Source: Isosphaera sp.
GTDB lineage: Bacteria > Planctomycetota > Planctomycetia > Gemmatales > Gemmataceae
DNA: 64,000 nt
Reading direction: 5' to 3'
Assembly: GCA_013822345.1 (NCBI GenBank)
Contig: PNKH01000016.1
Span: forward strand, 1-64,000
Shown: positions 1 to 64,000 of the stretch, piece by piece
How the letters are laid out: every line of letters starts with the position of its first letter
Position numbering within the stretch: position 1 is the first letter of the stretch
Made by a program: the position numbers and the translations under genes
The notes under the pieces: generated by a model
Databases searched by the model: none
Seen by the model: only the letters and a program-made list of their open reading frames with translations
What the model was told of the DNA's origin: nothing

Positions 1-6
1 GCCGGG

Positions 7-618
7 TCACTCCCCGAGCGGGAGCCCGCCCCGCGACTCCGACTTGTAGATGAGGTCCACCGCGAGCGTCGCGGCCAGCAAGAGCATCTTCGCCAGCGGT
101 TGCCCGGCCAGGTCCGGGTTCACCTGCAGGAAGTAGTGGTCGGCGGAGAAGACGAACTCCCCCACCCCCATGAACTTCTTCGACACCCGGCCCAGTTCGA
201 CCGCCCCGTCCTCGGTCAGGAACCGGTAGTCGAACCCGAACATCCGCCCCTTCACGTTGGCGAAGTAGTTCCCGTCCTTGTCGTACACGTGGAACCCGCC
301 GCTGATCGTCAGGAACTTGCTCCGGAAGGTGCCGACCAGCGCCCCCTGGGCGTCCCGCACCTCGACCCGCGACTTGAAGACGTAGAACCCGCGGCGGATG
401 GTGAACACCAGGGCGTCGTCCGGCTTCTCCCGCACCTCGACCGTCGTCGGCAGCAGGTTCTTGCTGACGACCCACCGCATCGCCTGGGTGAACCCCCCGA
501 TGTTCTCCCGGGCCGACCCGACCTCCTCCCCGGTGTCCCCGTCCCGGATGTCGTAGCTCTGGACCGACGACAGGAACTTCCGGTGCTCCTGGATCGCGAA
601 CCGGTTGCACTCGAGCAC
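7..618 (-). CDS. LURP-one/scramblase-related protein
   Basis: A 203-residue protein of the LURP-one-related / phospholipid scramblase-like fold. Alternating beta-strand segments with the family rhythm are visible: FVFSADHYFL near the C-terminus, SKFLTISGGFHVYDKDG mid-protein, then GRMFGFDYRFL. A single hydrophobic helix (about residues 180-192, MLLLAATLAVDLIY) closes the sequence, as in the family. Bacterial members have no established reaction; membrane or lipid association is inferred from the fold and the terminal helix. It is divergent from the methyltransferase gene that follows. The stop lies at the window edge, so its downstream neighbour is not visible. Confidence 0.75.
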   Translation of the reverse strand: MLECNRFAIQEHRKFLSSVQSYDIRDGDTGEEVGSARENIGGFTQAMRWVVSKNLLPTTVEVREKPDDALVFTIRRGFYVFKSRVEVRDAQGALVGTFRSKFLTISGGFHVYDKDGNYFANVKGRMFGFDYRFLTEDGAVELGRVSKKFMGVGEFVFSADHYFLQVNPDLAGQPLAKMLLLAATLAVDLIYKSESRGGLPLGE

Positions 619-710
619 GGGGGACTCCGGGTGAGTTAGCGCGCGGGCCGCGGCACGGTTGGATCAATAAGACCCGCAGTGCCCCGCGTCCACCCGACCC
701 CCGACCGCCC

Positions 711-1442
711 GTGCCCCACCACCTGCTCGACAAGCGCGAGGCCCGCGTCCGCCGGATGTTCGGCCAGATCGCCCCGTGGTACGACTTCCTCAACCACCTC
801 CTCAGCCTGAACGTCGACAAGCGGTGGCGCGACACGACGGCGAAGCTCGTCCCGCCCGGGCCCGCGGCCGACGGCCCGGTCCTCGACCTGTGCACCGGGA
901 CCGGCGACCTGGCCCTCACCTACGACCGGGCGGCCGGCGGAACCGTACCCGTCGTCGGGGCCGACTTCTGCCACGAGATGCTGGTGCGGGCCGCGAAGAA
1001 GGCGGCGGCCGCCGGGGCGGCGGACCGGGTCCGGTTCGTCGAGGCGGACGCCCAGGCCCTCCCCTTCCCCGACGACGTGTTCCAGCTCGTGAGCGTGGCG
1101 TTCGGGCTGCGGAACATCACCGACCCGGACGCCGGCCTGGCCGAGATGGTGCGGGTGGTGCGGCCGGGCGGCCGGGTGGCGATCCTGGAGTTCTCGAAGC
1201 CGCGGCACTGGCTCCTCGGTCGGCTTTACCGGTGGTACTTCCGGTACGCCCTGCCGCTCGCCGGCCAGATCCTGTGCCGGAACAAGGAGAGCGCGTACCG
1301 CTACCTGCCCGAGAGCGTGCTCGCGTTCCCGGACTACGAGGCCCTCGCCGCCCGGCTGACGGCCGCCGGGCTGACCGACGTGACGTTTCGCCCGCTCACC
1401 TTCGGCATCGCCACCCTGTATGTTGGAAGGAAGCCGCTGTAG
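711..1442 (+). CDS. ubiE: Demethylmenaquinone/ubiquinone C-methyltransferase UbiE/MenG
   Basis: A 243-residue class I SAM-dependent methyltransferase of the UbiE/MenG family, which methylates the quinone ring in the last steps of menaquinone (or ubiquinone) synthesis. The N-terminal signature FGQIAPWYDFLNHLLSLNVD (residues 17-36) and SAM-binding motif I, LDLCTGTGDL (about 58-67), are typical, as are the later AFGLRNITDPDAGLAEM and VRPGGRVAILEFSKP segments. The length matches the family. GTG at 711 is chosen because it leaves the usual short lead before the FxxIAxxYD motif; ATG at 759 would remove part of it. The stop codon lies in the left arm of the 1439-1532 inverted repeat. With hemE next, the neighbourhood is cofactor metabolism. 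Confidence 0.93.
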   Translation: MPHHLLDKREARVRRMFGQIAPWYDFLNHLLSLNVDKRWRDTTAKLVPPGPAADGPVLDLCTGTGDLALTYDRAAGGTVPVVGADFCHEMLVRAAKKAAAAGAADRVRFVEADAQALPFPDDVFQLVSVAFGLRNITDPDAGLAEMVRVVRPGGRVAILEFSKPRHWLLGRLYRWYFRYALPLAGQILCRNKESAYRYLPESVLAFPDYEALAARLTAAGLTDVTFRPLTFGIATLYVGRKPL

Positions 1443-1532
1443 GGTGTGTCGAGGTCCGCTTCGGACCGACGACGCACCCGCGACCCCCGGTGCGTCGTCG
1501 GGTCGCGAAGCGCGACCCGCGACACACCCTAC
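1439..1532. repeat. Intergenic inverted repeat (GTAGGGTG family)
   Basis: The outer arms GTAGGGTGTGTCG and CGACACACCCTAC are perfect complements. An inner pair, GACGACGCACC and GGTGCGTCGTC (1468-1499), forms a second stem. The left arm contains the TAG stop of ubiE; the right arm ends 12 bases before the hemE ATG. The architecture is shared with 7522-7623 and 55411-55505. Confidence 0.9.
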
Positions 1533-1544
1533 CAGACCCAGCCG

Positions 1545-2561
1545 ATGCCGCAGCCGTCCTCACCTCACCTACTCGTCCGGGCGGCCCGCGGGGAGCCGGT
1601 CGAGCGGCCGCCGGTCTGGGCGATGCGGCAGGCCGGGCGGTGGGACCCGGAGTTCCGGGCCGTCCGGGCCGGCAAGTCCTTCTACGCCTTCTCCGAAGAT
1701 GTCGAGGCCAGCACCCGGGGGTCGCTCTGCCCGGTCCGCTTCGGGGTCGACGCGGTCATCCTCTTCTACGACATCACCACCCTGCCGGTGGCGATGGGGC
1801 TGCCGTTCGAGCTGAAGACCGGGGCCGGCCCCACCCCCGACCGCCCGGTCCGCACCCGCGCCGACCTCGACCGCCTCAACCCCGACCCGTCGCCGGAAAG
1901 CTACGCCCACATCCGGCAGCTCCTGAAGCGCGTGAAGGAGGAGCTGCGCGGCGAGCTGCCGGTGATCGCGTTCGCCGGCGCCCCGTTCACCGTCGCCACC
2001 TACTGCGTCGGCACCGGCAAGGACGTGGCCGCCACCCGCCGGTTCGCCGCCGAGCAGCCGGCCGTCTGGGACGGGCTGTTGGAACGGCTGTCGGCCGCGA
2101 CGGTCGGGTTCCTGAACACCCTGATCGCCGACGGGGCGGACGTGTACCAACTGTTCGACTCGTGGGCCGGGGCGCTGACACCGGCGGAGTACGAGCCGTG
2201 GGCGCAGGCGCACCACGCCCGCATCCTGGCCGCGGCGACCGGGGTGCCGCGGATCCTGTTCGTTAAGGAAGGCCCGTACCTCGACCGGATGTGCACGGCC
2301 GGGGCGGACGTGGTCAGTCTCGGGAAGCGGCACGACCTGGCGGCTGCCCGCCGGGAGTACCCCCACCTCGTCTTCCAGGGGAACGTCGACGAGGAGGTGC
2401 TGCGGACCGGCACCCCGGAGCAGGTGACGGCGGCGGTGCGGGCGTGCGTGGCCGCCGGCGGCGGCCGGCGGCACATCGTGAACCTGAACCACGGGGTGGA
2501 CAAGGGCACCCCGGTGGCGAACTTCGAAGCCTACGTCAACGCGGTGAAGTCACACGGTTAG
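1545..2561 (+). CDS. hemE: Uroporphyrinogen decarboxylase HemE
   Basis: A 338-residue uroporphyrinogen III decarboxylase, which removes four acetate carboxyls to give coproporphyrinogen III in haem synthesis. The family N-terminal signature is present as PPVWAMRQAGRWDPEFR (about residues 22-38), with the substrate-binding Arg residues; canonical RYLPEY is RWDPEF here. Later family segments are FAGAPFTVATY, the VYQLFDSWAGALTP block, and NLNHGVDKGTPVANFEAYV near the end. ATG at 1545 is preferred over upstream starts because these would be read through the preceding inverted repeat. Haem synthesis appears again with hemH at 30 kb. Confidence 0.95.
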   Translation: MPQPSSPHLLVRAARGEPVERPPVWAMRQAGRWDPEFRAVRAGKSFYAFSEDVEASTRGSLCPVRFGVDAVILFYDITTLPVAMGLPFELKTGAGPTPDRPVRTRADLDRLNPDPSPESYAHIRQLLKRVKEELRGELPVIAFAGAPFTVATYCVGTGKDVAATRRFAAEQPAVWDGLLERLSAATVGFLNTLIADGADVYQLFDSWAGALTPAEYEPWAQAHHARILAAATGVPRILFVKEGPYLDRMCTAGADVVSLGKRHDLAAARREYPHLVFQGNVDEEVLRTGTPEQVTAAVRACVAAGGGRRHIVNLNHGVDKGTPVANFEAYVNAVKSHG

Positions 2562-2582
2562 CGACGCTTCGCAGAAGCGTCG
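2562..2582. repeat. Small hairpin after hemE
   Basis: CGACGCTTC-GCA-GAAGCGTCG is a perfect 9-bp stem directly after the hemE stop codon. The preceding GGTTAGCGACGC matches the start of the hairpin at 27578-27595 (GGTTAGCGACGCATC), so both are copies of one short family. It lies just before the HtrA-like ribosome-binding site. Confidence 0.75.
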
Positions 2583-2599
2583 TTCCCCCGGAGGTGCTC

Positions 2600-4108
2600 A
2601 TGCGTTCGGGCCTCGGTCTACTGACGTTCTTCGCCCTCGCGGCGCCCTCCGACGGGCGGGCGCAGGAGCCGACCCACGCCCAGGTGCTGGCGGCGTTCGA
2701 GGCGCAGCTGAAGAAGACGGCCGAGGTCGCCGGCCCGAGCGTCGCCACCGTCGTGGTGTCGAAGTCCGCCCACCACGGGAAGCCGCCGGCCGACGCCCCG
2801 TGGAAGCTCGGCGGGTTCGACCCGAAGGCGTTCGAGGGGGACAAGCCGTCGGCCGAGCGGAAGGCCCTGGCCAAGGCCCTCGACCTGAAGGAGCCGCGGG
2901 CGATCTCCGACCACGGGTACGCCGGCGGGGTGGTGGTCGACGCGGCCGGCCTGGTCCTCACCCCGTACCACGTCATCGACGGGGCGACCAAAGTGTACGT
3001 CCACCTGCACGGCGAGGGCGGGAAGCTGACCGGCTCCTACGCCGATGTCCACGCCGCCGACGCCCGCAGCGACCTCGCGGTGCTCAAGCTCCTCACCCCG
3101 CCGCCGAAGCTCCAGGCGGTCACGATCGCCGACGTGCGGACGGCCGACGGGAAGGCCGGCAAGGCGACGGTGTTCCCCGGCAAGCTGTGCGTCCTGCTGG
3201 CCCGCCCGTACTCCGCCGCCCAGGGCCGCCTCGGGGAGCCGGCGAACCCGTTCGGGAGCGTGACCGGGGTGCGGTACGCCCCGCCGAAGCCAGTCCCGAA
3301 GAAGACCCCGCTCCGGCACACCGAGTACGGGACGTTCCTGGAGTACGATGTGAAGCCGCACGCCGGGGTGACCGGCGGGGCACTGCTGAACCTGTCCGGG
3401 GAGTTGATCGGGCTGACGAACGCGGCCGCCGCCGGGTGGGGGGCGGAGTTCGGCCCCGGGTACGCCGTCCCGGCGGACGAGTACTTCCGCAAGGTGGTCG
3501 GGGTGCTCCGCCGCGGGGAGGAGGTCGAGTACGGGTTCCTCGGGGTCCGCCCGGTGGACGAGACCAGCACGGTCGTGAACCCGACCCGAGACGGGCCCGC
3601 CTGGGCGGCCGGGATGCGGCCCGGGGACCGGATCGAGCGGGTCGGCGGTCACCGGGTCGCGTCGTTCGACGACCTCCTCCTGCACGTCGGGTCGGCCCTC
3701 GCCGGGTCGCGGGTGGAGGTGGAGGTGAGCCGGGACGGGAGGACAGTGCCGCTGGTCGTCACCCTGGCGAAGTTCCGCCACGACCAGCCGTACCTCGCCT
3801 CCGTCCGCCCGGACCCGGTGTTCGGGCTGCGGGTGGACTACGGGAGCATGCTCGCCCAGCACCCGGACCGGGAGGTGCGGGAGGAGAAGGGCGGGGTGGC
3901 CGTGCGGGAGGCCGTCCCCGACTCCCCGGCGGCGGCCAGGTTCAAGCCGCTCGGGGACGACCCGCGGGCGTGGCTGGTGACCCACGTCGACGGCACCCCG
4001 GTCGGCGCCCCGGCCGAGTTCTACAAGGCCGCCGCCGGCCGGCCGAAGGTGAGGCTGACCCTGTACGACCCGTCCGCCAAGCGGGCCGCGGAGGTGACCC
4101 TGCCGTGA
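2600..4108 (+). CDS. HtrA-like PDZ protein, nucleophile Ser replaced by Thr
   Basis: A 502-residue trypsin-fold protein with an N-terminal signal peptide (about 1-21, ending GRAQ), a chymotrypsin-like domain (about 40-300), a PDZ domain starting near YGFLGVRPV (about 316) and a second PDZ-like or beta region at the C-terminus (PDSPAAARFKPLGD). Catalytic His (H124 in TPYHVIDGAT) and Asp (D158 in ARSDLAVLKL) are in their HtrA contexts. The nucleophile motif normally GNSGGP reads GVTGGA (T258), so Ser is replaced by Thr. Classical serine protease activity is therefore doubtful; a periplasmic chaperone, scaffold or Thr-nucleophile enzyme is possible. ATG at 2600 has a strong GGAGGTG ribosome-binding site. 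Confidence 0.85.
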   Translation: MRSGLGLLTFFALAAPSDGRAQEPTHAQVLAAFEAQLKKTAEVAGPSVATVVVSKSAHHGKPPADAPWKLGGFDPKAFEGDKPSAERKALAKALDLKEPRAISDHGYAGGVVVDAAGLVLTPYHVIDGATKVYVHLHGEGGKLTGSYADVHAADARSDLAVLKLLTPPPKLQAVTIADVRTADGKAGKATVFPGKLCVLLARPYSAAQGRLGEPANPFGSVTGVRYAPPKPVPKKTPLRHTEYGTFLEYDVKPHAGVTGGALLNLSGELIGLTNAAAAGWGAEFGPGYAVPADEYFRKVVGVLRRGEEVEYGFLGVRPVDETSTVVNPTRDGPAWAAGMRPGDRIERVGGHRVASFDDLLLHVGSALAGSRVEVEVSRDGRTVPLVVTLAKFRHDQPYLASVRPDPVFGLRVDYGSMLAQHPDREVREEKGGVAVREAVPDSPAAARFKPLGDDPRAWLVTHVDGTPVGAPAEFYKAAAGRPKVRLTLYDPSAKRAAEVTLP

Positions 4109-4914
4109 GGTACGCGATCTGCAACGAGACGTTCGACGGGTGGGACCACGCCCGGGTGTGCGGCCGGGTCGCCGAGCTCGGGTACACCGGGCTGGAGGTC
4201 GCCCCGTTCACCCTAGCCCCGCGGATCACCGACGTGTCCGCCGCCCGCCGCTCGGAGCTGCGCCGCCAGGCCGAGGCCGCGGGGGTGCGGATCATCGGGT
4301 TGCACTGGCTGCTGGCGAAGACCGAGGGGTTCCACCTCACCTCGCCGGACCCGGCGGTGCGGCGGCGGACCGGCGAGTACCTGGCGGAACTGGCCACCGC
4401 CGCGGCCGACCTCGGCGGCGACGTCCTGGTGCTCGGCTCGCCGGTGCAGCGGAACGTGCCCGAGGGCCACACCCGGGCCGCGGCCGACGACTTCGCCGTG
4501 GACACCCTGTCGCACTGCCTGCCGGCGCTGGAGCGCGGCCGGGTGTACCTGTGCCTGGAGCCGCTCACCCCGGCGGAGACGAACTTCATGAACACGGCGG
4601 CCGAGGGGGCGGCCCTGTGCCGCCGGCTCGGCCACCCGTTCGTGAGGCTGCACCTGGACGTGAAGGCGATGTCGGCGGAGGCGGCCCCGACCCCGGACGT
4701 GATCCGGGCGAACCGGGAGTTCTTCCACCACTTCCACGCGAACGACCCGAACAAGCGCGGCCCCGGGTTCGGGGCGACCGACTTCAAGCCGATCTTCGCG
4801 GCGCTGCGGGACGTCGGGTACGGCGGGTGGGTGTCGGTCGAGGTGTTCGACTACTCCCCGGACCCGGACACCATCGCCCGGGAGAGCATCCGGTACATGC
4901 GGGAGTGCGAGTAA
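4105..4914 (+). CDS. Sugar phosphate isomerase/epimerase-like TIM barrel
   Basis: A 269-residue TIM-barrel protein of the xylose isomerase-like (AP endonuclease 2) superfamily. The four expected metal ligands fall in order: E152 (YLCLEPL), D185 (RLHLDVKAM), H211 (HFHANDPN) and E246 (GWVSVEVFDY). The substrate is unknown; members isomerise or epimerise free or phosphorylated sugars. GTG at 4105 overlaps the stop codon of the HtrA-like gene (GTGA), with GGAGGTG upstream serving as ribosome-binding site. This suggests translational coupling. Confidence 0.85.
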   Translation: MRYAICNETFDGWDHARVCGRVAELGYTGLEVAPFTLAPRITDVSAARRSELRRQAEAAGVRIIGLHWLLAKTEGFHLTSPDPAVRRRTGEYLAELATAAADLGGDVLVLGSPVQRNVPEGHTRAAADDFAVDTLSHCLPALERGRVYLCLEPLTPAETNFMNTAAEGAALCRRLGHPFVRLHLDVKAMSAEAAPTPDVIRANREFFHHFHANDPNKRGPGFGATDFKPIFAALRDVGYGGWVSVEVFDYSPDPDTIARESIRYMRECE

Positions 4915-4971
4915 GGCCGACCTCACGATGGCGACGCGGGTCGGCGGCGTCGAGGGCGGCCGCACCAGCCC

Positions 4972-5022
4972 CACCTCTCCCCGCTGGGGAGAGGTGAAGA
5001 CCCCGCCGCCCCCTCCGGGGGC
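4972..5022. repeat. Two adjacent hairpins between isomerase and ceramidase-like genes
   Basis: CACCTCTCCCC-GCT-GGGGAGAGGTG (4972-4996) is a perfect 11-bp stem. It is followed by GCCCCCTCCGGGGGC (5008-5022), a second perfect hairpin. Both lie in the 124-bp gap before ATG 5039. The first resembles the CTTCCCCC/GGGGGAGG repeat at 37938-38104. Confidence 0.8.
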
Positions 5023-5038
5023 AACTTTGGTGACACCC

Positions 5039-6427
5039 ATGCGACCGATCCTCCCCGTCGCCGCCCTCCTCGCCTTCGCCCCGGCCGTGCCCGCCGGCGA
5101 CCTCACCGTCGGCTTCGGCGAGGCGGACGTCAGCCCGGAGTTGGGCAAGAAGCCGGTCTACCTGGCCGGGTTCGGGCACAACCGCCCGGCCACCAAGGTC
5201 CACGACCCGATCATGGCCCGGGCGGTCGTCCTGGCCGACGGGGACGACAAGATCGCCCTGGTCACCGTCGACGTGGTCGGGCTGTTCCTGCCGACCGTCG
5301 AGCGGGTGCGGGCGAAGCTCCCGGGGTTCCGGTACGTCCTCGTGTCCGCCACCCACAACCACGAGGGGCCGGACACGATGGGGCTGTGGGGGCCGAACCC
5401 GTTCAAGTCCGGCGTCGACCCGGACTACCTGAAGCGGGTCGAGGCCGGGTGCGTCGACGCCGTCACCGCCGCCGACAAGGCCCGCACGCCCGCCGCCGCC
5501 AAGATCGGGGCCGCGTCCGACCCGACCCTGATCCTCGACAGCCGGCTGCCGGAGGTGAAGCACGACGAGCTGGTGGCCTTGCGGTTCGAGGACCCGAAGA
5601 CCGGTAAGCCGGTCGGGGTGCTGGTCCAGTGGAACATGCACCCGGAGGCGCTGGCGGCGAAGAACACCGAGGTGTCGGCCGACTTCCCGTACTACACCGT
5701 CAAGCACCTGCGGGAGTCCCAGGAGTGCCCGGTGGCGTACTTCAGCGGGACGGTCGGCGGGCTGATGACGACGCTCAAGCTGCGGGTCACCGACACCGCC
5801 GGGAAGGAGCTGGCAGACGGCACGTTCGAGAAGACCGGGCGGTACGGGGAGCTGGTCGGCCGCCTGGCCGACCGGGCGCTGAAGGCCGCGGTCCCGGTGA
5901 CCCTGACCCCGTTCCAGGTCCGCACCCGCGCGGTGCTCCTGCCGGTGGCGAACAAGCTGTACCACCTCGGGTGGGCGGCCGGGGTGCTGGACCGCGACCT
6001 GTACCCGTGGGACAGCGACCCGACCCCGAAGGAGTGGAAGCCGACGAAGGACGCGAGCAAGCCGCTGGCGGTGAGGACGGAGGTCGGGTACCTGAAGCTC
6101 GGCGAGTTGGAGGTGGCGGCGATCCCGGGCGAGATCTACCCGGAGCTGGTGCTCGGCAAGGTGCAGGACCCGGCCGACCCCGGGGCCGACTTCCCGGACG
6201 CCCCGGCCGAGCCGGCGGTGTACGCCCAGCTGAGGGGGAAGCACCGGATGCTGATCGGGCTGGCGAACGACGAGGTCGGGTACATCATCCCGCGGCGGCA
6301 GTGGGACGAGAAGGCCCCGTACTGCTACGGGCTGAAGAAGGCCCAGTACGGGGAGGAGAACAGCGTCGGCCCGGACGCCGCCCCGATCCTGCTCGGGGCG
6401 TTCCGGGACCTGGCCGGGAAGAAATAG
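5039..6427 (+). CDS. Neutral/alkaline ceramidase-like secreted protein
   Basis: A 462-residue protein with a signal peptide (about 1-20, MRPILPVAALLAF...VPAG) followed by a neutral ceramidase-like N-terminal domain. Family landmarks are VGFGEADVSPELG at the start of the mature protein, LVSATHNHEGPDT (metal-binding HNH-type segment), NMHPEALA, IPGEIYPEL and NDEVGYIIP near the end. True ceramidases are longer and carry a C-terminal immunoglobulin-like domain that is absent here. The protein belongs to the shorter ceramidase-domain family common in planctomycetes; the substrate (ceramide or another amide) is not established. The upstream in-frame extension to 4928 would read through the hairpins and is rejected. 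Confidence 0.8.
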   Translation: MRPILPVAALLAFAPAVPAGDLTVGFGEADVSPELGKKPVYLAGFGHNRPATKVHDPIMARAVVLADGDDKIALVTVDVVGLFLPTVERVRAKLPGFRYVLVSATHNHEGPDTMGLWGPNPFKSGVDPDYLKRVEAGCVDAVTAADKARTPAAAKIGAASDPTLILDSRLPEVKHDELVALRFEDPKTGKPVGVLVQWNMHPEALAAKNTEVSADFPYYTVKHLRESQECPVAYFSGTVGGLMTTLKLRVTDTAGKELADGTFEKTGRYGELVGRLADRALKAAVPVTLTPFQVRTRAVLLPVANKLYHLGWAAGVLDRDLYPWDSDPTPKEWKPTKDASKPLAVRTEVGYLKLGELEVAAIPGEIYPELVLGKVQDPADPGADFPDAPAEPAVYAQLRGKHRMLIGLANDEVGYIIPRRQWDEKAPYCYGLKKAQYGEENSVGPDAAPILLGAFRDLAGKK

Positions 6428-6547
6428 CGGGCGGATTCCCCTGGCCGCGCGACCGGGTCGGCGGGCAAAATGGTGTGCGGCCCGTCCCGGACTCGCACCC
6501 CGCCCGACGGCCGCGCCGCGCGTTGATCCTCACCCCCGGAGGTCCCG

Positions 6548-7510
6548 ATGTCCCCGACCCGCCGCCGCGCCTTCACGCTGATCGAGCTGCTGGTCGTGAT
6601 CGCCATCATCGCCCTCCTGGTCGGCCTCCTGATGCCGGCGGTCCAGAAGGTCCGGGAGTCCGCCGCCCGGTCGAAGTGTGCGAACAACCTCCGGCAGATC
6701 GGGCTGGGGCTGATCCACTACGAGGTGACCCACAAGCGGCTCCCCCCGAGCCAGCTCGTCATCGGCTCCGGCGCCACCGAGGTGCGGCACAACTGGACGG
6801 CCCTGATGCTGCAGTACATCGAGCAGGACAACGTCCACAGCCTGTACCGGAAGGACCGGACGTGGAACGCCGCCGAGAACCGGGCGGCGATCCGGACGGC
6901 GGTCAAGACGTTCACCTGCCCGTCCACCCCGCTCGACCCGAACCGCCGGTCGGACGGGTCGACCAACCCCGACGCCCCGGCGGTCGGCGACTACGCCGCG
7001 ATCGGGGCGGTGGCCCCGGAGCTGATGGGCGTCAGCCCGGCGCTGGTGGCCTCGACCCCGGCCCCGCGGAACAAGGCGGTCATGACCCCGGGCCAGGGGA
7101 CCCGGGTCGTGGACATCGACGACGGCACCTCGAACTGCCTGATGATCATCGAGGACGCCGGCCGGCCGCGCCACTTCGTCCGGAACCGGATCCCGGGCCC
7201 GGCGCCGCACGACGACGGGTGCAACAACGCGAACGTCCCGGCGAACGGCATCATCACCGGGGCCGCGTGGGCCGACCCGGCGACCGAGATCCCGCTCCAC
7301 GGGTTCGCCTTCGACGGGCTGACCTGCCCCGGCCCGTGCCCGCTGAACTGCTCGAACAACAACGAGCCGTACGCCTTCCACACGGGCGGGATGAACGCCG
7401 TCTTCGCCGACGGGTCGAACCGCTACATCACCACCCAGGTGAACATCCGCACGTTCGCCGCCCTGATCACCATGCAGGGCCGGGAGGTCATCACCGCCGG
7501 CGACTTCTGA
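6548..7510 (+). CDS. DUF1559 prepilin-like (H-X9-DG) protein
   Basis: A 320-residue pseudopilin-type protein. A basic leader MSPTRRR precedes the prepilin cleavage/methylation motif [19 protein letters not shown] (residues 8-26), so leader cleavage would leave an N-methylated hydrophobic helix. The DUF1559 globular domain follows, with [20 protein letters not shown] and a [12 protein letters not shown] segment, and closes with the H-X9-DG motif ([18 protein letters not shown]). Planctomycetes carry many paralogues, thought to be surface or type II secretion-like pseudopilins. The start has the extended ribosome-binding site CCCCGGAGGTCCC. A second member lies at 52505. Confidence 0.92.
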
Positions 7511-7521
7511 CCGGCGCGGCC

Positions 7522-7623
7522 CGTAGGGTGCGGTCGAGCCGGGCGCTTCGCCCGGCGGCGACGCACCGGGACCGCGTGGTGCGTCGTCGCCGGGCGAAGC
7601 GCCCGGCTCGACCGCACCCTACG
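7522..7623. repeat. Inverted repeat between convergent genes (GTAGGGTG family)
   Basis: The outer arms CGTAGGGTGCGGTCGAGCC / GGCTCGACCGCACCCTACG are perfect. Nested inside are GGGCGCTTCGCCCGG hairpins and GGTGCGTC/GACGCACC arms. It fills the gap between the DUF1559 gene and convergent truD, and the right arm contains the truD stop codon. It could act as a bidirectional terminator. Confidence 0.92.
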
Positions 7624-8788
7624 ACGCTGCCGTCACCCGCTTCACCAACATCGTGGCGTAGCTGCCGCGCGGCAGGTCGAACGCCAACGTGAGGTTCCGC
7701 CGGCCGGCATTCAGGTCGTCGGCGTCGGCCGCGTGGGCGAGGTTCGCGGGCCGGACGCACCCGGCCCGGTCGCCCTTGCCGAAGAACGGCTTCTGCATCC
7801 CCTTCACCTTCAACTCCGCCAGCGTCAGCCCCTCGGCCCGCAGCACCTCCTCGGCCAGGCCCGCCCACGCGGCCCCCGGCTCCGGCTTGACCCGGGCGCT
7901 CGGCAGCGGCAGCGACAGCCCTTCCCACTCCGCCCGCTTCTCGTCCGGCATGCGGAGCGGCACCGGCACCCGGCCGAGTTTCAACTCGACCGACCCGAGG
8001 TCGGCCGGCGGGAGCGTGCGGGCCAGCCACGCCGCGAGCATCCGGTTCCACAAGAAGCTCTGGTACGCCGACAGGTACAGCCCCTGCAGCTCCGGCCGGA
8101 GGCGGGCGACCGCCCCCTTGAAGTCGGTCGGGTGGGTGACGAGGTAGTCGACCAGGCTGCGGGCGTGGCCCTTCGGGAGTTGCGCCTTCAGCGCCGGCCA
8201 GTCGCCCCACAGGCGGGTGAGCGCCGCCTTCTCCCGCTTCGCGTCGGCCCGGTCGAACTCGTAGGGGGCGGTCAGCGCGAGCCTCAGCGCGTCCTCGAAC
8301 CGCCCGGACACCATCTCCCGGGCGACGAACCGCGGCGGGTCGCCGACCGACCCGAACCGCTGGTCGTCGAAGTAGTTCGGCAGGCCCGCGTCCCGCACCT
8401 CTTCCAGCGCCGCCGCGACCCGTGACACCACGGTGTCACTCATCGCCCGCAGCACGACGACGAAGCGGTTGGCGGTGATGTCCCGAGAGGTGTACGGCTC
8501 GGGGCGTTGGCCGAGGTAGGTGACGGCGACCCGCTCGTGGGCCAGGTCCCGCCGCGGGCCGCGGAAGATCGTGAGGTACTGGCGGGTGACCGCGTGCCGG
8601 TCCTTGAGCCCGCCGTAGCTCAACCGGCGGTGGTCGACGTTCCACCGGCGGCGGACCGCGGCCAGGGCGTCCGGGGTGGTCCACCCGGTCTTGTCGAGCC
8701 GGTAGAACGCGAACTCCCCGGCGTCCCCGCCGGCCGCGGCGGTCAGCTCCTCGACGCGGAAGTCCTCCGGCCGCTGCTTCAGCTTCAT
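7619..8788 (-). CDS. truD: tRNA pseudouridine(13) synthase TruD
   Basis: A 389-residue TruD-family pseudouridine synthase, which modifies U13 of tRNA. The N-terminal MKLKQRPEDFRVEEL matches the family start, and the catalytic segment LSYGGLKDRHAVTRQ holds the conserved catalytic Asp (KD). YFDDQRFGS and the later LYLSAYQSFLWN stretch are further family blocks. The C-terminal LTLAFDLPRGSYATMLVKRV is typical. ATG at 8788 is chosen over the in-frame start at 8806 because it gives the family N-terminus and lies exactly six bases after a TATCAT -10-like box, implying a leaderless message. Confidence 0.93.
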   Translation of the reverse strand: MKLKQRPEDFRVEELTAAAGGDAGEFAFYRLDKTGWTTPDALAAVRRRWNVDHRRLSYGGLKDRHAVTRQYLTIFRGPRRDLAHERVAVTYLGQRPEPYTSRDITANRFVVVLRAMSDTVVSRVAAALEEVRDAGLPNYFDDQRFGSVGDPPRFVAREMVSGRFEDALRLALTAPYEFDRADAKREKAALTRLWGDWPALKAQLPKGHARSLVDYLVTHPTDFKGAVARLRPELQGLYLSAYQSFLWNRMLAAWLARTLPPADLGSVELKLGRVPVPLRMPDEKRAEWEGLSLPLPSARVKPEPGAAWAGLAEEVLRAEGLTLAELKVKGMQKPFFGKGDRAGCVRPANLAHAADADDLNAGRRNLTLAFDLPRGSYATMLVKRVTAAS

Positions 8789-8794
8789 CCGGGC

Positions 8795-8800
8795 ATGATA
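8795..8800 (-). promoter_or_regulatory. Putative -10 box for leaderless truD
   Basis: TATCAT lies six bases upstream of the truD ATG, so transcription would start at or next to the start codon. No good -35 hexamer is visible 16-18 bases upstream. The same TANNNT-N6-ATG arrangement occurs at four other genes in this window. Confidence 0.5.
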
Positions 8801-8824
8801 CCGCACCCGACCCCCGAAGCCGCT

Positions 8825-8846
8825 GCCGGGACGGCCGCGGTCCAGG
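8825..8846. repeat. Solo arm of the CTGGACCGCGGCCG repeat family
   Basis: GCCGGGACGGCCGCGGTCCAG matches one arm of the paired repeats at 13078, 29384 and 35344, but no complementary arm is nearby. It lies just downstream of the stop codon of the 8850 gene. A remnant or half-element is inferred. Confidence 0.65.
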
Positions 8847-8849
8847 ACG

Positions 8850-9593
8850 TCAGGGGCGGGCGCCGGCCGACACCGGCACGACGGTCCCCGGGGCGACGGG
8901 CGCGGCGGCCGGGGCGGCGATGGCCGGGGTCGTCCCGCCGGGCCGGTCGAACAGGAACGCCCAGTCCGGGTCGGGGCCCGGTTCGAGTTCGGGCCGACCG
9001 GGGGTGGCGTGCGGGTAGGTCCAGAACTCCGGCCCCTGCGGCGGCGGGGCGGCGGTGTTCGCCGCCACCTCGTTCAACAGCCCGGCCACCGCGGCGACCG
9101 TCTCGGCCGCCGCCGCCGGGCCGCACAGCGCGAGCGTCCGGACGCCGGCCGGCGGGTCGACCGGCTTCCCGTCCCCGACCCGGACGAACCCGGCGACCGG
9201 CAGCCCGTCCGCGACCGCCCCGGCGGCGAGTTTGGCCGCCGCCGGCCCGCCGCCGCCGACCCCGACCAGGACGAACACCGCGTTCGGGTTGTCGGCCCGG
9301 ACCCGCCGCATCTCCTTGGCCATCCACCCGGCGTGGACCGCCTGGCCGGTGCCGACCTTCTCGAACCCGTGCCCGTTCAACCCGTCCCGGAACGCCCCGA
9401 GCGCCAGCAGGCCGGCCGGGTCGAGGCCGCCGACGGCGAACACGTACACCTGGTTCCGCTGGCAACACGGCACCTCGCAGTCCGGCCCGACCTCCCGGGC
9501 CGCCCGGTGCCCGTGGTTCCCGCAGCACACGCAGCCCGGCCCGGCGAGGGCGGCCGCCGCCACCGCCGCGAACAGCCCGTAGCGCCCGGTCAT
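8850..9593 (-). CDS. Putative lipoprotein of unknown function
   Basis: A 247-residue protein with a signal peptide and candidate lipobox near residues 18-23 (LAGPGCVCC; Cys rich). The mature part contains AVFVLVGVGGGGPAAAKLA (about 107-125), an alpha/beta Rossmann-like glycine-rich turn where an alpha/beta hydrolase would have GxSxG. No catalytic Ser is present, so hydrolase activity is not claimed. The C-terminus is Pro/Ala-rich low complexity. No family is recognised with certainty. Confidence 0.7.
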   Translation of the reverse strand: MTGRYGLFAAVAAAALAGPGCVCCGNHGHRAAREVGPDCEVPCCQRNQVYVFAVGGLDPAGLLALGAFRDGLNGHGFEKVGTGQAVHAGWMAKEMRRVRADNPNAVFVLVGVGGGGPAAAKLAAGAVADGLPVAGFVRVGDGKPVDPPAGVRTLALCGPAAAAETVAAVAGLLNEVAANTAAPPPQGPEFWTYPHATPGRPELEPGPDPDWAFLFDRPGGTTPAIAAPAAAPVAPGTVVPVSAGARP

Positions 9594-9620
9594 CGCCCGC
9601 CCCCCGCGTCCCGCCGGATC

Positions 9621-9646
9621 GTCCTGTCGCGTCAGATCGACAGGAC
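9621..9646. repeat. Small hairpin upstream of the 8850-9593 lipoprotein gene
   Basis: GTCCTGTCG and CGACAGGAC are perfect 9-bp complements with an 8-base loop. It lies in the presumed 5' untranslated region, 27 bases before the start codon. Confidence 0.55.
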
Positions 9647-9755
9647 CCGCGGGACCGCGCCAACCGTTACAGGTTGACGGGGCGGGAAGGGGTTGAAGTG
9701 GCGGGGCCGGTTCCGGTCGCGGAAGCGGGGGAAGATGGGGAAGGGGTCGCCCGAC

Positions 9756-9804
9756 CCGGAAGCGTGAGCGACGGCCGGGCCAGACCCGTCACTCACGCTT
9801 CCGG
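9756..9804. repeat. Inverted repeat (GGAAGCGTGAGCGACGG family)
   Basis: Left CCGGAAGCGTGAGCGACGG pairs with right CCCGTCACTCACGCTTCCGG, with slight mismatches. The same core (GGAGCGTGAGCGACCGG) forms the repeat at 56448-56510. It lies 3' of the oxidoreductase gene on the minus strand. Confidence 0.85.
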
Positions 9805-9818
9805 CTCGGACCGGCCTG

Positions 9819-10844
9819 TCACGCCACGGCGACCGGCTTGCCGGCCCTCACCGACTCGCACTCGCGGTGGCACAGGACCAGGGCGTCGCGGGCCAGGCGG
9901 CCGGACAGCAGGTCCGGTTCCGTGCCGCTCGCGACGCCGTCGGCGGCGGCTTGCAGCTCGTCGGCGAACGCGCTGAGCGGGTCGCCGCCGCCGGGCAGCT
10001 CCGGGTGCGACGCCTTCCCGTCGGCGGTGAGGAGGGTGAGCGGGACGCCGCCCGAGTCGTAGACCAGGGTCGCCTGCTCCAGGAAGATCTCGAACCCGTG
10101 GGCGAACGGCCGGCCGGGCATGGTCAGCGCCCCGCTGGAGCACGTCACCGCCGGCCCGCCGGGGCCGTACAGGTACGACGTGGTCAGGTGGGTGACCGCG
10201 TCCTTCTCGACGGTGCCGACGGCGAACACCTCCTTCGGCACCCCGCACACCAGCCCGATGAAGTGGGTGTCGTGGATGTGCAGGTCGACGGCCGGGCCGC
10301 CGGTCTTGGCCGCGTCGCCCATGTCTGCGGACCAGTCCGGCCGGGCGATCACCCGCCGGAAGTGGGCGGCGAGGACCCTGCCGTGCCGCCCGCCGCGGAC
10401 CGCCTCGGCGGCGTACCGGAACTCCGGGAAGAACGGCAGGACGTGGGCGACCATGAGCAGCCTGCCGGCCGCCTTCGCGGCCGACACCATCGCGTCGGCG
10501 TCGGCCGGGGTGAGGGCGATGGCCTTCTCGACCAGGACGTGCTTGCCGGCCTCCAGCGCCCGAACGGCGAGCGCGGCGTGCTGGTCGGTGACGGTGCAGA
10601 TGTCGACCAGGTCGACATCCGGGTCGGCGAGCAGGTCGGCGAAGTCGGCGTAGGCCTTCACCCCGGTGAGGTCGACGCGGCCGGGCTCGGGGCCGAAGTT
10701 CCCGCGGGTGTTCGTCCAGTCGCCGGCGCGCTTGGCCGGGTCCCGGCTGCACACCGCCGTCACCTTCCCCCCGGTCAGCCGCCGGGCGGCGAGGAAGTGG
10801 ATCCGGCCCATGAACCCGACCCCGACGATCCCGATCCGGACCAT
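9819..10844 (-). CDS. Gfo/Idh/MocA-family NAD(P)-dependent oxidoreductase
   Basis: A 341-residue oxidoreductase. The N-terminal Rossmann fold has GIVGVGFMGRIH (residues 5-16), and the family EK(P) motif appears as LVEKAIAL (E106-K107), placing the catalytic Lys. The C-terminal alpha/beta domain includes GGPAVDLHIHDTHF, which carries the conserved His of the substrate site. Substrates in this family are sugars or inositols; no specific assignment is possible. ATG at 10844 is chosen because MVRIGIVG places the nucleotide motif at the usual distance; the longer upstream reading frame overlaps the neighbouring gene. Confidence 0.88.
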   Translation of the reverse strand: MVRIGIVGVGFMGRIHFLAARRLTGGKVTAVCSRDPAKRAGDWTNTRGNFGPEPGRVDLTGVKAYADFADLLADPDVDLVDICTVTDQHAALAVRALEAGKHVLVEKAIALTPADADAMVSAAKAAGRLLMVAHVLPFFPEFRYAAEAVRGGRHGRVLAAHFRRVIARPDWSADMGDAAKTGGPAVDLHIHDTHFIGLVCGVPKEVFAVGTVEKDAVTHLTTSYLYGPGGPAVTCSSGALTMPGRPFAHGFEIFLEQATLVYDSGGVPLTLLTADGKASHPELPGGGDPLSAFADELQAAADGVASGTEPDLLSGRLARDALVLCHRECESVRAGKPVAVA

Positions 10845-10870
10845 GGCACTGCTCTCCACGGTTCGAGACG

Positions 10871-11155
10871 CTAGCGGCCCGCCGCCGGCCACCGGCCGTT
10901 CCGGTCGACCCAGCGGACGGAGAACCAGTACAGCAGCGCCGCCGGGACGAACAGCACCCCGGCGGCGAGGAACATCCACGCGCTGACCTTGAACACCGGC
11001 GACTCCGCCAGCAGCCAGAGCCCGATGCCGAGGCACACCGGGCAGAAGATCAGGCTCATCCAGAAGTAACTCATCACCCGGCTGCGGGTCCGGCTCCCGA
11101 ACAGGCTCACCCGCACCCACCACGGGTAGTCGCCCCGGTCGTCCGTCTGCCCCAT
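10871..11155 (-). CDS. Small membrane protein of unknown function
   Basis: A 94-residue protein with two predicted transmembrane helices (about 29-50, MSYFWMSLIFCPVCLGIGLWLL, and 58-80) separated by a short loop. The N-terminus MGQTDDRGDYPWWVR is polar. The family is not recognised. It sits between rpe and the oxidoreductase on the same strand with gaps of 14 and 26 bases, consistent with one operon rpe-this gene-oxidoreductase. Confidence 0.7.
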   Translation of the reverse strand: MGQTDDRGDYPWWVRVSLFGSRTRSRVMSYFWMSLIFCPVCLGIGLWLLAESPVFKVSAWMFLAAGVLFVPAALLYWFSVRWVDRNGRWPAAGR

Positions 11156-11169
11156 CGCTCGCCCCCCGG

Positions 11170-11838
11170 TCAGCCGGCCTTCGCGGCCGCGGCCAGCCGC
11201 CCCAGCTCCTTCACCGCCGCCGCCGGCCCGGCCTTCGCCCCGAACACCGCGCTCCCGGCCACGAACACCGTCGCCCCGGCCCCGGCCGCGAGCGGGATGG
11301 TGGCCGCGTCGATCCCCCCGTCCACCTCGATCTCGCAGGCCGGGTTGTGCCGGTCGACCAGGTCCCGCAGCTCCCGCACCCGGGCGGTGCTCTCCGGGAT
11401 GTAAGCCTGCCCACCGAACCCCGGGAACACCGTCATGCACAGCGCCAGGTCGATGTCCCGCAGGAACGGCTCGACCCGGGCCACCGGCAGGTCCGGGTTG
11501 AACGCCAGCCCGACCTTCTTCCCCAGCCCGCGGCGGATGTGGTCGAGGATCGGCCGCGGGTCCGGGTGGACCTCCAGGTGGACGATCAGGGTGTCCGCCC
11601 CGGCCGCCACAAACCCGTCCAGGAACCGCCCCGGGTCCTCGACCATCAGGTGGACCTCCAGCGGCAGCCGGGTGGTGGGCCGCAGCCCTTTCACCACCAC
11701 CGAACCCATGCTCAGGTTCGGGACGAAGTGCCCGTCCATCACGTCGACGTGGACCCGGTCGGCCCCGGCCGCCTCCACCTCCCGGACCTGGTCCCCGAGG
11801 CGCGAGAAGTCGGCGGACAGGATGGACGGCGCGATCAT
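11170..11838 (-). CDS. rpe: Ribulose-phosphate 3-epimerase Rpe
   Basis: A 222-residue TIM barrel that interconverts ribulose 5-phosphate and xylulose 5-phosphate in the pentose phosphate pathway. All family signatures are visible: IAPSILSADFSRLG (residues 2-15), RVHVDVMDGHFVPNLS (28-43, metal-binding His and Asp), LEVHLMV (60-66), MTVFPGFGGQAYIP (135-148) and EIEVDGGID (169-177). The length is typical. Its ATG lies just before the heptad repeat at 11846-11954 that separates it from the exporter genes. Confidence 0.96.
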   Translation of the reverse strand: MIAPSILSADFSRLGDQVREVEAAGADRVHVDVMDGHFVPNLSMGSVVVKGLRPTTRLPLEVHLMVEDPGRFLDGFVAAGADTLIVHLEVHPDPRPILDHIRRGLGKKVGLAFNPDLPVARVEPFLRDIDLALCMTVFPGFGGQAYIPESTARVRELRDLVDRHNPACEIEVDGGIDAATIPLAAGAGATVFVAGSAVFGAKAGPAAAVKELGRLAAAAKAG

Positions 11839-11845
11839 GGCTTCG

Positions 11846-11954
11846 GGTTCCAGGTTCCAAGTTCCAGGTTCCAAGTTGAAGACAGTTTCCGGCCTGCCGG
11901 CCGTCCCGCCAAGTGCGGGGCCGGAAACTTGGAACCTGGAACTTGGAACCTGGA
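11846..11954. repeat. Heptad-arm inverted repeat (GGTTCCA)
   Basis: The left arm is four tandem 7-mers (GGTTCCA, GGTTCCA, AGTTCCA, GGTTCCA, then AGTTGAA). The right arm (11923-11954) is their complement in the same 7-base period (TGGAACC/TGGAACT). An inner pair, GTTTCCGG/CCGGAAAC, extends the stem. It fills the gap from the rpe start region to the stop codon of the adaptor gene. Confidence 0.95.
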
Positions 11955-13046
11955 CTACTCCGACGCCGACAGCGACACGTCGAGCTGCTGCCCGACGTAC
12001 GGGCGGGCGGCCAGGTCGTCGATCTTGTAGATCACCTGCAGCACCCGGGTGTCCACCCGCTCGGTGTTCCCGCCGGTCAGCGACTTCTTCGGGATCACGT
12101 ACGGCTCGACCCGGACGAACGAGATCGGGTACGTCTTGCCGGGCGCCCCCCGCGGGGCCGCGACGCCCTTCATCCCCACCCGGAACCGGCCGATGTCGTT
12201 CTCGTCGATGTCCACCCGGACGTGGAGCCGGCCGACCGTCCCGAGGACCAAGAGCGGGGTGCCCGGGGCCGCCCCGACGTACTCCCCCGGCCGGACGTTC
12301 ACCTGCAGCACCTGGAACCGCACCAGGTCCTCGTCCGGGATCGCCGGCCGGGCCAGGCTCACGTCCGGCTTCGGGACCCGCGGGGCGAGCACCTTCAGCC
12401 GCTCCAGCTCCGTCTCGGTCGCCCGTACCTGCGCCTTGGCCTGCGCGACCGCGGCGGCCGCGATGTCCTTCTCCGGCTGCCACGCCCCGGCCCTGGCCAG
12501 GGACAACTCGGCTTCCGCCTTCTCGACCTGCGCCTTCGCCACCTCGGCCGCCGCCTTCCGGTTGTTCACCTCCTCGGCCGAGATCGCCGGGGTGGTCCGC
12601 ACCCGGGCGTACATCGCCTCCCTGTCCTCCAGGTTGGCCCTCGCCTCCGCCACCCGGGCGAGGAGCGGCGGCACCTCCTCCGGCCGCGGCTGCTGCTTCA
12701 GCTTCGCCGCCTGCGCCTCGGCGCTCCGCAGCGCCGCCTTCCGGGCGAGAAGCTCGGCCCGCAGCTGCCGGTCGTCCAGCTCGAACAGCGGGTCCCCGGC
12801 CTTCAGCTCCTGGTGCACCCGGACGTGCACCGCGTTCACCACCCCCGGCAGGTGGGTGCCGACGGCGATGTTCTCCGTCTCCGGCTCGACGATCCCGGCC
12901 CCCGACACCTGCCGGCCGAACGGCGACTTCCCCGGGTCGACCGGCGGGCTGGCCGGCGGCGGCTTCTGCTCCGACTTCACCATCTGGACGACGGCGAACG
13001 AGAACGACGCCACCGCCACCGCCGGCAACAGGTATCGTGTCAGCAC
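11955..13046 (-). CDS. HlyD/DevB-type membrane fusion protein of an ABC exporter
   Basis: A 363-residue periplasmic adaptor. One N-terminal transmembrane helix (about 4-20), a biotinyl-lipoyl-like half motif (AVGTHLPGVVNAVHVRVHQELKAGDPLFELDD), a long coiled-coil hairpin rich in Ala/Lys/Glu (about 95-200), then the second lipoyl half and a beta-barrel with VNVRPGEYVGAAPGTPLLVLG. The arrangement is that of DevB/HlyD adaptors joining an inner-membrane ABC transporter to a TolC channel. GTG at 13046 is preferred; the longer ATG start (13115) would translate the neighbouring inverted repeat. Partners are the ATPase at 13152 and the permease at 15328. Confidence 0.88.
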   Translation of the reverse strand: MLTRYLLPAVAVASFSFAVVQMVKSEQKPPPASPPVDPGKSPFGRQVSGAGIVEPETENIAVGTHLPGVVNAVHVRVHQELKAGDPLFELDDRQLRAELLARKAALRSAEAQAAKLKQQPRPEEVPPLLARVAEARANLEDREAMYARVRTTPAISAEEVNNRKAAAEVAKAQVEKAEAELSLARAGAWQPEKDIAAAAVAQAKAQVRATETELERLKVLAPRVPKPDVSLARPAIPDEDLVRFQVLQVNVRPGEYVGAAPGTPLLVLGTVGRLHVRVDIDENDIGRFRVGMKGVAAPRGAPGKTYPISFVRVEPYVIPKKSLTGGNTERVDTRVLQVIYKIDDLAARPYVGQQLDVSLSASE

Positions 13047-13077
13047 GGGCAACCCCCCTTGAACGGCCGGCCACCCC

Positions 13078-13142
13078 TGGACCGCGGCCGTCTCGGCCGC
13101 TGCTTCGCGCTCCAAAGCAGCGGCCGAGACGGCCGCGGTCCA
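13078..13142. repeat. Inverted repeat (TGGACCGCGGCCGTCTCGG family)
   Basis: Left TGGACCGCGGCCGTCTCGGC continues to CGCTGCTT. The right arm AAAGCAGCGG...CCGCGGTCCA is the exact complement over about 28 bases, with a loop of about 8. It lies between the ATPase stop and the adaptor start. Paired relatives are at 29384 and 35344, a diverged one at 59577 and a solo arm at 8825. Confidence 0.93.
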
Positions 13143-13151
13143 AGGAACGCC

Positions 13152-13907
13152 CTAAACGGCCGCGGATTTCCTCTCGACGCCCTCGATCTTGCCGTCCGCC
13201 ATCCGCACGATCCGGTCGCCGAAGTCGTACACCCGGCTGTCGTGCGTCACGACGACGACCGCCCGGTCCGGCTGCACCGCGACCTGGCGGATCAGCCCCA
13301 TCACCGTCCGCCCGCTGGCCGCGTCCAGGGCCGCGGTCGGCTCGTCGCACACCAGCAGCCGCGGCCCGTGGACCAGGGCCCGGGCGATCGCCACCCGCTG
13401 CTGCTGCCCGCCGGACAACTGCGTCGGGTACTTCTTCAGGTGCGGCTCCATCCCGACCGCGACGAGCAGCTCGGTCGCCCTCGCGACCGCCCGCGGCCGC
13501 GGGACGCCGGCGATCAGGAGCGGGACGCAGGCGTTCTCGACCGCCGTCAGGGCCGGGAGCAGGTTGTACTGCTGGAACACGAACCCGATGTTCTCGCCGC
13601 GGAACCGGACCTTCCGCCCGCCGCCCATCCGGGAGAGGTTCTCGCCCAGCACCTCGACCTCCCCGCGGGTCGCGTCGAGCAGCCCGGCGACGACCGAGAT
13701 GAGGGTCGTCTTCCCGCACCCGGACGGGCCGACGAGCAGCACCAGTTCCCCGTACGGGAGGTCGAGCGACACGTCCGCCAGGGCGACCGTCCTGGTCGCG
13801 TCCGTGCCGAACACCTTGCTCACCCCGGCCAGCCGGACCGCCGCCCCCGACCCGGAACCCGGGCGGGAGGGGAGTGTCACGGCACCCGCGTTGCTCGCCG
13901 ATATCAT
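13152..13907 (-). CDS. ABC exporter ATPase (DevA/LolD/MacB type)
   Basis: A 251-residue ATP-binding subunit. Walker A GPSGCGKTT (60-68), Q-loop VFQQYNLLP (110-118), signature LSGGQQQR (164-171), Walker B LLVCDEPTAALD (184-195) and the switch His in VVTHDSR are all intact. The sequence type is that of the DevA/LolD/MacB exporters working with FtsX-like permeases. The adaptor gene lies downstream on the same strand, and the permease lies upstream beyond the opposite-strand CapA-like gene. Confidence 0.93.
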   Translation of the reverse strand: MISASNAGAVTLPSRPGSGSGAAVRLAGVSKVFGTDATRTVALADVSLDLPYGELVLLVGPSGCGKTTLISVVAGLLDATRGEVEVLGENLSRMGGGRKVRFRGENIGFVFQQYNLLPALTAVENACVPLLIAGVPRPRAVARATELLVAVGMEPHLKKYPTQLSGGQQQRVAIARALVHGPRLLVCDEPTAALDAASGRTVMGLIRQVAVQPDRAVVVVTHDSRVYDFGDRIVRMADGKIEGVERKSAAV

Positions 13908-13939
13908 GGAGTGGCCCCCGGCCCCCTGGTCCCGCCGCC

Positions 13940-15244
13940 ATGTCCGACCGCTTCCCGCACCGGTTCACCCCCGAGTCCGGCCTCCGAAGGTGGGAGCGGC
14001 TGCGGGTCGAGGACCTGCCGTTTCGCGACGCGGTCCTGAACACGTTCTCGTACTTCCGCAAGGCCGTCTACAAGAAGCGGTCGGCCCCGGCGGAGGCGGT
14101 CCGGCACTTCGACGCCCAGCGGCAACTCCTCCGCCGCCTCCGCGACCAACCCGCCCCCGACAGAACCGCCCGCCTCGCCCTGGTCGGCGACATCATGTGG
14201 ATCCGCGACGGGTGGGACGACTTCCTCGACCCGAACCTGCTCGCCCACCTGAACGCCCACGACGCCGTCCTCGGCAACCTCGAGTCGGTCATCTCCCCGC
14301 GGTTCAAGGTGCCGAAGTTCTTCCCCGACTACCTGACGTTCAACTCGCACCCGAACCTGGTCCGGGCGTTCCGCCGGCCGGACGGCCGGAGCACCTTCAC
14401 GGCCCTGTCGACCGCGAACAACCACGCCCTCGACCGCGGGGAACCCGGCGCCCGGGACACCCTCGCCCTGCTGGACGAACTCGGCATCCCGCACTCCGGC
14501 GTCCGGTTCGACCCGGCCGCCAGGCCCTACGCGGTGTTCGAGGCCGGCGGCTTGCGGTGGGGGTTCTACGCCGCCGCGTGGGGCCTGAACTCGTTCGTCT
14601 CCGCGAACCCGAACGTCCACCTGAACGCCCTGCCGGCGGGGGTGTTCGCCCCGGGGACGAAGATCGACCTCCCGGACCTCCGCCGGGCGCTCGCGGGTAT
14701 GACCGCCGACGGGTGCGACCTGCGGGTCGTCGCCCTCCACTGGGGGTACGAGTTCGAGTACTACCCGGACCCCGGGGTGATGCGGGTCGGGCACGAGGTC
14801 GTCCGGCTCGGGGCCGACGTCGTGCTCGGTACCCACCCGCACGTCCCGCAGCCGTGCGAGGTGCTGTGCCTCAACGGTTACGAACAGCGCCTGCCCGAAC
14901 CGGCCCGGCCGCTCGCGGCGGACGCCACCCTCGACGCCGACGGCCCGCCGCGCAAGGCGCTGATCGCGTACTCGCTCGGGAACTTCGCCACCACGATGTT
15001 CACCTTCGCCTGCAGGGTCGGCTGGGTGCTCGGGCTGCGGGTGTTCCGCGACCCGGCGACCGGCCGGGCCGACTGGGCCCCCGGCGACTCCGCGTTCGTG
15101 GTCAACGTCCCACGGTTCGGCCGCCCGCGCCGCCGCCGGCTGATGCTCCTGGACGACTACCGGCGGCTGTCGCGCGACCACGGCGGCGTCCCCGCGAAAC
15201 AAGAAGCGTACCTCGCGTTCCTCGACCGTCACCTGCACGGCTGA
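13940..15244 (+). CDS. CapA-family (poly-gamma-glutamate synthesis-like) metallophosphoesterase
   Basis: A 434-residue CapA/PgsA-type protein. Metal-binding motifs occur in family order: LVGDIMW (82-88), GNLESVIS (112-119), STANNHALDRG (157-167), VVALHWGYEFEY and LGTHPHVPQP. CapA proteins are linked to capsule or polyglutamate assembly; the actual reaction is uncertain. No clear signal peptide is present. It lies on the plus strand between ATPase and permease genes of the minus-strand exporter, convergent with the permease. Its TGA stop is the first base group of the 15242-15330 palindrome. Confidence 0.85.
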   Translation: MSDRFPHRFTPESGLRRWERLRVEDLPFRDAVLNTFSYFRKAVYKKRSAPAEAVRHFDAQRQLLRRLRDQPAPDRTARLALVGDIMWIRDGWDDFLDPNLLAHLNAHDAVLGNLESVISPRFKVPKFFPDYLTFNSHPNLVRAFRRPDGRSTFTALSTANNHALDRGEPGARDTLALLDELGIPHSGVRFDPAARPYAVFEAGGLRWGFYAAAWGLNSFVSANPNVHLNALPAGVFAPGTKIDLPDLRRALAGMTADGCDLRVVALHWGYEFEYYPDPGVMRVGHEVVRLGADVVLGTHPHVPQPCEVLCLNGYEQRLPEPARPLAADATLDADGPPRKALIAYSLGNFATTMFTFACRVGWVLGLRVFRDPATGRADWAPGDSAFVVNVPRFGRPRRRRLMLLDDYRRLSRDHGGVPAKQEAYLAFLDRHLHG

Positions 15245-15330
15245 CCCGGGCGAACCGCGACCGTCAGGGAGCGGGTGTCGGTGACCTTGAGGGACACCCG
15301 CTCCCTGACGGTCGCGGTTCGCCCGGGTCA
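15242..15330. repeat. Stop-to-stop inverted repeat (GCGAACCGCGACCGTC family)
   Basis: The palindrome starts with the TGA stop of the CapA-like gene and ends with the TCA (stop) of the convergent permease gene. The arms are TGACCCGGGCGAACCGCGAC and its complement, extending about 30 bases inward (GTCAGGGAGCGGGTGTC) around a short loop. Sister copies are at 20305-20380 and 61737-61812. Confidence 0.95.
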
Positions 15331-16485
15331 CCGGAACACCACCCCGGCCTCCAGGAACAGCACCCGCCGCAGGCTCACCGCCGCGGACACGGCGATGATC
15401 ACCGCCACCGCCGCCCCGGTGATCGCCAGGATCTGCCACGGGAAGTAGAACGCCGGCGGGGCGTTCGTCACCACCCGCTCGAACACGAACCCGAACAGCG
15501 CCGCCCCGCCGATCCCCAGCCCGTACCCGATCACCCCGACCACCAGGCCCTGGAGCAGCACCATCCGGGTCAGCCGGAGGTTGCTCACCCCCATCGCCTT
15601 CAGGGCCCCGAACTGCTTCAGGTTCTCGACCGTGAAGAGGTAGAACGTCTGCCCGGCGATCGCGCACCCGACGAAGAACCCGAGCGCCACCGTGATCCCG
15701 AAGTTGATCGGGATGCCGGTCCGCTTCAGGTAGTACCCGATGGTGGTCCAGAAGAACTGCTCGTCGGTCAGCGCCTGGAGGTCCGGATTCTGCTCCCCGA
15801 TCCGCCGGCACAACTCCGCCGGCGACACCCCGTCGTCCGCCTTCGCCAGCACGAAGGTGAGCGTCTTCCGCTCCTGCGGGACGTACCTCACCGCCTGGGT
15901 GTAGGTGCAGTACAGGATCGGGAACGTCTGGAACGTCGGGTTGCACTTCGCCAGCCCCACCACCACCGCCCGCTTGTCGTTCATCTCGATCGTCTTGCCC
16001 GGCGCGAACGGCTCGTCCCCGTGCAGGTACCGCCACCCGAACTCGTCCATGATGACCGCGTCCGGCTGCCGCAGGTCCTCCAGCTTGCCGTGGAGCAACT
16101 TCCCCTGCTCGACCGCCGGGGCGCCGGTGAGCGTCGCGTCGTCCACCCCGATCAGGATCACCTGCTGGAAGTTGCCGTCCTGGAGGCGGGCCCGGGCCAG
16201 CCCCTTGTACAGCCGGACCGCCCACCGCACCCCGTCCACCCCGCGGACCCGGTACAGGACGTTCTCGCTCATCGGCTTGGTGTCGTCGATGAACTGGACG
16301 TTCCGGTCCATCACCCACAGGTCGCCGCCCTGGATGTCCCGGATCTGGCTGGTGGTGTTCCGCATCAGCCCGCAGAAGATCGCGCTCTGCTGGGCCATCA
16401 GCAGGGCGGCGAAGCTGACCCCGAACACGATCCCGAGGTACTTCGACGTGTCCCCGGTCAGCATCTTCAGGGCGACCCAGTTCAT
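15328..16485 (-). CDS. FtsX-like permease of ABC exporter (DevC type)
   Basis: A 385-residue inner-membrane subunit. One N-terminal transmembrane helix (about 16-36), a large periplasmic domain (about 45-265) and three C-terminal helices (about 273-298, 318-345, 355-378) give the FtsX/MacB-type topology. The C-terminal part carries FGALKAMGVSNLRL, the conserved coupling segment of the FtsX fold. The sequence is closest in style to DevC of cyanobacterial glycolipid exporters. It is downstream of the TetR gene on the same strand, so regulator and transporter are probably linked. Confidence 0.88.
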   Translation of the reverse strand: MNWVALKMLTGDTSKYLGIVFGVSFAALLMAQQSAIFCGLMRNTTSQIRDIQGGDLWVMDRNVQFIDDTKPMSENVLYRVRGVDGVRWAVRLYKGLARARLQDGNFQQVILIGVDDATLTGAPAVEQGKLLHGKLEDLRQPDAVIMDEFGWRYLHGDEPFAPGKTIEMNDKRAVVVGLAKCNPTFQTFPILYCTYTQAVRYVPQERKTLTFVLAKADDGVSPAELCRRIGEQNPDLQALTDEQFFWTTIGYYLKRTGIPINFGITVALGFFVGCAIAGQTFYLFTVENLKQFGALKAMGVSNLRLTRMVLLQGLVVGVIGYGLGIGGAALFGFVFERVVTNAPPAFYFPWQILAITGAAVAVIIAVSAAVSLRRVLFLEAGVVFR

Positions 16486-16494
16486 GACGGCCTC

Positions 16495-16686
16495 GGGTCT
16501 TCACCCCGAAGGGGTGGGACAGCGTAGCCCGGGGCAACTCCCCGGGGCGGCGACACCAACCACCATCCAGCCTGAAGGGCTGGGACAACGCCGTGTCGCA
16601 CCCCTTCAGGGTGCATGAACCACGACCACGCATACCCGGGGCGTTGCCCCGGGCTACGCTGTCCCACCCCTTCGGGGTGAAGACCC
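16495..16686. repeat. Long inverted repeat (CCCCTTCGGGG family) between tetR and permease genes
   Basis: The left arm starts GGGTCTTCACCCCGAAGGGG and continues through GCGTAGCCCGGGGCAAC. The right arm is the complement, ending 16686, so the arms are about 43 bases. Inner hairpins such as CCTGAAGGGCTGGGACAACG / CACCCCTTCAGGG are nested. The right arm encodes the last residues and stop codon of the TetR gene. Confidence 0.92.
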
Positions 16687-17352
16687 GACCGGCTCCGCCA
16701 GGCCCAGCGCCGCCAGGGTGAACCGGGTGACGTGGTCCGTCACCAGGCCCGCGTCCAGCGCGTCGACCGCCGCCTTCCCGAAGATCAGCTCCGACACCGG
16801 CCGGTTCTGCCGGTAGAAGAGGATCTGGCCGATCACGCTGAACCCGGTCGCCAGCAGCCGCGGCTCGTCCAACCCCGGGAGCAACTCCCGCAGGATGCCG
16901 CGGAGGGCGAACGCGACCGGGCGGATGAACTCGTCCACCACCACCCCGGCGGCCCGCCCGGGGTCGGCCATCTCCCGCATCATCAGCTTCATCGCGGTGG
17001 TGCTCGCCGGGGCGTGCATCCGGGCCACCATCTCCCGGATGAAGACCCGCAGCTTCTCGACCGGCGGGGTGCCCGGGGGCGGGGCCGGGAAGTCGTTCAT
17101 CCGGGCGGCGCACGTGTGGGCGTGCTTCACCGCCTCGACGTACAGCCCCTCCTTGCCGCCGAAGTGGTAGGTCACCCCGGCGATGTTCACCCCGGCCCGG
17201 CGGCAGATGTCCCGGACGGTCGCCCCGTCGAACCCGCGGTCGGCGAACGCCGCCTGCCCGGCCTCCAGCAGCCGGCCGCGGGCGTCCGGCCCGTCCGCCG
17301 CCGGGGCGGCCGGCCGCCGGGTTCGCGCCACTCGGGACAACCTCCGACCCAT
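16654..17352 (-). CDS. TetR/AcrR-family regulator (CecR-like)
   Basis: A 232-residue regulator. The N-terminal helix-turn-helix is clear: RLLEAGQAAFADRGFDGATV...ICRRAGVNIAGVTYHFGGK (about residues 27-67). The C-terminal domain includes FYRQNRPVSELIFG, as in CecR/YbiH, whose known targets are an adaptor-plus-ABC exporter, matching the genes here. ATG at 17352 is preferred over 17415 because the latter would place the promoter and presumed operator inside the gene. The C-terminal residues SSPRRGGTA are encoded by an inverted-repeat arm, so the natural end may have been altered. Confidence 0.88.
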   Translation of the reverse strand: MGRRLSRVARTRRPAAPAADGPDARGRLLEAGQAAFADRGFDGATVRDICRRAGVNIAGVTYHFGGKEGLYVEAVKHAHTCAARMNDFPAPPPGTPPVEKLRVFIREMVARMHAPASTTAMKLMMREMADPGRAAGVVVDEFIRPVAFALRGILRELLPGLDEPRLLATGFSVIGQILFYRQNRPVSELIFGKAAVDALDAGLVTDHVTRFTLAALGLAEPVGSSPRRGGTA

Positions 17353-17380
17353 CTGGCCCCCGCGGTCCGTGCCCAACAGA

Positions 17381-17415
17381 CGTTTGAAATATACCCAACG
17401 GTCGTTTGAAATCAA
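17381..17415 (-). promoter_or_regulatory. Promoter with probable TetR operator
   Basis: On the minus strand, TTGATT (17415-17410) and TATATT (17393-17388) are spaced by 16 bases. Inside lies the imperfect palindrome ATTTCAAACG-AC-CGTTGGGTAT (17412-17391, 7 of 10 pairs). A second ATTTCAAACG half-site (17390-17381) follows. This patch is notably AT-richer than its surroundings. Autoregulation by the adjacent TetR protein is inferred. Confidence 0.55.
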
Positions 17416-17422
17416 CCCCAGG

Positions 17423-17450
17423 TTGCCCGCGACTCCGGCGCGCGTACCCT
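17423..17450 (+). promoter_or_regulatory. Promoter for leaderless Mpo1-like gene
   Basis: TTGCCC (17423-17428), a 16-base spacer and TACCCT (17445-17450) are followed by six bases and the ATG at 17457. Transcription would start at or next to the start codon. It is divergent from the TetR promoter, so the regulator could affect both. Confidence 0.5.
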
Positions 17451-17456
17451 GTCGCC

Positions 17457-17762
17457 ATGAGCTTCCCCATCGCCCGCCGGGTCCTCGCCCTCGCCGCCCG
17501 CGCCCGCCGGAACTGGCTCGCCCGGCACCAACACCCGTTCAACTTCGCGATCCACCTTGTCGGCATCCCGCTCGCCGTCGCCGGCGTCCCGCTCCTGTTC
17601 CTCACCGACTGGTACTGGGGGGTCGGGGCGGTCGTCGCCGGGTACGCCCTGCAGTGGCTCGGGCACCGGGTCGAGGGGAACGATGTGGGCGAGTTGATCC
17701 CGCTCAAGCGGCTCCTCGGGCTGCCGGTCGTCGCGGTCGCGCCGCCCCGCCCCAGCACATAG
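17457..17762 (+). CDS. Mpo1-like (DUF962) membrane protein
   Basis: A 101-residue protein of the DUF962/Mpo1 family; in yeast Mpo1 is an iron-dependent dioxygenase of 2-hydroxy fatty acids. The conserved polar motifs RHQHPFNFAIHLVGIP (about 22-37) and LGHRVEGNDVGE (about 66-77) provide the expected His residues, flanked by hydrophobic helices. The bacterial substrate is unknown. Its TAG stop lies in the left arm of the 17756-17815 inverted repeat. It is divergent from the TetR gene. Confidence 0.82.
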   Translation: MSFPIARRVLALAARARRNWLARHQHPFNFAIHLVGIPLAVAGVPLLFLTDWYWGVGAVVAGYALQWLGHRVEGNDVGELIPLKRLLGLPVVAVAPPRPST

Positions 17763-17815
17763 CCCCCGGCTTGCCGGGGGTGCTTGAAAACCCCCGGCAA
17801 GCCGGGGGCTATGTG
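17756..17815. repeat. Perfect hairpin after the Mpo1-like gene
   Basis: CACATAGCCCCCGGCTTGCC and its complement GGCAAGCCGGGGGCTATGTG bracket GGGGGTGCTTGAAAACCCCC, giving an almost uninterrupted stem of about 25 bp. No U-tract follows. The remaining 170 bases up to 17989 show nothing recognisable. Confidence 0.9.
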
Positions 17816-17988
17816 ACTTGAGCCGTTCCCGCCACACCGCCCAACTTCGCGCCCGACGCCCGGAAAAACCGACCCGACCCGCACGACCGCTCAAGTCGCC
17901 CCCGGCCGCCTGCCGATGGGGTGGTGGGAAGCACTCCGGGGTCGGGGGATGTCCGGGTGCGTCGCGCGGGCCGGGACGGGGGGACGCG

Positions 17989-20283
17989 ATGAGCGGCAAG
18001 CGGTGGGTCAAACGGGCGCTGGCCGGGTTGCTCGCCGTGGGCTCGGCCGGCGGCTGCACCCAGCAGGTGTTCCTCGACCCGGCGGACTACCGCGACGCGG
18101 TCACCGGCCCGCTCCCGCCGGGGCTCGAGAACCGCCCCCACGACGCCGTCGCCCCGTCCCCGGTCGACCGCCTGTCCGCCGGGCCGGCCACCATCCTCGA
18201 CCCGGACCGGCCGCCCCGCATGGTCACCCTCCAGGAGTGCGTCGCGGTCGCCCTCGAGCAGGGGAACGTCGGCAGCCAGGCCCCGACCAACTTCGGGTTC
18301 AAGGTCGACACCCCGAACCAGTTCACCGGCCAGGGGGTGACCGGGTCGGACGCCATCCGGGTGTTCGCCATCGACCCGGCCATCGTCAGCGCCAACCTGG
18401 AGCGGTCGCTGTCCAAGTTCGACGCCCGGGTCATCTCCAGCATGACGTGGCAGAAGGTGGACGAGCCGACCCCGGTCCAGTTCGTCTCCTTCCAGCAGCA
18501 GCGGGACGCGGCCCAGTTCTCGACCACCATCGCCAAGCCGCTCCCGACCGGCGGGACCGCCGGCATCACCTTCTCGACCGACTACTCGAAGTTCCCCAGC
18601 CAGGCCGCCGGGGTACAGGTGAACCCGAACTACACCCCCCGCCTCCAGTTCACCCTGGAGCAACCGCTGCTGCGGCTGTTCGGGGTGGAGCTGAACCAGC
18701 TCTCCCCGAACCACCCGGGGAGCCAGGTGCTGAACCTCGGGCCGAGCGGCGGGCAGGGGACGGAGGGGATCCTGATCAGCCGGATCCGGGTCGACCAGCA
18801 GCGGTCGGAGTTCGACCGGCAGGTGAACTTCCTGCTGGTGAACGTGGAGACGGCGTACTGGAACCTGTCGGCGGGGTACTACAACCTGTACGCCCAGGAG
18901 GAGGGCCTGCGGCAGGCGTTCGAGGGGTTCCGGTTCATCAGCGCCCGGGTGGCGGCGGAGATCGACCCGCCGCAGCTGGCGGACCAGGCCCGGGCCCAGT
19001 TCGAGCGGTTCCGCCGGCAGGTGTACGAGGCCCGCGGGCAGGTGCTGGAGGCGGAGCGGAACCTGCGCGGGCTGCTCGGGGTGCGGAGCGACGACGGGAC
19101 CCGGCTGGTGCCGATCGACACCCCGACCGAGGCGGCGTTCCAGCCGGACTTCTACGAGGCGGCGAACGACGCCCTGGCGAACCGCCCGGAGTTGCTCCAG
19201 GCCCGGCAGGAGGTGAAGGCGAACCAACTGAACCTGATCCTCCAGAAGAACCTCCGCAAGCCGAACCTGGTCGGGTTCACCCAGTACGACCTGACCGGGC
19301 TCGGGACCCGGCTGGACGGCCGGGCGGTGCTGGACGGGGGCGTCCCGGGGAACGCCCTGTCGAGCCTGGTGGACAACCGGTTCAACAGCTGGACGATCGG
19401 GCTGCGGTTCGACTACACCCTCGGGGCCCGGGACGCGAACGCCCTCACGAAGCAGGCCCAGCTGAACCTCGCCCGGAGCTTCTTCACCCTCCGGGACTCG
19501 GAGATGAAGGCGCTGGAGTACCTGGTGCTGCAGTACCGGCAGGTGGTCCAGGCGCACACCGTGATCGGCCCGGCCCGGGCCGAGCGGAAGGCCCTGCAGG
19601 TGTTCGTCGGGAAGACCCGGACGGTGATCGAGATCGGGCGGTTCGACTCGGCCTTCTACCAGAACTACCTGCAGGTGCAGCGGGACCTGGCCCAGGCGAT
19701 CGCGATCGAGTCGCAGGCGGTGGCGAACTACAACTCGGCCCTGGCCGCGCTGGAGTTCGCGAAGGGGACGATCCAGCAGTACAACAACGTGCGGGTGAGC
19801 GAGGGCCCGCTCCCGCCGTGGGCCCAGAAGAAGGCGGCCGACCACATCCGCGAGCGGACCGAGGCCGCCATCCCCCTCCGGGACCGCGACCTGACCCCGC
19901 CGCCCGGCGGGCCGGGGCTGGTCGGCGGGGCGCCGGTCGGCCCGCCGGCCGGGTCCCCGCTGGTCGACGCCCTGCCGCCGTTCGCCCGGAAGCGGGAGCC
20001 GCTCCCGGAGGGCCTGCCGGAGCCGCGGCCGGGGGACAAAAAGATGGACCCGCCGGTGCCGCCGCCGGGCGGCGGGCTCGGGGCGGTGCCGCGGCCGCTG
20101 CCGGCGGCGGACGCGGCCGACACGTACTTCCGCCCGGCCGGGACGGTGAGCCTGCCGCCGCCGCGCGGGACGGCCAACCCGGCCGCCCCGCCGGCGGCCC
20201 CGCCGGCCCCGTTCACCCCGACCATGCCGCCGGTGCCGGTCCCGCCGTCCGGCGGCGTCCCGGCCGTCCCGCCGGGGAAGTGA
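17989..20283 (+). CDS. TolC-family outer membrane lipoprotein with Pro-rich tail
   Basis: A 764-residue outer-membrane efflux protein. A lipoprotein signal (GLLAVGSAGGC, lipid Cys about 23) leads into a domain with two OEP-type repeats rich in heptad-pattern helices, for example LVNVETAYWNLSAGYYNLYA (about 285-304) and VLQYRQVVQAHTVIG. The last ~110 residues are Pro/Gly-rich low complexity, unusual for TolC. It is much longer than E. coli TolC. It could be the outer-membrane partner of the adaptor at 11955, but the two are not co-transcribed. Confidence 0.88.
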   Translation: MSGKRWVKRALAGLLAVGSAGGCTQQVFLDPADYRDAVTGPLPPGLENRPHDAVAPSPVDRLSAGPATILDPDRPPRMVTLQECVAVALEQGNVGSQAPTNFGFKVDTPNQFTGQGVTGSDAIRVFAIDPAIVSANLERSLSKFDARVISSMTWQKVDEPTPVQFVSFQQQRDAAQFSTTIAKPLPTGGTAGITFSTDYSKFPSQAAGVQVNPNYTPRLQFTLEQPLLRLFGVELNQLSPNHPGSQVLNLGPSGGQGTEGILISRIRVDQQRSEFDRQVNFLLVNVETAYWNLSAGYYNLYAQEEGLRQAFEGFRFISARVAAEIDPPQLADQARAQFERFRRQVYEARGQVLEAERNLRGLLGVRSDDGTRLVPIDTPTEAAFQPDFYEAANDALANRPELLQARQEVKANQLNLILQKNLRKPNLVGFTQYDLTGLGTRLDGRAVLDGGVPGNALSSLVDNRFNSWTIGLRFDYTLGARDANALTKQAQLNLARSFFTLRDSEMKALEYLVLQYRQVVQAHTVIGPARAERKALQVFVGKTRTVIEIGRFDSAFYQNYLQVQRDLAQAIAIESQAVANYNSALAALEFAKGTIQQYNNVRVSEGPLPPWAQKKAADHIRERTEAAIPLRDRDLTPPPGGPGLVGGAPVGPPAGSPLVDALPPFARKREPLPEGLPEPRPGDKKMDPPVPPPGGGLGAVPRPLPAADAADTYFRPAGTVSLPPPRGTANPAAPPAAPPAPFTPTMPPVPVPPSGGVPAVPPGK

Positions 20284-20304
20284 TCCGTGTCTCGAGTCTG
20301 AACG

Positions 20305-20380
20305 GCCGGGCGAACCGCGACCGTCAGGGAGCGGGTATTCCTCGGCGACACCCGCTCCCTGACGGTCGCGGTTCGCCGGC
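20305..20380. repeat. Inverted repeat between convergent genes (GCGAACCGCGACCGTC family)
   Basis: Left GCCGGGCGAACCGCGACCGT and its complement on the right, extending to AGGGAGCGGGT / ACCCGCTCCCT. The arms match the copy at 15242-15330 nearly base for base, but the loop differs (ATTCCTCGGCGAC). It lies between the TolC-like gene and the convergent aldolase gene. Confidence 0.94.
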
Positions 20381-20391
20381 GAGCTGCGCCG

Positions 20392-21309
20392 TCAGCTCCA
20401 CACGTGGGCCGCGCCGCCGAGCCGGTCCAACTCCTCCCGGAAGGCGGCCGCCTCGACCGGGGTGAGGTTCGCGAGCGGCAGCCGGACCGGGCCGAGGTCG
20501 AGGCCGCGGAGCCGCATCACCTCCTTCGCCGCCGCCAGGTACCCGGTGCGGATCATGACCGCGATCACCCGCACCGCCGCCCACTGCTCGGCCCGGGCGG
20601 CCGCGTAGTCGCCGCGGCCGGCGGCCGCGAGCAGCCGGTGGAACCGGGCGGCGGCGAAGTTGTACCCGCTCCCGACCGCCCCCTTCCCGCCGAGCGCGAC
20701 GGCCGCCAGGAACTGCTCGTCGAGGCCGTAGAGGACATCGAGCCGGCCGCCGGCGGCGTGGAGGAGCCGCTGGAACGTCATCAGGTCGGGGTTGGTGAAC
20801 TTGACCCCGGCGAGGGTCGGGACGCGGTCGGCGAGCGCGTCGACCCAGTCGGCGACCGGGAACGCGACGCCGGTCAGGACCGGGATGTCGTAGAAGTAGA
20901 ACGGCGTGCCCGGGGCCGCGGCCGCCACGTCCCGGCAGCACTCGACCAGCACCGCCGGTGACTTCGGCTTGAGGTAGCTCGGGCTGAGCATGGCGACGGC
21001 GGCCGCCCCGACCGACTGGGCGTGGGCGGCGAGGGTGCGGCTGTCGGCCAGGCAGTTCGCCCCGACGTGGACGACGAGCCGGACCGGGCTCCCCTTAAGG
21101 GCGGCGGCCCACCGGGCGGCGAGCGCCAGCCGTTCCTCGACGGTGAGCGAGCTGCTCTCGCCGGTGGTGCCGCCGACGAACGCCCCGGCGACGCCGTCGC
21201 GGGCGGCCCACTCGGCCTGCCGGTCGACGGCGGCGAGGTTGAGACCGCCGTCCCGGGTGAACGGGGTGAGGACGGCGGGGACGAGTCCGGCGAACGGGGT
21301 GTGCGGCAT
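20392..21309 (-). CDS. N-acetylneuraminate lyase/dihydrodipicolinate synthase-family aldolase
   Basis: A 305-residue class I aldolase of the DapA/NanA superfamily. The substrate carboxyl-binding motif is GTTGESSSL (47-55; Glu-Ser as in neuraminate lyases), the catalytic Tyr is Y140 in FYFYDIPVLTG, and the Schiff-base Lys is K170 in AGVKFTNPDL. The YDIPVLTGV and KFTNPDL segments are closer to N-acetylneuraminate lyase than to dihydrodipicolinate synthase, so NanA-type cleavage of a keto-sugar acid is the better guess. ATG at 21309 is chosen because upstream codons have no family similarity. Confidence 0.85.
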   Translation of the reverse strand: MPHTPFAGLVPAVLTPFTRDGGLNLAAVDRQAEWAARDGVAGAFVGGTTGESSSLTVEERLALAARWAAALKGSPVRLVVHVGANCLADSRTLAAHAQSVGAAAVAMLSPSYLKPKSPAVLVECCRDVAAAAPGTPFYFYDIPVLTGVAFPVADWVDALADRVPTLAGVKFTNPDLMTFQRLLHAAGGRLDVLYGLDEQFLAAVALGGKGAVGSGYNFAAARFHRLLAAAGRGDYAAARAEQWAAVRVIAVMIRTGYLAAAKEVMRLRGLDLGPVRLPLANLTPVEAAAFREELDRLGGAAHVWS

Positions 21310-21417
21310 CGGGGTACCGGGGGCGGGGTTCGGGGTCGGCGGGGATATGACTACGACCCGGCCCGGCCGCGGGACGCCCGCCGCCCGACGCGACCGGGCC
21401 GGGTTCACCCCGCCGCC

Positions 21418-22140
21418 TCACCCGGCGAGCCGGATCCGCAGGTCGGCGCACGCCGCCCGGTGGCTGGCCTCCAGGTCGAGCGGGACGGCCGCATCCGACC
21501 CGAGCCACAGCGGCACCGTCGGGAGCGTCCGCCCGACCTCCAGATCCGCCGGCCAGGCGAGAAGCCGCCCGTCCCCGTCCCGGCCGACCGACCGGTACGA
21601 GACGGCCGACAGCGCCCCCGGGCCCGGGCCCCCGGGCTCCGCCCCGAGGGCCGCCAGGAGGTCGCCGTGGAGGTCCGCGCGGCGGGTGGTGACCACGTCC
21701 ACGACGACCAGCCCGCACCCCCGCCGGAGGTGCTCGGCGCACTTCCCGGCGAGCGCCTCCCGGGCCCGCGGACGGTCCTTGTTCCGCGGGCTGACCAGCT
21801 CGACCGCGGCCGCCAGCCGCGGGTCCCCGTCGTCGGTCCGGACCTCGACGGACACGTCGTCGGTTCCCGGCCACTCGACCGCGACCGCCAGCCCGGGGGC
21901 CGGCGGCGCCCAGGCGAGGGCGTCGGTCCCGCCGGCGGGGCCGGGGTCCGCAGCCTCGTGGAGGGCGGCCACGTCGATCTCGACCGGGCCGTCGCGGTCG
22001 AGGAACGGGACGGCGTAGTACCCCGAGGGCAGCACCCCGGCGTTGAGGAGCCGGGCGATCGCGGCCGCCCACGCCCCGTGGAACCCGCGCCACGGGTGGG
22101 TCCGGCTGAGGGGCGGGTGGAAGTGGTCGAGCAGCGGCAT
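21418..22140 (-). CDS. DUF4058 family protein
   Basis: A 240-residue protein of the DUF4058 family found in cyanobacteria and planctomycetes. Family features are the N-terminal MPLLDHFHPPLS...WRGFHGAWA, a central AAVELVSPRNKDRPRAREALAGK (about 112-134) and the hydrophobic GLVVVDVV strand. The family has an EVLSPxNK-type motif reminiscent of PD-(D/E)XK folds, but function is unknown. Upstream (22164-22169) TACAAT is a plausible -10 box, followed by GGCCGACCCCCGG, which also precedes the gene at 45875. Confidence 0.75.
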   Translation of the reverse strand: MPLLDHFHPPLSRTHPWRGFHGAWAAAIARLLNAGVLPSGYYAVPFLDRDGPVEIDVAALHEAADPGPAGGTDALAWAPPAPGLAVAVEWPGTDDVSVEVRTDDGDPRLAAAVELVSPRNKDRPRAREALAGKCAEHLRRGCGLVVVDVVTTRRADLHGDLLAALGAEPGGPGPGALSAVSYRSVGRDGDGRLLAWPADLEVGRTLPTVPLWLGSDAAVPLDLEASHRAACADLRIRLAG

Positions 22141-22225
22141 GGCCGACTCCGGGGGTCGGCCTCATTGTAACCGACCGCGGTCGGCGGGGCCGGGTCCGGT
22201 ACGTCTGACGGCTGCGGTGCGGGCG

Positions 22226-22717
22226 CTACACGGACTCGGACGCGAACCACGCCCACCCGCCGGCCCCGTCGATCAGCCGCGACCGCAGGAACTCCTCGTC
22301 CGCCGGCGGGAACACGAACCGCCCGCCGAACCGCCCCTCGACCGCCGCCCGGAGTCGGGCCAGGGCCGGCGACCGCACCGCCCGGTCGCGGAGGTCGGCT
22401 AACTCCCACGGGTAGAAGATCCCGTTGCCGTGCACGGTCACGCACCACCCCGGCCCCGAGTACTCGCCGTCGTCCGCCAGCACCTGCACCTCTCCCCACA
22501 GCCCGATGCCGTCCGGGCAGAAGAACCGGTCGTTCTCGGCGAGGGCGGCCGGGTCGTCGAACAGGGCGGTGACGTGCCCGGCCAAGTGCCAGAACGGACT
22601 GCGGGCGTAATGCGGGTCGAGCAGACCCAACTCGTCGAGCAGCGGGAGAACGGTGTCGGGGGTCGGTGGCGCCCCGCCGCCGTTCGCGGCGAGGACGAGT
22701 GACGAGTAGAACGACAC
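22226..22717 (-). CDS. Conserved protein of unknown function
   Basis: A 163-residue acidic protein starting MSFYSSLVLAANGGG and ending GWAWFASESV. No family is recognised. GTG at 22717 is chosen because AGGAGG lies five bases upstream; the start at 22753 would directly abut the stop of the preceding gene and lacks such a site. The pair 22754-23062 and this gene are probably co-transcribed. Confidence 0.65.
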   Translation of the reverse strand: MSFYSSLVLAANGGGAPPTPDTVLPLLDELGLLDPHYARSPFWHLAGHVTALFDDPAALAENDRFFCPDGIGLWGEVQVLADDGEYSGPGWCVTVHGNGIFYPWELADLRDRAVRSPALARLRAAVEGRFGGRFVFPPADEEFLRSRLIDGAGGWAWFASESV

Positions 22718-22753
22718 CGGCACCTCCTGGCCCACGACGCCGAACGACCTCAC

Positions 22754-23062
22754 TCACCCGCCGGGGTCGGCGTTGCGGCTCCGGTCAGACGCGGCGCCCG
22801 GTTCGGCGTCCGGCATCCCACACGTCGGCCCGAAGGCGTGCGGGAAGAACCTGGCCGCTTCCTCCGGCGACAACTCCCAACGGTACTGTGGGGTGTACCC
22901 GTGGCCGCCCCAGAATTGGCCGCACGCCGGGCACCGGCACAGGTAGGTCGCGCTGGCCCCGTCCGACGCCAACTCGTCGAGGTCAGCGGCCACCGGGTCG
23001 GCACAGAACGCGCACCGCGGGGCCGCCGGCGGGCGAGGCCGGAACCAGTCGAGCAGTCCCAT
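22754..23062 (-). CDS. Small zinc-ribbon-like protein
   Basis: A 102-residue protein with two CxxC pairs, CAFCADP (about 17-23) and CRCPACGQFWG (about 42-52), suggesting a zinc ribbon. The N-terminus MGLLDWFRPRP resembles short membrane- or complex-associated leaders. The family is not recognised. ATG at 23062 is preferred to 23104 because it gives the MGLLDWF start. It stands immediately upstream of the 22226 gene. Confidence 0.62.
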   Translation of the reverse strand: MGLLDWFRPRPPAAPRCAFCADPVAADLDELASDGASATYLCRCPACGQFWGGHGYTPQYRWELSPEEAARFFPHAFGPTCGMPDAEPGAASDRSRNADPGG

Positions 23063-23144
23063 CCCTGCGTCCTCAGCCACCGAACCGGGGATGAACCCGA
23101 TCAACCCCTGCCACGGTAACCCGGCCGTCCGACGTGGTCAACGA

Positions 23145-24290
23145 TCACCGCTCCCGGACCGCCGGGAGGCACACGTCCGGCGGGGCGTACCCCCACTCCG
23201 GGCCGGCCAGCCCGTCCCGCTCGCCCTCCCGGTACAGCTTCCCCGTCTCCTCCGGGCCGAGGCCCAGCGGCGTCTCGGCCGTCACCGCCACGTCCTGCCG
23301 CAGCGCCGCCAGGTGGAACCGCATCCCCGCCAGCCGGGCCTGGCCGTACAGGTTCCCCAACTCCGCCCGGCAGTGGGCGTACACGATCGAACCCGTCGCC
23401 GCACCCAGGATCGGCAGCACCCGCGGCCGCACCGGGCCGGCGTCCGGGTACAGCTTCCCCGACACCACCGCGTACAGGTTCCCGCCCGCCCCCGCCGCCG
23501 CCCGGAACACGTCCGACGGGACGAACAGCTGCGACGTCACTCCCCCGTCGACGTGCAACTCGGTCGCCGTCGTCCCGTCCGCCCGGGTCACCGCGAACGC
23601 CACCGGCGGCAGCATCCCCGGCACCGAGCACGACGCCAGCAGCACGTCCCGGAACAGCCCCGCCCCGTCCGGCCGGCCGGCGATCGCCCCCATATCCCAG
23701 ACCACCAGCCGGCGCGTGTCCAGGCACGTGGTGGCGACGTACAGCCGGCGGCCCTTGGCGTGCTCGACCGCGACCCGGGCCAGGAAGTCCGGGGTGACCT
23801 GGCTCTCGATCAGCCGCTTCAGCGGGGCGCTCGACGCGACCGCGTCCTTGAACGGGATCGTCACCCACGCCCGGATCTTGAACACGTCCTCGGCCCGCAC
23901 CCCGGTGTACAGGTCGGTCGCCACCCCGTCGAACTCCGGCCCGAGGAACGCGAACGGGGCGATTAGCGCCCCGGTGCTGACCCCGGTCACGGTATCGAAC
24001 TCGGGCCGGGTCCCGGTCTTCGTCCACCCGGACAGGAACCCGGTCGAGTACGCCCCGTACAGCCCGCCGCTGGACACCGCCAGGACGTGCCGCTGCGGCC
24101 GCAGGTCGGCGCCGGGGCACCCCCGCCCGCACAGGGTGACGTCGGCCGGGGCCGGGGTCGCCGTCTCGACCACCCGGGCGAGCGGCATCCGGGCCGAGAT
24201 CGGCCTGCGGCCGGGCGACTCGCACCCGGCGGCCGCGGCCGCCAGCCCCGCCCCGACCACGACCCGCCACCGAAACCGGGTGCCACTCAT
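23145..24290 (-). CDS. Patatin-like phospholipase lipoprotein
   Basis: A 381-residue patatin-family protein exported as a lipoprotein (signal with lipid Cys about 23, LAAAAAGC). The nucleophile elbow is GVSTGAL (S105) and the catalytic Asp is in HVDGG (D248). The oxyanion loop, usually GGGxRG, reads SSGGLYGAY (73-81) here, a divergent form. Typical activity is acyl hydrolysis of phospholipids. An exported lipoprotein patatin suggests action on envelope lipids. The upstream region 24291-24606 is shared with the divergent thioredoxin-like gene. Confidence 0.85.
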   Translation of the reverse strand: MSGTRFRWRVVVGAGLAAAAAGCESPGRRPISARMPLARVVETATPAPADVTLCGRGCPGADLRPQRHVLAVSSGGLYGAYSTGFLSGWTKTGTRPEFDTVTGVSTGALIAPFAFLGPEFDGVATDLYTGVRAEDVFKIRAWVTIPFKDAVASSAPLKRLIESQVTPDFLARVAVEHAKGRRLYVATTCLDTRRLVVWDMGAIAGRPDGAGLFRDVLLASCSVPGMLPPVAFAVTRADGTTATELHVDGGVTSQLFVPSDVFRAAAGAGGNLYAVVSGKLYPDAGPVRPRVLPILGAATGSIVYAHCRAELGNLYGQARLAGMRFHLAALRQDVAVTAETPLGLGPEETGKLYREGERDGLAGPEWGYAPPDVCLPAVRER

Positions 24291-24606
24291 GCTGCGGCCC
24301 GTACCCGGACGCCGGGGCGGGTGTCAACCCCCGGGGCCAGGCAGCACACCCGATCCCGCCAGCCGAAACTTCCCGTCTGGTGAGAGTTCCCGACAGACCG
24401 GATACCATCCATCTTGCCCAAACGACTCGTATTAACTGGGTGGGAAGTGTCCAGATTCGTTTCACCCCGCCGGACACTTTTCTGGAATGTGCCACTTTTG
24501 CCGCGATTATCCTTCCATGGTGCGGCGACTTCGTCTATAACCTCTCCTTCCCGCGTCGTTCCGTTCGGCCCGGGAGGTTCGTGGTCACACCAGGAGGTTC
24601 AACAGG
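24291..24606. other. 316-bp divergent intergenic region, AT-richer than surroundings
   Basis: No gene, hairpin family or tRNA is seen. The stretch 24400-24545 is clearly lower in GC than the rest of the window. It contains TATAAC (24536-24541), a possible -10 box for the thioredoxin-like gene, without a convincing -35. AGGAGG at 24591-24596 is the ribosome-binding site of the next gene. Confidence 0.5.
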
Positions 24607-25242
24607 ATGGTTCCCACGAGTCTGGTCGTCGCCGCCGCCCTGTCCGCCGCCCCGTCCCCGGCTTGGCAGGCGGACTACGCCAAGGCCCGGACCGCCGCGG
24701 CGGCCGAGAACAAGCCGATGGCGGTGTTCATCGGCAGCGGCGACGCGGTCGGGCGGATGATCGCCGACGGGACGATCCCGGCGGACGCCGCCAAGCTGCT
24801 GCGGGACAGCTACGTCTGCGTGTCCGTGGACACCGCGACCGGGGCCGGGCGGGAGCTGGCCGGCCGGTTCGACCTGGCCGAGGGGCTGGTGATCAGCGGC
24901 CCGGGCGGGGCGTCGCAGGCCCTGCGGCACGCCGGCGCGGTTTCCGGCGCGGACCTGACCCGGCAGCTCGGCCAGTACGCGAAGGCCGGCCAGCCGGTGA
25001 CCACCGTTTCGACCGGCCTCCCGGCGGCCGGGCAGGTCGTGACCGCGGGGTACGCCCCGGCGATGACCTACGCCCCGATGACGGTGTACGGCGGGTGCGC
25101 CGGCGGGACCTGCGGGGCCCCGGTGATGACCTACAGCGGGTGCGCCGGCGGGAACTGCCGGGTGGCCGCCCCGGTGATGAGCTACGGGTTCCCGGCGTAC
25201 CCGGTCGGCGGGTCGTCGTGCGCCAACGGCCGGTGCCGGTGA
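24607..25242 (+). CDS. Thioredoxin-like protein with Cys-rich repeat tail
   Basis: A 211-residue protein. The part to about residue 125 has a thioredoxin-like layout (WQADYAKARTAAAAENKPMAVFIG then strand and helix), but it lacks the CxxC redox motif. The tail (about 145-211) holds repeated units of the type YGGCAGGTCGAPVMTY / YSGCAGGNCRVAAPVMSY and ends ANGRCR. The initial hydrophobic residues (VPTSLVVAAALSA) look like a short export signal. A planctomycete-specific surface or envelope role is a guess. The start has AGGAGG upstream. Confidence 0.7.
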   Translation: MVPTSLVVAAALSAAPSPAWQADYAKARTAAAAENKPMAVFIGSGDAVGRMIADGTIPADAAKLLRDSYVCVSVDTATGAGRELAGRFDLAEGLVISGPGGASQALRHAGAVSGADLTRQLGQYAKAGQPVTTVSTGLPAAGQVVTAGYAPAMTYAPMTVYGGCAGGTCGAPVMTYSGCAGGNCRVAAPVMSYGFPAYPVGGSSCANGRCR

Positions 25243-25254
25243 CCGGCCCGGCCC

Positions 25255-25282
25255 GGGTGGCGCGGCCGCGGCCGCGTCACCC
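25255..25282. terminator. Bidirectional hairpin between convergent genes
   Basis: GGGTGGCGCGGCCG and CGGCCGCGTCACCC form a 14-bp stem with one mismatch and almost no loop, spanning the stop codon of the GNAT gene. No U-tract is seen on either strand. Confidence 0.5.
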
Positions 25283-25846
25283 GGCGGCCTCCCACTCCGA
25301 CCGCAGCACCGCGTACACCATCACGTCCTCGAACCGGCCACGGCGCAGGAGCGACGCCCGCAGCGTCCCCTCGAAGCGGAACCCGAGCTTCTCGAGCACC
25401 CGGCAACTGGCCGCGTTCCCGGCGATGACCCGGGCCTGCAGCCGGACCGGGTCGTAGTCGCGGAACGCCAGGTCGACCATCGCCCGGCTCGCTTCGACCG
25501 CGATCCCGCCGCCCCAGAACGGCTCGGCCACCCAGTACCCGAGTTCCATGTTCCGGTTCGCCTCGGACGCCCAGAAAACGCCGCACGACCCGACCGGGTG
25601 CCCGGGGTCGGCGGCGAAGGTGATGGCGTACGGCTCGGCGGTCCCTTCGAGGTAGCGGAGGCGGGCGTAGTCGCCGACGAACGCGGCGGTCTCGGCGAGG
25701 GTCTTGTGGTGGTCCCAGAGGGTGAACCGGGTGACGTTCGGGTTGTTGGCGTACGGGAACAGGGCCGGGGCGTCGTCCGGCTCGAACGGGCGGAGGGTGA
25801 GGCGGGCGGTGGTGAGGGTCGGCGGGCGCCAGTCCGGCGGCTTCAT
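25277..25846 (-). CDS. GNAT-family N-acetyltransferase (RimJ/RimL type)
   Basis: A 189-residue acetyltransferase. It starts with TLTTARLTLRPFEPDDAPALF (about 10-30), typical of the RimJ/RimL subgroup. ELGYWVAEPFWGGGIAVEA precedes motif A, and ARVIAGNAASCRVLEKLGFRFEG (motif B region) closes the acetyl-CoA site. The acceptor is unknown; it may be a protein N-terminus or a small amine. ATG at 25846 overlaps the stop of the PfkB gene (ATGA), so the two are translationally coupled as the last genes of the minus-strand operon. Confidence 0.88.
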   Translation of the reverse strand: MKPPDWRPPTLTTARLTLRPFEPDDAPALFPYANNPNVTRFTLWDHHKTLAETAAFVGDYARLRYLEGTAEPYAITFAADPGHPVGSCGVFWASEANRNMELGYWVAEPFWGGGIAVEASRAMVDLAFRDYDPVRLQARVIAGNAASCRVLEKLGFRFEGTLRASLLRRGRFEDVMVYAVLRSEWEAAG

Positions 25847-26784
25847 GGGCGAAGTCCCGTGGCGCGCTCGACCTCGGCCCGGTCGATCCGGGGCGTGCCG
25901 CCGGGGTGTTCGCAGACGCGGGCGGCGTAGTGGTTGGCGAACCGGGCGCAGTCGCGGAGCGGCCGGCCCTCGAGGTGGAGGCAGACCATCGCGGCGGTGA
26001 ACGCGTCCCCGGCCCCGACCGTGTCCACCACCTTCGCAGGAACGCCGGGTTCGTGGAACGCTTCGTCCGGGTACGTCTCGCCGCCGTCGTCGTCGGGTTC
26101 CTCCCAGGTGCGGAACACGTCGCACCCGAGCGGCCCGCGGGTGACGACCGACACGCCACCCCGCCCCGGCACGTCCCGCAACGACAGCAAGTTTCCCTCC
26201 CCACGCCACCCGAACAAACTCGACACGGTGTCGAGCTCCTCCTCGTTTACCTTGACCCACTCACTCACCGTCAACCCCCAGGCCAGGGGGTCGGGGTGCA
26301 GGTCGTCGCCGCGAAGGTTCACGTCAAATACGACCAACCCCGGCGGTCGCCGCCCGCGGACCACTTCGACCAGGCGATGAATCGCGACCGGCGTCCCGAG
26401 CCGCTGCGCGAGCGTCCCGAAGCACACCGCCGAGGACTCACCTGCCAGCCGCTCGACCACCTCGTCCCACGCGGTGTGGTCCCACGCCACGTCCTCAGCG
26501 ATCGCGTACGTCGGCACCTTCTGCTCGTCCAATGTCACGCGGACGGTGCCGGTCGGGTGCTCGCGGTCCGTCTGGATGTACTCGTCGGTCAGCCCGAGTT
26601 CCCGCACCCGCGCCCGCAGCTCCTTCCCCAACTCGTCGTCGCCGACCCGCGACACGATCACCGCCGGGTGGCCAAGTTGATGGCAGTGCAACGCGAAGTT
26701 GAACGGCGCCCCGCCGGCCACCGTCCGGCCGTCCGGGTACACGTCCCACAGCAACTCGCCGATGCCGACGATCGGGCCGGTCAT
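25843..26784 (-). CDS. PfkB-family carbohydrate kinase (fructokinase-like)
   Basis: A 313-residue ribokinase-fold sugar kinase. The N-terminal GIGELLWDVYPDG (7-19), substrate-side GGAPFNFALHCHQLG (24-38), FDVNLRGD (153-160) and the C-terminal anion hole DTVGAGDAFTAAM (254-266) with catalytic Asp D260 are all intact. The GGAPFNFA segment is common in fructokinases. The start overlaps the stop of the enoyl-CoA hydratase gene (ATGA), indicating coupled translation. Confidence 0.9.
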   Translation of the reverse strand: MTGPIVGIGELLWDVYPDGRTVAGGAPFNFALHCHQLGHPAVIVSRVGDDELGKELRARVRELGLTDEYIQTDREHPTGTVRVTLDEQKVPTYAIAEDVAWDHTAWDEVVERLAGESSAVCFGTLAQRLGTPVAIHRLVEVVRGRRPPGLVVFDVNLRGDDLHPDPLAWGLTVSEWVKVNEEELDTVSSLFGWRGEGNLLSLRDVPGRGGVSVVTRGPLGCDVFRTWEEPDDDGGETYPDEAFHEPGVPAKVVDTVGAGDAFTAAMVCLHLEGRPLRDCARFANHYAARVCEHPGGTPRIDRAEVERATGLRP

Positions 26785-27557
26785 CGCGGCACCCACGGGG
26801 CCGGCCGCTTGTCGAAGAACGCGGCCAGCCCGTGCCGGCACTCGTCGGTCAGCCGCGGCTCGGCGCTCGCCTTCGCCAACTCGTCCACCCCCACCGCCTG
26901 CCGCGAACACCGGCGGAGCAGTTCCTTGGTCGTCGCCAGCGCCTTCGGCCCGCCCTCGGTCAGCGACCGCGCCCAGGCGTCGGCGGTGGGGTGCAGGTGG
27001 TCCGGGCCCGCGACCGCGTTCACCAGCCCGACCTGCAGGGCGGTCACCCCGTCGATCAGCTCGCCGGTCAGCAGCAGCCACCGGGCGGCCCGCTCCCCGA
27101 CGTGCCGGAGGAGGTGCGGCATCACCATCGCCGCCACCAGCCCGCGCCGCACTTCCGGGTAGCCGAACTTCGCGTCCGGCACCGCCACCGCCAGGTCGCA
27201 CACGCTCACCAGCCCGGCCCCGCCGGCGACCGCCGCCCCGTTCACCGCCGCCACCGTCGGCTTCGGCAGGGCGTAGATCTGCTCGTACAGGGCCGACAGC
27301 CGGTGGGCGTCGTCCCACACCCGGTCCGACTCGTCGCCGAGCGTGCCGCGGAGTTCGTCGAGGTCCATCCCGGCGCAGAACGCCGGGCCGGTGCCGGTGA
27401 GGATGACGCACCGGGCGGCCGGGTCGGCCGCGGCCCGGCGGAAGGCGTCGGCAAGGGCGGCGATGAGGTCCCGCGACAGGGCGTTCCGCCGGTCCGGGCG
27501 GTTGAGCGCGAGGACGGCGGCGGGGCCGCGGTGGGAGTACGTGACGAGATCGGACAT
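26781..27557 (-). CDS. Enoyl-CoA hydratase/isomerase family protein
   Basis: A 258-residue crotonase-fold enzyme. Oxyanion-hole segments are FCAGMDL (60-66) and VNGAAVAGGAGLVSVCD (105-121). One catalytic Glu is in GYPEVRRGL (E135); the position of the other Glu (G-A-G region) is not conserved as Glu, so isomerase or lyase activity rather than hydration is possible. It sits in one operon with AtuA, the AtuA-like small protein and a sugar kinase. The link with AtuA suggests branched or terpenoid acyl-CoA metabolism (inference). Confidence 0.88.
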   Translation of the reverse strand: MSDLVTYSHRGPAAVLALNRPDRRNALSRDLIAALADAFRRAAADPAARCVILTGTGPAFCAGMDLDELRGTLGDESDRVWDDAHRLSALYEQIYALPKPTVAAVNGAAVAGGAGLVSVCDLAVAVPDAKFGYPEVRRGLVAAMVMPHLLRHVGERAARWLLLTGELIDGVTALQVGLVNAVAGPDHLHPTADAWARSLTEGGPKALATTKELLRRCSRQAVGVDELAKASAEPRLTDECRHGLAAFFDKRPAPWVPR

Positions 27558-27572
27558 GCCCACCACCCCCGG

Positions 27573-27959
27573 TTAGCGACGCATCGAAGATGCGTCTGCG
27601 ACTTCCACTTCCATGCGCAGGAGGGCGACGGCGAGCGTCTTCCCCTGGGTGTCGGTGCGGAGCGACCGGCTGGCCCCGCCGGCGAGCGCGTCGTACAGGA
27701 CGAAGTTCAGCCCGCGGACGTTCGCCGCCTCGAACCGCTCCACCCGCGTCGCCCCGAGCGGGGCTAAGTACGCGGCCACCGCGTCGGCGGTCAGGTGCTC
27801 GCGGAGCCAGGCGAACCCGGCGTCGGTGTACGCGATCACCGCCACGTTCGCGTGGTTCCCCTTGTCGCCGCTGCGGCCGTGGGCGAGGCATGAAAGGGTG
27901 AGGGGGTGAGGGGGTGAAGGGGCGACGGCCACCCCTCCCTCTCGCGCGTCCGGGTTCAT
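27573..27959 (-). CDS. AtuA-like ferredoxin-fold domain protein, stand-alone
   Basis: A 128-residue protein matching the small C-terminal domain of AtuA proteins: AHGRSGDKGNHANVAVIAY (about 27-45) is the signature, and EAANVRGLNFVLYDAL follows. In many bacteria this is fused to the DUF1446 domain; here it is separated by the 27892-28001 repeat. The first ~25 residues (PSPPHPLTLS) are read through the left arm of that repeat, so the natural N-terminus is unclear. The last residues (ADASSMRR) are encoded in the hairpin at 27578-27595. Confidence 0.82.
   Translation of the reverse strand: MNPDAREGGVAVAPSPPHPLTLSCLAHGRSGDKGNHANVAVIAYTDAGFAWLREHLTADAVAAYLAPLGATRVERFEAANVRGLNFVLYDALAGGASRSLRTDTQGKTLAVALLRMEVEVADASSMRR
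27578..27595. repeat. Small hairpin at the 3' end of the AtuA-like gene
   Basis: GACGCATC-GA-AGATGCGTC is a short hairpin preceded by GGTTAGC, as at 2555-2582. It lies within the last codons of the AtuA-like domain gene. Confidence 0.65.
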
Positions 27960-28001
27960 GTCTTCGTCACCCCCTCACCCGTTCACCCCTTCACCCCTTC
28001 C
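27892..28001. repeat. Octad-arm inverted repeat splitting the AtuA module
   Basis: The left arm is four 8-mers (AAAGGGTG, AGGGGGTG, AGGGGGTG, AAGGGGCG; 27893-27924). The right arm (27966-28001) is the complement in the same 8-base period (TCACCCCC, TCACCCGT, TCACCCCT, TCACCCCT). The left arm is inside the AtuA-like coding region, and the loop holds that gene's ATG. Confidence 0.9.
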
Positions 28002-28009
28002 GCGGCTCC

Positions 28010-29368
28010 TCACAGCAACCGGACTTCCGGGGTGATACACGACTTCTTGACCAAGGCCGGCCAGTACGCGAACACCTCCCGGACCGGCGGCCGCCCGGTC
28101 GTGTACCCGGTCGTGCCCGCGAACCCGGCCGTCACCAGCGGGGCGAACTCCTTGGTGAACCGCTCGACCGCCGCCCGCCGCGGGTCGCGGACCGCCACCC
28201 GCAGCACCACCTCCGGCGGGTCGCTGACCACTTCCACCACACCCGGCACGCAGTCCCCGGCCCCGAGCACCTCGACGTTCGTCGCGGCGAAGGTGAACCC
28301 GGCGTGCCGCAGCCGCTCCAGCAGCACCGCCCCGGACCGCCGGGCCTTGCCGACCGCGTCCGGGCCGGCAATCACCAGCGTCCCGGCCGACATGAACCCG
28401 TCGCGGTACGCCACCGACACCTTGTACGTGTCGGTCACTCCGTTCGCCGTCCCGCCGGTCACCGCGACCACGTCCCGGCCGGTCTCGGTCAGCCGCACCG
28501 TGGTGAAGTCGGCAACCACGTCCGGGGTGTAGTACCGGGCCGGGTCGGCGACCTCGTACAGCAGCTGCTCGGCCACCGTCTCGGCGTTCACCGCCCCGCC
28601 GGTGCCGTCCGGCTTGGTGATCGTGAAGGTGCCGTCCGCCGCGATGTCCGCGATCGGGTAGCCGACGTCGCCGAGCCGGGTCGCGTCGTCGGCGTTGATC
28701 CAGAGCCCGCCGGTCGCCTGCGCCCCGCACTCGATCAGGTGCCCGGCCACGGTCGCCGCCGCGAGCCGATCCAGGTCCGTCGCCGCAAATCCCCAGCCGA
28801 ACTCGAACGCGGCCGGCCCGACCGTCAGCGAGGCGTCCGCGACCCGACCCGTGACGACCACCTCCGCCCCCGCCTTCAGGGCGTCGACGATCGGCCGGGC
28901 GCCGAGGTAGGCGTTCGCGCTGACGACGCGGTCGCGGACAGCGGCTAGAGGCTCGCCGGTGTCGAGGTGGTTCAACGCGTGCCCGGCGGCGGCCAACTCG
29001 TCCAGCCGCGGCAGCAGGTCGTCGCCGCTCACGACCGCGACCGGCTTCGCCTCGAGGCCGGTCTTGGCGAGCACGTCCCTCGCGGCGCGGCCGCAGGCGG
29101 ACGGGTTCATCCCGCCGGCGTTCGTCACCACCTTCAGCTTCGGCTGGTCGGCGAGGACCGGGGCGAGGCGGCCGAGGACGCCGACGAAGTCGGTGGCGTA
29201 CCCGGCGGCGGGATCCTTGGCCTTCTGCACGGCCAGGATCGACATGGTCAGTTCGGCCAGGTACTCGAGGGTGAGATAGTCGAGCCGGCCGGCCGCCGCC
29301 AGCCGCGCCGGGGCGTCGAGGTTGTCGCCCCAGAACCCGCACCCGTTGCCGACGCGGACGCGCTTCAT
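28010..29368 (-). CDS. AtuA (DUF1446) family acyclic terpene utilisation-like protein
   Basis: A 452-residue DUF1446 protein. The N-terminal RVRVGNGCGFWGDNLDAPARL and LTLEYLAELTMSIL, then VVTNAGGMNPSACG and VVVTGRVADASLTVGP, are strong family blocks. AtuA is needed for citronellol/acyclic terpene or leucine-related catabolism in pseudomonads, but its reaction is not known. The protein ends after TPEVRLL, where many homologues continue into the domain encoded separately at 27573. The ATG is six bases after TAAGAT, predicting a leaderless transcript starting the operon. Confidence 0.88.
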   Translation of the reverse strand: MKRVRVGNGCGFWGDNLDAPARLAAAGRLDYLTLEYLAELTMSILAVQKAKDPAAGYATDFVGVLGRLAPVLADQPKLKVVTNAGGMNPSACGRAARDVLAKTGLEAKPVAVVSGDDLLPRLDELAAAGHALNHLDTGEPLAAVRDRVVSANAYLGARPIVDALKAGAEVVVTGRVADASLTVGPAAFEFGWGFAATDLDRLAAATVAGHLIECGAQATGGLWINADDATRLGDVGYPIADIAADGTFTITKPDGTGGAVNAETVAEQLLYEVADPARYYTPDVVADFTTVRLTETGRDVVAVTGGTANGVTDTYKVSVAYRDGFMSAGTLVIAGPDAVGKARRSGAVLLERLRHAGFTFAATNVEVLGAGDCVPGVVEVVSDPPEVVLRVAVRDPRRAAVERFTKEFAPLVTAGFAGTTGYTTGRPPVREVFAYWPALVKKSCITPEVRLL

Positions 29369-29374
29369 CCCGGC

Positions 29375-29380
29375 ATCTTA
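29375..29380 (-). promoter_or_regulatory. Putative -10 box for leaderless AtuA operon
   Basis: TAAGAT followed by GCCGGG and ATG. The corresponding -35 zone falls inside the 29384-29445 palindrome, so the element may set or block promoter strength. Confidence 0.5.
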
Positions 29381-29383
29381 CCG

Positions 29384-29445
29384 CCCTGGACCGCGGCCGT
29401 CCCGGCCGCTCCGGTAGCAGCGGCCGGGACGGCCGCGGTCCAGGG
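29384..29445. repeat. Inverted repeat in a divergent promoter region (CTGGACCGCGGCCG family)
   Basis: CCCTGGACCGCGGCCGTCCC and its complement form arms of about 27 bases (to GGCCGCT), with a loop of about 7. It lies between AtuA (-) and a small lipoprotein (+), so it is upstream of both genes and cannot be a terminator for either. Confidence 0.94.
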
Positions 29446-29502
29446 GGTTCGGCTTGACGGGCGGCGCGGCCCGGGTATGCGTCGGGGTAAGGGGGACGCG
29501 AG

Positions 29503-29697
29503 ATGTCGAAGATCCTGCGTGCGGCGGCCGCGGCGGTGCTGCTGGCCGGGGCCGGGTGCTGCGACCGGTGCTCGTGCCTCGACTGCTTCCGGGAGCGCGA
29601 CAACCCGCCGCCGCGGCTGAACGAGGGGCCGCCCCCGCCGGAAGGCTTCCTCCCGCCGGTCGGGCCGCGGTCCGGCGGGATGTACGGCGGGAACTGA
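29503..29697 (+). CDS. Small putative lipoprotein
   Basis: A 64-residue protein with a lipoprotein signal (MSKILRAAAAAVLLAGAGC, lipid Cys 19), a short Cys-rich stretch (CCDRCSCLDC) and a Pro/Gly-rich remainder. GGGGGACG upstream is a weak ribosome-binding site. No family is recognised. It is the only plus-strand gene in a long minus-strand run. Confidence 0.55.
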   Translation: MSKILRAAAAAVLLAGAGCCDRCSCLDCFRERDNPPPRLNEGPPPPEGFLPPVGPRSGGMYGGN

Positions 29698-29703
29698 CGC
29701 CGG

Positions 29704-30672
29704 TCACAGCCAGCCGTGGCCCTCGTCCCGGACGATCCGGGCCATCGCCTCGACCCACCGCGGGTGGTCGTTCAGGCACGTGCCGTTCTTCAGGTGCCCG
29801 CCGCCGGCCTTTTCGAACACCTCCCGGCTCTCGTGCCCGATCTCGTCGATCGTCTCCAGGCAGTCGGCGGTGAACCCGGGCAGGGCCACGTACACCCGCT
29901 TCACCCCCTTCTTCGCCAGGTTCTCCAGCACGTCGTCGGTGTACGGCTTCAGCCACGGCGACCGGCCGAACCGCGACTGATACGTCTGCGTCCACCGGTC
30001 GCGCGGCCAGCCCATCCGCTCCACCAGGGCCCGCGTCGTGCGGACGACGTGGGTGGCGTACGGGTCGCCCTTCCGGGCGTAGCTCTGCGGGATGCCGTGG
30101 AAGCTGACGACGAAGTGTTCCGGCTCCCACGCGAGCCGCTTCAGGTCGTCTCGGACCACCGCCTCCAGGGCGTCGAGGTAGGCGGGGTGGTCGTAGTACG
30201 GGGGGACGACGCGGACCGCCGGCACCCGCCGCTCCTTCATGAGCGCCTGGAACAGGGCGTCGGTCGCGCTGGCGTAGCTGGTGGCCGAGTACTGGGGGAA
30301 CATCGGCAGGGCGATCAGCCGGTCGACGCCGGCGGCGACCATCTCCGGCACCACCCGCCGCACCCCGGGGTTCCCGACGATCATCCCGAACCGGACCGGG
30401 TGGTCCGGGAAGTGGTCCTGCAACAGGGCCGCCTGGCGGACGGTGTAGTGCATCAGCGGGGAGCCGGTCTTCGGGTCCCAGATGCGGCGGTACTTGGCGG
30501 CCGACGCCCCGGACCGGAACGGGAGGATGCGGAGGTACAGGAGAGGGGTCCAGATCGCCCGCGGCACCTCGATGACGCGGGGGTCGGACAGGAACTGGCG
30601 GAGGTACGGGAACAGCCCCCGGTACGTCGGCGTGTCCGGGGTGCCGAGCTGGATGAGCAGGATGCCGGTCAT
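29704..30672 (-). CDS. hemH: Ferrochelatase HemH
   Basis: A 322-residue ferrochelatase that inserts Fe2+ into protoporphyrin IX. It starts ILLIQLGTPDTPT (residues 4-16), has the ALPMFPQYSATSYAS block (121-135), the catalytic His in VSFHGIPQSY (H192) and the metal-site Glu in CLETIDEI (E273). The length is as in soluble bacterial forms. The ATG lies inside the left arm of the heptad repeat at 30667-30819, so the message leader is made of heptads. A TATCAT box at 30734-30729 is a possible -10. Confidence 0.95.
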   Translation of the reverse strand: MTGILLIQLGTPDTPTYRGLFPYLRQFLSDPRVIEVPRAIWTPLLYLRILPFRSGASAAKYRRIWDPKTGSPLMHYTVRQAALLQDHFPDHPVRFGMIVGNPGVRRVVPEMVAAGVDRLIALPMFPQYSATSYASATDALFQALMKERRVPAVRVVPPYYDHPAYLDALEAVVRDDLKRLAWEPEHFVVSFHGIPQSYARKGDPYATHVVRTTRALVERMGWPRDRWTQTYQSRFGRSPWLKPYTDDVLENLAKKGVKRVYVALPGFTADCLETIDEIGHESREVFEKAGGGHLKNGTCLNDHPRWVEAMARIVRDEGHGWL

Positions 30673-30819
30673 TGGTCATTGGTCCCGGGTCATGAGTCCT
30701 TGGCCCCAGATCCTCCGGGGTCAATGGGATGATAGCCGCGTGGGGGCCGAAAAGTCCCCGCCGCGGCCGCGCCCGTCCCGGAGGACCGATGACCAGTGAC
30801 TACGGACCAAGGACCAAGG
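30667..30819. repeat. Heptad-arm inverted repeat between fdxA and hemH
   Basis: Left GGTCATT, GGTCATT, GGTCCCG, GGTCATG, AGTCCTT (30667-30703); right GATGACC, AGTGACT, ACGGACC, AAGGACC (30788-30819). Both arms keep a 7-base period. It ends exactly at the stop codon of the ferredoxin gene and contains the hemH start codon. Confidence 0.92.
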
Positions 30820-31131
30820 TCACTTCTTCTTGCAGTCCGGCCCCTCCTTCGCGTCCTGCTTCTCGGTGATGTGGGCGGGGCCGCCGGCGGCCTTCAGGGC
30901 GGCCGACTTCTCGGCGTTCAGCTGGATGTAGCTGGACCACTGGGCCGGGGTGTTGGCCTCGGCGTAGATGGCCTCGACCGGGCACTCCGGGACGCACGCC
31001 TCGCAGTCGATGCAGTCCTGCGGGTCGATGTACAGCATGGTGTCGTCCTGGTAGAAGCACTCCACCGGGCAGACGACGCAGCAGTCGGTGTACTTGCAGT
31101 CGTTGCAGGGGGCGGTGACGATGTGGGCCAT
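30820..31131 (-). CDS. fdxA: Seven-iron ferredoxin FdxA
   Basis: A 103-residue ferredoxin of the FdxA type, holding one [3Fe-4S] and one [4Fe-4S] cluster. Ligand Cys residues fall in TAPCNDCKYTDCCVVCPV (C9, C17, C21) and DCIDCEACVPECPVEAIY (C40, C43, C46, C50). The charged C-terminal extension (ITEKQDAKEGPDCKKK) is normal for the type. A promoter TTGACG-N16-TATGAA lies at 31204-31177. It acts as a soluble electron carrier. Confidence 0.94.
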   Translation of the reverse strand: MAHIVTAPCNDCKYTDCCVVCPVECFYQDDTMLYIDPQDCIDCEACVPECPVEAIYAEANTPAQWSSYIQLNAEKSAALKAAGGPAHITEKQDAKEGPDCKKK

Positions 31132-31176
31132 GTGCGGCGGAACCTCCGGCTCAGGACGGGTCTTGCGCTGAGGTGA

Positions 31177-31204
31177 TTCATACCACCGGTCCCGGTAACG
31201 TCAA
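31177..31204 (-). promoter_or_regulatory. Promoter of fdxA
   Basis: TTGACG (31204-31199) and TATGAA (31182-31177) with a 16-base spacer, 45 bases before the ATG. This is the best sigma70-like promoter seen in the window. Confidence 0.55.
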
Positions 31205-31215
31205 GTTGGGGAGGG

Positions 31216-32850
31216 TCACCGACCCGCGGCCAGGTTCCAGACCAGGATCGGGCCGTCCCCGCAGGTGGTCGCCAGGAACCGGCCGTCCGGCGAGAACGCC
31301 AGCGACCCGACCCCGCCGCCGTGCCGGAACACGCGGTGTTCCTTCCCGTCCTCGGAGCCGAACAGGGTGACCGTGCCGTCCCCGCGGGCCACGGCGAACG
31401 TCTTCCCGTCCGGGGCGAACCCGTAGGTCGCCCCGCCCGTGTGGTCCGGCCGGAGGAACTTCGCCACCACCCGCCCGCGGGCGTCGAACAGCCCGAGGTA
31501 GGTGTCGCCGGGGACGGAGTCGAGCTCGTCCGGGTCGAACCGGTCGCCGAGCGCCCGGTCGCCGGCCGGCGAGACCGCGACCCGTTCGGTCCCGGCCGGC
31601 GGGGCGAAGTCCGGGCCGGGCTTCGCGGCCGCGGGCGGCTTCGCCCCCGCGGGGAGCGGGGTCATCGCCCCGGTCTTCACGTCCCACGTCACCGGCTCGG
31701 CCAGCTTCTCGTCGGCGGACGCCAGGGTGCCGTCCGGCAGGTACCACACGACCGCCGCCCGCACGAACGGCTCGGGCGAGGCCGGCGACTTCTTCCCGGT
31801 CGCCACGTCGAAGAGGTGGAGGGTGTGGGGCGGGTGCCGGTAGTCCGCGGCGGCGAGCGTCTTCCCGTCCGGGGACAGGGCCAACGTCCGCCCGACGTTC
31901 GCGTTCGCCACCGACTCCTTCTTCCGGGCGGCCAGGTCCCACACCTCGACGTCGAACCCGGCCTTCCGCTCGCGCACCAGGACGGCCCGCTTCCCGCCGC
32001 CGGTGACGAAGGCGTTCTCGTGCCAGAAGCCCTCCTCCTGCCAGGCCGCCTTCTCGGACCCGGCCCGGAAGACCGAGAACCCGCGGTTCCAGGCGTGGGC
32101 GGAGATGACCACCTCGGCCTTCGGCCCGACGGCCACCCCGCCGCCGGTCCACGACGGGGTGTAGTCGGAGTTGTGGGCGAACGGGTGGAGCGTCTTCCCG
32201 GTCGCCGCGTCCAGGAGTTCGGCGGTCCAGACCGCGTGCGAGGTCCAGGTGACCAGCCGGGAGCCGTCCGGGGAGACCCGCATCCAGCTCATCTCCGGGT
32301 GCTTCCGCCGCCACAGCTGCTTACCCGTATCGACCTCGTCCGCGACCGTCTCGGTGGCGTACGCGTTCCCCCAGGTGAACGAGTAGACCACCTTCCCGTC
32401 CGGCGACACGGCGGCGAACCGCCGGGTGTCGGGCGGCTGGAACCGGGCGGTCACCTTGCCGGTCGCCACGTCGATGCGGAAGACGCTGGACCCGCCGTCG
32501 TCCCACTTCCGCCGGCAGTCGACCAGCACCCCGCCGGCCGGGTCGAACCCGAGGAGGCCGGTGACGGTGCGCTCGTGGGCCGGGACGGTCAGGAGCCGCC
32601 GGCCGGTGGCCGCGTCCCAGACGGAGACGCCGGCGGACGAGGTGACCCCGAGCCGCTTGCCGTCGGCGGAGTACCAGACGCTCGGGCCGCCGTTGTGCAT
32701 CACGTCGACGTGCCCGCCGTACCGGAACGCCTGCGGCCCGAGCCGGGCGACGGCCCCGGGCGGCAGCGCGTCGCCGACCAGCGGGGCTAACGGTTGCGGG
32801 TGCTGGTCGGCGTGGAGGGCGGCGGCGAAGAGGACCACGGCCGGGATCAT
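31216..32850 (-). CDS. Secreted WD40-like beta-propeller protein
   Basis: A 544-residue protein with a short signal (MIPAVVLFAAALHA) followed by WD40/YVTN-type repeats. Repeated SxDGKxLxxxxxDxxVxxWDxAT units are visible: WYSADGKRLGV...VWDAATGRRLL, AVSPDGKVVYSF, LALSPDGKTLAAADY...LFDVATGKK, GFAPDGKTFAVA and LAFSPDGRFLATT...ILVWNLAAG. Function is unknown; such propellers serve as surface or periplasmic scaffolds. The ribosome-binding site CCCCGGAGGTG lies upstream, and TACCAT at 32879-32874 is a possible -10. Confidence 0.85.
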   Translation of the reverse strand: MIPAVVLFAAALHADQHPQPLAPLVGDALPPGAVARLGPQAFRYGGHVDVMHNGGPSVWYSADGKRLGVTSSAGVSVWDAATGRRLLTVPAHERTVTGLLGFDPAGGVLVDCRRKWDDGGSSVFRIDVATGKVTARFQPPDTRRFAAVSPDGKVVYSFTWGNAYATETVADEVDTGKQLWRRKHPEMSWMRVSPDGSRLVTWTSHAVWTAELLDAATGKTLHPFAHNSDYTPSWTGGGVAVGPKAEVVISAHAWNRGFSVFRAGSEKAAWQEEGFWHENAFVTGGGKRAVLVRERKAGFDVEVWDLAARKKESVANANVGRTLALSPDGKTLAAADYRHPPHTLHLFDVATGKKSPASPEPFVRAAVVWYLPDGTLASADEKLAEPVTWDVKTGAMTPLPAGAKPPAAAKPGPDFAPPAGTERVAVSPAGDRALGDRFDPDELDSVPGDTYLGLFDARGRVVAKFLRPDHTGGATYGFAPDGKTFAVARGDGTVTLFGSEDGKEHRVFRHGGGVGSLAFSPDGRFLATTCGDGPILVWNLAAGR

Positions 32851-32897
32851 CGGCTCACCTCCGGGGGTGAACCGATGGTAGCCCGCGGCGGGCAGAC

Positions 32898-35264
32898 TCA
32901 CAACATGCTGAACGGGTCGACGTCGACCTGGAACTCGACCCCGTGCGGCGGCCGGGCCATCGCCAGCACGTCCCGCAGCACGTCGTGCAACACCGCGGTG
33001 TCCGCCGACTGCACCTGGAAGTGGAACCGGTAGAAGTTGTTCAGCCGGAACACCGGGCACTCGGCCGGTCCGAGAACGCGCACGGCCGGCCCGCCGGCGG
33101 CCCGCCTCGTCGCCTCGTGGAACGCCCCGGCCAGGGTGTCCGCGAACTTCGACGCCGCCTCCTCCTTCTCACTCCGCACGATCAAGCGCGCCATGCGGTG
33201 GAACGGCGGGTACTGGTGCTGCTTCCGGTGCGCCAGCTCCTGCCCGGCGAACCCGACGAAGTCGTGCTTCGACGCCAGCGTCACGCACGGGTGGTCGGGG
33301 GTGAACGTCTGGATCAGCACCTGCCCGCCCTTGTCCCCGCGGCCGGCCCGCCCGGCCACCTGCGCCAGCAGCTGGAACGTCCGCTCGGCGCTGCGGAAGT
33401 CCGGCAGGTGGAGCCCGACATCCGCGTTCACCACCCCCACCAGGGTGACGTTCGGGAAGTCCAGCCCCTTCGCGATCATCTGCGTCCCGACCAGCACGTG
33501 GACCAGGCCGTCGCGGAAGGCGTCGAGCACGCGGCGGTGGCTCCCGGGCTTCGACATCGTGTCCGAGTCCATCCGGGCGCAGACGTGCCCGGGGAACTTC
33601 TCCTCGACCTCGGCGTGCAGCTTCTCGGTGCCGAGGCCCTGGTACCGCATCGACGGCTGGGAGCAGCCGGGGCACGTCTGGAACGGGGCCGTCTCGAACC
33701 CGCAGAAGTGGCAGACGAGGGCCGCCTTCGCCCGGTGGAACGTCAGGGCGAGGTCGCAGTTCGCGCACTGGGCGACGTGCCCGCACGCCTGGCAGTGGAC
33801 GTGGGTGCTGAACCCGCGGCGGTTCAGCAGGAGGATCACCTGCCCCTTCGCCTTCAGGGTGGTCCGCATCGCCGCTTCGAGCGTCGCCCCGACCGCGAAG
33901 TGCTTGCCGCTCGGCTTCGGCTCGTGCCGCAGGTCGATCACCCTCACCCCCGGCAGCGGCCGGCTCTCGACCCGGCTCGGCATGCTCAGCAGGGTGTACG
34001 CCCCGCGGGCCGCGTTCGACCAGCTCTCCAGGCTCGGCGTCGCCGACCCCATCAGGATCGGAATGCCCTCCAGCCGGGCCCGCATCACCGCCACGTCCCG
34101 GGCGTGGTATCGCGGCGTCGCCTCCTGCTTGAAGCTGCTCTCGTGCTCCTCGTCGATCACGATCAGGCCGAGCTTCCGGGTCGGGGCGAAGACCGCGCTC
34201 CGCGCCCCGACGACGACCTGGACGTGCCCGGACGCGACCCGCCGCCAGTACCCGCCGCGCTCGGCGTCGGTCAGGTGGCTGTGCAGCACCGCGACAGTCC
34301 CGCACCGGCCCTCGAACCGCGAGATCGTTTGCGGGGTGAGCGAGATTTCCGGCACCAGGACGATCGCCTCGCGGCCCTGCTTCACCGTCTCCTCGATCGC
34401 CCGCAGGTACACCTCGGTCTTGCCGCTGCCGGTGACCCCGTGGAGCAGGAACGGCCGGAATCCGCCGGTCTGCAGGGCGGCGTGGACCTGGCCCCAGACG
34501 CGGACCTGATCCGCGTTCAGCTCGATGGCGAGCGGGGGACGTGAGTCCCCTGATCCTTCCGACACATCAGGGGGCTGACGCCCCCCGCTCGCCTCGGTCT
34601 CGACCCGCTCGCTGAACTTCCGCACCAACCCCTTCTTGACCAGCCCGCCGACGACGCCGGTCGTGCACTTCGCGAGGCGGGCGAGCTGCAGGATCTCGAG
34701 CGGCCGGCCCTCCTTCTTGAGCTTGTCGAGGGCGGCCTTCTGCTGCGGGGTGACGGAGGGGAGCGGGTTCGGGAGGTGGTCCTTCGGGACCGGCTCGACG
34801 AACGCGGCGACCCGGGTGCCGGCGTTCCCGCGGACCCCGGCCGGGACGACCGCGTGCAGCACCTGGCCCCACCCGCACAGGTAGTAGTCGGCCATCCACC
34901 GGGTGAGCGCCATCACGTGCCCGTCGACGAGCGCGTCGTCGTCGAGGACGCGGGCCAGCGGCTTCACCTCGAAGGCGGCGGACGGCGGCTCGTCGGTGAC
35001 GCGGACGCAGAACCCGGGGGTGGTCTTGTCGCCCTTGCCGAACGGCGCCTCGACTCGCTTCCCGACGCCGACCTTGCCGGCGAGGTCGGCGGGGACGGCG
35101 TAGGTGTACTCGGTGTCGAGGGGGCGGTCGAAGACGACGCTGGCGTACAGCCCGGACAGCGGACCCGGGGGCGGTGGGGGTTCCGGCTCGCGGCGCCGGC
35201 CGGTCGGGAACAGGGTGGTGCGGGCCGTCATGGCCGAGCGCTCCGCGGGCGTGGTAGTGGTCAT
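32898..35264 (-). CDS. priA: Primosomal helicase PriA with an in-frame repeat insert
   Basis: A 788-residue PriA, the 3'-5' helicase that restarts stalled replication forks. The 3'-binding domain (about 36-140) is followed by a winged helix (to about 222), Walker A GVTGSGKTE (276-284), DEEH (371-374) and eight zinc-binding Cys (491, 494, 500, 503, 518, 521, 531, 534). Residues 225-246 (ASGGRQPPDVS...PPLA) have no counterpart in PriA and are translated from the palindrome at 34527-34593, placed in the linker before the helicase. The frame is kept, so the protein is probably functional. The start is six bases after TAGACT. Confidence 0.94.
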   Translation of the reverse strand: MTTTTPAERSAMTARTTLFPTGRRREPEPPPPPGPLSGLYASVVFDRPLDTEYTYAVPADLAGKVGVGKRVEAPFGKGDKTTPGFCVRVTDEPPSAAFEVKPLARVLDDDALVDGHVMALTRWMADYYLCGWGQVLHAVVPAGVRGNAGTRVAAFVEPVPKDHLPNPLPSVTPQQKAALDKLKKEGRPLEILQLARLAKCTTGVVGGLVKKGLVRKFSERVETEASGGRQPPDVSEGSGDSRPPLAIELNADQVRVWGQVHAALQTGGFRPFLLHGVTGSGKTEVYLRAIEETVKQGREAIVLVPEISLTPQTISRFEGRCGTVAVLHSHLTDAERGGYWRRVASGHVQVVVGARSAVFAPTRKLGLIVIDEEHESSFKQEATPRYHARDVAVMRARLEGIPILMGSATPSLESWSNAARGAYTLLSMPSRVESRPLPGVRVIDLRHEPKPSGKHFAVGATLEAAMRTTLKAKGQVILLLNRRGFSTHVHCQACGHVAQCANCDLALTFHRAKAALVCHFCGFETAPFQTCPGCSQPSMRYQGLGTEKLHAEVEEKFPGHVCARMDSDTMSKPGSHRRVLDAFRDGLVHVLVGTQMIAKGLDFPNVTLVGVVNADVGLHLPDFRSAERTFQLLAQVAGRAGRGDKGGQVLIQTFTPDHPCVTLASKHDFVGFAGQELAHRKQHQYPPFHRMARLIVRSEKEEAASKFADTLAGAFHEATRRAAGGPAVRVLGPAECPVFRLNNFYRFHFQVQSADTAVLHDVLRDVLAMARPPHGVEFQVDVDPFSML
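34527..34593. repeat. Inverted repeat inside priA
   Basis: Left GGCGAGCGGGGGACGTGAGT continues CCCCTGA; right TCAGGGGGCTGACGCCCCCC continues GCTCGCC. The arms are about 27 bases with a few mismatches and a loop of about 12. On the minus strand it encodes an in-frame, Pro/Ser/Gly-rich segment of PriA. Confidence 0.92.
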
Positions 35265-35270
35265 GCGCCC

Positions 35271-35299
35271 AGTCTAGCACCGGCCGCGCGGCCGCCCAA
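35271..35299 (-). promoter_or_regulatory. Promoter for leaderless priA
   Basis: TTGGGC (35299-35294), a 17-base spacer, and TAGACT (35276-35271), then six bases to the ATG at 35264. The spacing of both parts fits a sigma70-type promoter with start at the initiation codon. Confidence 0.5.
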
Positions 35300-35343
35300 G
35301 GGCGGTTGCCCAACCCCTGTCATCGGCAAACCCGGTGGCATTA

Positions 35344-35457
35344 CTGGACCGCGGCCGTCCCGGCCGCTCCCGCTCCGGAGTTCGGGCGCGTCGCCGATCC
35401 GGCCGGCAGGATACGCCCTCGACCCGCGAAGCGGCGGCCGGGACGGCCGCGGTCCAG
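35344..35457. repeat. Inverted repeat (CTGGACCGCGGCCG family) upstream of priA
   Basis: Outer arms CTGGACCGCGGCCGTCCCGG and its complement, about 26 bases each. The loop is unusually long (about 65 bases) and contains GATCCGGCCGGCAGGATA. It lies just 3' of the beta-helix gene stop on the minus strand. Confidence 0.92.
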
Positions 35458-35466
35458 GCAAACCCC

Positions 35467-36972
35467 CTACTTCTTCTCCGGGATCCCCGTCAGCGGCCGC
35501 TCCTCGCCGAACTCGTACGCCCCCAGCGCCGGCCCCTTCCCCTTGAACGGGAACCCCACGTCCACCCCGCGGCCGACCACGAAGCTGTCCGCGGCCGCCG
35601 GGACGTAGAACGGCCACGGCCGATCGCCCTTCAGCCGGAACCCCGGGTCGTCGCCGACGAAGTTGCCGTCCGGAACGCCCTTCAGGTTCACGCACAGGTT
35701 CGCCGCGAACGCCACCTCCGCCGCCGCCCGCGGCGACACCAGGTTCCGCGGTTGCTCCTTCGCCGCCACGAACACGTTGTTCTTCACCACCCACCCCTTG
35801 ACCGGCTGCTTCGCGTCGTGGAACGCGTCGATGAACGCCGCCGCCCGGTCCTTCGCGTCCGCCGCGTACACCGTGTTGTTCAGCACCGACACGTTCTCCG
35901 CCGACCCCCGGTTCTTCCACACGAACGCCCGGTCCAGGTTCTCCACCACGTTGTGGTGGATCCACACCGGCCCCCGGTTCTCCCCGCCGTGCTGGCTGTA
36001 CACCCGCCCGCCGGTCTTCTCGATCCGCACGTAGTTCCGCCCGAACCGGAGGTGGTTCCGCGGCCCCTCCACGGTGTAGCTGTCGGTCAGGAGGTTGTCG
36101 TGGATCCAGACGCTGTACGCGAACCCCCGGGTGTTCGGGTCCGCCCCCTGCCCGGACTTCGGGACCGAGATGCAGCGGTTCATGTGGTTGTGGTCGATCT
36201 CCAGCCCGAACTCGTTCTCGTGGGCCGACTCGAACGAGAACTCGCCCTGCTGCTCGAAGTAGCAGTGGTGGATCCGCACGCCCTCGTGCCCGCCGCCCTT
36301 GTACCCGTACTCCGTCCCGACCGTGTTCACGACCCGGCAGCGGGCGATCTCCGACGACTTCAGCCACCGGGTGCGGATCGCCCCGCTGTGGTGCTTGTCC
36401 TTGTCGGTGCTGCCGTTCTCGATCACGCACCCGTCGACCGTCACCTTCTGCGAGTGCTCCAGGAACAGGGCCGCCCAGCGGAACTCGCGCAGCCCGAGGT
36501 TCTTCAGGGTGAGGGCGTCGCAGTTGACGGCGTGGACCGCCCCGCTGACGCGGTGCTTCGGGTCCGACTCCATCGCCAGGTCGCGGACGGCGACGCCCTT
36601 CCCCTTGGCCACGCCGATCAGGAACTCGTCGGTCGGCTTCGGGTTGGCGGTCACGTCGCCGAGCTTCCAGTCGGTCGACGCGACGACGCGGGTGGCCTTG
36701 TCGCCGGTGCTGCCGCGGCCGGCGATCGTGACGCCGTTCTTCGGCTTGGCGGTGCGGGCGGCGGGGAAGGTGCCGCTCTCGAGTTGGATGGTGTGCTCGC
36801 CGGCCGGGACGCGGTCGCAGGCGTAGGCCAGGGACCGCCACGCCGTCGCGGCGGTCTTCCCGTCCCGGTCATCGGCGTCGACGCCGGCGGGGCTGACGGT
36901 GAACGTGTCGGCCCGGGCGGCCGGGGCGAGGAGGGCGAGGGCGAGGGCGAGGAGCGCGGACCGGGTCGGCAT
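35467..36972 (-). CDS. Secreted right-handed beta-helix (pectate lyase-like) protein
   Basis: A 501-residue exported protein. A signal peptide (about 1-21, LLALALALLAPAARA) precedes a right-handed parallel beta-helix: repeated short strands such as VTIAGRG, LTLKNLGLREF, VTVDGCVIENG, VRIHHCYFEQQ, LEIDHNHMNRC, VWIHHNVVENL and VSVLNNTVYAA, each with the N/H ladder of this fold. Members bind or cleave polysaccharides; no catalytic site is assigned. The 5' part overlaps the phosphoesterase frame upstream by 104 bases. Confidence 0.85.
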   Translation of the reverse strand: MPTRSALLALALALLAPAARADTFTVSPAGVDADDRDGKTAATAWRSLAYACDRVPAGEHTIQLESGTFPAARTAKPKNGVTIAGRGSTGDKATRVVASTDWKLGDVTANPKPTDEFLIGVAKGKGVAVRDLAMESDPKHRVSGAVHAVNCDALTLKNLGLREFRWAALFLEHSQKVTVDGCVIENGSTDKDKHHSGAIRTRWLKSSEIARCRVVNTVGTEYGYKGGGHEGVRIHHCYFEQQGEFSFESAHENEFGLEIDHNHMNRCISVPKSGQGADPNTRGFAYSVWIHDNLLTDSYTVEGPRNHLRFGRNYVRIEKTGGRVYSQHGGENRGPVWIHHNVVENLDRAFVWKNRGSAENVSVLNNTVYAADAKDRAAAFIDAFHDAKQPVKGWVVKNNVFVAAKEQPRNLVSPRAAAEVAFAANLCVNLKGVPDGNFVGDDPGFRLKGDRPWPFYVPAAADSFVVGRGVDVGFPFKGKGPALGAYEFGEERPLTGIPEKK

Positions 36973-37900
36973 GGGGCACCTGGTGGGACGTCGGGGCTGA
37001 CCCTGCCATTCGACCAAAGTCCGCCCGGCGTGCCAACCCGTTTCGCACCCACTCCCAGTTGTGCCGGGTGAACCCTGCCACGTCGTCGTCCGGGACGAAG
37101 TCGAACGCCCACCCGTCGGCGGTTTGCTCCAACACGCCGACGCTACCGGTCTCGGGGTGGCCGCCGCGCGTCCGCAGCTCGAACCCGGCCAGGTGGTACA
37201 CCTGCGGCCCGCCGGGTTCGCCGTCCACCCACGACCCGTCCCCGGCGTAATGCCCGAAGAACGCGAACCGCGGCCGGGCCACCCCGATCAGGGTCCGCAG
37301 CGCCGCGCTCCCGTACCCGACCCGCTTCGCGTCCGCCGGGGCGTCGTGCGACAGGAGCACGTCGAACTCCTCCCACGCCAGCCGGTCGACCGCCCGTTCG
37401 TCGACGTACCCGCGCCGCGGCAGGTTCCGCCGGGCGTTCGCCCCGTCCCCGTCCACGCCCCACACCGCCCCCACCCGCAGCCCGCCGGCGAGGTTCACGA
37501 CGCGCCCGTCCTTGATCCCGCACACCCGGCCGTAGGCGTCGACCGGGAAGTCCGGTTCCGTGCCGCCGCGGGCGAGGCGCTCCAACTCGCCGAAGTCCTC
37601 GTGGTTGCCGGCGGTGAACCACAGCCCCGGCGGGGCGTGCGGGTCGTCGAAGGCGGCGTCGGCGAGCGGGTTGCGGGAGACGATGTCGAGGGTGCCGAGT
37701 TCGAGGGGGTCGTCCTTGGCGTGGCGGACGGTGGCCTTGTCGAGGCGCCCGGGGTCGGGGAAGTAGCCGAGGTCGCCGACTTGCAACAATCCGGCGAGTG
37801 GGCGGCCGGTGCGGCGGGACCAGTACGACCCGAACCGGAACGCCGGGAGCACCCGGCCGTGCAGGTCGCCGAAGACGAGAAAGGTGGCGGGCGTGTCCAT
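36869..37900 (-). CDS. Calcineurin-like metallophosphoesterase, 3' end overlapping next gene
   Basis: A 343-residue frame with the motif set of calcineurin-like phosphoesterases: FGDLHG (11-16), VGDLGYF (41-47), AGNHED (96-101), LLSHDAPAD and FGHYAGD. The conserved part ends near WEWVRNGLA (about 284-292); the following ~50 residues are Arg/Pro-rich and overlap the signal-peptide region of the beta-helix gene in another frame. Either a natural overlap or a lost stop (frameshift near 37020) explains this. The substrate is unknown. Confidence 0.82.
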   Translation of the reverse strand: MDTPATFLVFGDLHGRVLPAFRFGSYWSRRTGRPLAGLLQVGDLGYFPDPGRLDKATVRHAKDDPLELGTLDIVSRNPLADAAFDDPHAPPGLWFTAGNHEDFGELERLARGGTEPDFPVDAYGRVCGIKDGRVVNLAGGLRVGAVWGVDGDGANARRNLPRRGYVDERAVDRLAWEEFDVLLSHDAPADAKRVGYGSAALRTLIGVARPRFAFFGHYAGDGSWVDGEPGGPQVYHLAGFELRTRGGHPETGSVGVLEQTADGWAFDFVPDDDVAGFTRHNWEWVRNGLARRADFGRMAGSAPTSHQVPHADPVRAPRPRPRPPRPGRPGRHVHRQPRRRRRR

Positions 37901-37937
37901 GCCCGGACGGACAACCGCCGCGGCCTGGCGGTTCGGG

Positions 37938-38104
37938 CTTGGTCTTCACTTCCCCCCGGTGGGGGAGGTCGCCGCGCCAGCGGCGGGTGGGGTGGAAGAG
38001 CGACCCCGGAGTTCCCCGCAGCCTTCTGCGCCGTGTGGCTTCCCCCCCCACCCGCCGGCGAAGCGCCGGCGACCTCCTCCACCAGGGGGGAGGTGCAGAC
38101 CAAG
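37938..38104. repeat. Long inverted repeat (CTTCCCCCC family)
   Basis: Left CTTGGTCTTCACTTCCCCCC, GGTGGGGGAGGTCGCCG; right CGACCTCCTCCACCAGGGGG, GAGGTGCAGACCAAG. The arms are about 36 bases with some mismatches. Inner GCCGGCGAAGCGCCGGC (38053-38069) is a separate hairpin. It fills most of the 213-bp gap between the NYN gene and the phosphoesterase. Confidence 0.88.
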
Positions 38105-38113
38105 ACCCCACCG

Positions 38114-38623
38114 TCACAGCTTCCGGCGCCGCGGCGGGGTGCTGAACGCGGCGAGCCACGCGGCCATCTCCTCGGGCGTCGTCGGCGGCTCCGGCTTCTC
38201 CGCCTCCGGCGGCACGGCCACCGGCGGCCGCTCGGCCGGGGCGATGCACCAGTCCACGAACTCCTCGCACCCGCGCACCGCACCCCCCCGCCGCCGGCCG
38301 GCGGCCCGCACCCGACCGTCGTTCGACACCACCGTCACCAGCGCCGGCCGGGGTTCGGCCGCCAGCAACTCCTCGATCTCGTCGTCGGCGGTGCGACGGG
38401 CCGCGAACCGCACCCGCACCCCGCGGTGCTCCGTCTCGGGTGAGGCGAACGGCGACCCCTGGGCGTCGAACACCACCCGCACCACCGCGCCACGCCCGCT
38501 CGCCGCCTCGGCGAGCCAGTCGAGGAACCGGGTGCGGGCGCGGTCCAGCCCGCCGGGCGGCAGCGCCCGGGACGCCAGCCCGACCGCGAACATCAGGTTG
38601 TACCCGTCGATCAGGAAGATCAC
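38114..38623 (-). CDS. NYN-domain (YacP/Rae1-like) ribonuclease
   Basis: A 169-residue PIN-like NYN domain protein. It starts VIFLIDGYNLMFA with the first catalytic Asp, has VVRVVFDAQGSPF mid-protein, then RTADDEIEELLA and LVTVVSNDGRVR, which supply the acidic metal-binding residues. Rae1/YacP relatives cleave mRNA at the ribosome. The C-terminal ~40 residues are Pro/Glu-rich. GTG at 38623 is chosen so that the protein starts at the domain; a TTG at 38665 is also open but lies close to the hairpin at 38671. Confidence 0.82.
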   Translation of the reverse strand: MIFLIDGYNLMFAVGLASRALPPGGLDRARTRFLDWLAEAASGRGAVVRVVFDAQGSPFASPETEHRGVRVRFAARRTADDEIEELLAAEPRPALVTVVSNDGRVRAAGRRRGGAVRGCEEFVDWCIAPAERPPVAVPPEAEKPEPPTTPEEMAAWLAAFSTPPRRRKL

Positions 38624-38670
38624 GGCCGCACCGCGGGTGGGTGTCCGACCGTACCAGTTTACCAAGCCGA

Positions 38671-38696
38671 AAGCCCGGCCGTCGCCGGCCGGGCTT
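38671..38696 (-). terminator. Hairpin after yacG
   Basis: AAGCCCGGCC and GGCCGGGCTT form a 10-bp stem with a 6-base loop, 3' of yacG on the minus strand. A short TCGGCTTGG follows, without a strong U-tract. Confidence 0.5.
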
Positions 38697-38744
38697 CACG
38701 GGTATCGAGAATCGGCCGGAGGAACGGCCGGGTGACGGGCCTGG

Positions 38745-38930
38745 TCAGTCCCCGTCGGCGGGGGACGAGCGGTCGTTCGGCGGGGTCGGGTCCGGCACCC
38801 GGTAGTCCTCCCCGAGCCACCGGCCGAGGTCGATCACCCGGCATCGGCGGGAGCAGAACGGGTAGTCCGGGTAGTCTTGCCAGTTCCCCGGCATCGCCGC
38901 GTCACAGATCGGACACCGCGACTTACTCAT
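38745..38930 (-). CDS. yacG: DNA gyrase inhibitor YacG (zinc protein)
   Basis: A 61-residue YacG-type protein. The zinc ligands are C6, C9, C26 and C30 in RCPICDA and FCSRRCRVIDLGRWL, and the WLGEDYRVP segment follows as in the family. E. coli YacG binds GyrB and inhibits gyrase. The length is right for the family. It follows the FmdB-type gene on the minus strand with a 49-base gap. Confidence 0.9.
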   Translation of the reverse strand: MSKSRCPICDAAMPGNWQDYPDYPFCSRRCRVIDLGRWLGEDYRVPDPTPPNDRSSPADGD

Positions 38931-38979
38931 CGGTTCGGCACACCCCCGACTTCGCGTTTTCTCCCGACAACCCGCCCCG

Positions 38980-39318
38980 TCACTTCGCCTTCTTCCCCCC
39001 GCCCTTCCCGTCCGGCTTCGCTGCCGGCTTGGGGGAACTCTCCACGGCGGGGGTCGCGTCCGCCTTCGCCTCGGGCTTCGCGTCCGGCTTGGCGTCGGCC
39101 TTCGGGGCGTCGCCGGACTCCGGCTTCTCCCCGGCCCGGCGGTAGTCCGTCTCGTAGAACCCGCCGCCCTTGAAGATCACCGCCCCGCCCCCGCCGAACC
39201 GCCGGCCGAGCTTGTTCTTCTTGCACGCCGGGCACCTCGTCAGCGGAGGGTCGGAGAACGACTGCAGCTCGTCGAACCGGTGGCCGCAGGCGGAACACTC
39301 GTAGTCGTAGGTGGGCAT
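38980..39318 (-). CDS. FmdB-family zinc-ribbon protein
   Basis: A 112-residue protein. The N-terminal zinc ribbon [18 protein letters not shown]...RCPACKK (ligands C8, C11, C29, C32) followed by [22 protein letters not shown] is the FmdB regulatory protein signature. The C-terminus (about 65-112) is a low-complexity Lys/Ala/Pro/Asp tail with [11 protein letters not shown]-type repeats. The family's role is unclear. It is the last gene after grpE in the chaperone run. Confidence 0.9.
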
Positions 39319-39342
39319 GGGGGTCGGTCGGGGGTGGGTTGT

Positions 39343-39395
39343 GGGGCCGGCTGTGCCGGCCGGGGTGGCGGGCGACGGCCGGCACGGCCGGCCCT
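39343..39395. repeat. Inverted repeat 3' of grpE
   Basis: GGGGCCGGCTGTGCCGGCCG and CGGCCGGCACGGCCGGCCCT pair with two mismatches around a 13-base loop. It ends at the grpE stop codon and separates grpE from the fmdB-type gene. Confidence 0.88.
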
Positions 39396-39888
39396 ACCCG
39401 GCGGCCACGGTCACGGAGGCGGGGCGGAGGACGCGGTCGTGGAGGAGGAACCCGTTCTGCAGCACCCGCACGACCTGGCCGGGGGCGACCTCGCCGGCCG
39501 GCTCCTGCGACACCGCCTCGTGCAGGCTCGTGTCGAACGTGGTGCCGGGGCCGACCTCGATCCGGGTGACCCCGTGCCGGCGCAGCACCGCGAGCAGTTG
39601 GTCGGCGGTCGCCGCCACCCCGGTCGCCAGCGGGCCGGCGTCGCCCGCGGCCTTCGCCGCCCCGAGCGCCCGGTCGAGGTTGTCCAGGGCCGACAGCAGG
39701 TCGCGGGCCAGCGGCTCGGCGGCGTACTTCCGCGCCACCTCCGCGTCCCGGGCGGCCCGCTTCCGGGCGTTCTCGTAGTCCGCCACCACCAGCTTGTAGT
39801 TCGCCAGCTGCTGCTCGGCGGCGTCGAGCCGGGCCTGGAGCGGGTCCGGGCCGAGGGCGTCGTCGGGGGGCGGGGTGTCGTCGGCCAT
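39394..39888 (-). CDS. grpE: Nucleotide exchange factor GrpE
   Basis: A 164-residue GrpE, nucleotide exchange factor for DnaK. The N-terminal acidic region is followed by a long helix (about 15-60) with the YKLVVADYENARKRAARD segment, then the beta-domain signature GVTRIEVGPGTTFDTSLHEAV (106-126) and VVRVLQNGFLLHDRVLRPA (139-157). No dnaK is in the window; DnaJ is immediately upstream. The gap to dnaJ is 32 bases and, unlike the other junctions, has no inverted repeat. Confidence 0.94.
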   Translation of the reverse strand: MADDTPPPDDALGPDPLQARLDAAEQQLANYKLVVADYENARKRAARDAEVARKYAAEPLARDLLSALDNLDRALGAAKAAGDAGPLATGVAATADQLLAVLRRHGVTRIEVGPGTTFDTSLHEAVSQEPAGEVAPGQVVRVLQNGFLLHDRVLRPASVTVAAG

Positions 39889-39920
39889 CGCGGGTGGGTC
39901 CGTGGGTCTCGTGCGCCTCG

Positions 39921-41054
39921 TCACCGCTGCTCGGTTGGAGGGGCGTCCCCGGAGATCAGATCCTTCAATTTCCCGAACAGCCCCTTCCGCGGGGCCGGCG
40001 GGGTGACCCCGTCGAGCTCGGCCAGGCGGCGGAACAACTCCTCCTGCTCGGCCGACAGGGCGGCCGGGGTCTCGACCACCAGCTGCACCAGCAGGTCGCC
40101 CTTCCGCCGCGGGTCGTCGAGGTCCGGCATCCCGTGCCCCGGGACCCGCAGGACGGTGGTGTGGGTCTGCGCCCCGCGGGGCACCTCGGCCGTCACCTTC
40201 TGCCCGGTCAGGGTGGGGATCTCGACCGGCCCGCCGAGGGCCGCCCGGGCGAACGACACCGGGAACTGGCAGATCAGGTTGTGCCCGTCCCGCTCGAACA
40301 CCTTGTGCTCGCGGACCCGGACGACCAGCTCCAGGTCGCCGCGGGCGGCCCCCGGCGGCCCCTCGTGCCCGCGGCCCGGGACGGTCAGCCGGACCCGGGT
40401 GTCGACCCCCGGCGGGACCGGCACGTCGATCGACTCCCGGGTCTCGACCCGGCCGACCCCGCGGCACGCCGGGCACGGGTCGGTGACCACCACCCCGCGG
40501 CCGCCGCACCCCCGGCACGCCTGGGCGAACGAGAACATCCCGCCCAGGGACGCCGTCTCCCCGCCGGTCCCCTTGCACCGCCGGCACGGGGCCGGGTGCG
40601 TCCCCGGCTTCGCCCCGGTCCCGCCGCACCCCCGGCAGTTCGCCTCGTACCGGACCGACACCGTCCGCTTCACCCCGGTCGCCGCCTCCAGCAGGTCGAC
40701 GTCCAGGATGTCCTCGATGTCCTCCCCGCGGCGCGGGGCCCGGGGCCGCCGCCGGCCGCCCGCGAACGCCCCGCCGAACACCTGCGACAGGATGTCCCCG
40801 AGGTCCACCCCGCCGCCGGCCGCCGCCTGGGCCAGGCCGTCGTGCCCGTACCGGTCGTACACCTGCCGCCGCTGGGCGTCCTTCAGCACCTCGTAGGCTT
40901 CCGTCACCTCCTTGAACCGGACCTCGGCCTCCGGGTCGCCGACGTTCCGGTCCGGGTGGTGCTGCATGGCGAGCCGGCGGTACGCCTTGTTCACCTCCAC
41001 CTCGGTCGCCGTCCGGGCGACCCCGAGGACCTCGTAGTAGTCCCGCTTGGCCAT
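39921..41054 (-). CDS. dnaJ: Chaperone DnaJ
   Basis: A 377-residue type I DnaJ. J domain with HPD at 33-35 (QHHPDRN), a short Gly-rich linker (AAAGGGVDLGDILSQVFGG), four zinc-binding CxxCxGxG repeats (CRGCGGTG, CRRCKGTG, CRGCGGRG, CPACRGVG) and the C-terminal substrate-binding domains. It delivers clients to DnaK and stimulates its ATPase. The last ~30 residues (KGLFGKLKDLISGDAPPTEQR) are an uncommon basic tail. Confidence 0.95.
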   Translation of the reverse strand: MAKRDYYEVLGVARTATEVEVNKAYRRLAMQHHPDRNVGDPEAEVRFKEVTEAYEVLKDAQRRQVYDRYGHDGLAQAAAGGGVDLGDILSQVFGGAFAGGRRRPRAPRRGEDIEDILDVDLLEAATGVKRTVSVRYEANCRGCGGTGAKPGTHPAPCRRCKGTGGETASLGGMFSFAQACRGCGGRGVVVTDPCPACRGVGRVETRESIDVPVPPGVDTRVRLTVPGRGHEGPPGAARGDLELVVRVREHKVFERDGHNLICQFPVSFARAALGGPVEIPTLTGQKVTAEVPRGAQTHTTVLRVPGHGMPDLDDPRRKGDLLVQLVVETPAALSAEQEELFRRLAELDGVTPPAPRKGLFGKLKDLISGDAPPTEQR

Positions 41055-41056
41055 AG

Positions 41057-41184
41057 GAGTGGGCAGTGGACAGTGGACAGTGGGCAGTCGGCCGACACCA
41101 CACCCATGATACGGCGTGGGCAGCGGGTGGTGAACGCGGGCCGCCCCGCTTCACTGCCCACTGCCCACCGTCCACTGCCCACTC
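41057..41184. repeat. Heptad-arm inverted repeat between groEL and dnaJ
   Basis: Left GGGCAGT, GGACAGT, GGACAGT, GGGCAGT; right ACTGCCC, ACTGCCC, ACCGTCC, ACTGCCC. Both have strict 7-base period, separated by about 60 bases. It ends a few bases before the stop of the groEL gene and begins three bases before the dnaJ ATG. Confidence 0.94.
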
Positions 41185-41187
41185 GGC

Positions 41188-42837
41188 TCAGGCCACCGCC
41201 CCGGTGATCTTCGACTTCTTGTCGTCCTCGTCGATCTTGGTGACCATCACCTCGGTGGTGAGCATCAGCCCGGCGATGCTGGCGGCGTTCTGCAGGGCGC
41301 TGCGGGTCACCTTCAAGGGGTCGATGATCCCGGCCTTGAACATGTCGACGTACTCGTCGTTGTTCGCGTCGTACCCGAGGTTCGGGTTCTTCTCGCCCCG
41401 GGTCGCCACCTCGTCGGCGATCACCGCCCCGTCCCGGCCGCAGTTCTCGGCGATCGTCCGGACCGGCTTCTGCAGCGCCCGGGCGACGATCTCCGCCCCG
41501 ATCCGCTCGTCCCCCTTCAGCTTCTCGCTCAGCTGCTCGACCGCCGGGACGCACCGCAGCAGGGCCACCCCGCCGCCCGGGACGATCCCCTCGGACACGG
41601 CCGCCCGGGTGGCGTGCAGGGCGTCCTCGACCCGCCCCTTGGTCTGCTTCATCTCGGCCTCGGTCGCCGCCCCGACCTTGATGATCGCCACCCCCCCGAC
41701 GAGCTTCGCCAGCCGCTCGCTGAACTTCTCCTTGTCGTACTCGCTCTCGGTCTGGTTCATCTGGGTGCGGATCGTCCCGACCCGGGCCTCGATCGCCTCC
41801 CGCCGCTTCTTGTCCGGGTTCACCACCAGGGTGCAGTTCTCCTTCTCCACCACCACCTGGTCGGCCGTCCCGAGCAGGTCGAGCCCGACGTTCTCGATCT
41901 TGATCCCGCGGTCCTCGCTGACGAACGTCCCGCCGGTCAGGACGGCGATGTCCTCCATCATCGCCTTCCGCCGGTCCCCGAACCCCGGGGACTTGACCGC
42001 GCACACCTCCAGCAGCTGCTTCAGCCGGTTCACCACCAGCACCGCCAGGGCCTCGCTCTCCACGTCCTCGGCGACGATCAGCAGCGGCTTGCGGGCCTGG
42101 GCCACCTTGTCCAAGAGCGGCAGGATCTCCCGGACGTTCGACAGCTTCTTCTCCAGGAGCAGGACCAGGACGTTCTCCTGCTCCCACTTCAGGTCGGCGT
42201 TGCCGTACGCGAAGTACGGGGAGATGTACCCCTTGTCGAACTGCATCCCCTCGACCAGGTCGAGGGTGGTCTCGGACGTCTTCCCCTCCTCGACGGTGAT
42301 GACCCCGTCCTTGCCGATCTTGTCGAACGCCCGGGCCATCAGCTCGCCGACCTTCGGGTCGTTGTTGGCCGAGATGCTGGCGATGTTCTGGAGGTCCTCG
42401 TTCCCGCCCTTGTCGATCGGCCGGATGGTCCGGGCGAGCTGGTTCTCCAGGTGCTCGACGGCCCGGGCGACGGCCTTGTCGATGCCGCGCTTGACGCCCA
42501 TCGGGTTGGCGCCGGAGGTGATGTTCCGCAGCCCCTCCTGGTAGATCGCCAGGGCGAGCACGGTGGCGGTGGTGGTCCCGTCGCCGGCGATGTCGCTGGT
42601 CTTCTGGGCGACCGCGTTGACCAGCTTCGCCCCCATGTTCTCGAACGCGTCCGGGAGGTCGATCTCCTTCGACACGGTGACCCCGTCCTTGGTGACGGTC
42701 GGGCCGCCGAACGACTTGTCGATGATGACGTTCCGGCCGGTCGGCCCGAGGGTCGAGCCGACCGCCCGGGCGAGCTTCTCGGCCCCGGCCAGGAGCTTCT
42801 TCCGGGCGTCGTCGGTGTAGAGCAGTTGCTTCGCCAT
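41188..42837 (-). CDS. groEL: Chaperonin GroEL (paralogue without GGM tail)
   Basis: A 549-residue 60-kDa chaperonin. ATP-binding DGTTT (D86-T90 in [10 protein letters not shown]) and the GVITVEEGKTS and [11 protein letters not shown] segments are intact. The C-terminus ends KSKITGAVA without the Gly-Gly-Met repeat that fills the ring cavity in typical GroEL, so its folding chamber should differ. It follows groES on the same strand. Compared with the upstream paralogue (43511) it lacks the apical/intermediate insert. Specialised paralogues of this kind exist in other bacteria. Confidence 0.95.
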   Translation of the reverse strand: MAKQLLYTDDARKKLLAGAEKLARAVGSTLGPTGRNVIIDKSFGGPTVTKDGVTVSKEIDLPDAFENMGAKLVNAVAQKTSDIAGDGTTTATVLALAIYQEGLRNITSGANPMGVKRGIDKAVARAVEHLENQLARTIRPIDKGGNEDLQNIASISANNDPKVGELMARAFDKIGKDGVITVEEGKTSETTLDLVEGMQFDKGYISPYFAYGNADLKWEQENVLVLLLEKKLSNVREILPLLDKVAQARKPLLIVAEDVESEALAVLVVNRLKQLLEVCAVKSPGFGDRRKAMMEDIAVLTGGTFVSEDRGIKIENVGLDLLGTADQVVVEKENCTLVVNPDKKRREAIEARVGTIRTQMNQTESEYDKEKFSERLAKLVGGVAIIKVGAATEAEMKQTKGRVEDALHATRAAVSEGIVPGGGVALLRCVPAVEQLSEKLKGDERIGAEIVARALQKPVRTIAENCGRDGAVIADEVATRGEKNPNLGYDANNDEYVDMFKAGIIDPLKVTRSALQNAASIAGLMLTTEVMVTKIDEDDKKSKITGAVA

Positions 42838-42862
42838 CGCCAGGCTCCGGTGTCTCGGTGTT

Positions 42863-43024
42863 AGCCCCGAAGGGGCGGGTGAGTGTAACCAGGGGTGGGG
42901 CGCAGCGCAACCCCTGGCGGGCGTCGGCGGGGTTGCACTCGGTCGGCCGCCGGGGTGACGTCCGCGCCGCCAGGGGTTGCGCTGCGCCCCACCCCTGGCT
43001 ACACTCGGTCGCCCCTCCGGGGCT
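42863..43024. repeat. Long inverted repeat between groES and groEL
   Basis: Left AGCCCCGAAGGGGCGGGTGA, then AACCAGGGGTGGGGCGCAGC; right CTGCGCCCCACCCCTGGCTA, then GTCGCCCCTCCGGGGCT. The arms are about 55 bases with mismatches, the longest in the window. It fills the whole groES-groEL gap except about 25 bases. Confidence 0.93.
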
Positions 43025-43034
43025 GCAGGCCGAG

Positions 43035-43355
43035 TTACTTCGCCAGCTTGGCGAGGATGTCGGTCTCGCGGAGGATCTTCAGCTCCTGCCCGTTCACCTC
43101 GACGTCGGACCCGCTGTACTTCCCGTACAGGACGGTGTCCCCGACCTTCACCCCTAGGGCGAGGCGGTTCCCGTCGTCGTTCAGCTTCCCCGGGCCGACG
43201 GCGATCACCTTCCCCTGCTGCGGCTTCTGCTTGGCGGTGTCCGGCAGGAGGATGCCGCCCGCCGTCTTCTCCTCCGCCTCGGTCGGCTCGACCACCACCC
43301 GGTCGTCGAGCGGCTTCAGGGTGAGCTGGGCGGCGGCTTCTTGCTTCTTGGCCAT
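43035..43355 (-). CDS. groES: Co-chaperonin GroES
   Basis: A 106-residue GroES. It starts with an extra basic/Ala segment (AKKQEAAAQ) before the canonical [29 protein letters not shown] (about 11-39; mobile loop included), then [29 protein letters not shown] and the C-terminal [11 protein letters not shown]. It caps GroEL rings. ATG at 43355 gives a normal start; the upstream extension to 43427 is not conserved. It lies between the two groEL genes. Confidence 0.95.
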
Positions 43356-43414
43356 TAGTGGCTCCGGGGCACGTATTGGTAGTTGGTGTGTCGGTAATGC
43401 TGGTTGTTTTCGCC

Positions 43415-43510
43415 GGTCACTGGTCATTAGTCATTAGTTCTTGGTCATTAGTCACGCAGCGGGGGCGGACGCCAATGACCAAGGACTAATGACCAGGGAC
43501 TAATGACCAC
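43415..43510. repeat. Heptad-arm inverted repeat between the upstream groEL and groES
   Basis: Left GGTCATT, AGTCATT, AGTTCTT, GGTCATT; right AATGACC, AAGGACT, AATGACC, AGGGACT, AATGACC. A strict 7-base period in both arms. It abuts the stop codon of the upstream groEL (43511). Confidence 0.95.
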
Positions 43511-45247
<1,737 letters not shown>

Positions 45248-45452
45248 GGGGGTATCCTTTCGGTCCGTTCCGCCGGGCGGTTGGTGAACGCGGGGATCGG
45301 TCGCAGCCCACTGCAACCCGGGTGCCGCGGCGGGAGGCGGTTGTTAGTGTTTGGTAGACAATGACTTGCGGTGACTGATCTGGGCGGATAAGCGGTCGGC
45401 GGTGTCAATGTGGCAGAATCCGCCCGGCGGACGTGCGGCGAAATGGCAGGCG

Positions 45453-45878
45453 TCAGGTGATCTCGGGGAAGAGGCCGTCTTCGGCGAGCAACCGGCGGAG
45501 GACGATCAAATCCGAGTCGTTCATCCGCAACCGCTCGATGGTCCCCCGCCCGATCGCGGTGGTCGCGACCAACTGGCCCGGAGACACGGACGACCACCCG
45601 GGGTGTTCCTCCCAGATGTCCGACCGGGGGTTGAACAGCCGGACGGGCTCGCCGGACGCCGGGTCGGCGCCGTCGGTGAAGGCCCACTTGTGGCCGTTGC
45701 AACTCGGGCAGGCGAGGGCCAGGTTGGACGGGTCGTCGGACCCGCCGGCCGTCCGCGGGTTGACGTGGTCGATCGGGAACGTGGCCACCTGACCGCGGGC
45801 CGGCAACCGGCAGTACTCGCAACGGTTGCCGGCGCGGGTAACGACCTCGGCCCGGACCGACCCCGGGACGACACTCAC
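45453..45878 (-). CDS. HNH endonuclease
   Basis: A 141-residue HNH nuclease. Zinc ligands CEYC (C20, C23) and CPSC (C57, C60) frame the catalytic FPIDHVNPRTAGGSDDPSNLALACPSC segment (H38, N52), with NGHK (H63) completing the site. The C-terminal half (GHKWAFTDGADPASGEPVRLFNPR) is typical of cyanobacterial/planctomycete stand-alone HNH genes. The ATG overlaps the stop of the 91-residue upstream gene (ATGA), so the two are a coupled pair. Its DNA target is unknown. Confidence 0.9.
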   Translation of the reverse strand: MSVVPGSVRAEVVTRAGNRCEYCRLPARGQVATFPIDHVNPRTAGGSDDPSNLALACPSCNGHKWAFTDGADPASGEPVRLFNPRSDIWEEHPGWSSVSPGQLVATTAIGRGTIERLRMNDSDLIVLRRLLAEDGLFPEIT

Positions 45879-46150
45879 GCCGGGCCGCCGAGTTCGGGGC
45901 AGACGGCGAGGAGGCGGCGGAGGGCGCGCTCGGCCTCGAGTTTCTCGAGTGACCGCTGCTGGGTGAAGGCGACCCAGGCGAGGAGCTCGGCGTGCTCGGC
46001 CGGGGTGAGGAACTCCTTCCGCTCGCCGAGGTCGAGGATGCGGCGGTCGAGGGCCGGGTCGAGGGCGTACCCGGCCATTCGGCGGAGGGCGGAGTGGGAG
46101 GACGCGAGGGCGTCCTGCCAGGCCGGTTCGGCGGTTGTTGGGGTGACCAC
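45875..46150 (-). CDS. Small partner of HNH nuclease
   Basis: A 91-residue, mostly helical protein (RRILDLGERKEFLTPAEHAELLAWVAFTQQR, about 40-70) of a family that often precedes HNH genes. The pairing suggests a regulator or antitoxin-like partner, but this is not shown. GTG at 46150 follows a GGGAGGT ribosome-binding site. TACAAT at 46183-46178 is a possible -10 and is followed by GGCCGACCCCCGG, as upstream of the DUF4058 gene at 22140. Confidence 0.7.
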   Translation of the reverse strand: MVTPTTAEPAWQDALASSHSALRRMAGYALDPALDRRILDLGERKEFLTPAEHAELLAWVAFTQQRSLEKLEAERALRRLLAVCPELGGPA

Positions 46151-46225
46151 TCGTGAACCTCCCGGGGGTCGGCCGTGATTGTACCAGACGGGTCGGCGGT
46201 CCGGAACCGCGGGCCGGTCAACGCA

Positions 46226-46256
46226 CCGGCCGGGCGAGTCGGACTCGCCCGGCCGG
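46226..46256 (-). terminator. Hairpin after the PEP-CTERM gene
   Basis: CCGGCCGGGCGAGT and ACTCGCCCGGCCGG form a perfect 14-bp stem with a 3-base loop, 29 bases 3' of the PEP-CTERM gene stop on the minus strand. No U-tract follows. Confidence 0.5.
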
Positions 46257-46284
46257 CTGGGAGTGGTCAGGTCGGCGACGAACT

Positions 46285-47184
46285 TCAGGCGGCAACGGCC
46301 TTCCGCCGGCGGATGTACCCGGCGACACCGGCCACCCCGACGCCCAGCAGCGCGATGCTGGCCGGCTCGGGCACGGTCGGGACGGCGGTGATGTCTCGGA
46401 CGGTGACGCCGGCGCCGACGCCGATCGCCCCGACCGGGGTGAGCGCCCCGGTGGCCAGGTTCATGGTGAACAGCGTGTTGTTGAACGACACGAACGCGGT
46501 GTTGGCCTGGCCGGAGATGTCGAACCCGACATTCGTCGTCGGGGCGTCGGCGCCGAGCGACCCGACGGCGACCAGGACGCCGTCGTTCGGCGGGTTCTGG
46601 ATCGCCAGCACGTTCGTGTTGGACTCGATGTCGAACAGGGTCGTCGGCACCCCGAGGGCCCCGAGGAAGCTGTTCAGGTACCCGACGGCGCTGACGCTCG
46701 GGTTGGCCGTCCCCGGCCCGGTCAGCGGCAGGTCGACGTTCGTCACCCCGGCCCCGCCGGCGGTGATCCGCAGGTTCTGGTCGGCGTTGTTCACGATCCG
46801 GAGGGCGTTCGGGGCCGGGTTGAAGTCGATCCCGTAGGCCCCGGCGTCGGCGTCCGACAGGAGCGTGGTCAAGGTGTTGATCAGGGTGGTGGCCCCGGTG
46901 GTCGTGTTCACCGTGTACACCCGGCCGGTCCCGACGACCCCGCCGGTCTGCTGCCGGGTCAGGGCCACCAGCACCCCGTCGACCGGACGGAAGTCGATCC
47001 CGACCACCGACTCGCCGGCCCCGAGGCCGCCGATGCCGATCAGCGGGCTGACCGTACCGGGGGTGGCGCTGTCGAACGAGAAGATCTGGTTGTTCGTGGT
47101 CAGGCCGAAGATGATGTCGGCCTTGGCGGACTGCGCGGACAGGGCCCCGGCCACGACGGCGAGGGCGGCGAGCAACCGACGCAT
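46285..47184 (-). CDS. DUF4394 protein with PEP-CTERM sorting signal
   Basis: A 299-residue exported protein. A signal peptide (MRRLLAALAVVAGALSAQSAKA) is followed by a DUF4394 beta-propeller-like domain (IFGLTTNNQIFSFDSATPG..., GIDFRPVDGVLVALT, VNLP/TLFDIESNTNVLAIQNPP, GVGAGVTVRDI). The end is a PEP-CTERM sorting tail, VPEPASIALLGVGVAGVAG then RRRK (from 271). Such proteins are cleaved and anchored by exosortase; no exosortase is in the window. A good promoter lies upstream (47293-47264). Confidence 0.92.
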   Translation of the reverse strand: MRRLLAALAVVAGALSAQSAKADIIFGLTTNNQIFSFDSATPGTVSPLIGIGGLGAGESVVGIDFRPVDGVLVALTRQQTGGVVGTGRVYTVNTTTGATTLINTLTTLLSDADAGAYGIDFNPAPNALRIVNNADQNLRITAGGAGVTNVDLPLTGPGTANPSVSAVGYLNSFLGALGVPTTLFDIESNTNVLAIQNPPNDGVLVAVGSLGADAPTTNVGFDISGQANTAFVSFNNTLFTMNLATGALTPVGAIGVGAGVTVRDITAVPTVPEPASIALLGVGVAGVAGYIRRRKAVAA

Positions 47185-47263
47185 GGGCGCATCTCCGATG
47201 AGTGACGGGAGGGTTGCGTCACCGCGGGCCGCGGGCGATTCCCGGTTCGCCGCGGGGACGTGG

Positions 47264-47293
47264 ATAGATTCGCAGAATGGGGGAACGGGTCAA
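47264..47293 (-). promoter_or_regulatory. Promoter of the PEP-CTERM gene with AT-rich upstream patch
   Basis: TTGACC (47293-47288) and ATCTAT (47269-47264) with an 18-base spacer. The preceding AAATAATTATGTTTTAA (47310-47294) is strikingly AT-rich and may act as an UP element. The leader is about 75 bases. Confidence 0.45.
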
Positions 47294-47358
47294 GTTAAAA
47301 CATAATTATTTCGCCCGGGTTCACGGCACACCTGACACGACCGCTACCACCGGCACGG

Positions 47359-48369
47359 TCAGTAGTGCAGCAACAGCCTCGGCGGCGGCTTGTTCCCGCG
47401 GCGGTCGAGGGCCGCCGACAGCAGCACCGCCAGCACCGCCCCGGCGCTGCAGTACAGCCCCAGGTCCTGCCACCACGTCCGCTCCAGCTCGTACTTCCGC
47501 AGCTCCGCCCGCTCGTCGTTCTCGACCTTCGCCAGCGCCGCCGGGCTGTTCGCCGCCGCCTCCCGCGCCTTCACCAGGTTCGGGTCCTCGCTCACGTGCC
47601 GGCGGATCGCCCGCTCCATCCCGAACCCGCTCGACACCTGCGCCGCGATCAGGCTGAACCCCAGCCCGGCGGCCACCCCGACCACCACCTTCCGCCACGG
47701 CCACACCCCGGCCACCCGCCGCGGCAACCTGCTCGGGTCGAGGCCCGGCGCCAGCCGGTCCGCCCACGCGAACGCCAGGGCGACCAGTAGCAGCACCAGG
47801 TACGGGAACATCACCCGCCAGTCGGCGCTCACCTTGTCGATCCACGCCCCCCGGCCGGGCATGTTCTGCTCCAGCTCGAAGTTCCGGCTGACCGACCCGA
47901 ACATCGCCTGCCACGGGCTCTGCGAGTGGGCCGGGTGGCCGCCGTAGTACGACCCGACCCACCGGAAGAACAGGCTGACGAACACGACCGTCAGGAGCAC
48001 CGCCGGGAGCCACGCGACCACCCGCGGGGAGATGGTGATGCCGCGGGCCTCGGTGTACCCCGGCAGCGCCGGGACGGCGGCCGGGGCGGCCGGCGCGACC
48101 GGGACCGGTTGGACGTACCCGGGCGGCGCGGCCGGCGGGGTCGGCGGCATCGGCGGCCCCGGGGGTGGGGCGGCCGGCGGGGCCGGGGCCGCGGCCAGGG
48201 CGGGGGGCGGCTCCGGGGCCGGCGCGGCGGGCTCCGGGAGGACGGCCGGGGTGTACCGCGGCGGCACGTCGAACGGCTTCATGCACGACGGGCAGGTCAC
48301 CTCCCGGCCGGCGAAGTCGTCGGCCACCGGGACCGGCTTCATGCACCGCGGACAGATCAGCTTGATCAC
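47359..48369 (-). CDS. Membrane protein with N-terminal zinc ribbon
   Basis: A 336-residue protein. A short zinc ribbon (CPRCMKPVPVADDFAGREVTCPSCMKPF, Cys pairs at 6/9 and 26/29) and a Pro/Ala-rich linker (about 37-105) precede four predicted transmembrane helices (about 117-137, 190-207, 228-245, 305-325). This zinc-ribbon/MJ0042-like start is frequent in planctomycete membrane proteins. Function is unknown. GTG at 48369 starts at the ribbon; the inverted repeat at 48379 lies directly upstream. Confidence 0.78.
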   Translation of the reverse strand: MIKLICPRCMKPVPVADDFAGREVTCPSCMKPFDVPPRYTPAVLPEPAAPAPEPPPALAAAPAPPAAPPPGPPMPPTPPAAPPGYVQPVPVAPAAPAAVPALPGYTEARGITISPRVVAWLPAVLLTVVFVSLFFRWVGSYYGGHPAHSQSPWQAMFGSVSRNFELEQNMPGRGAWIDKVSADWRVMFPYLVLLLVALAFAWADRLAPGLDPSRLPRRVAGVWPWRKVVVGVAAGLGFSLIAAQVSSGFGMERAIRRHVSEDPNLVKAREAAANSPAALAKVENDERAELRKYELERTWWQDLGLYCSAGAVLAVLLSAALDRRGNKPPPRLLLHY

Positions 48370-48378
48370 GGGTTCCCT

Positions 48379-48470
48379 CGAATCGGTCGTGTCTCCGTTC
48401 CGCCGCTTGCGGCGCTGCCCACCCCTGGCCGCAGCGCCGCAAGCGGCGGAACGGAGACACGACCCTCGAA
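48379..48470. repeat. Inverted repeat between nnrD and the zinc-ribbon gene
   Basis: Left CGGTCGTGTCTCCGTTCCGC continues CGCTTGCGGCGCTG; the right arm is the complement (CAGCGCCGCAAGCGGCGGAA and on). The arms are about 35 bases with a short loop (CCCACCCCTGGC). It abuts the nnrD stop. Confidence 0.93.
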
Positions 48471-49346
48471 TCACCAGCGGGCTTCCAGCTCCCGGAACGC
48501 GGCCGGCAGGTGCTCCAGCAGGTCGGCGGCGGTCAGCCCGGTCTGGCCCAGGTCGGCGGCGGCCAGGTCGCCGGCGCGGCCGTGGGCCCACGCCCCGAGG
48601 GCGGCCGCGTCGAACGGGTCGAGCCCCTGCCCGACCAGGGCGGCGACCACCCCGGTCAGCACGTCCCCGGTCCCGCCGGTCGCCATCCCGGGGTTGCCGG
48701 TCGTGTTCCGGAACACCCGCCGGCCGTCGGTCACCAGGGTGCCCGACCCCTTCAGCAGGAGCACGACCCGTGCCCGGGCGGCGAACCCGACGGCGGCCCG
48801 GAGCCGGTCCTCGGGGGTCCGCGGGGCCGGGTCGCCGGTGAGCCGGGCGAACTCCCCGGGGTGCGGGGTGAGGACGAGCGGGGCGGCCCGGCCCGGGAAC
48901 GGGTCGGCGAACGGGGCGACCGCGTTCAGCCCGTCGGCGTCGAGGACGACCGGGGTGTCGATCAGCCCGCCGACGACCGCCCGGACGAACCCGCGGACGT
49001 GCGCCCCCGGCCCGAGCCCCGGCCCGACCGCGACCACGTCCGCCTGCCTCCCGAGGTCGACCACCTCGTCGGCCGCCCCGTCCCCGAACGACCCGTCGGG
49101 GTCCTGGTGGATGGCCGCGGTGGTGTAGCACGGGTACCCGGCGGCCACCACGTGGCGGACGTCGGACGGGCAGGCGACCCGGACCAGGCCGGCCCCGGCC
49201 CGGAGGGCGGCCCGGCCGGCGAGGACGGCGGCCCCGGCCATCCCGCGGCTGCCGGCGACCACCTGGACGGTGCCGTAGGTCCCCTTGTGGCCGTCCGGCC
49301 GGCGGCGGGGGAGCTGCGGCACCTCGCACACCGGGACGATGTCCAT
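48471..49346 (-). CDS. nnrD: ADP-dependent NAD(P)H-hydrate dehydratase
   Basis: A 291-residue ribokinase-fold dehydratase that repairs hydrated NAD(P)H. HKGTYGTVQVVAGSRGMAGAAVLAGRAALRAGAGLVRV (about 20-57) is the family N-terminus, followed by AVGPGLG (105-111), VLDADGLNAVA (133-143), LTPHPGEFARL (158-168) and GNPGMATGGTGDVLTG (about 217-232) with the catalytic Asp. The epimerase domain (NnrE) of bifunctional forms is absent. TATAAC at 49379-49374 may be its -10 box. Confidence 0.93.
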   Translation of the reverse strand: MDIVPVCEVPQLPRRRPDGHKGTYGTVQVVAGSRGMAGAAVLAGRAALRAGAGLVRVACPSDVRHVVAAGYPCYTTAAIHQDPDGSFGDGAADEVVDLGRQADVVAVGPGLGPGAHVRGFVRAVVGGLIDTPVVLDADGLNAVAPFADPFPGRAAPLVLTPHPGEFARLTGDPAPRTPEDRLRAAVGFAARARVVLLLKGSGTLVTDGRRVFRNTTGNPGMATGGTGDVLTGVVAALVGQGLDPFDAAALGAWAHGRAGDLAAADLGQTGLTAADLLEHLPAAFRELEARW

Positions 49347-49459
49347 CGGCCGCCCTCCGGTCCGGTGCGGCGAGTTATACGGAGGGGCCGCGCGGCGGAC
49401 ACGCCGGGGTTTCCGGCGGCCGCGGGTTCGGGTACAAGGGCGGGAGAGGAGGGAGAGCG

Positions 49460-50068
49460 ATGTCGAACCGCGTGGCGAAGCCGGTGCCGACGTTCCGGGC
49501 TGACGCCTCGTTCCGGACGTGGACCGGCGACGAGTACGACGACATGGTCCGGAAGGGCGTGCTGACCCCGTCCGATCAGGTGGAACTCCTTGAAGGGTAC
49601 ATGGTGCTCAAGATGCCCGCCAACCCCGCACACAACTACTCCGTGCTGACCACCGGGAAGAAGTTGGAGCGGGCGATCCCGGGCGGGTGGACCGTGCGAT
49701 GGCAGGTCGGGACGAGCCTGTCGGAGAGTCGGCCCGAACCGGACGTCTCGGTGGCCCGGGGGTCGGACGCGGACTATATCGGGCGGCACCCGGGCCCGGC
49801 AGACCTCGGCCTCGTGGTGGAGGTGTCCGACTCGTCGCTGTACCGGGATCAACTGGACAAGACGCGGATCTACGCCCGGGACCGCGTCCCGGTGTACTGG
49901 GTGGTGAATCTGGTGGACCGCCGGGTCGAGGTGTACACCGACCCGAACGGCCCCGGCGACGACCCGCGGTACCACACCCTGAACGTGTTCGCCGCCGGCA
50001 CCGCCGTCCCGGTCGTCCTCGACGGGGTGACCGTCGGCACCATCCCGGTCGACGAGCTGCTGCCGTAA
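49460..50068 (+). CDS. Uma2-family (DUF820) endonuclease-like protein
   Basis: A 202-residue protein of the Uma2/DUF820 family, which has a PD-(D/E)XK-like fold. Landmarks are MVLKMPANPAHNYSV (about 48-62), RPEPDVSVARGSD (about 90-102, with the catalytic-type Pro-Asp), LVVEVSDSSLYRDQLDKTRIYA (about 115-136) and VPVYWVVNLVDRRVEVY. Family members are abundant in cyanobacteria and planctomycetes; their target is unknown. GGAGGGAG upstream is the ribosome-binding site. Confidence 0.88.
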   Translation: MSNRVAKPVPTFRADASFRTWTGDEYDDMVRKGVLTPSDQVELLEGYMVLKMPANPAHNYSVLTTGKKLERAIPGGWTVRWQVGTSLSESRPEPDVSVARGSDADYIGRHPGPADLGLVVEVSDSSLYRDQLDKTRIYARDRVPVYWVVNLVDRRVEVYTDPNGPGDDPRYHTLNVFAAGTAVPVVLDGVTVGTIPVDELLP

Positions 50069-50129
50069 GCGCGGCCCCGCCCGCCGGTATCCGCCTCCCG
50101 GTCCGCACTTCGCCTTCGAGGACCGGGTC

Positions 50130-50627
50130 ATGACCCCGAACGACGTGATCGCGTCCGCCTGCCGGATGGCCCAGGTGCTGGTCCGCCGGATGACCGCCGA
50201 CCTGTCCCCGGCCGAGTTCCACCACCAGCCGGTGCCCGGGACGAACTCCGCCGCGTGGGTCGTCGGCCACCTGGCGTCGGTCTGCCGGCGGGTCGCGATC
50301 CAGTTCGGAGCGACCGGTCTGCCGGAAATCCCCGCCGACCTCGCCGACCGGCTGAAGACCACCAAACAGCCGGCCGGGGCGCAGGACATCCCCGGCGACC
50401 CGGCCGAGCTGCTCCGGCTGTTCGACGCGGCCGCCGAGGCCGCGGCCGCCGCGGTCGGCCGGCTGACCGCCGAGCAGTTGGCCGGGCCGTCGCCGTACAA
50501 GCTGGCGCTGACCGACGCGGTGACGCTGGCGGACGGGCTGGTGGCAGTGATCGGGCTGCACACGGCGCTGCACGCCGGCCAGCTCTCGACCATCCGCCGC
50601 AGCTTGGGCAAGCCGCCGGTGGCGTGA
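50130..50627 (+). CDS. DinB-family protein
   Basis: A 165-residue four-helix-bundle DinB-like protein. Metal ligands of the family appear as a His in WVVGHLASVCRR (about 43-54) and HTALHAGQLSTIRR near the C-terminus (H at about 143 and 147). DinB_2 proteins use these His in thiol- or SAM-independent transferase chemistry, or in stress response; the substrate is unknown. It is 61 bases downstream of the Uma2-type gene and convergent with pckA. Confidence 0.82.
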   Translation: MTPNDVIASACRMAQVLVRRMTADLSPAEFHHQPVPGTNSAAWVVGHLASVCRRVAIQFGATGLPEIPADLADRLKTTKQPAGAQDIPGDPAELLRLFDAAAEAAAAAVGRLTAEQLAGPSPYKLALTDAVTLADGLVAVIGLHTALHAGQLSTIRRSLGKPPVA

Positions 50628-50644
50628 CGGGTGCGTTCGAGACA

Positions 50645-50712
50645 AACCCGTCCGAGCCCGAGCGCCAGCGAGGGACCACGTCGACCCTCGCTGGTGCTCG
50701 GGCTCGGACGGG
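50645..50712. repeat. Inverted repeat between convergent dinB-like gene and pckA
   Basis: ACCCGTCCGAGCCCGAGCGC continues CAGCGAGGG; right ACCCTCGCTGGTGCTCGGGC continues TCGGACGGGT. The arms are about 30 bases with one mismatch and a loop of about 8. It could terminate both genes. Confidence 0.93.
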
Positions 50713-50735
50713 TCGGCGCGGACCTGCAGCCCCGC

Positions 50736-52280
50736 TCACCCGTACTTCTTGAACTCCGCCCGGAACCGCTCGGCCAGGTCCTTCGCCGCCCGGTCGTAGG
50801 CGGCGGTGTCGGCCCACGCCTCGCGCGGCCGCAGCACCCCGTCCGGCACCCCCGGGCACCGCCCCGGCACCGCCAGCCCGAACACCGGGTCCGGGTGGAA
50901 CGCCTCCCCGTCCAGCTGCCCGGTCAGCGCCGCCCGCAGCATCGCCCGGGTGAACGCCAGCTTCATCCGCGACCCCACCCCCGGCGGCCCGCCGGTCCAC
51001 CCGGTGTTCACCAGCCACACCGGCACCCGGTGCCGGCCGAGCTTCTCCTTCAGCATCGCCGCGTACCGCTTCGGCGGCAGCGGCAGGAACGGCTTCGCGA
51101 AGCAGGTGCTGAACTCCGGCGTCGGCTCCGTCACCCCCGCCTCCGTCCCGGCCACCTTCGCCGTGTACCCGCACAGGAAGTACTCGACCGCCTGGTCCGG
51201 CGTCAGCTTCGCGATCGGCGGCAGCACCCCGAACGCGTCGCACGTCAGGAAGAACACGTTCTTCGGGTGCCCGCCCACCCCCGACAGCTCGCAGTTCGGG
51301 ATGAAGTCGACCGGGTACGCCGCCCGGGTGTTCTCCGTGTACCGCTCGCTGTCGAAGTCCGGCTTCCGGCCGACCGGGTCGACCGGGACGTTCTCCAGCA
51401 CGCACCCGAACCGCAGGGCGTTGTAGATCTGCGGCTCCCCGGCCGCCGACAGCCGGATCGTCTTCGCGTAGCACCCGCCTTCGATGTTGAAGACGCCGTC
51501 GTCGCCCCACCCGTGCTCGTCGTCCCCGATCAGCCGTCGATCCGGGTCGGCGCTCAGGGTCGTCTTCCCGGTCCCCGAGAGCCCGAAGAACAGGGCCACG
51601 TCCCCGCCCGCCCCGACGTTCGCCGAGCAGTGCATCGGGAACACCCCCTTCTGCGGCAGCAGGTAGTTCAGGACGGTGAATACCGCCTTCTTGATCTCCC
51701 CGGCGTAGTGCGTGCCGCAGGCCACCACCAGCTTCTGCTCGTAGCTGATCGCCACGCACACCTCCGACCGGGTGCCGTCGCGGACCGGGTCGGCCTTGAA
51801 GTCGCAGGCGTGGAGGATGGTCCACTCGGGGGCGAAGGCGGCCAGGTCGGCGGCCGCCGGGCGGAGGAACAGGCAGCGGGCGAACAAGGAGTGCCACGCC
51901 TTCTCGGTCACCACCCGGAGCGGCAGCCGGTGCCGCGGGTCGGCGCAGGCGAACCCGTCGAACACGAACAGGTCACGGTTCTGGAGGTACGCCCGGACGA
52001 GGTCCCGGAGGCGGGCGAACGCGGCCGGGTCCATCGACTGGTTGGCGGTCCAGTCGACCTGGTCGGCGGCGCCCGGGTCGCGGGCGGTGAACTTGTCCTT
52101 CGGGGACCGGCCGGTGCGGCTGCCGGTGAGGGCGGACAGGGCCCCGAGGTCGGTGAGGGCGCCCTCCCGGCGGGCGACGGCGTGCTCGACCAGCTCGGCG
52201 GCGGACAGCCGGGCGAACACCCGCCCGGGGTTGGCGAGGCCGAGGCGGGCCGGGTCGAACGGGGCGGCGGGCGACGACAT
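50736..52280 (-). CDS. pckA: Phosphoenolpyruvate carboxykinase (ATP)
   Basis: A 514-residue ATP-dependent PEP carboxykinase converting oxaloacetate to [13 protein letters not shown] (55-64), [19 protein letters not shown] (191-209), the kinase-1a P-loop [13 protein letters not shown] (231-243), LIGDDEHGW (250-258; Mg-binding) and [15 protein letters not shown] are all present. The gene is minus-strand and isolated. ATG at 52280 is supported by the family start; longer frames enter the intergenic region. TACAAT at 52331-52326 is a possible -10, with no clear -35. Confidence 0.95.
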
Positions 52281-52504
52281 GGGGAGGCCCTCGGGCGGCC
52301 CACAGGGGATCGGGCCGGAGTGGGCATTGTATGTCCGCCACCGGGGCCGCCCGGCCCGGCCGCCGGGGACCAACACCTACTTCGAAACTTCACCCTTCTC
52401 TCACGCGGATTACTCTCCCGCCTGATTCAATATCGACGCTGCGCATCGCAGCCGGACACGTTGGGGGCACTCATCGCCCTCGCCCGCTCTCCCGGAGGTT
52501 CTCG

Positions 52505-53671
52505 ATGGCGACCCGGACGGTCAGGAAGACGGCGTTCACGTTGATCGAGCTGTTGGTGGTGATCGCGATCATCGCGATCCTGATCGGGCTGCTGCTGCCG
52601 GCGGTCCAGAAGGTCCGCGAGGCAGCAGCCCGCTCGACCTGCCAGAACAACCTGAAGCAGATCGGGCTCGGCGCCCACAACTACGAGTCGGCGTTCATGA
52701 ACCTGCCCGAGCCCGGGCAGTGCGACTCGTCCGGGTCGAACACCACCACCTACATGATCCACTCGTGGTGCACCCTGATCCTGCCGTACATCGAGCAGGA
52801 GAACGTGTTCCGGGCGTTCGACACCACCGCCGACCCGCAGACCGCGTACCCGGGCGGGACGCTGAACATGACCACCGGGACGTACACGGTGAACGGGGCG
52901 CAGTTGCACCGGAGGGCCCGGGGCCTGGCGTACACCCACAACGCCGCCACCGCCGCCGCCGCCAAGACCAAGATCAAGACGTTCGTCTGCCCGAGCACCC
53001 CGATCGCGAACGAGGCCCGGGACCCGGCCGGGTACGGGGGGATCGACTACATGTGCGTCGCCAGCAGCGACATGGAGGACGGGCGGTCGTTCCCGACCAG
53101 CACCGCGGACAGCCCGGTCGGCACCCGGCCGATCGCCGCCGCCCGCCGGATCGACATGGCCCTCCAAGGGTTCTTCTCGTGCGACGGGCGGCGGCTCCAG
53201 ACCGTCCAGGACGGGACCAGCAACACAATCATGTTCATCGAGGACGCCGGCCGGGCCCACCCGTCGGTCGCGACGTTCGGCACCGAGTCCGCCCGGAGCC
53301 AGCCGAACTCCGGCCCGCAGGACGCGTTCACCAACCCGTCCGGCAGCCCGGCCAACCCCCGCCGGGTGAGCGCCTGGGCCGACCCGGACGGGCCGGCCAA
53401 CGGGCTGTCCGGCGCCCCCCAGGGGCCGGACCGGGGGGTCAAGGTGTTCAACCAGCACGCCAACCCGATCGGCGGCCCCCCGGGCAGCACCGGGTGCCCG
53501 TGGACCCTGAACAACTGCGGCCCGAACGACGAGCCGTTCAGCTTCCACAGCGGCGGGGTGAACTGCGTGTTCGGCGACGGCAGCGTCCGGTTCCTCCGGG
53601 ACAGCATCTCCCCGCTGAACGCCAAGCACCTGGCCTCCTCGGTCGACGGGATCACCGTCAACATCGACTGA
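52505..53671 (+). CDS. DUF1559 prepilin-like (H-X9-DG) protein
   Basis: A 388-residue second DUF1559 member. A basic leader MATRTVRKT precedes the cleavage/methylation motif [39 protein letters not shown] follows, then [31 protein letters not shown] and the terminal H-X9-[20 protein letters not shown]. It is longer than the 6548 copy because of extra loops. The ribosome-binding site is CCCGGAGGTT. A lipoprotein gene follows after a hairpin, a pairing often seen in planctomycetes. Confidence 0.93.
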
Positions 53672-53697
53672 CCCGCCCGCCCGGCCGGGTCTCTCAC

Positions 53698-53725
53698 GGG
53701 CCGCGCCCCCGGGCGCGGCCCTTTC
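53698..53725 (+). terminator. Intrinsic terminator-like hairpin after DUF1559 gene
   Basis: GGGCCGCGCC-CCCG-GGCGCGGCCC is a perfect 10-bp stem followed directly by TTTCC, 27 bases after the stop codon. It resembles a Rho-independent terminator with a short U-tract. Confidence 0.45.
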
Positions 53726-53741
53726 CACTTGGGAGCACACC

Positions 53742-54149
53742 ATGCGACACCTGCCCCTGCTCGCCGGCCTCGCCCTGCTCACCGGGTGCGGGACGCGGGC
53801 GGAGCCGAAGCCCGACCCGGTGGCGTTCACCGCCGCCGTCACCCTCCCGGGCGGGAGGCCGGCCAGGGACGTGACCGCCGTCTTCGTCCCCGACACCGCC
53901 GCCCAGACGGCCGGCCGGTACCGGGTGACCGAGAAGGGCGAGCTGGCCCCCGCCCCCGGCGGGGCGCTGACCCTGATCCCGGGCGGGTACACCGTCCGGT
54001 TCGAGCCGATCGACGGCCGGACTCCGGCCGAGGAGTCGCGGTACAGGGCGGCGTTCGAGACGATCCCGGCGAAGTACCGCGAGGGCCAGCCGGAGGGGTT
54101 CAAGGTGACCGTGGCCGACGGGCAGCGGCTCGCCATCACCCTCGATTGA
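53742..54149 (+). CDS. Small lipoprotein with carboxypeptidase-regulatory-like domain
   Basis: A 135-residue lipoprotein (signal MRHLPLLAGLALLTGC, lipid Cys 16). The mature domain has an Ig-like transthyretin-type layout (VTLPGGRPARDVTAVFVPD..., RYRVTEKGELAPAPGGAL, PGGYTVRFEPID) as in carboxypeptidase regulatory domains. Small lipoproteins of this kind often accompany DUF1559 pseudopilins in planctomycetes, which suggests a shared surface role (inference). Confidence 0.8.
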   Translation: MRHLPLLAGLALLTGCGTRAEPKPDPVAFTAAVTLPGGRPARDVTAVFVPDTAAQTAGRYRVTEKGELAPAPGGALTLIPGGYTVRFEPIDGRTPAEESRYRAAFETIPAKYREGQPEGFKVTVADGQRLAITLD

Positions 54150-54216
54150 ACGGGTCCGGGAACGGGGCGGCGGGTGACCCTGCCCCGGGTCGCTCGCATT
54201 TCCGACCGCCGCGGGA

Positions 54217-54222
54217 TACCAT
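54217..54222 (+). promoter_or_regulatory. Putative -10 box for leaderless argJ
   Basis: TACCAT, then TCCCTC and ATG at 54229. No good -35 hexamer is seen. Confidence 0.5.
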
Positions 54223-54228
54223 TCCCTC

Positions 54229-55407
54229 ATGAGCGAATGGCACCTGGCCCGGGGGTATCGGTACGCCGGCGTGGTCAGCGGCCTGCGATCCGAGCCGGAC
54301 CGCCGCGACGTGGCCGTGGTCGTGTCCGACCGCCCGGCCGCCGCCGCCGGCGTCTTCACCCAGAACCGCGTCGCCGCCGCCCCGGTCCAGGTCAGCCGGG
54401 CGCGGGTCCCCCGGGCCGACGCCCGGGCCGTCGTCGTCTGCTCCGGGAACGCGAACGCCTGCACCGGCGAGCAGGGCCTGGCCGACGCCCGCCGGATGGC
54501 CCAACTCACCGCCGCCGAACTCCGCTGCGCCCCCGAGCAGGTGCTGGTCGCGAGCACCGGGGTGATCGGCCGGCCGCTCCCGATGCCGGTGCTGGAGGTC
54601 GGCATCCCGAAGGCGGTCCGCGAGGCCGCCCCCGGCCGGGATGCCCTGAACCACGCCGCCCACGCCATCCTCACGACCGACACCGGGATCAAGGTCGCGA
54701 CCCGGCAGGCCGGGGGGTACGCGGTCACCGGGTTCGCCAAGGGGGCGGCGATGATCGGCCCGAACCTGGCGACCATGCTCGGGTTCGTCCTGACCGACGC
54801 CGCGGTCGGCGAGCACGACCTCCACCACTGCCTGTCGGCCGCCGCCGACCGGAGTTTCAACTGCGTCTCGGTCGAGGGCCACACCAGCACCAACGACACC
54901 GTCTTCCTCCTCGCCAACGGCGACGGCCCGCGGCTCGCCGGCCCCGAACTGGCGGCGTTCCAGGACGCGGTCACCAGCGTGTGCGTCGAGCTGGCCCGGA
55001 AGATCGCCGTCGACGCCGAGGGGGCCGAGCACCTCATCACGATCGAGGTGGACGGGTGCCGGGCCGACGCCGACGCCCGGCGGATCGCGAAGGCCGTCGC
55101 CGAGAGCGCCCTGGTGAAGACGGCGGTGTACGGGGCGGACCCGAACTGGGGCCGGGTGGTGTCGGCCGCCGGGTACGCCGGGGTGGCGTTCGACGAGCGC
55201 GACCTGACGCTGTGGATGGGCGACCTGCTGCTGTACCGGGCGGGGGCGCCGGTCCCGTTCGACGCCGCCGCCGCCTCGGCGTACCTGAAGCACAACCGGG
55301 AGGTGCACTTCAAGCTGCGGCTGCCGCACGGGTCCGGGCGGTGCACCTTCCACACCTCCGACCTCACCCCGGAGTACGTCCGCCTGAACTCGGACTACAC
55401 GACGTGA
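54229..55407 (+). CDS. argJ: Bifunctional glutamate N-acetyltransferase/ornithine acetyltransferase ArgJ
   Basis: A 392-residue ArgJ of the arginine pathway. It carries CSGNANACTG (71-80), the oxyanion-hole STGVIG (109-114) and the autocatalytic cleavage/nucleophile site before T182 in PNLATMLGF. Around it the sequence is KGAAMIGPN, whereas most homologues have KGSGMI-PN, a slight change of the loop. The later HTSTNDTV and VYGADPNWGRVVSAAGYAG blocks and the C-terminal LNSDYTT are typical. Whether it has both activities or only ornithine acetyltransferase cannot be told. Confidence 0.94.
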   Translation: MSEWHLARGYRYAGVVSGLRSEPDRRDVAVVVSDRPAAAAGVFTQNRVAAAPVQVSRARVPRADARAVVVCSGNANACTGEQGLADARRMAQLTAAELRCAPEQVLVASTGVIGRPLPMPVLEVGIPKAVREAAPGRDALNHAAHAILTTDTGIKVATRQAGGYAVTGFAKGAAMIGPNLATMLGFVLTDAAVGEHDLHHCLSAAADRSFNCVSVEGHTSTNDTVFLLANGDGPRLAGPELAAFQDAVTSVCVELARKIAVDAEGAEHLITIEVDGCRADADARRIAKAVAESALVKTAVYGADPNWGRVVSAAGYAGVAFDERDLTLWMGDLLLYRAGAPVPFDAAAASAYLKHNREVHFKLRLPHGSGRCTFHTSDLTPEYVRLNSDYTT

Positions 55408-55410
55408 TAT

Positions 55411-55505
55411 CGTAGGGTGGGCCGAGCCGGCGCCTCGCCGGCGAGCCCCACCAATCGCCGCTCGGTGGGACTCGCCGGCGAGGCGCCGGCTCGGCCCACC
55501 CTACG
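55411..55505. repeat. Inverted repeat (GTAGGGTG family) between argJ and ABC cluster
   Basis: Left CGTAGGGTGGGCCGAGCCGG and its complement, each about 33 bases (including CGCCTCGCCGGCGAG), with an inner CCCACC/GGTGGG pair. It ends six bases before the ATG of the first ABC gene. Confidence 0.94.
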
Positions 55506-55511
55506 AGGTCC

Positions 55512-56444
55512 ATGACCCCCCTCATCGAGTTAGCCAACGTCACCCGCACGTTCCGGGCGTTCACCGCCCTGCACGACGTGACGCTGTCGCTGCCGCCGGG
55601 CCGGGTCGGGCTGCTCGGCCCGAACGGGGCCGGGAAGTCGACGCTGCTGAAGATCCTGATGGGCCTGATCCCGCCGTCGTCGGGGACGGGGCGGGTGCTC
55701 GACCAACCCCTCGGCGGGGACGGCGACGCGGAGGGGAACTGGAGGCTGCGGCGGCTGATCGGGTTCATGCCGGAGGCCGACGCCCTGGTCCCCGGGCTGA
55801 CCGGAGTCGAGTACGTCGGCTTGGCGGGCGAGTTGTACGGGATGCCGCGGCGGCAGGCGGAGCGGCGGGCGCACGAGGTGCTCTCGTACCTGGAGCTGGA
55901 GGAGGCGCGATACCGGCGGGTGGAGGAGTACTCGACCGGGATGAAGCAGCGGGCCAAGCTGGCCCAGGCGCTGGTCCACGACCCGCCGGTGCTGCTACTC
56001 GACGAGCCGACGAGCGGGCTCGACCCGGCCGGGCGCGACGCGATGCTCCGGCTGGTGACCCGGCTCGGGACGGAGCACGGGAAGTCGGTGGTGCTGTCGA
56101 CGCACCTGCTGGCGGACGTGGAGGCGGTGTGCGAGCGGGTGGTGATCCTGGCCGGCGGGCGGGTGCGGCGCGAGGGGACGGTCGCCGAGTTGTGCGCCCG
56201 CCGGCGGGACCGGTACCGGCTCCGGGTGCAGGGCGACCCGGACGCCTTCCGCCAGCAGCTGCTGGCCCGCGGGGTGGCGCTCCTGGCCGACGACGGCGGG
56301 GGCGAGTGGCGGGTGGCCGTCCCGGACGGGTGGGCGAACCTCTCGTTCTTCCGCCTGGCCGAGGCGCACGCGGTGGTGATCCGCTCGCTCGTGCCCGACG
56401 ACGAGACGCTCGAGGAGCTGTTCCTCCGGACCGTGGGAAGTTAG
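55512..56444 (+). CDS. ABC-2-type transporter ATP-binding protein
   Basis: A 310-residue ATPase. Walker A GPNGAGKST (36-44), the signature as YSTGMKQRAKLAQAL (ABC-2 style, no strict LSGGQ), Walker B LLLDEPTSGLDPAGRD and the switch His in LSTHLL are present. The C-terminal ~90 residues form an extra domain as in NatA/Ccm-like exporters. It is the first of two ATPase-permease pairs (55512-59565). The substrate is unknown. Confidence 0.92.
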   Translation: MTPLIELANVTRTFRAFTALHDVTLSLPPGRVGLLGPNGAGKSTLLKILMGLIPPSSGTGRVLDQPLGGDGDAEGNWRLRRLIGFMPEADALVPGLTGVEYVGLAGELYGMPRRQAERRAHEVLSYLELEEARYRRVEEYSTGMKQRAKLAQALVHDPPVLLLDEPTSGLDPAGRDAMLRLVTRLGTEHGKSVVLSTHLLADVEAVCERVVILAGGRVRREGTVAELCARRRDRYRLRVQGDPDAFRQQLLARGVALLADDGGGEWRVAVPDGWANLSFFRLAEAHAVVIRSLVPDDETLEELFLRTVGS

Positions 56445-56447
56445 GTC

Positions 56448-56510
56448 GGCGAGCCGGGAGCGTGAGCGACCGGAGGACGCAACTCCGGTCGCTCACGCTC
56501 CCGGCTCGCC
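56448..56510. repeat. Inverted repeat (GGGAGCGTGAGCGACCGG family) within ABC cluster
   Basis: GGCGAGCCGGGAGCGTGAGC continues GACCGGA; the right arm is the perfect complement. The arms are 27 bases with a 9-base loop. It lies between the first ATPase gene and its permease. The core matches the repeat at 9756-9804. Confidence 0.95.
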
Positions 56511-56521
56511 CCGGAGGACCC

Positions 56522-57460
56522 ATGCCCGCGCAGACCGACGCCCTGTTGCGGTATCGCCCGTGGCGCGGGGAGCCGCGCGGCCCGCTCGCCGGGGCCGCGG
56601 CGATGGCCCGGGCGTCGGTCAAGCTGCTCCTCCGCCGCCGGCTGATGTGGGGGCTGTTCGCCCTCGCCCTCCTGGTGTTCTTCTTCTTCTTCTACGCCCA
56701 GTACCTGGTGGTGTGGATCACCAACCAGCTCTCGACCGAGACGGTCCGGTTCGCCGGCATCCCGGTGAACGTCGGCAACCTGACGAAGTTCCTCGACCGG
56801 CTGAACCTGAACGGCACCGCCCACACGTTCGGCAACTTCGTCTGGTTCCAGGGGTACGTGCTGGTGATCGTGCTGGCCCTCGCCGGGTCGGTGCTGGTCG
56901 GGAACGACTTCGCCCACGGGACGCTGCCGTTCTACCTGTCGAAGCCGATCGGGCGGTGGCACTACGTCCTCGGGAAGTGCCTGGCGGTCGGGGCGTTCGT
57001 GAACCTGCTGGTGACCCTCCCGGCGGCCCTCTTGTGGGTCGAGGCGGGGCTGCTGTTCGACTGGAAGACGTACTACCTCGACAACCTCGACCTGCTCCTC
57101 GGGGTGGTCGGGTACGGCCTCGTCCTCACCGTCACCCTGAGCCTGCTGGTGGTGGCGACCGCGGTACTGGTGCGGCGGACCGTCCCGCTGGTGATGCTGT
57201 GGATGGGGCTGTTCGTGTTCGGCCGGCTGCTGGCGAACCTGCTGGCGGACGGGCTGAAGTGGGACGAGCGGTGGCGGCTGATCGACCTGTGGAACGACCT
57301 GTACCTGTGCGGGCTGTCCTGCCTCGGGGCGGAGCACGAGACGGTCCGCCCGGCCCCGCAGCCGGAGTACTGGGAGGCGTGGGCGGTGGTCGGGGCGGTG
57401 TGCGCCGGTTGCGTCTGGTATCTGCGGAGGCGGGTGCAGGCGGTGGAGATCGTTTCGTAG
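56522..57460 (+). CDS. ABC-2-type permease
   Basis: A 312-residue integral membrane protein with about six transmembrane helices: about 41-64 (WGLFALALLVFFFFFYAQYLVV), 113-131, 151-172, 192-215, 222-242 and 285-303. The conserved NDFAHGTLPFYLSKPIGRWHYVLGK loop after helix 2 is typical of ABC-2/NosY permeases. It should partner the preceding ATPase. CCCCGGAGGACCC is the ribosome-binding site, sitting at the end of the inverted repeat. Confidence 0.88.
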   Translation: MPAQTDALLRYRPWRGEPRGPLAGAAAMARASVKLLLRRRLMWGLFALALLVFFFFFYAQYLVVWITNQLSTETVRFAGIPVNVGNLTKFLDRLNLNGTAHTFGNFVWFQGYVLVIVLALAGSVLVGNDFAHGTLPFYLSKPIGRWHYVLGKCLAVGAFVNLLVTLPAALLWVEAGLLFDWKTYYLDNLDLLLGVVGYGLVLTVTLSLLVVATAVLVRRTVPLVMLWMGLFVFGRLLANLLADGLKWDERWRLIDLWNDLYLCGLSCLGAEHETVRPAPQPEYWEAWAVVGAVCAGCVWYLRRRVQAVEIVS

Positions 57461-57463
57461 GCA

Positions 57464-57555
57464 GGTATCGGGGGTCGGGTATGTCGGGTATCGGAACCGA
57501 AGCGGCGCCGGCGGTCCTCCGCCCGACACCCGACATACCCGACACCCGACACCCG
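57464..57555. repeat. Heptad-type inverted repeat at an ABC gene start
   Basis: Left GGTATCGGGGGTCGGGTATG continues TCGGGTATCGG; right ACCCGAC, ACATACCCGAC, ACCCGAC, ACCCG, with a mostly 7-base period (one 9-base step). The start codon of the second ATPase gene (57481) is inside the left arm, and codons 15-25 are in the right arm. Confidence 0.92.
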
Positions 57556-58488
57556 CTGCTCCTCTTCGAGCAGGTGTCGAAGTGGTACGGGACGGTGCTC
57601 GCGCTGAACCAGGTGACGCTGGAGTTGACCGGCGGGATCACCGGGCTGGTCGGGGCGAACGGGGCGGGGAAGTCGACGCTCCTCCGGATGGCGAACGGGC
57701 AACTGACGCCGACGCTCGGGCGGGTGACGGTCCGCGGGATCGACGCCCGGGACTGGCGCGCCCGCCGGCTGGTCGGGTACTGCCCGGACGTGGACGCGTT
57801 CTACGAGGACCTGTCCGGCCGGCGGTTCGTGTGGGTGATGGCCCGGATGTGCGGGTACTCGCGGGCCGAAGCGGCGCGGCGGACGGAGGCGGTGCTGGAC
57901 CGGGTCGGGATGCGCGACCGGGCCGATCGCAAGCTCCGCGGGTACTCGAAGGGGATGCGGCAGCGGGTGAAACTCGCCCAGGCGCTGCTCCACGACCCGG
58001 AACTGCTGGTGCTCGACGAGCCGCTGTCCGGGATCGACCCGGTCGGCCGGCAGGAGCTGCTGGAGCTGTTCCGGTCGCTGGCCGCCGGCGGGAAGTGCCT
58101 GCTGGTGTCGAGCCACGAGCTGGAGGCGCTGGAGAAGCTGACGAACCACGTGGCGATCATGGCCCGCGGGCGGGTGGCGGCGGTCGGCACCCTGCCGCAG
58201 ATCCGCGACCTGCTCGACGACCACCCGCTGTCGGTGCGGGTCGAGGTGGACCGCCCGCGCGACCTGGCCAGGCTGCTCCTGGCGGTGCCGGAGGTCCTGT
58301 CGGTGGACGTCGGCGGGCGGGACGGCGCCCCGGGGCTGGTGGTGAAGGCGCGGAGCCCGAAGCGATTCTTCCAGGCACTCGCCCGGGTGGTGGTGGGGGA
58401 GCAGTTGGAGGTCCGGCGGGTGGAGCCGCTGGACGAGTCGGCGCACGCGATCCTCGGGTACCTGCTCGGCGGGAGCGGGCGGACGTAG
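57481..58488 (+). CDS. ABC-2-type transporter ATP-binding protein
   Basis: A 335-residue ATPase. Walker A GANGAGKST (58-66), degenerate signature YSKGMRQRVKLAQAL, Walker B LLVLDEPLSGIDPVGR and the switch His in VSSHEL. The first ~26 residues (MSGIGTEAAPAVLRPTPDIP) are translated from the palindrome and have no counterpart in the family; the conserved part starts at LLLFEQVSKWYG. An internal start is possible, but no other good ribosome-binding site is seen. Confidence 0.9.
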   Translation: MSGIGTEAAPAVLRPTPDIPDTRHPLLLFEQVSKWYGTVLALNQVTLELTGGITGLVGANGAGKSTLLRMANGQLTPTLGRVTVRGIDARDWRARRLVGYCPDVDAFYEDLSGRRFVWVMARMCGYSRAEAARRTEAVLDRVGMRDRADRKLRGYSKGMRQRVKLAQALLHDPELLVLDEPLSGIDPVGRQELLELFRSLAAGGKCLLVSSHELEALEKLTNHVAIMARGRVAAVGTLPQIRDLLDDHPLSVRVEVDRPRDLARLLLAVPEVLSVDVGGRDGAPGLVVKARSPKRFFQALARVVVGEQLEVRRVEPLDESAHAILGYLLGGSGRT

Positions 58489-58491
58489 TTC

Positions 58492-58605
58492 AGTGGCGAG
58501 GGCGAGTGGCGGGAGAATGACAGTTCGACATGCGGGGCGGACATGGCTAGCGCGGAGAACGACCCACCCCTTCACTCGCCACTCGCCACTCGCCACTCGC
58601 CACTC
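58492..58605. repeat. Heptad-arm inverted repeat at an ABC permease start
   Basis: The right arm is strict tandem ACTCGCC repeated four times plus ACTC (58574-58605). The left arm (58492-58514) is the complementary GGCGAGT/GGCGAGG heptads. The start codon of the next gene (58543) is in the loop, and its residues 11-21 are encoded by the right arm. Confidence 0.95.
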
Positions 58606-59565
58606 TCCGTCCTCACCGCCTTCTGGGTGCTGGCGGTGCAGAGCTTCCAGCGGCACTGGCGGGTGCGGCAGATGGCGTGGGTGTCGGTCGGGCTGCTCGG
58701 GGCGGTGGTGGCGTCGGTGGCGGTGGTGACCGCCCGCGGCGGGTGGGACCTGCCGGGCCGGCCGGTCACGCGCGGGGCGACGCACCGGCAACACGCCGAC
58801 CAGCTCGACCTGGTCCGGGCGCTACCGCTCGGGCCGGGCGGGCTCGGGGCGGCGCTGGCGGCCGTCGGCCCGTACCAGGGGCTGATGCGGCCGGAGGCCG
58901 GGACCGCCGCGGACCCGGCGTTCGCGTTCCCGAAGTTCCTGCACGACTGGTCGTTCGCCAGCTACTCCCGGTGGGCGGTGTCCGGGGCGTTCGTCGGGTT
59001 CCTCCTGCCGCTGTTCACGCTCTCCTACGCCACGGCGGCGTTCGGGGCGGAGCGGGAGGCGCGGTCGCTGGTGTGGGTGATGACCCGACCGGTCCCGAGG
59101 GCGGCGATCTACCTGGCGAAGTTCGTCGGGACGCTGCCGTGGTGCGTGGCGTTCGGGCTGGGCGGGTTCGCGGCGGTGTGCGTGGCCGGCGGCGAGCTGG
59201 GGCTGCGGGCGCTGGAGGTGTACTGGCCGGCGGCGGCGGCCGGGACGGTGGTGCTGTCGGCCGTGTTCCACCTGTTCGGGGCGGTGTTCCGCCGCCCGGT
59301 GGTGGTCGGGCTGGTGTACGTGTTCTTCTTCGAGGCGCTGGTCGCCGCCCTGCCCGGGAGCCTGAAGTTGTTGAGCCTGACGTTCTACGTCCGGAGCCTG
59401 ATGTACAACGCGGCGGCGGCCGCCGGGTACCCGGCCGAGATGCTGGACGTGTCGCAGGCGGAGGAGTCCGGGGTGGCGTGGGCGGTGCTCGCCGCGGCGG
59501 CGGCCGGGGTGACCGGGCTGGGGATGTACCTGTTCGCCCGGGCCGAGTACCGGGACGACGTGTGA
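58543..59565 (+). CDS. ABC-2-type permease
   Basis: A 340-residue membrane protein. An N-terminal segment MASAENDPPLHSPLATRHSPL comes from the heptad repeat; the family part starts about LTAFWVLAVQSFQRH. Transmembrane helices about 45-63, 143-165, 195-215, 228-250, 260-280 and 312-332 are predicted. AEREARSLVWVMTRPVPRAAIYLAKF is the ABC-2 coupling loop. It should pair with the preceding ATPase. The stop is followed by a further inverted repeat. Confidence 0.87.
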   Translation: MASAENDPPLHSPLATRHSPLSVLTAFWVLAVQSFQRHWRVRQMAWVSVGLLGAVVASVAVVTARGGWDLPGRPVTRGATHRQHADQLDLVRALPLGPGGLGAALAAVGPYQGLMRPEAGTAADPAFAFPKFLHDWSFASYSRWAVSGAFVGFLLPLFTLSYATAAFGAEREARSLVWVMTRPVPRAAIYLAKFVGTLPWCVAFGLGGFAAVCVAGGELGLRALEVYWPAAAAGTVVLSAVFHLFGAVFRRPVVVGLVYVFFFEALVAALPGSLKLLSLTFYVRSLMYNAAAAAGYPAEMLDVSQAEESGVAWAVLAAAAAGVTGLGMYLFARAEYRDDV

Positions 59566-59576
59566 AGGTCTGCCCC

Positions 59577-59684
59577 GGAGCGCGGCCGTCCCGGCCGCCC
59601 CACGTACCCCCGTCGGGGGCGTTGGGAGTGTTCCGCAGGGCCGACCGCGCGGGGAAGGTCGAGCGGCCGGGCCGGCCGCGCTCC
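59577..59684. repeat. Inverted repeat (GGAGCGCGGCCG variant)
   Basis: Left GGAGCGCGGCCGTCCCGGCC and right GGCCGGGCCGGCCGCGCTCC are complements with mismatches around a loop of about 65 bases that contains CCCCCGTCGGGGGC. It is a diverged relative of the CTGGACCGCGGCCG family, between the permease and the phosphorylase gene. Confidence 0.85.
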
Positions 59685-59713
59685 AGGAAACCCGACCGAC
59701 GAGGTCCCGACGG

Positions 59714-60484
59714 ATGACCGCGTTCGCCGAGTTCGAGCGGGTGGTGCGCGGGCTGGCGCCGGCCGCGGCGGTGGTCCTCGGGTCCGGGCTGAGCCGGGCG
59801 GCGGCCGCGTTCCGGGAGGCCGCCGCGGTCGGGTTCGGGGAGGTGCCGGGCCTGGTCCCGCCGACCGTCCCGGGGCACGGCGGGCGGCTCGCGGTCGGGC
59901 ACTGGGGCGCAACCCCGGCGCTGGTGTTCTTCGGCCGGCTGCACTACTACGAAGGCCATTCTCCGGACGTGGTCGCCGGGCCGGCGCGGGCCGCCGCGGC
60001 GCTCGGGGCGAGGCGGTTCGTGCTGACGAACGCCGCCGGCGGCATCCACCCGAACCTCGCCCCGGGCGAGTTGATGGCGATCCGCGGGCACCTCAAGCTG
60101 ATCGGCCCCGACGCCTGGCGGTCGGCCGGGCGGGCGGTGCGGGAGCCGTACGCGGCCGCGCTGCTGGCGCGGATGCCGGAACTCCTCGCCGGGGTGTACG
60201 CGGCGCTGACCGGGCCGTGCTACGAAACGCCGGCGGAGATCCGGGCGGCGCGGGAGATGGGGGCGGACGCGGTCGGGATGTCGACCGCGCTGGAGGCGGA
60301 GGCGGCCGCCGGGTTGGGGCTCGAGGTGGCCGGGGTGTCGTGCGTGACGAACCGGGCGGCCGGGCTGGACCCGGCCCCGCTCGCCCACGCGGACGTGCTG
60401 GTGACGGCGCAGCGGGCCGCCGACCGGCTGGCGGCGGTGATCGGGCGATTGCTCGCGTCGGATTTGGCGAGCGTCGGGGCGTAA
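59714..60484 (+). CDS. Purine nucleoside phosphorylase (trimeric, PNP/MTAP family)
   Basis: A 256-residue phosphorylase for inosine/guanosine-type nucleosides. VVLGSGLSRA (19-28), GRLHYYEGHSPDVV (about 75-88), LTNAAGGIHPNLAPGELM (about 104-121; phosphate and base site), GPCYETPAEIRA (about 164-175; catalytic Glu/Tyr) and AVGMSTALEAEAA (about 184-196) are the family blocks. The C-terminal LASVGA is encoded by the 60467-60533 repeat. It is 149 bases downstream of the ABC cluster. Confidence 0.93.
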   Translation: MTAFAEFERVVRGLAPAAAVVLGSGLSRAAAAFREAAAVGFGEVPGLVPPTVPGHGGRLAVGHWGATPALVFFGRLHYYEGHSPDVVAGPARAAAALGARRFVLTNAAGGIHPNLAPGELMAIRGHLKLIGPDAWRSAGRAVREPYAAALLARMPELLAGVYAALTGPCYETPAEIRAAREMGADAVGMSTALEAEAAAGLGLEVAGVSCVTNRAAGLDPAPLAHADVLVTAQRAADRLAAVIGRLLASDLASVGA

Positions 60485-60533
60485 GCCCGACGTGGTTGGA
60501 ACCGCCACGTCGGGCTTACGCCCCGACGCTCGC
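60467..60533. repeat. Perfect 30-bp inverted repeat at PNP 3' end
   Basis: Left GGCGAGCGTCGGGGCGTAAG continues CCCGACGTGG. The right arm is the exact complement over 30 bases with a 7-base loop. The stop codon of the phosphorylase (60482-60484) lies inside the left arm. It is between convergent genes. Confidence 0.96.
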
Positions 60534-60544
60534 CGGGCCGCGGC

Positions 60545-61639
60545 TCACGCCACCTTCTTCAGGAACGTGACCCGGCCGGTCGACACCCACTCGACCACGA
60601 AGATGTTCCCGTCACGGTCGAACGCCGCGTCGTGCGGGTGGACGAACCTCCCCGCCGGCCACTCCTTCGGCTGCGTCCGCACCGCCGGCCCCTTGTCCTT
60701 CCCCAGGCTCGCGACGACCTTCTCCCGCCACGCCTGGTCGTCGCCCAGGTGGACGAACGGCACGTTCGCCGCGCCCAGCAGGCTCACCCGGGCGTGCAGG
60801 TCGGCGACCAGCAGCACGTCCCCGCGGCGGTCGACGTTCCCCGGGAACAGCACCAGCTCCCGCGGCTTCGACGCGTCCAGCGGCTTCCCCGCCGGGTCGA
60901 ACCACTGGAGCCGGGCGTTCCCCCGGTCGCACACCACGATCACCGGCTTGTCCGGCTTGCGGGCGTCGAGCCAGTTCCCGTGCGGGGTGCGGCACTGCCC
61001 GAGCCCGGCCCCCGCCCCGCCGAACACGCCCGTCAGCTTCCCGTCCTTGTCGTAGTTCAGCAGGTAATGCGACCCGTACCCGTCGCCGACCGTGAACCCG
61101 CCGTCCGGCAGCCACGAGACGTTGGTCGGGTTGTACGGCGGCGGGGCGGACTTCTTCGGGTCCTTCGGGTCCGGCCGCGGCTCGGTGTATTCCTTGCACT
61201 CCGGCCGGCCCTTCGCCCACACCACCTTCCCCTTCAGGTCGGTCTTCACCACCTTCAGCTCGGGCGTCCAGGTGTTCGTCAGGTACAGGAACTCGTCCGA
61301 CCCCTCCTTGCGGGCCTCGATCCCGTGCCCGCCGCCGTGCCACTCCTTGCCGAACGACCGCACGAACTTCCCCTTCGGGTCGAACACCAGCACCGTGTCC
61401 ATCTGCTTCCCGACCCCCTGGTGCGTGATGTAGACCAGGCCCTCCGAGTCGAGGGCGACGTTGTGCGTCGTCTGCCAGGCGTAGTCGGCCGGCAACTCGC
61501 CCCAGTTGTGGACGCACTGGTACTTGTGGGCGCCGGCCCCGATCACCGGGTTCGGGTCGTCGGCCTTCCGGGTCATGCCCAGCAGGGTCGGGCCGGCGGG
61601 CGCGACGGCGGCGGCGGCGAGGAACTCGCGGCGGTTCAT
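60545..61639 (-). CDS. NHL-repeat-like secreted beta-propeller protein
   Basis: A 364-residue protein. It starts MNRREFLAAAAVAPAG, a twin-arginine-type leader of the planctomycete "RREFL" kind. NHL-type blades follow: NVALDSEGLVYITHQGV, VLVFDPKGKFVRSFGKEW, GNWLDARKPDKPVIVVCDRGNARLQWFDPAGK and HPHDAAFDRDGNIFVVEWV. The propeller may bind or process a substrate such as a peptidylglycine or sugar lactone; none is assigned. ATG at 61639 gives the leader; the longer frame to 61783 would cross the inverted repeat. Confidence 0.85.
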   Translation of the reverse strand: MNRREFLAAAAVAPAGPTLLGMTRKADDPNPVIGAGAHKYQCVHNWGELPADYAWQTTHNVALDSEGLVYITHQGVGKQMDTVLVFDPKGKFVRSFGKEWHGGGHGIEARKEGSDEFLYLTNTWTPELKVVKTDLKGKVVWAKGRPECKEYTEPRPDPKDPKKSAPPPYNPTNVSWLPDGGFTVGDGYGSHYLLNYDKDGKLTGVFGGAGAGLGQCRTPHGNWLDARKPDKPVIVVCDRGNARLQWFDPAGKPLDASKPRELVLFPGNVDRRGDVLLVADLHARVSLLGAANVPFVHLGDDQAWREKVVASLGKDKGPAVRTQPKEWPAGRFVHPHDAAFDRDGNIFVVEWVSTGRVTFLKKVA

Positions 61640-61705
61640 GGGAGGGCTCCGGGTGGGTGACGGGGTGAAGTGTACCCGCCCGGCCCGGCCGCGGAAACGA
61701 CGAAC

Positions 61706-61725
61706 GGGCGCGGCCGGCCGCGCCC
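61706..61725. terminator. Perfect 20-base palindrome 3' of the DUF2382 gene
   Basis: GGGCGCGGCC-GGCCGCGCCC is an exact palindrome between the NHL gene start and the inverted repeat at 61737. It may serve as a terminator of the DUF2382 gene. There is no U-tract. Confidence 0.35.
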
Positions 61726-61736
61726 GCTTCCGGGTG

Positions 61737-61812
61737 CCGGGCGTACCGCGACCGTCAGGGAGGGGGTGTCCGCTTACCGACACCCGCTCCCTGACGGTCG
61801 CGGTTCGCCCGG
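61737..61812. repeat. Inverted repeat (GCGAACCGCGACCGTC family)
   Basis: Left CCGGGCGTACCGCGACCGTC and its complement extend inward through AGGGAGGGGGTGTC / GACACCCGCTCCCT. This is the third copy of the 15242 and 20305 element, with two substitutions in the left arm not matched on the right. Confidence 0.93.
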
Positions 61813-61831
61813 CGACGGTTCCCCGCCCCGG

Positions 61832-62779
61832 TCACTTCTTCCCGGGCCTGGTCGAGTGCCGGACCTTCGCCCCGCCGTCGGACTCGACCACCACCTCCTC
61901 CTTCCGCACGTCCCCGGACACCGTCTCGGTGTCCCGCACCTTCCGCTTCCCGACCGACACCTCCTCCTTCACCACCGCCTCCTTCGTCACCCGCACCTTC
62001 TCCTCCTTCACCGGGATGCGGATCTCTTCCGCCTTCAGGTCCCCGCGGGCGGCCTTCCCGCCGGCCGGCCGGCGCTCGATCACCACCTCCTCGCGCTCGA
62101 CCGGGACGCTCAGTTGCTGGTGCTCGGTGCGGACCTCCTTGCGGACCCGCACGTCCCCGGTCTTGACCGACTCCTTGTGGGCCTTGAGGTGCTCCTCCTT
62201 GAGCTGGATGACCCGCCCGTCCTCGGTCCGGAACCCGCCCTCGGCCAGCATCGCCGCCCGGTCCGCCCGGACCGCCGACCACCCGGCCCGGTCGAACCCG
62301 CCGCCGCGGTGCAGCAGGTCGCGGGCCTCGGCCTCCCGGTTCCCGGCGTCGACCGTCACCAGGTACCGCCCGTTCTGCACCTCGGTCTCGTAGAACGACG
62401 CGTCCTCCTCCGGGATGCCCCACCCGATCAGCGCCCCGGCGACCCCGGCGATGGCCGCCCCGCCGGCGGCGTTCAGGAGCACCGCGGCCAGCGGGCCGAC
62501 CGCCAAGACCGGACCGATCACCGGGATCATCCCGGCCACGATCGCCGCCCCGATCGCGGCCCCGCCGGCCGCCCCGGCCACCGCCCCGATCGCCGCCCCC
62601 TCCTCCGCGTACGTCTCGTCCGCCGCCCCGCTCTTGACCGTCCCCCCCTCCGCGTCGCGGAACACCAGCCCGATCTTGCCCTCGTCGAACCCGGCCGCCT
62701 TCAGGTCCTCGACCGCCCGGTCCGCCCGGGCCTTGGTCTCGAACACCCCGACGACGGTGTGCTTCTTACGGTGCGGCAT
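61832..62779 (-). CDS. Stress protein: YflT/GsiB-like N-domain with DUF2382 tail
   Basis: A 315-residue protein. The first ~60 residues (HTVVGVFETKARADRAVEDLKAAGFDEGKIGLVF) form a general-stress-protein-17M-like domain. A Gly/Ala-rich hydrophobic segment (about 68-130, GAAIGAVAGAAGGAAIG) follows, then a charged DUF2382 domain (about 180-300) with alternating Val/Glu/Lys strands (VRKEVRTEHQQLSVPVEREEVVIERRP...VRVTKEAVVKEEVSVGKR). The family is linked to osmotic/desiccation stress. Function is unproven. It is divergent from the small membrane-protein gene at 62962. Confidence 0.85.
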   Translation of the reverse strand: MPHRKKHTVVGVFETKARADRAVEDLKAAGFDEGKIGLVFRDAEGGTVKSGAADETYAEEGAAIGAVAGAAGGAAIGAAIVAGMIPVIGPVLAVGPLAAVLLNAAGGAAIAGVAGALIGWGIPEEDASFYETEVQNGRYLVTVDAGNREAEARDLLHRGGGFDRAGWSAVRADRAAMLAEGGFRTEDGRVIQLKEEHLKAHKESVKTGDVRVRKEVRTEHQQLSVPVEREEVVIERRPAGGKAARGDLKAEEIRIPVKEEKVRVTKEAVVKEEVSVGKRKVRDTETVSGDVRKEEVVVESDGGAKVRHSTRPGKK

Positions 62780-62961
62780 CGCTGCGACTCCCGACACGCG
62801 TGACTTGAGTTACGCGGGTTGCCACGAACCCGCCCGCCGGGTGGTCAGCACAGTGCGTGCCGATCGGCCCCGGGCGATGCGTCCGGGGCCGGCACAAGAC
62901 GTGCAAACACCGAGCCCGGCGGCGGACCGACCGCACCAACCGAGACGTGAGGAGGACCACG

Positions 62962-63285
62962 ATGACCAGTATGACGCCGACCCGGGGGGCGAACCAGGGT
63001 CCGGTCCCGAACCTGGGCCGCGACCAGGGCCGGCCGACGGATGAGGCCCGGAAGCACTCCGAGGGCCAGGTCGCCCGCGGGATCGAGCACTACACCGCCC
63101 AGCTCCCGTCCGACTGGTTCCTGTGGGCGGCCGGGGCGTCGATCCTGGCGTCCGCGACGTTCCACCTGCTCGGCCGGAAGGAGGACGCCCAGTTCGTCGG
63201 CCAGTGGGTCGCCCCGTTCATGCTGCTGGGGGTGTACAACAAGATCGTCAAGGTCGCCGGGTCCGACCGCGTCCACGCGTCGTGA
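62962..63285 (+). CDS. Small membrane protein of unknown function
   Basis: A 107-residue protein with one or two hydrophobic helices (about 53-69, WFLWAAGASILASATFHLL, and about 79-94, FVGQWVAPFMLLGVYNKIV). The first ~40 residues are polar (NLGRDQGRPTDEARKHSEGQVARG). GAGGAGG ten bases upstream supports the start. It is divergent from the DUF2382 stress gene (183-bp gap), suggesting a shared stress-related promoter region. Confidence 0.65.
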   Translation: MTSMTPTRGANQGPVPNLGRDQGRPTDEARKHSEGQVARGIEHYTAQLPSDWFLWAAGASILASATFHLLGRKEDAQFVGQWVAPFMLLGVYNKIVKVAGSDRVHAS

Positions 63286-63305
63286 CCCACGGCAGTCGAG
63301 CCGCG

Positions 63306-63349
63306 ACGCGACCGTGGGAACCCCTCGTCAGGGGTTCCCACGGTCGCGT
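63306..63349. repeat. Perfect hairpin after the small membrane-protein gene
   Basis: ACGCGACCGTGGGAACCCCT and AGGGGTTCCCACGGTCGCGT are perfect 20-base complements with a 4-base loop (CGTC). It lies 21 bases after the stop codon and could terminate transcription. Confidence 0.94.
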
Positions 63350-63455
63350 TCGTTGCGCCCGCGACTCGCGGCGGCGGGTCCGCGCGGACGAGACGTTCTC
63401 CCGTCCGTACTATGCTAACGGGTCATCCCAATCCCGTCGCGCAGAGGACCTGCCG

Positions 63456-64000
63456 GTGCGTCGCGTCGCCCTCCTCGGACTGGTGCTCGTCGCGGGCTGT
63501 GGCGCGAAGCCGGACGCCATCCCGCCCGGTCCGGCGGAACCGGAACCCGTCTGGGCCGACGCGGGCAAGGGGCCGGCCACGGTCGACGGGTTGGACGTCG
63601 ACGTCGTGCAGGTCGGGATCCGGCCGCAGGCGGACAAGAAGTACGTCGAAGTGATCTGGGTCGCCTCGACGGCGGTGAAGCGCAGGGAGGCCGCGTTCCG
63701 CGAGTGGGGCCAGCCGCCGCCGAAGCTCACGGACTCGCTCGGCCGCGACTACCCGGGCCTGACGGTGCCGTTCGACGTCTCGATACCGGACCGGTGGAAG
63801 CCGAACGACGAGCCCGAAATCGGTCACGCGTTCACGGCCCTGGTCCAGCGCGAGAGCGGAAAGCGGGACCGGGGCGAAGTGGAACGGGGCCTGGTGATCG
63901 ATTCCCCGCCCGGGAACTGGATCCGGTTCGTCGATAGTTTTCGCGAGGGCATCTGGCGGGCCCTGTACTTCGACCTGCCCCCGGCGGACGCGACCGAGTG
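63456..64000 (+). CDS. Putative lipoprotein, cut by window end
   Basis: An open frame of at least 181 codons that runs off the window. It starts (GTG) VRRVALLGLVLVAGCGAKPD, a lipoprotein signal with lipid Cys 15. The mature part (WADAGKGPATVDGLDVDVVQVGIRPQ... and later FTALVQRESGKRDRG) looks like a secreted beta-rich domain of unknown family, possibly a DUF4352-like effect domain. GAGG lies eight bases upstream. TATGCT at 63412-63417 could be its -10 box. The end of the protein is not visible. Confidence 0.75.
   Translation, partial: MRRVALLGLVLVAGCGAKPDAIPPGPAEPEPVWADAGKGPATVDGLDVDVVQVGIRPQADKKYVEVIWVASTAVKRREAAFREWGQPPPKLTDSLGRDYPGLTVPFDVSIPDRWKPNDEPEIGHAFTALVQRESGKRDRGEVERGLVIDSPPGNWIRFVDSFREGIWRALYFDLPPADATE

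Follow-up and report, generated by a model that had tools for sequence, protein, structure and literature searches.

The 67-bp palindrome that lies in frame inside the priA gene of this Isosphaera genome (G000 below) is very likely a REPIN insertion, that is, a pair of inverted REP hairpins from a family built of a GGCGAG head, an 8-bp stem and a GTNA loop. Such a family would spread as a non-autonomous element in a Gemmataceae-like genus, its copies being retained where they enter a flexible protein loop without breaking the frame, and the encoded peptide would act as a tolerated spacer. Positions in Table 1 are those of the window, the whole stretch of 64,000 nucleotides that was analysed.

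Table 1. Coordinates of priA and of the parts of the palindromic element within it
Feature	Position	Strand	Description
priA (replication restart helicase) CDS	32901..35264	minus	788 aa; stop codon 32898-32900
REPIN-like element, 67 bp	34527..34593		in frame; codes PriA residues 224-246
REP arm 1	34527..34554	+	GGCGAG head; 8-bp stem CGGGGGAC/GTCCCCTG, one G-T pair; loop GTGA; tail AT
Spacer between arms, 11 nt	34555..34565		
REP arm 2	34566..34593	-	GGCGAG head; 8-bp stem CGGGGGGC/GCCCCCTG, one G-T pair; loop GTCA; tail AT

The palindrome within PriA

The priA product carries the Pfam domains PriA 3'BD, DEAD, Zn ribbon and PriA_C and matches NCBIfam TIGR00595 above cut-off; PriA was matched in 58 of the 59 genomes searched (our own included, some matches being fragments only). 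The initial annotation had reported an inverted repeat at this place that keeps the reading frame and avoids stops, and both points are confirmed. Two inverted 28-nt arms flank the spacer, the palindrome folds as RNA with an energy of -54.1 kcal/mol (z -6.8; none of 200 shuffles was equally stable), and the inverted-repeat score of the linker is 19, with the best of 15 mononucleotide shuffles reaching at most 9. The encoded peptide, E224-A246 (EASGGRQPPDVSEGSGDSRPPLA), is free of stops within a single open frame.

Alignment with the solved PriA structure places the segment after the DNA-binding part and directly ahead of the helicase core. In an AlphaFold2 model built on 27 aligned PriA proteins the mean pLDDT is 80.7 and falls below 50 at residues 226-243, a drop that weak alignment of this variable part may also explain; the element is thus predicted to encode a disordered linker before the helicase core. 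The addition of about 22 residues, as originally proposed, stands only in part. The element does code for residues 224-246, but the linker between ..ERIE and LNADQ, counted by hand on the alignment, has 26 residues in G000 against 24 in G013, 23 in G010 and 20 in G005, and since these congeners have linkers of similar length with sequence unrelated to the G000 element, the net gain (26 versus 20-24 residues) is small. In this genus, then, the element constitutes the PriA linker without greatly lengthening it; shorter linkers occur beyond the genus, as in G028 with 17 residues.

A dispersed repeat family with in-frame copies

The element has 45 matches in its own genome at E <= 0.001, both strands counted, and matches in 14 of 19 genus genomes including its own. 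Eleven of these have at least 40 matches, G002 has seven, and G007 and G010 have one each; none was detected in G008, G013, G006, G012 and G017. Dispersed copies reach 90-91% identity, and two-arm copies number 17 in the G000 stretches (60-86 bp long) and 30 in the examined G014 stretches (65-76 bp). One further copy in the own genome (L112, C45:7022-7085), of 64 bp and with shorter G and C runs, has flanks in different frames, either from a broken gene or from a sequencing error.

The arm build is strikingly uniform outside the stem. Among 147 distinct GGCGAG-headed hairpins of arm geometry, 144 have a GTNA loop. They come from 1.61 Mb of DNA, with overlaps counted, and mostly from regions chosen for matching the priA element, so that the 128 hairpins with a CGGGG stem are a biased set. 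The other 19, with stems other than CGGGG.., all carry GTNA, and these were not searched for, save that one locus (L290) was chosen for its Y1 gene. Nine control heads of similar composition gave zero or one match each, two of the single matches being CGGGG-stem copies with an altered head. A head and loop that stay constant despite varying stems suggest recognition by a protein.

The in-frame census covered the match places listed for G000 and, from among the matches listed for the two relatives, 28 regions and PriA in G014 and 12 regions in G009; two rows that repeat others (L052 and L064, for L214 and L215) were counted once. Seven of the 17 two-arm copies in G000 are in frame, with a third-position G+C signal that keeps the frame across both flanks. 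Their hosts are PriA, an AcrB-type pump, a PSCyt/DUF1549-1553 protein, a CobW GTPase, a Ser/Thr kinase, where the copy sits between HRDLKPANVLV and ALRITDFG, and two open frames of 1004 and 805 aa, neither with a Pfam family. In G014 five of 30 are in frame: those in PriA and in MutL, where the copy separates the two C-terminal Pfam domains, and those in a polyketide-synthase-like protein, an SMC-like protein and a 526-aa frame with no Pfam family; G009 has none of 13 in its 12 regions, its one-armed PriA copy not being entered. In G015 a second kinase holds a copy at the same fold position (HRDLKPSNILL / KVSDFG), and in G018 a TrmE/MnmE-like protein holds one in frame. Of the 17 unique in-frame copies across all census genomes, 15 use the ASGG/GSGG frame (p 0.0012 on the assumption of two equally likely open frames, the copies not being independent of each other). 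Peptides similar to that of PriA, which the initial annotation had proposed to look for, are indeed present in other proteins (ASGGREPPD..QGAHAPRSP and ..SRPPLA), and its view that a dispersed family is tolerated in frame in an essential gene is supported. By inspection, the cytoplasmic loop of RND pumps holds other palindromes in G009, G016, G002 and G001, the one in G009 having the GGCGAG/GTNA build. In one of the loci from the other three genomes (L127 and L128 of G002 and G001, L123 of G016) a second repeat is nested in the palindrome.

That palindromic elements occur in frame in proteins is already established. Rickettsia palindromic elements (RPE) are described as in-frame palindromic repeats in unrelated protein genes (PMC10969869), and the coding copies of G000 are like them in this respect. 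The likeness is one of description, and the elements differ in size, about 67 bp here and about 150 bp for RPE, ours having a REP build. In-frame REP pairs are also reported from several species, many in genes of DNA replication and repair, and in recB the REPs of X. campestris and X. oryzae occupy roughly one site yet differ from each other (PMC3733652); the main text of that paper, additional files apart, has no mention of priA. Compared with the intragenic REP dimers described there, what we see is three families in one linker and copies that largely track the subfamily of their genome. Among the papers listed in our literature search, with most subscription journals outside its scope, none dealt with REPINs in proteins of planctomycetes.

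A candidate transposase

With two inverted short hairpins, a short spacer, dispersed copies and Y1 HUH genes in the genome, the family resembles the REPIN/REP-RAYT system (REPtron). It differs in its tag, which is GGCGAG with a GTNA loop here and GTAG or CGTC in the text of PMC3733652, in that no flanked Y1 gene was found in its own genome, and in having seven of its 17 two-arm copies in G000 in frame. The element would move as single-stranded hairpin DNA through a RAYT-like HUH Y1 transposase of class-3 type. Five Y1 transposase matches were detected in the own genome, none of them flanked by the REP of the element; the few matches of a loose scan there lack the GTNA build. When 33 loci with Y1 genes, these five included, were searched loosely for neighbouring [GC]CGAGC arms, there were some matches, none of them GTNA-built.

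The best candidate is a Y1 HUH gene in G009 (L290, coding 1501-2046), of class-3 type as judged by eye from its Y motif. It is bracketed by inverted GGCGAG/GTNA REP pairs: the left pair stops 24 nt short of the start codon, and the gene runs at its 3' end into the right pair, which provides its stop codon (GGCGAG/GTTA REP at 2039-2064). Among NCBIfam models the REP-associated tyrosine transposase matches it best, with an E of 2e-11 and 43.8 bits, below the cut-off of 80. The gene resembles TnpAY1 class 3, REPtron-like HUH Y1 genes whose flanks carry atypical hairpins and which are described principally from Planctomycetes (PMC6006769), an assignment made by eye rather than with the profile of that study. 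The hairpin foot given there is CnGA, as against the GGCGAG head beside L290.

Among 20 class-3-like loci L290 is the one with GGCGAG/GTNA flanks, the other nineteen having none; the loose flank scan has a background of 14 matches, real REPs among them, over 83.7 kb from unrelated loci; and the stems of the REPs beside L290 differ in sequence from the PriA arms. The enzymatic step is thus drawn from the shared build, and we hold with moderate confidence that a class-3 HUH Y1 enzyme acts on GGCGAG/GTNA REPs. Genomes rich in the repeat (at least 40 matches) have a strong class-3 relative (E below 1e-15) in nine of 11 cases versus two of eight of the others (one-sided Fisher p 0.02), an association that is weak since the cut-offs were set post hoc and kinship was uncorrected. 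G001 and G016 are repeat-rich with no strong class-3 relative, and G010 and G013 have such a relative with one and zero repeat matches. TnpA-REP recognition has been studied (PMC8266576), and the planctomycete class is said to need experimental work (PMC6006769). For this class we offer a testable recognition rule, namely a GGCGAG head, a GTNA loop and a free stem.

Other palindromes of the window have apparent counterparts beside Y1 genes. One at 50646-50713 (CGTCCGAGCCCGAGCGCCAGCGAGGG..) belongs, by eye, to the same family as palindromes directly beside the class-3-type Y1 genes L013 (own genome) and L280 (G009), each with a CCGAG-containing palindrome on one flank; the CGTCCGAGCCCGAGCGCCAGCGAGGG.. 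palindromes and these genes are a possible second REP-transposase pair. A large palindrome at 42863-43024 is like one beside another own-genome Y1 gene (L009), whose Y---Q--HH motif corresponds to subclass 1.2 as described in PMC6006769.

History of the PriA linker

Had all planctomycete PriA proteins carried the segment, the initial annotation would have been refuted; comparison among relatives shows that they do not. By inspection of 30 aligned PriA proteins, the element is found only in G000, G014 and G009, with a full palindrome in G000 and G014, one clean and one decayed arm in G009, and identical junction positions in all three; G005 has none. In a PriA tree calculated without the linker, these four form one clade (100/99) within which G009 and G005 are sisters (98/96). 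A palindrome scan scored the linkers of 72 of 74 PriA, two (L040 and L136) lacking the searched motif. The set consists of 30 PriA loci and 44 of 80 further loci picked by title as planctomycete-like, so some planctomycete loci are omitted, and two rows (L134 and L027) are probably one genome. Four of the 72 lie above shuffles, from G000, G014, G006 and the locus L137; the G009 copy, with one arm missing, gives no score. G000 and G014 share the GGCGAG/GTNA family, G006 has a GGGGACAG palindrome, and L137 has an inverted pair of GTAG REPs, a pattern with 51 matches in its genome versus one for the reversed control. Thus three different palindromes occupy the same PriA linker, and the element is not ancestral to planctomycetes. 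The palindrome of G006 (L028) is also in frame and is made of GGGGACAG/CTGACCCC units. Two linkers that start with EASG were considered as decayed copies and are not claimed: in G002 the left arm reached a score of 27, short of the highest null value of 29 (p 0.007, with 21 linkers tested), and in G018 p was 0.67.

The initial annotation took the priA copy as direct evidence that a family inserts into an essential gene and so behaves like a mobile element. Mobility is indeed favored by the dispersal of the family, its presence and absence on the tree and the different subfamilies at one site, and from these we infer that the priA element has very probably moved in the past. The evidence is indirect, as a clean empty site was sought in PriA and RND pump orthologues and none was found, because the orthologues are too diverged; no target duplication, of the kind expected of a MITE, and no excision product was seen for the element.

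The typing of arms adds a second layer to this history. The base pair next to the loop varies by species, as a pair: it is G-C in 34 of 35 G000 arms (window excluded) and A-T in 46 of 52 G014 and 13 of 14 G009 arms. The tail is CGG in 50 of 52 sampled G014 arms and TGA in all 35 G000 and 12 of 14 G009 arms. The PriA copy of G014 has the A-T pair and the CGG tail in both arms, with one other mismatch. That of G000 is mixed, arm 2 having the G-C pair of its own genome and arm 1 the A-T pair common in G009 and G014. At fourfold sites of priA, identity is 51-69% among G000, G014, G009 and G005 and 48-64% among more distant congeners, the former exceeding the latter only for G000-G014 (69%). The PriA copies thus largely match the subfamily of their own genome despite far-diverged synonymous sites, which suggests that they were homogenised or re-inserted. 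A run of 21 nt in the 3' arm (GAC TCA CGT CCC CCG CTC GCC) is identical in the priA of G000, G014 and G009 and is a suggestive sign of the same, the arm typing appearing to be the stronger one. Long identical runs occur elsewhere in priA (among 209 eight-codon windows that encode equal amino acids, three show no nucleotide difference), so the 21-nt identity alone is not decisive. Copies in CobW, apparently at the same place by eye, differ in stem or loop among G000, G005 and G003.

The simplest history would be a single entry into the priA linker before G000, G014, G009 and G005 split, with later loss in G005 and half-loss in G009; the palindromes of G000 and G014 would have been kept or renewed by homogenisation with, or re-insertion from, their own REPIN populations. 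It is possible, if rather doubtful, that the linker is instead a hot spot and that G000, G014 and G009 each took their own REPIN, a history nested within the REPIN interpretation. Copies largely of the type of their own genome in a gene far diverged at fourfold sites, the absence of the element in G005 as sister to G009 (98/96), the other families in the linkers of G006 and L137 and the different palindromes in the RND loop of several species would all fit it. The same junction positions in the three species speak against it, and the mixed arms of G000 and the single clean arm of G009 resemble the partial renewal of an old element. Spread by template switching in replication followed by repair, with no transposase, is unlikely. 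No flanked transposase was found in the own genome, element length varies and no fixed target duplication was recognised, all as such a process would have it, but a constant head and loop on varying stems point to protein recognition, and G009 has the REP-bracketed Y1 gene.

Selection for the palindrome itself, as an mRNA or DNA hairpin or for its peptide, could account for the very stable fold and the near-perfect pairing in G000 and G014; it is improbable given that most relatives have no palindrome, that G009 has half lost it and G005 lacks it, and that the same element sits in unrelated proteins. An ordinary ancestral PriA linker that is palindromic by chance in G+C-rich DNA is hardly credible. 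The similar length of the unrelated linkers of congeners would be expected of it, but shuffles never reached the observed score, dispersed copies are up to 90-91% identical and 68 of the 72 scanned linkers have no palindrome above shuffle level; we rejected it on the dispersal in the own genome and genus and on the linker scan.

A REPIN insertion as preferred here offers a multi-species example of mobile palindromes that supply linkers inside an essential protein, with coding copies that appear to follow the repeat subfamily of the genome while the surrounding gene diverges. What looks new is the GGCGAG/GTNA tag, the tentative link to an enzyme, the repeated use of one essential linker and the subfamily-typed coding copies. 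More speculatively, and as a proposal about which we are somewhat more doubtful than confident, the family may represent a third REP superfamily (GGCGAG head, GTNA loop and free 8-bp stem), moved by planctomycete class-3 HUH Y1 transposases; it and other palindromes would repeatedly enter the same essential-protein loops (PriA, CobW, the kinase catalytic loop and the RND pump), the copies there later being homogenised with the genomic population. If true, homogenisation of the copies would tie the evolution of protein linkers to that of a mobile element.

Elsewhere in the window, two palindromes that start with GGCGAG, at 56448-56510 and 60466-60534, have GTGA and GTAA loops on imperfect stems and are perhaps relatives with the same REP build.
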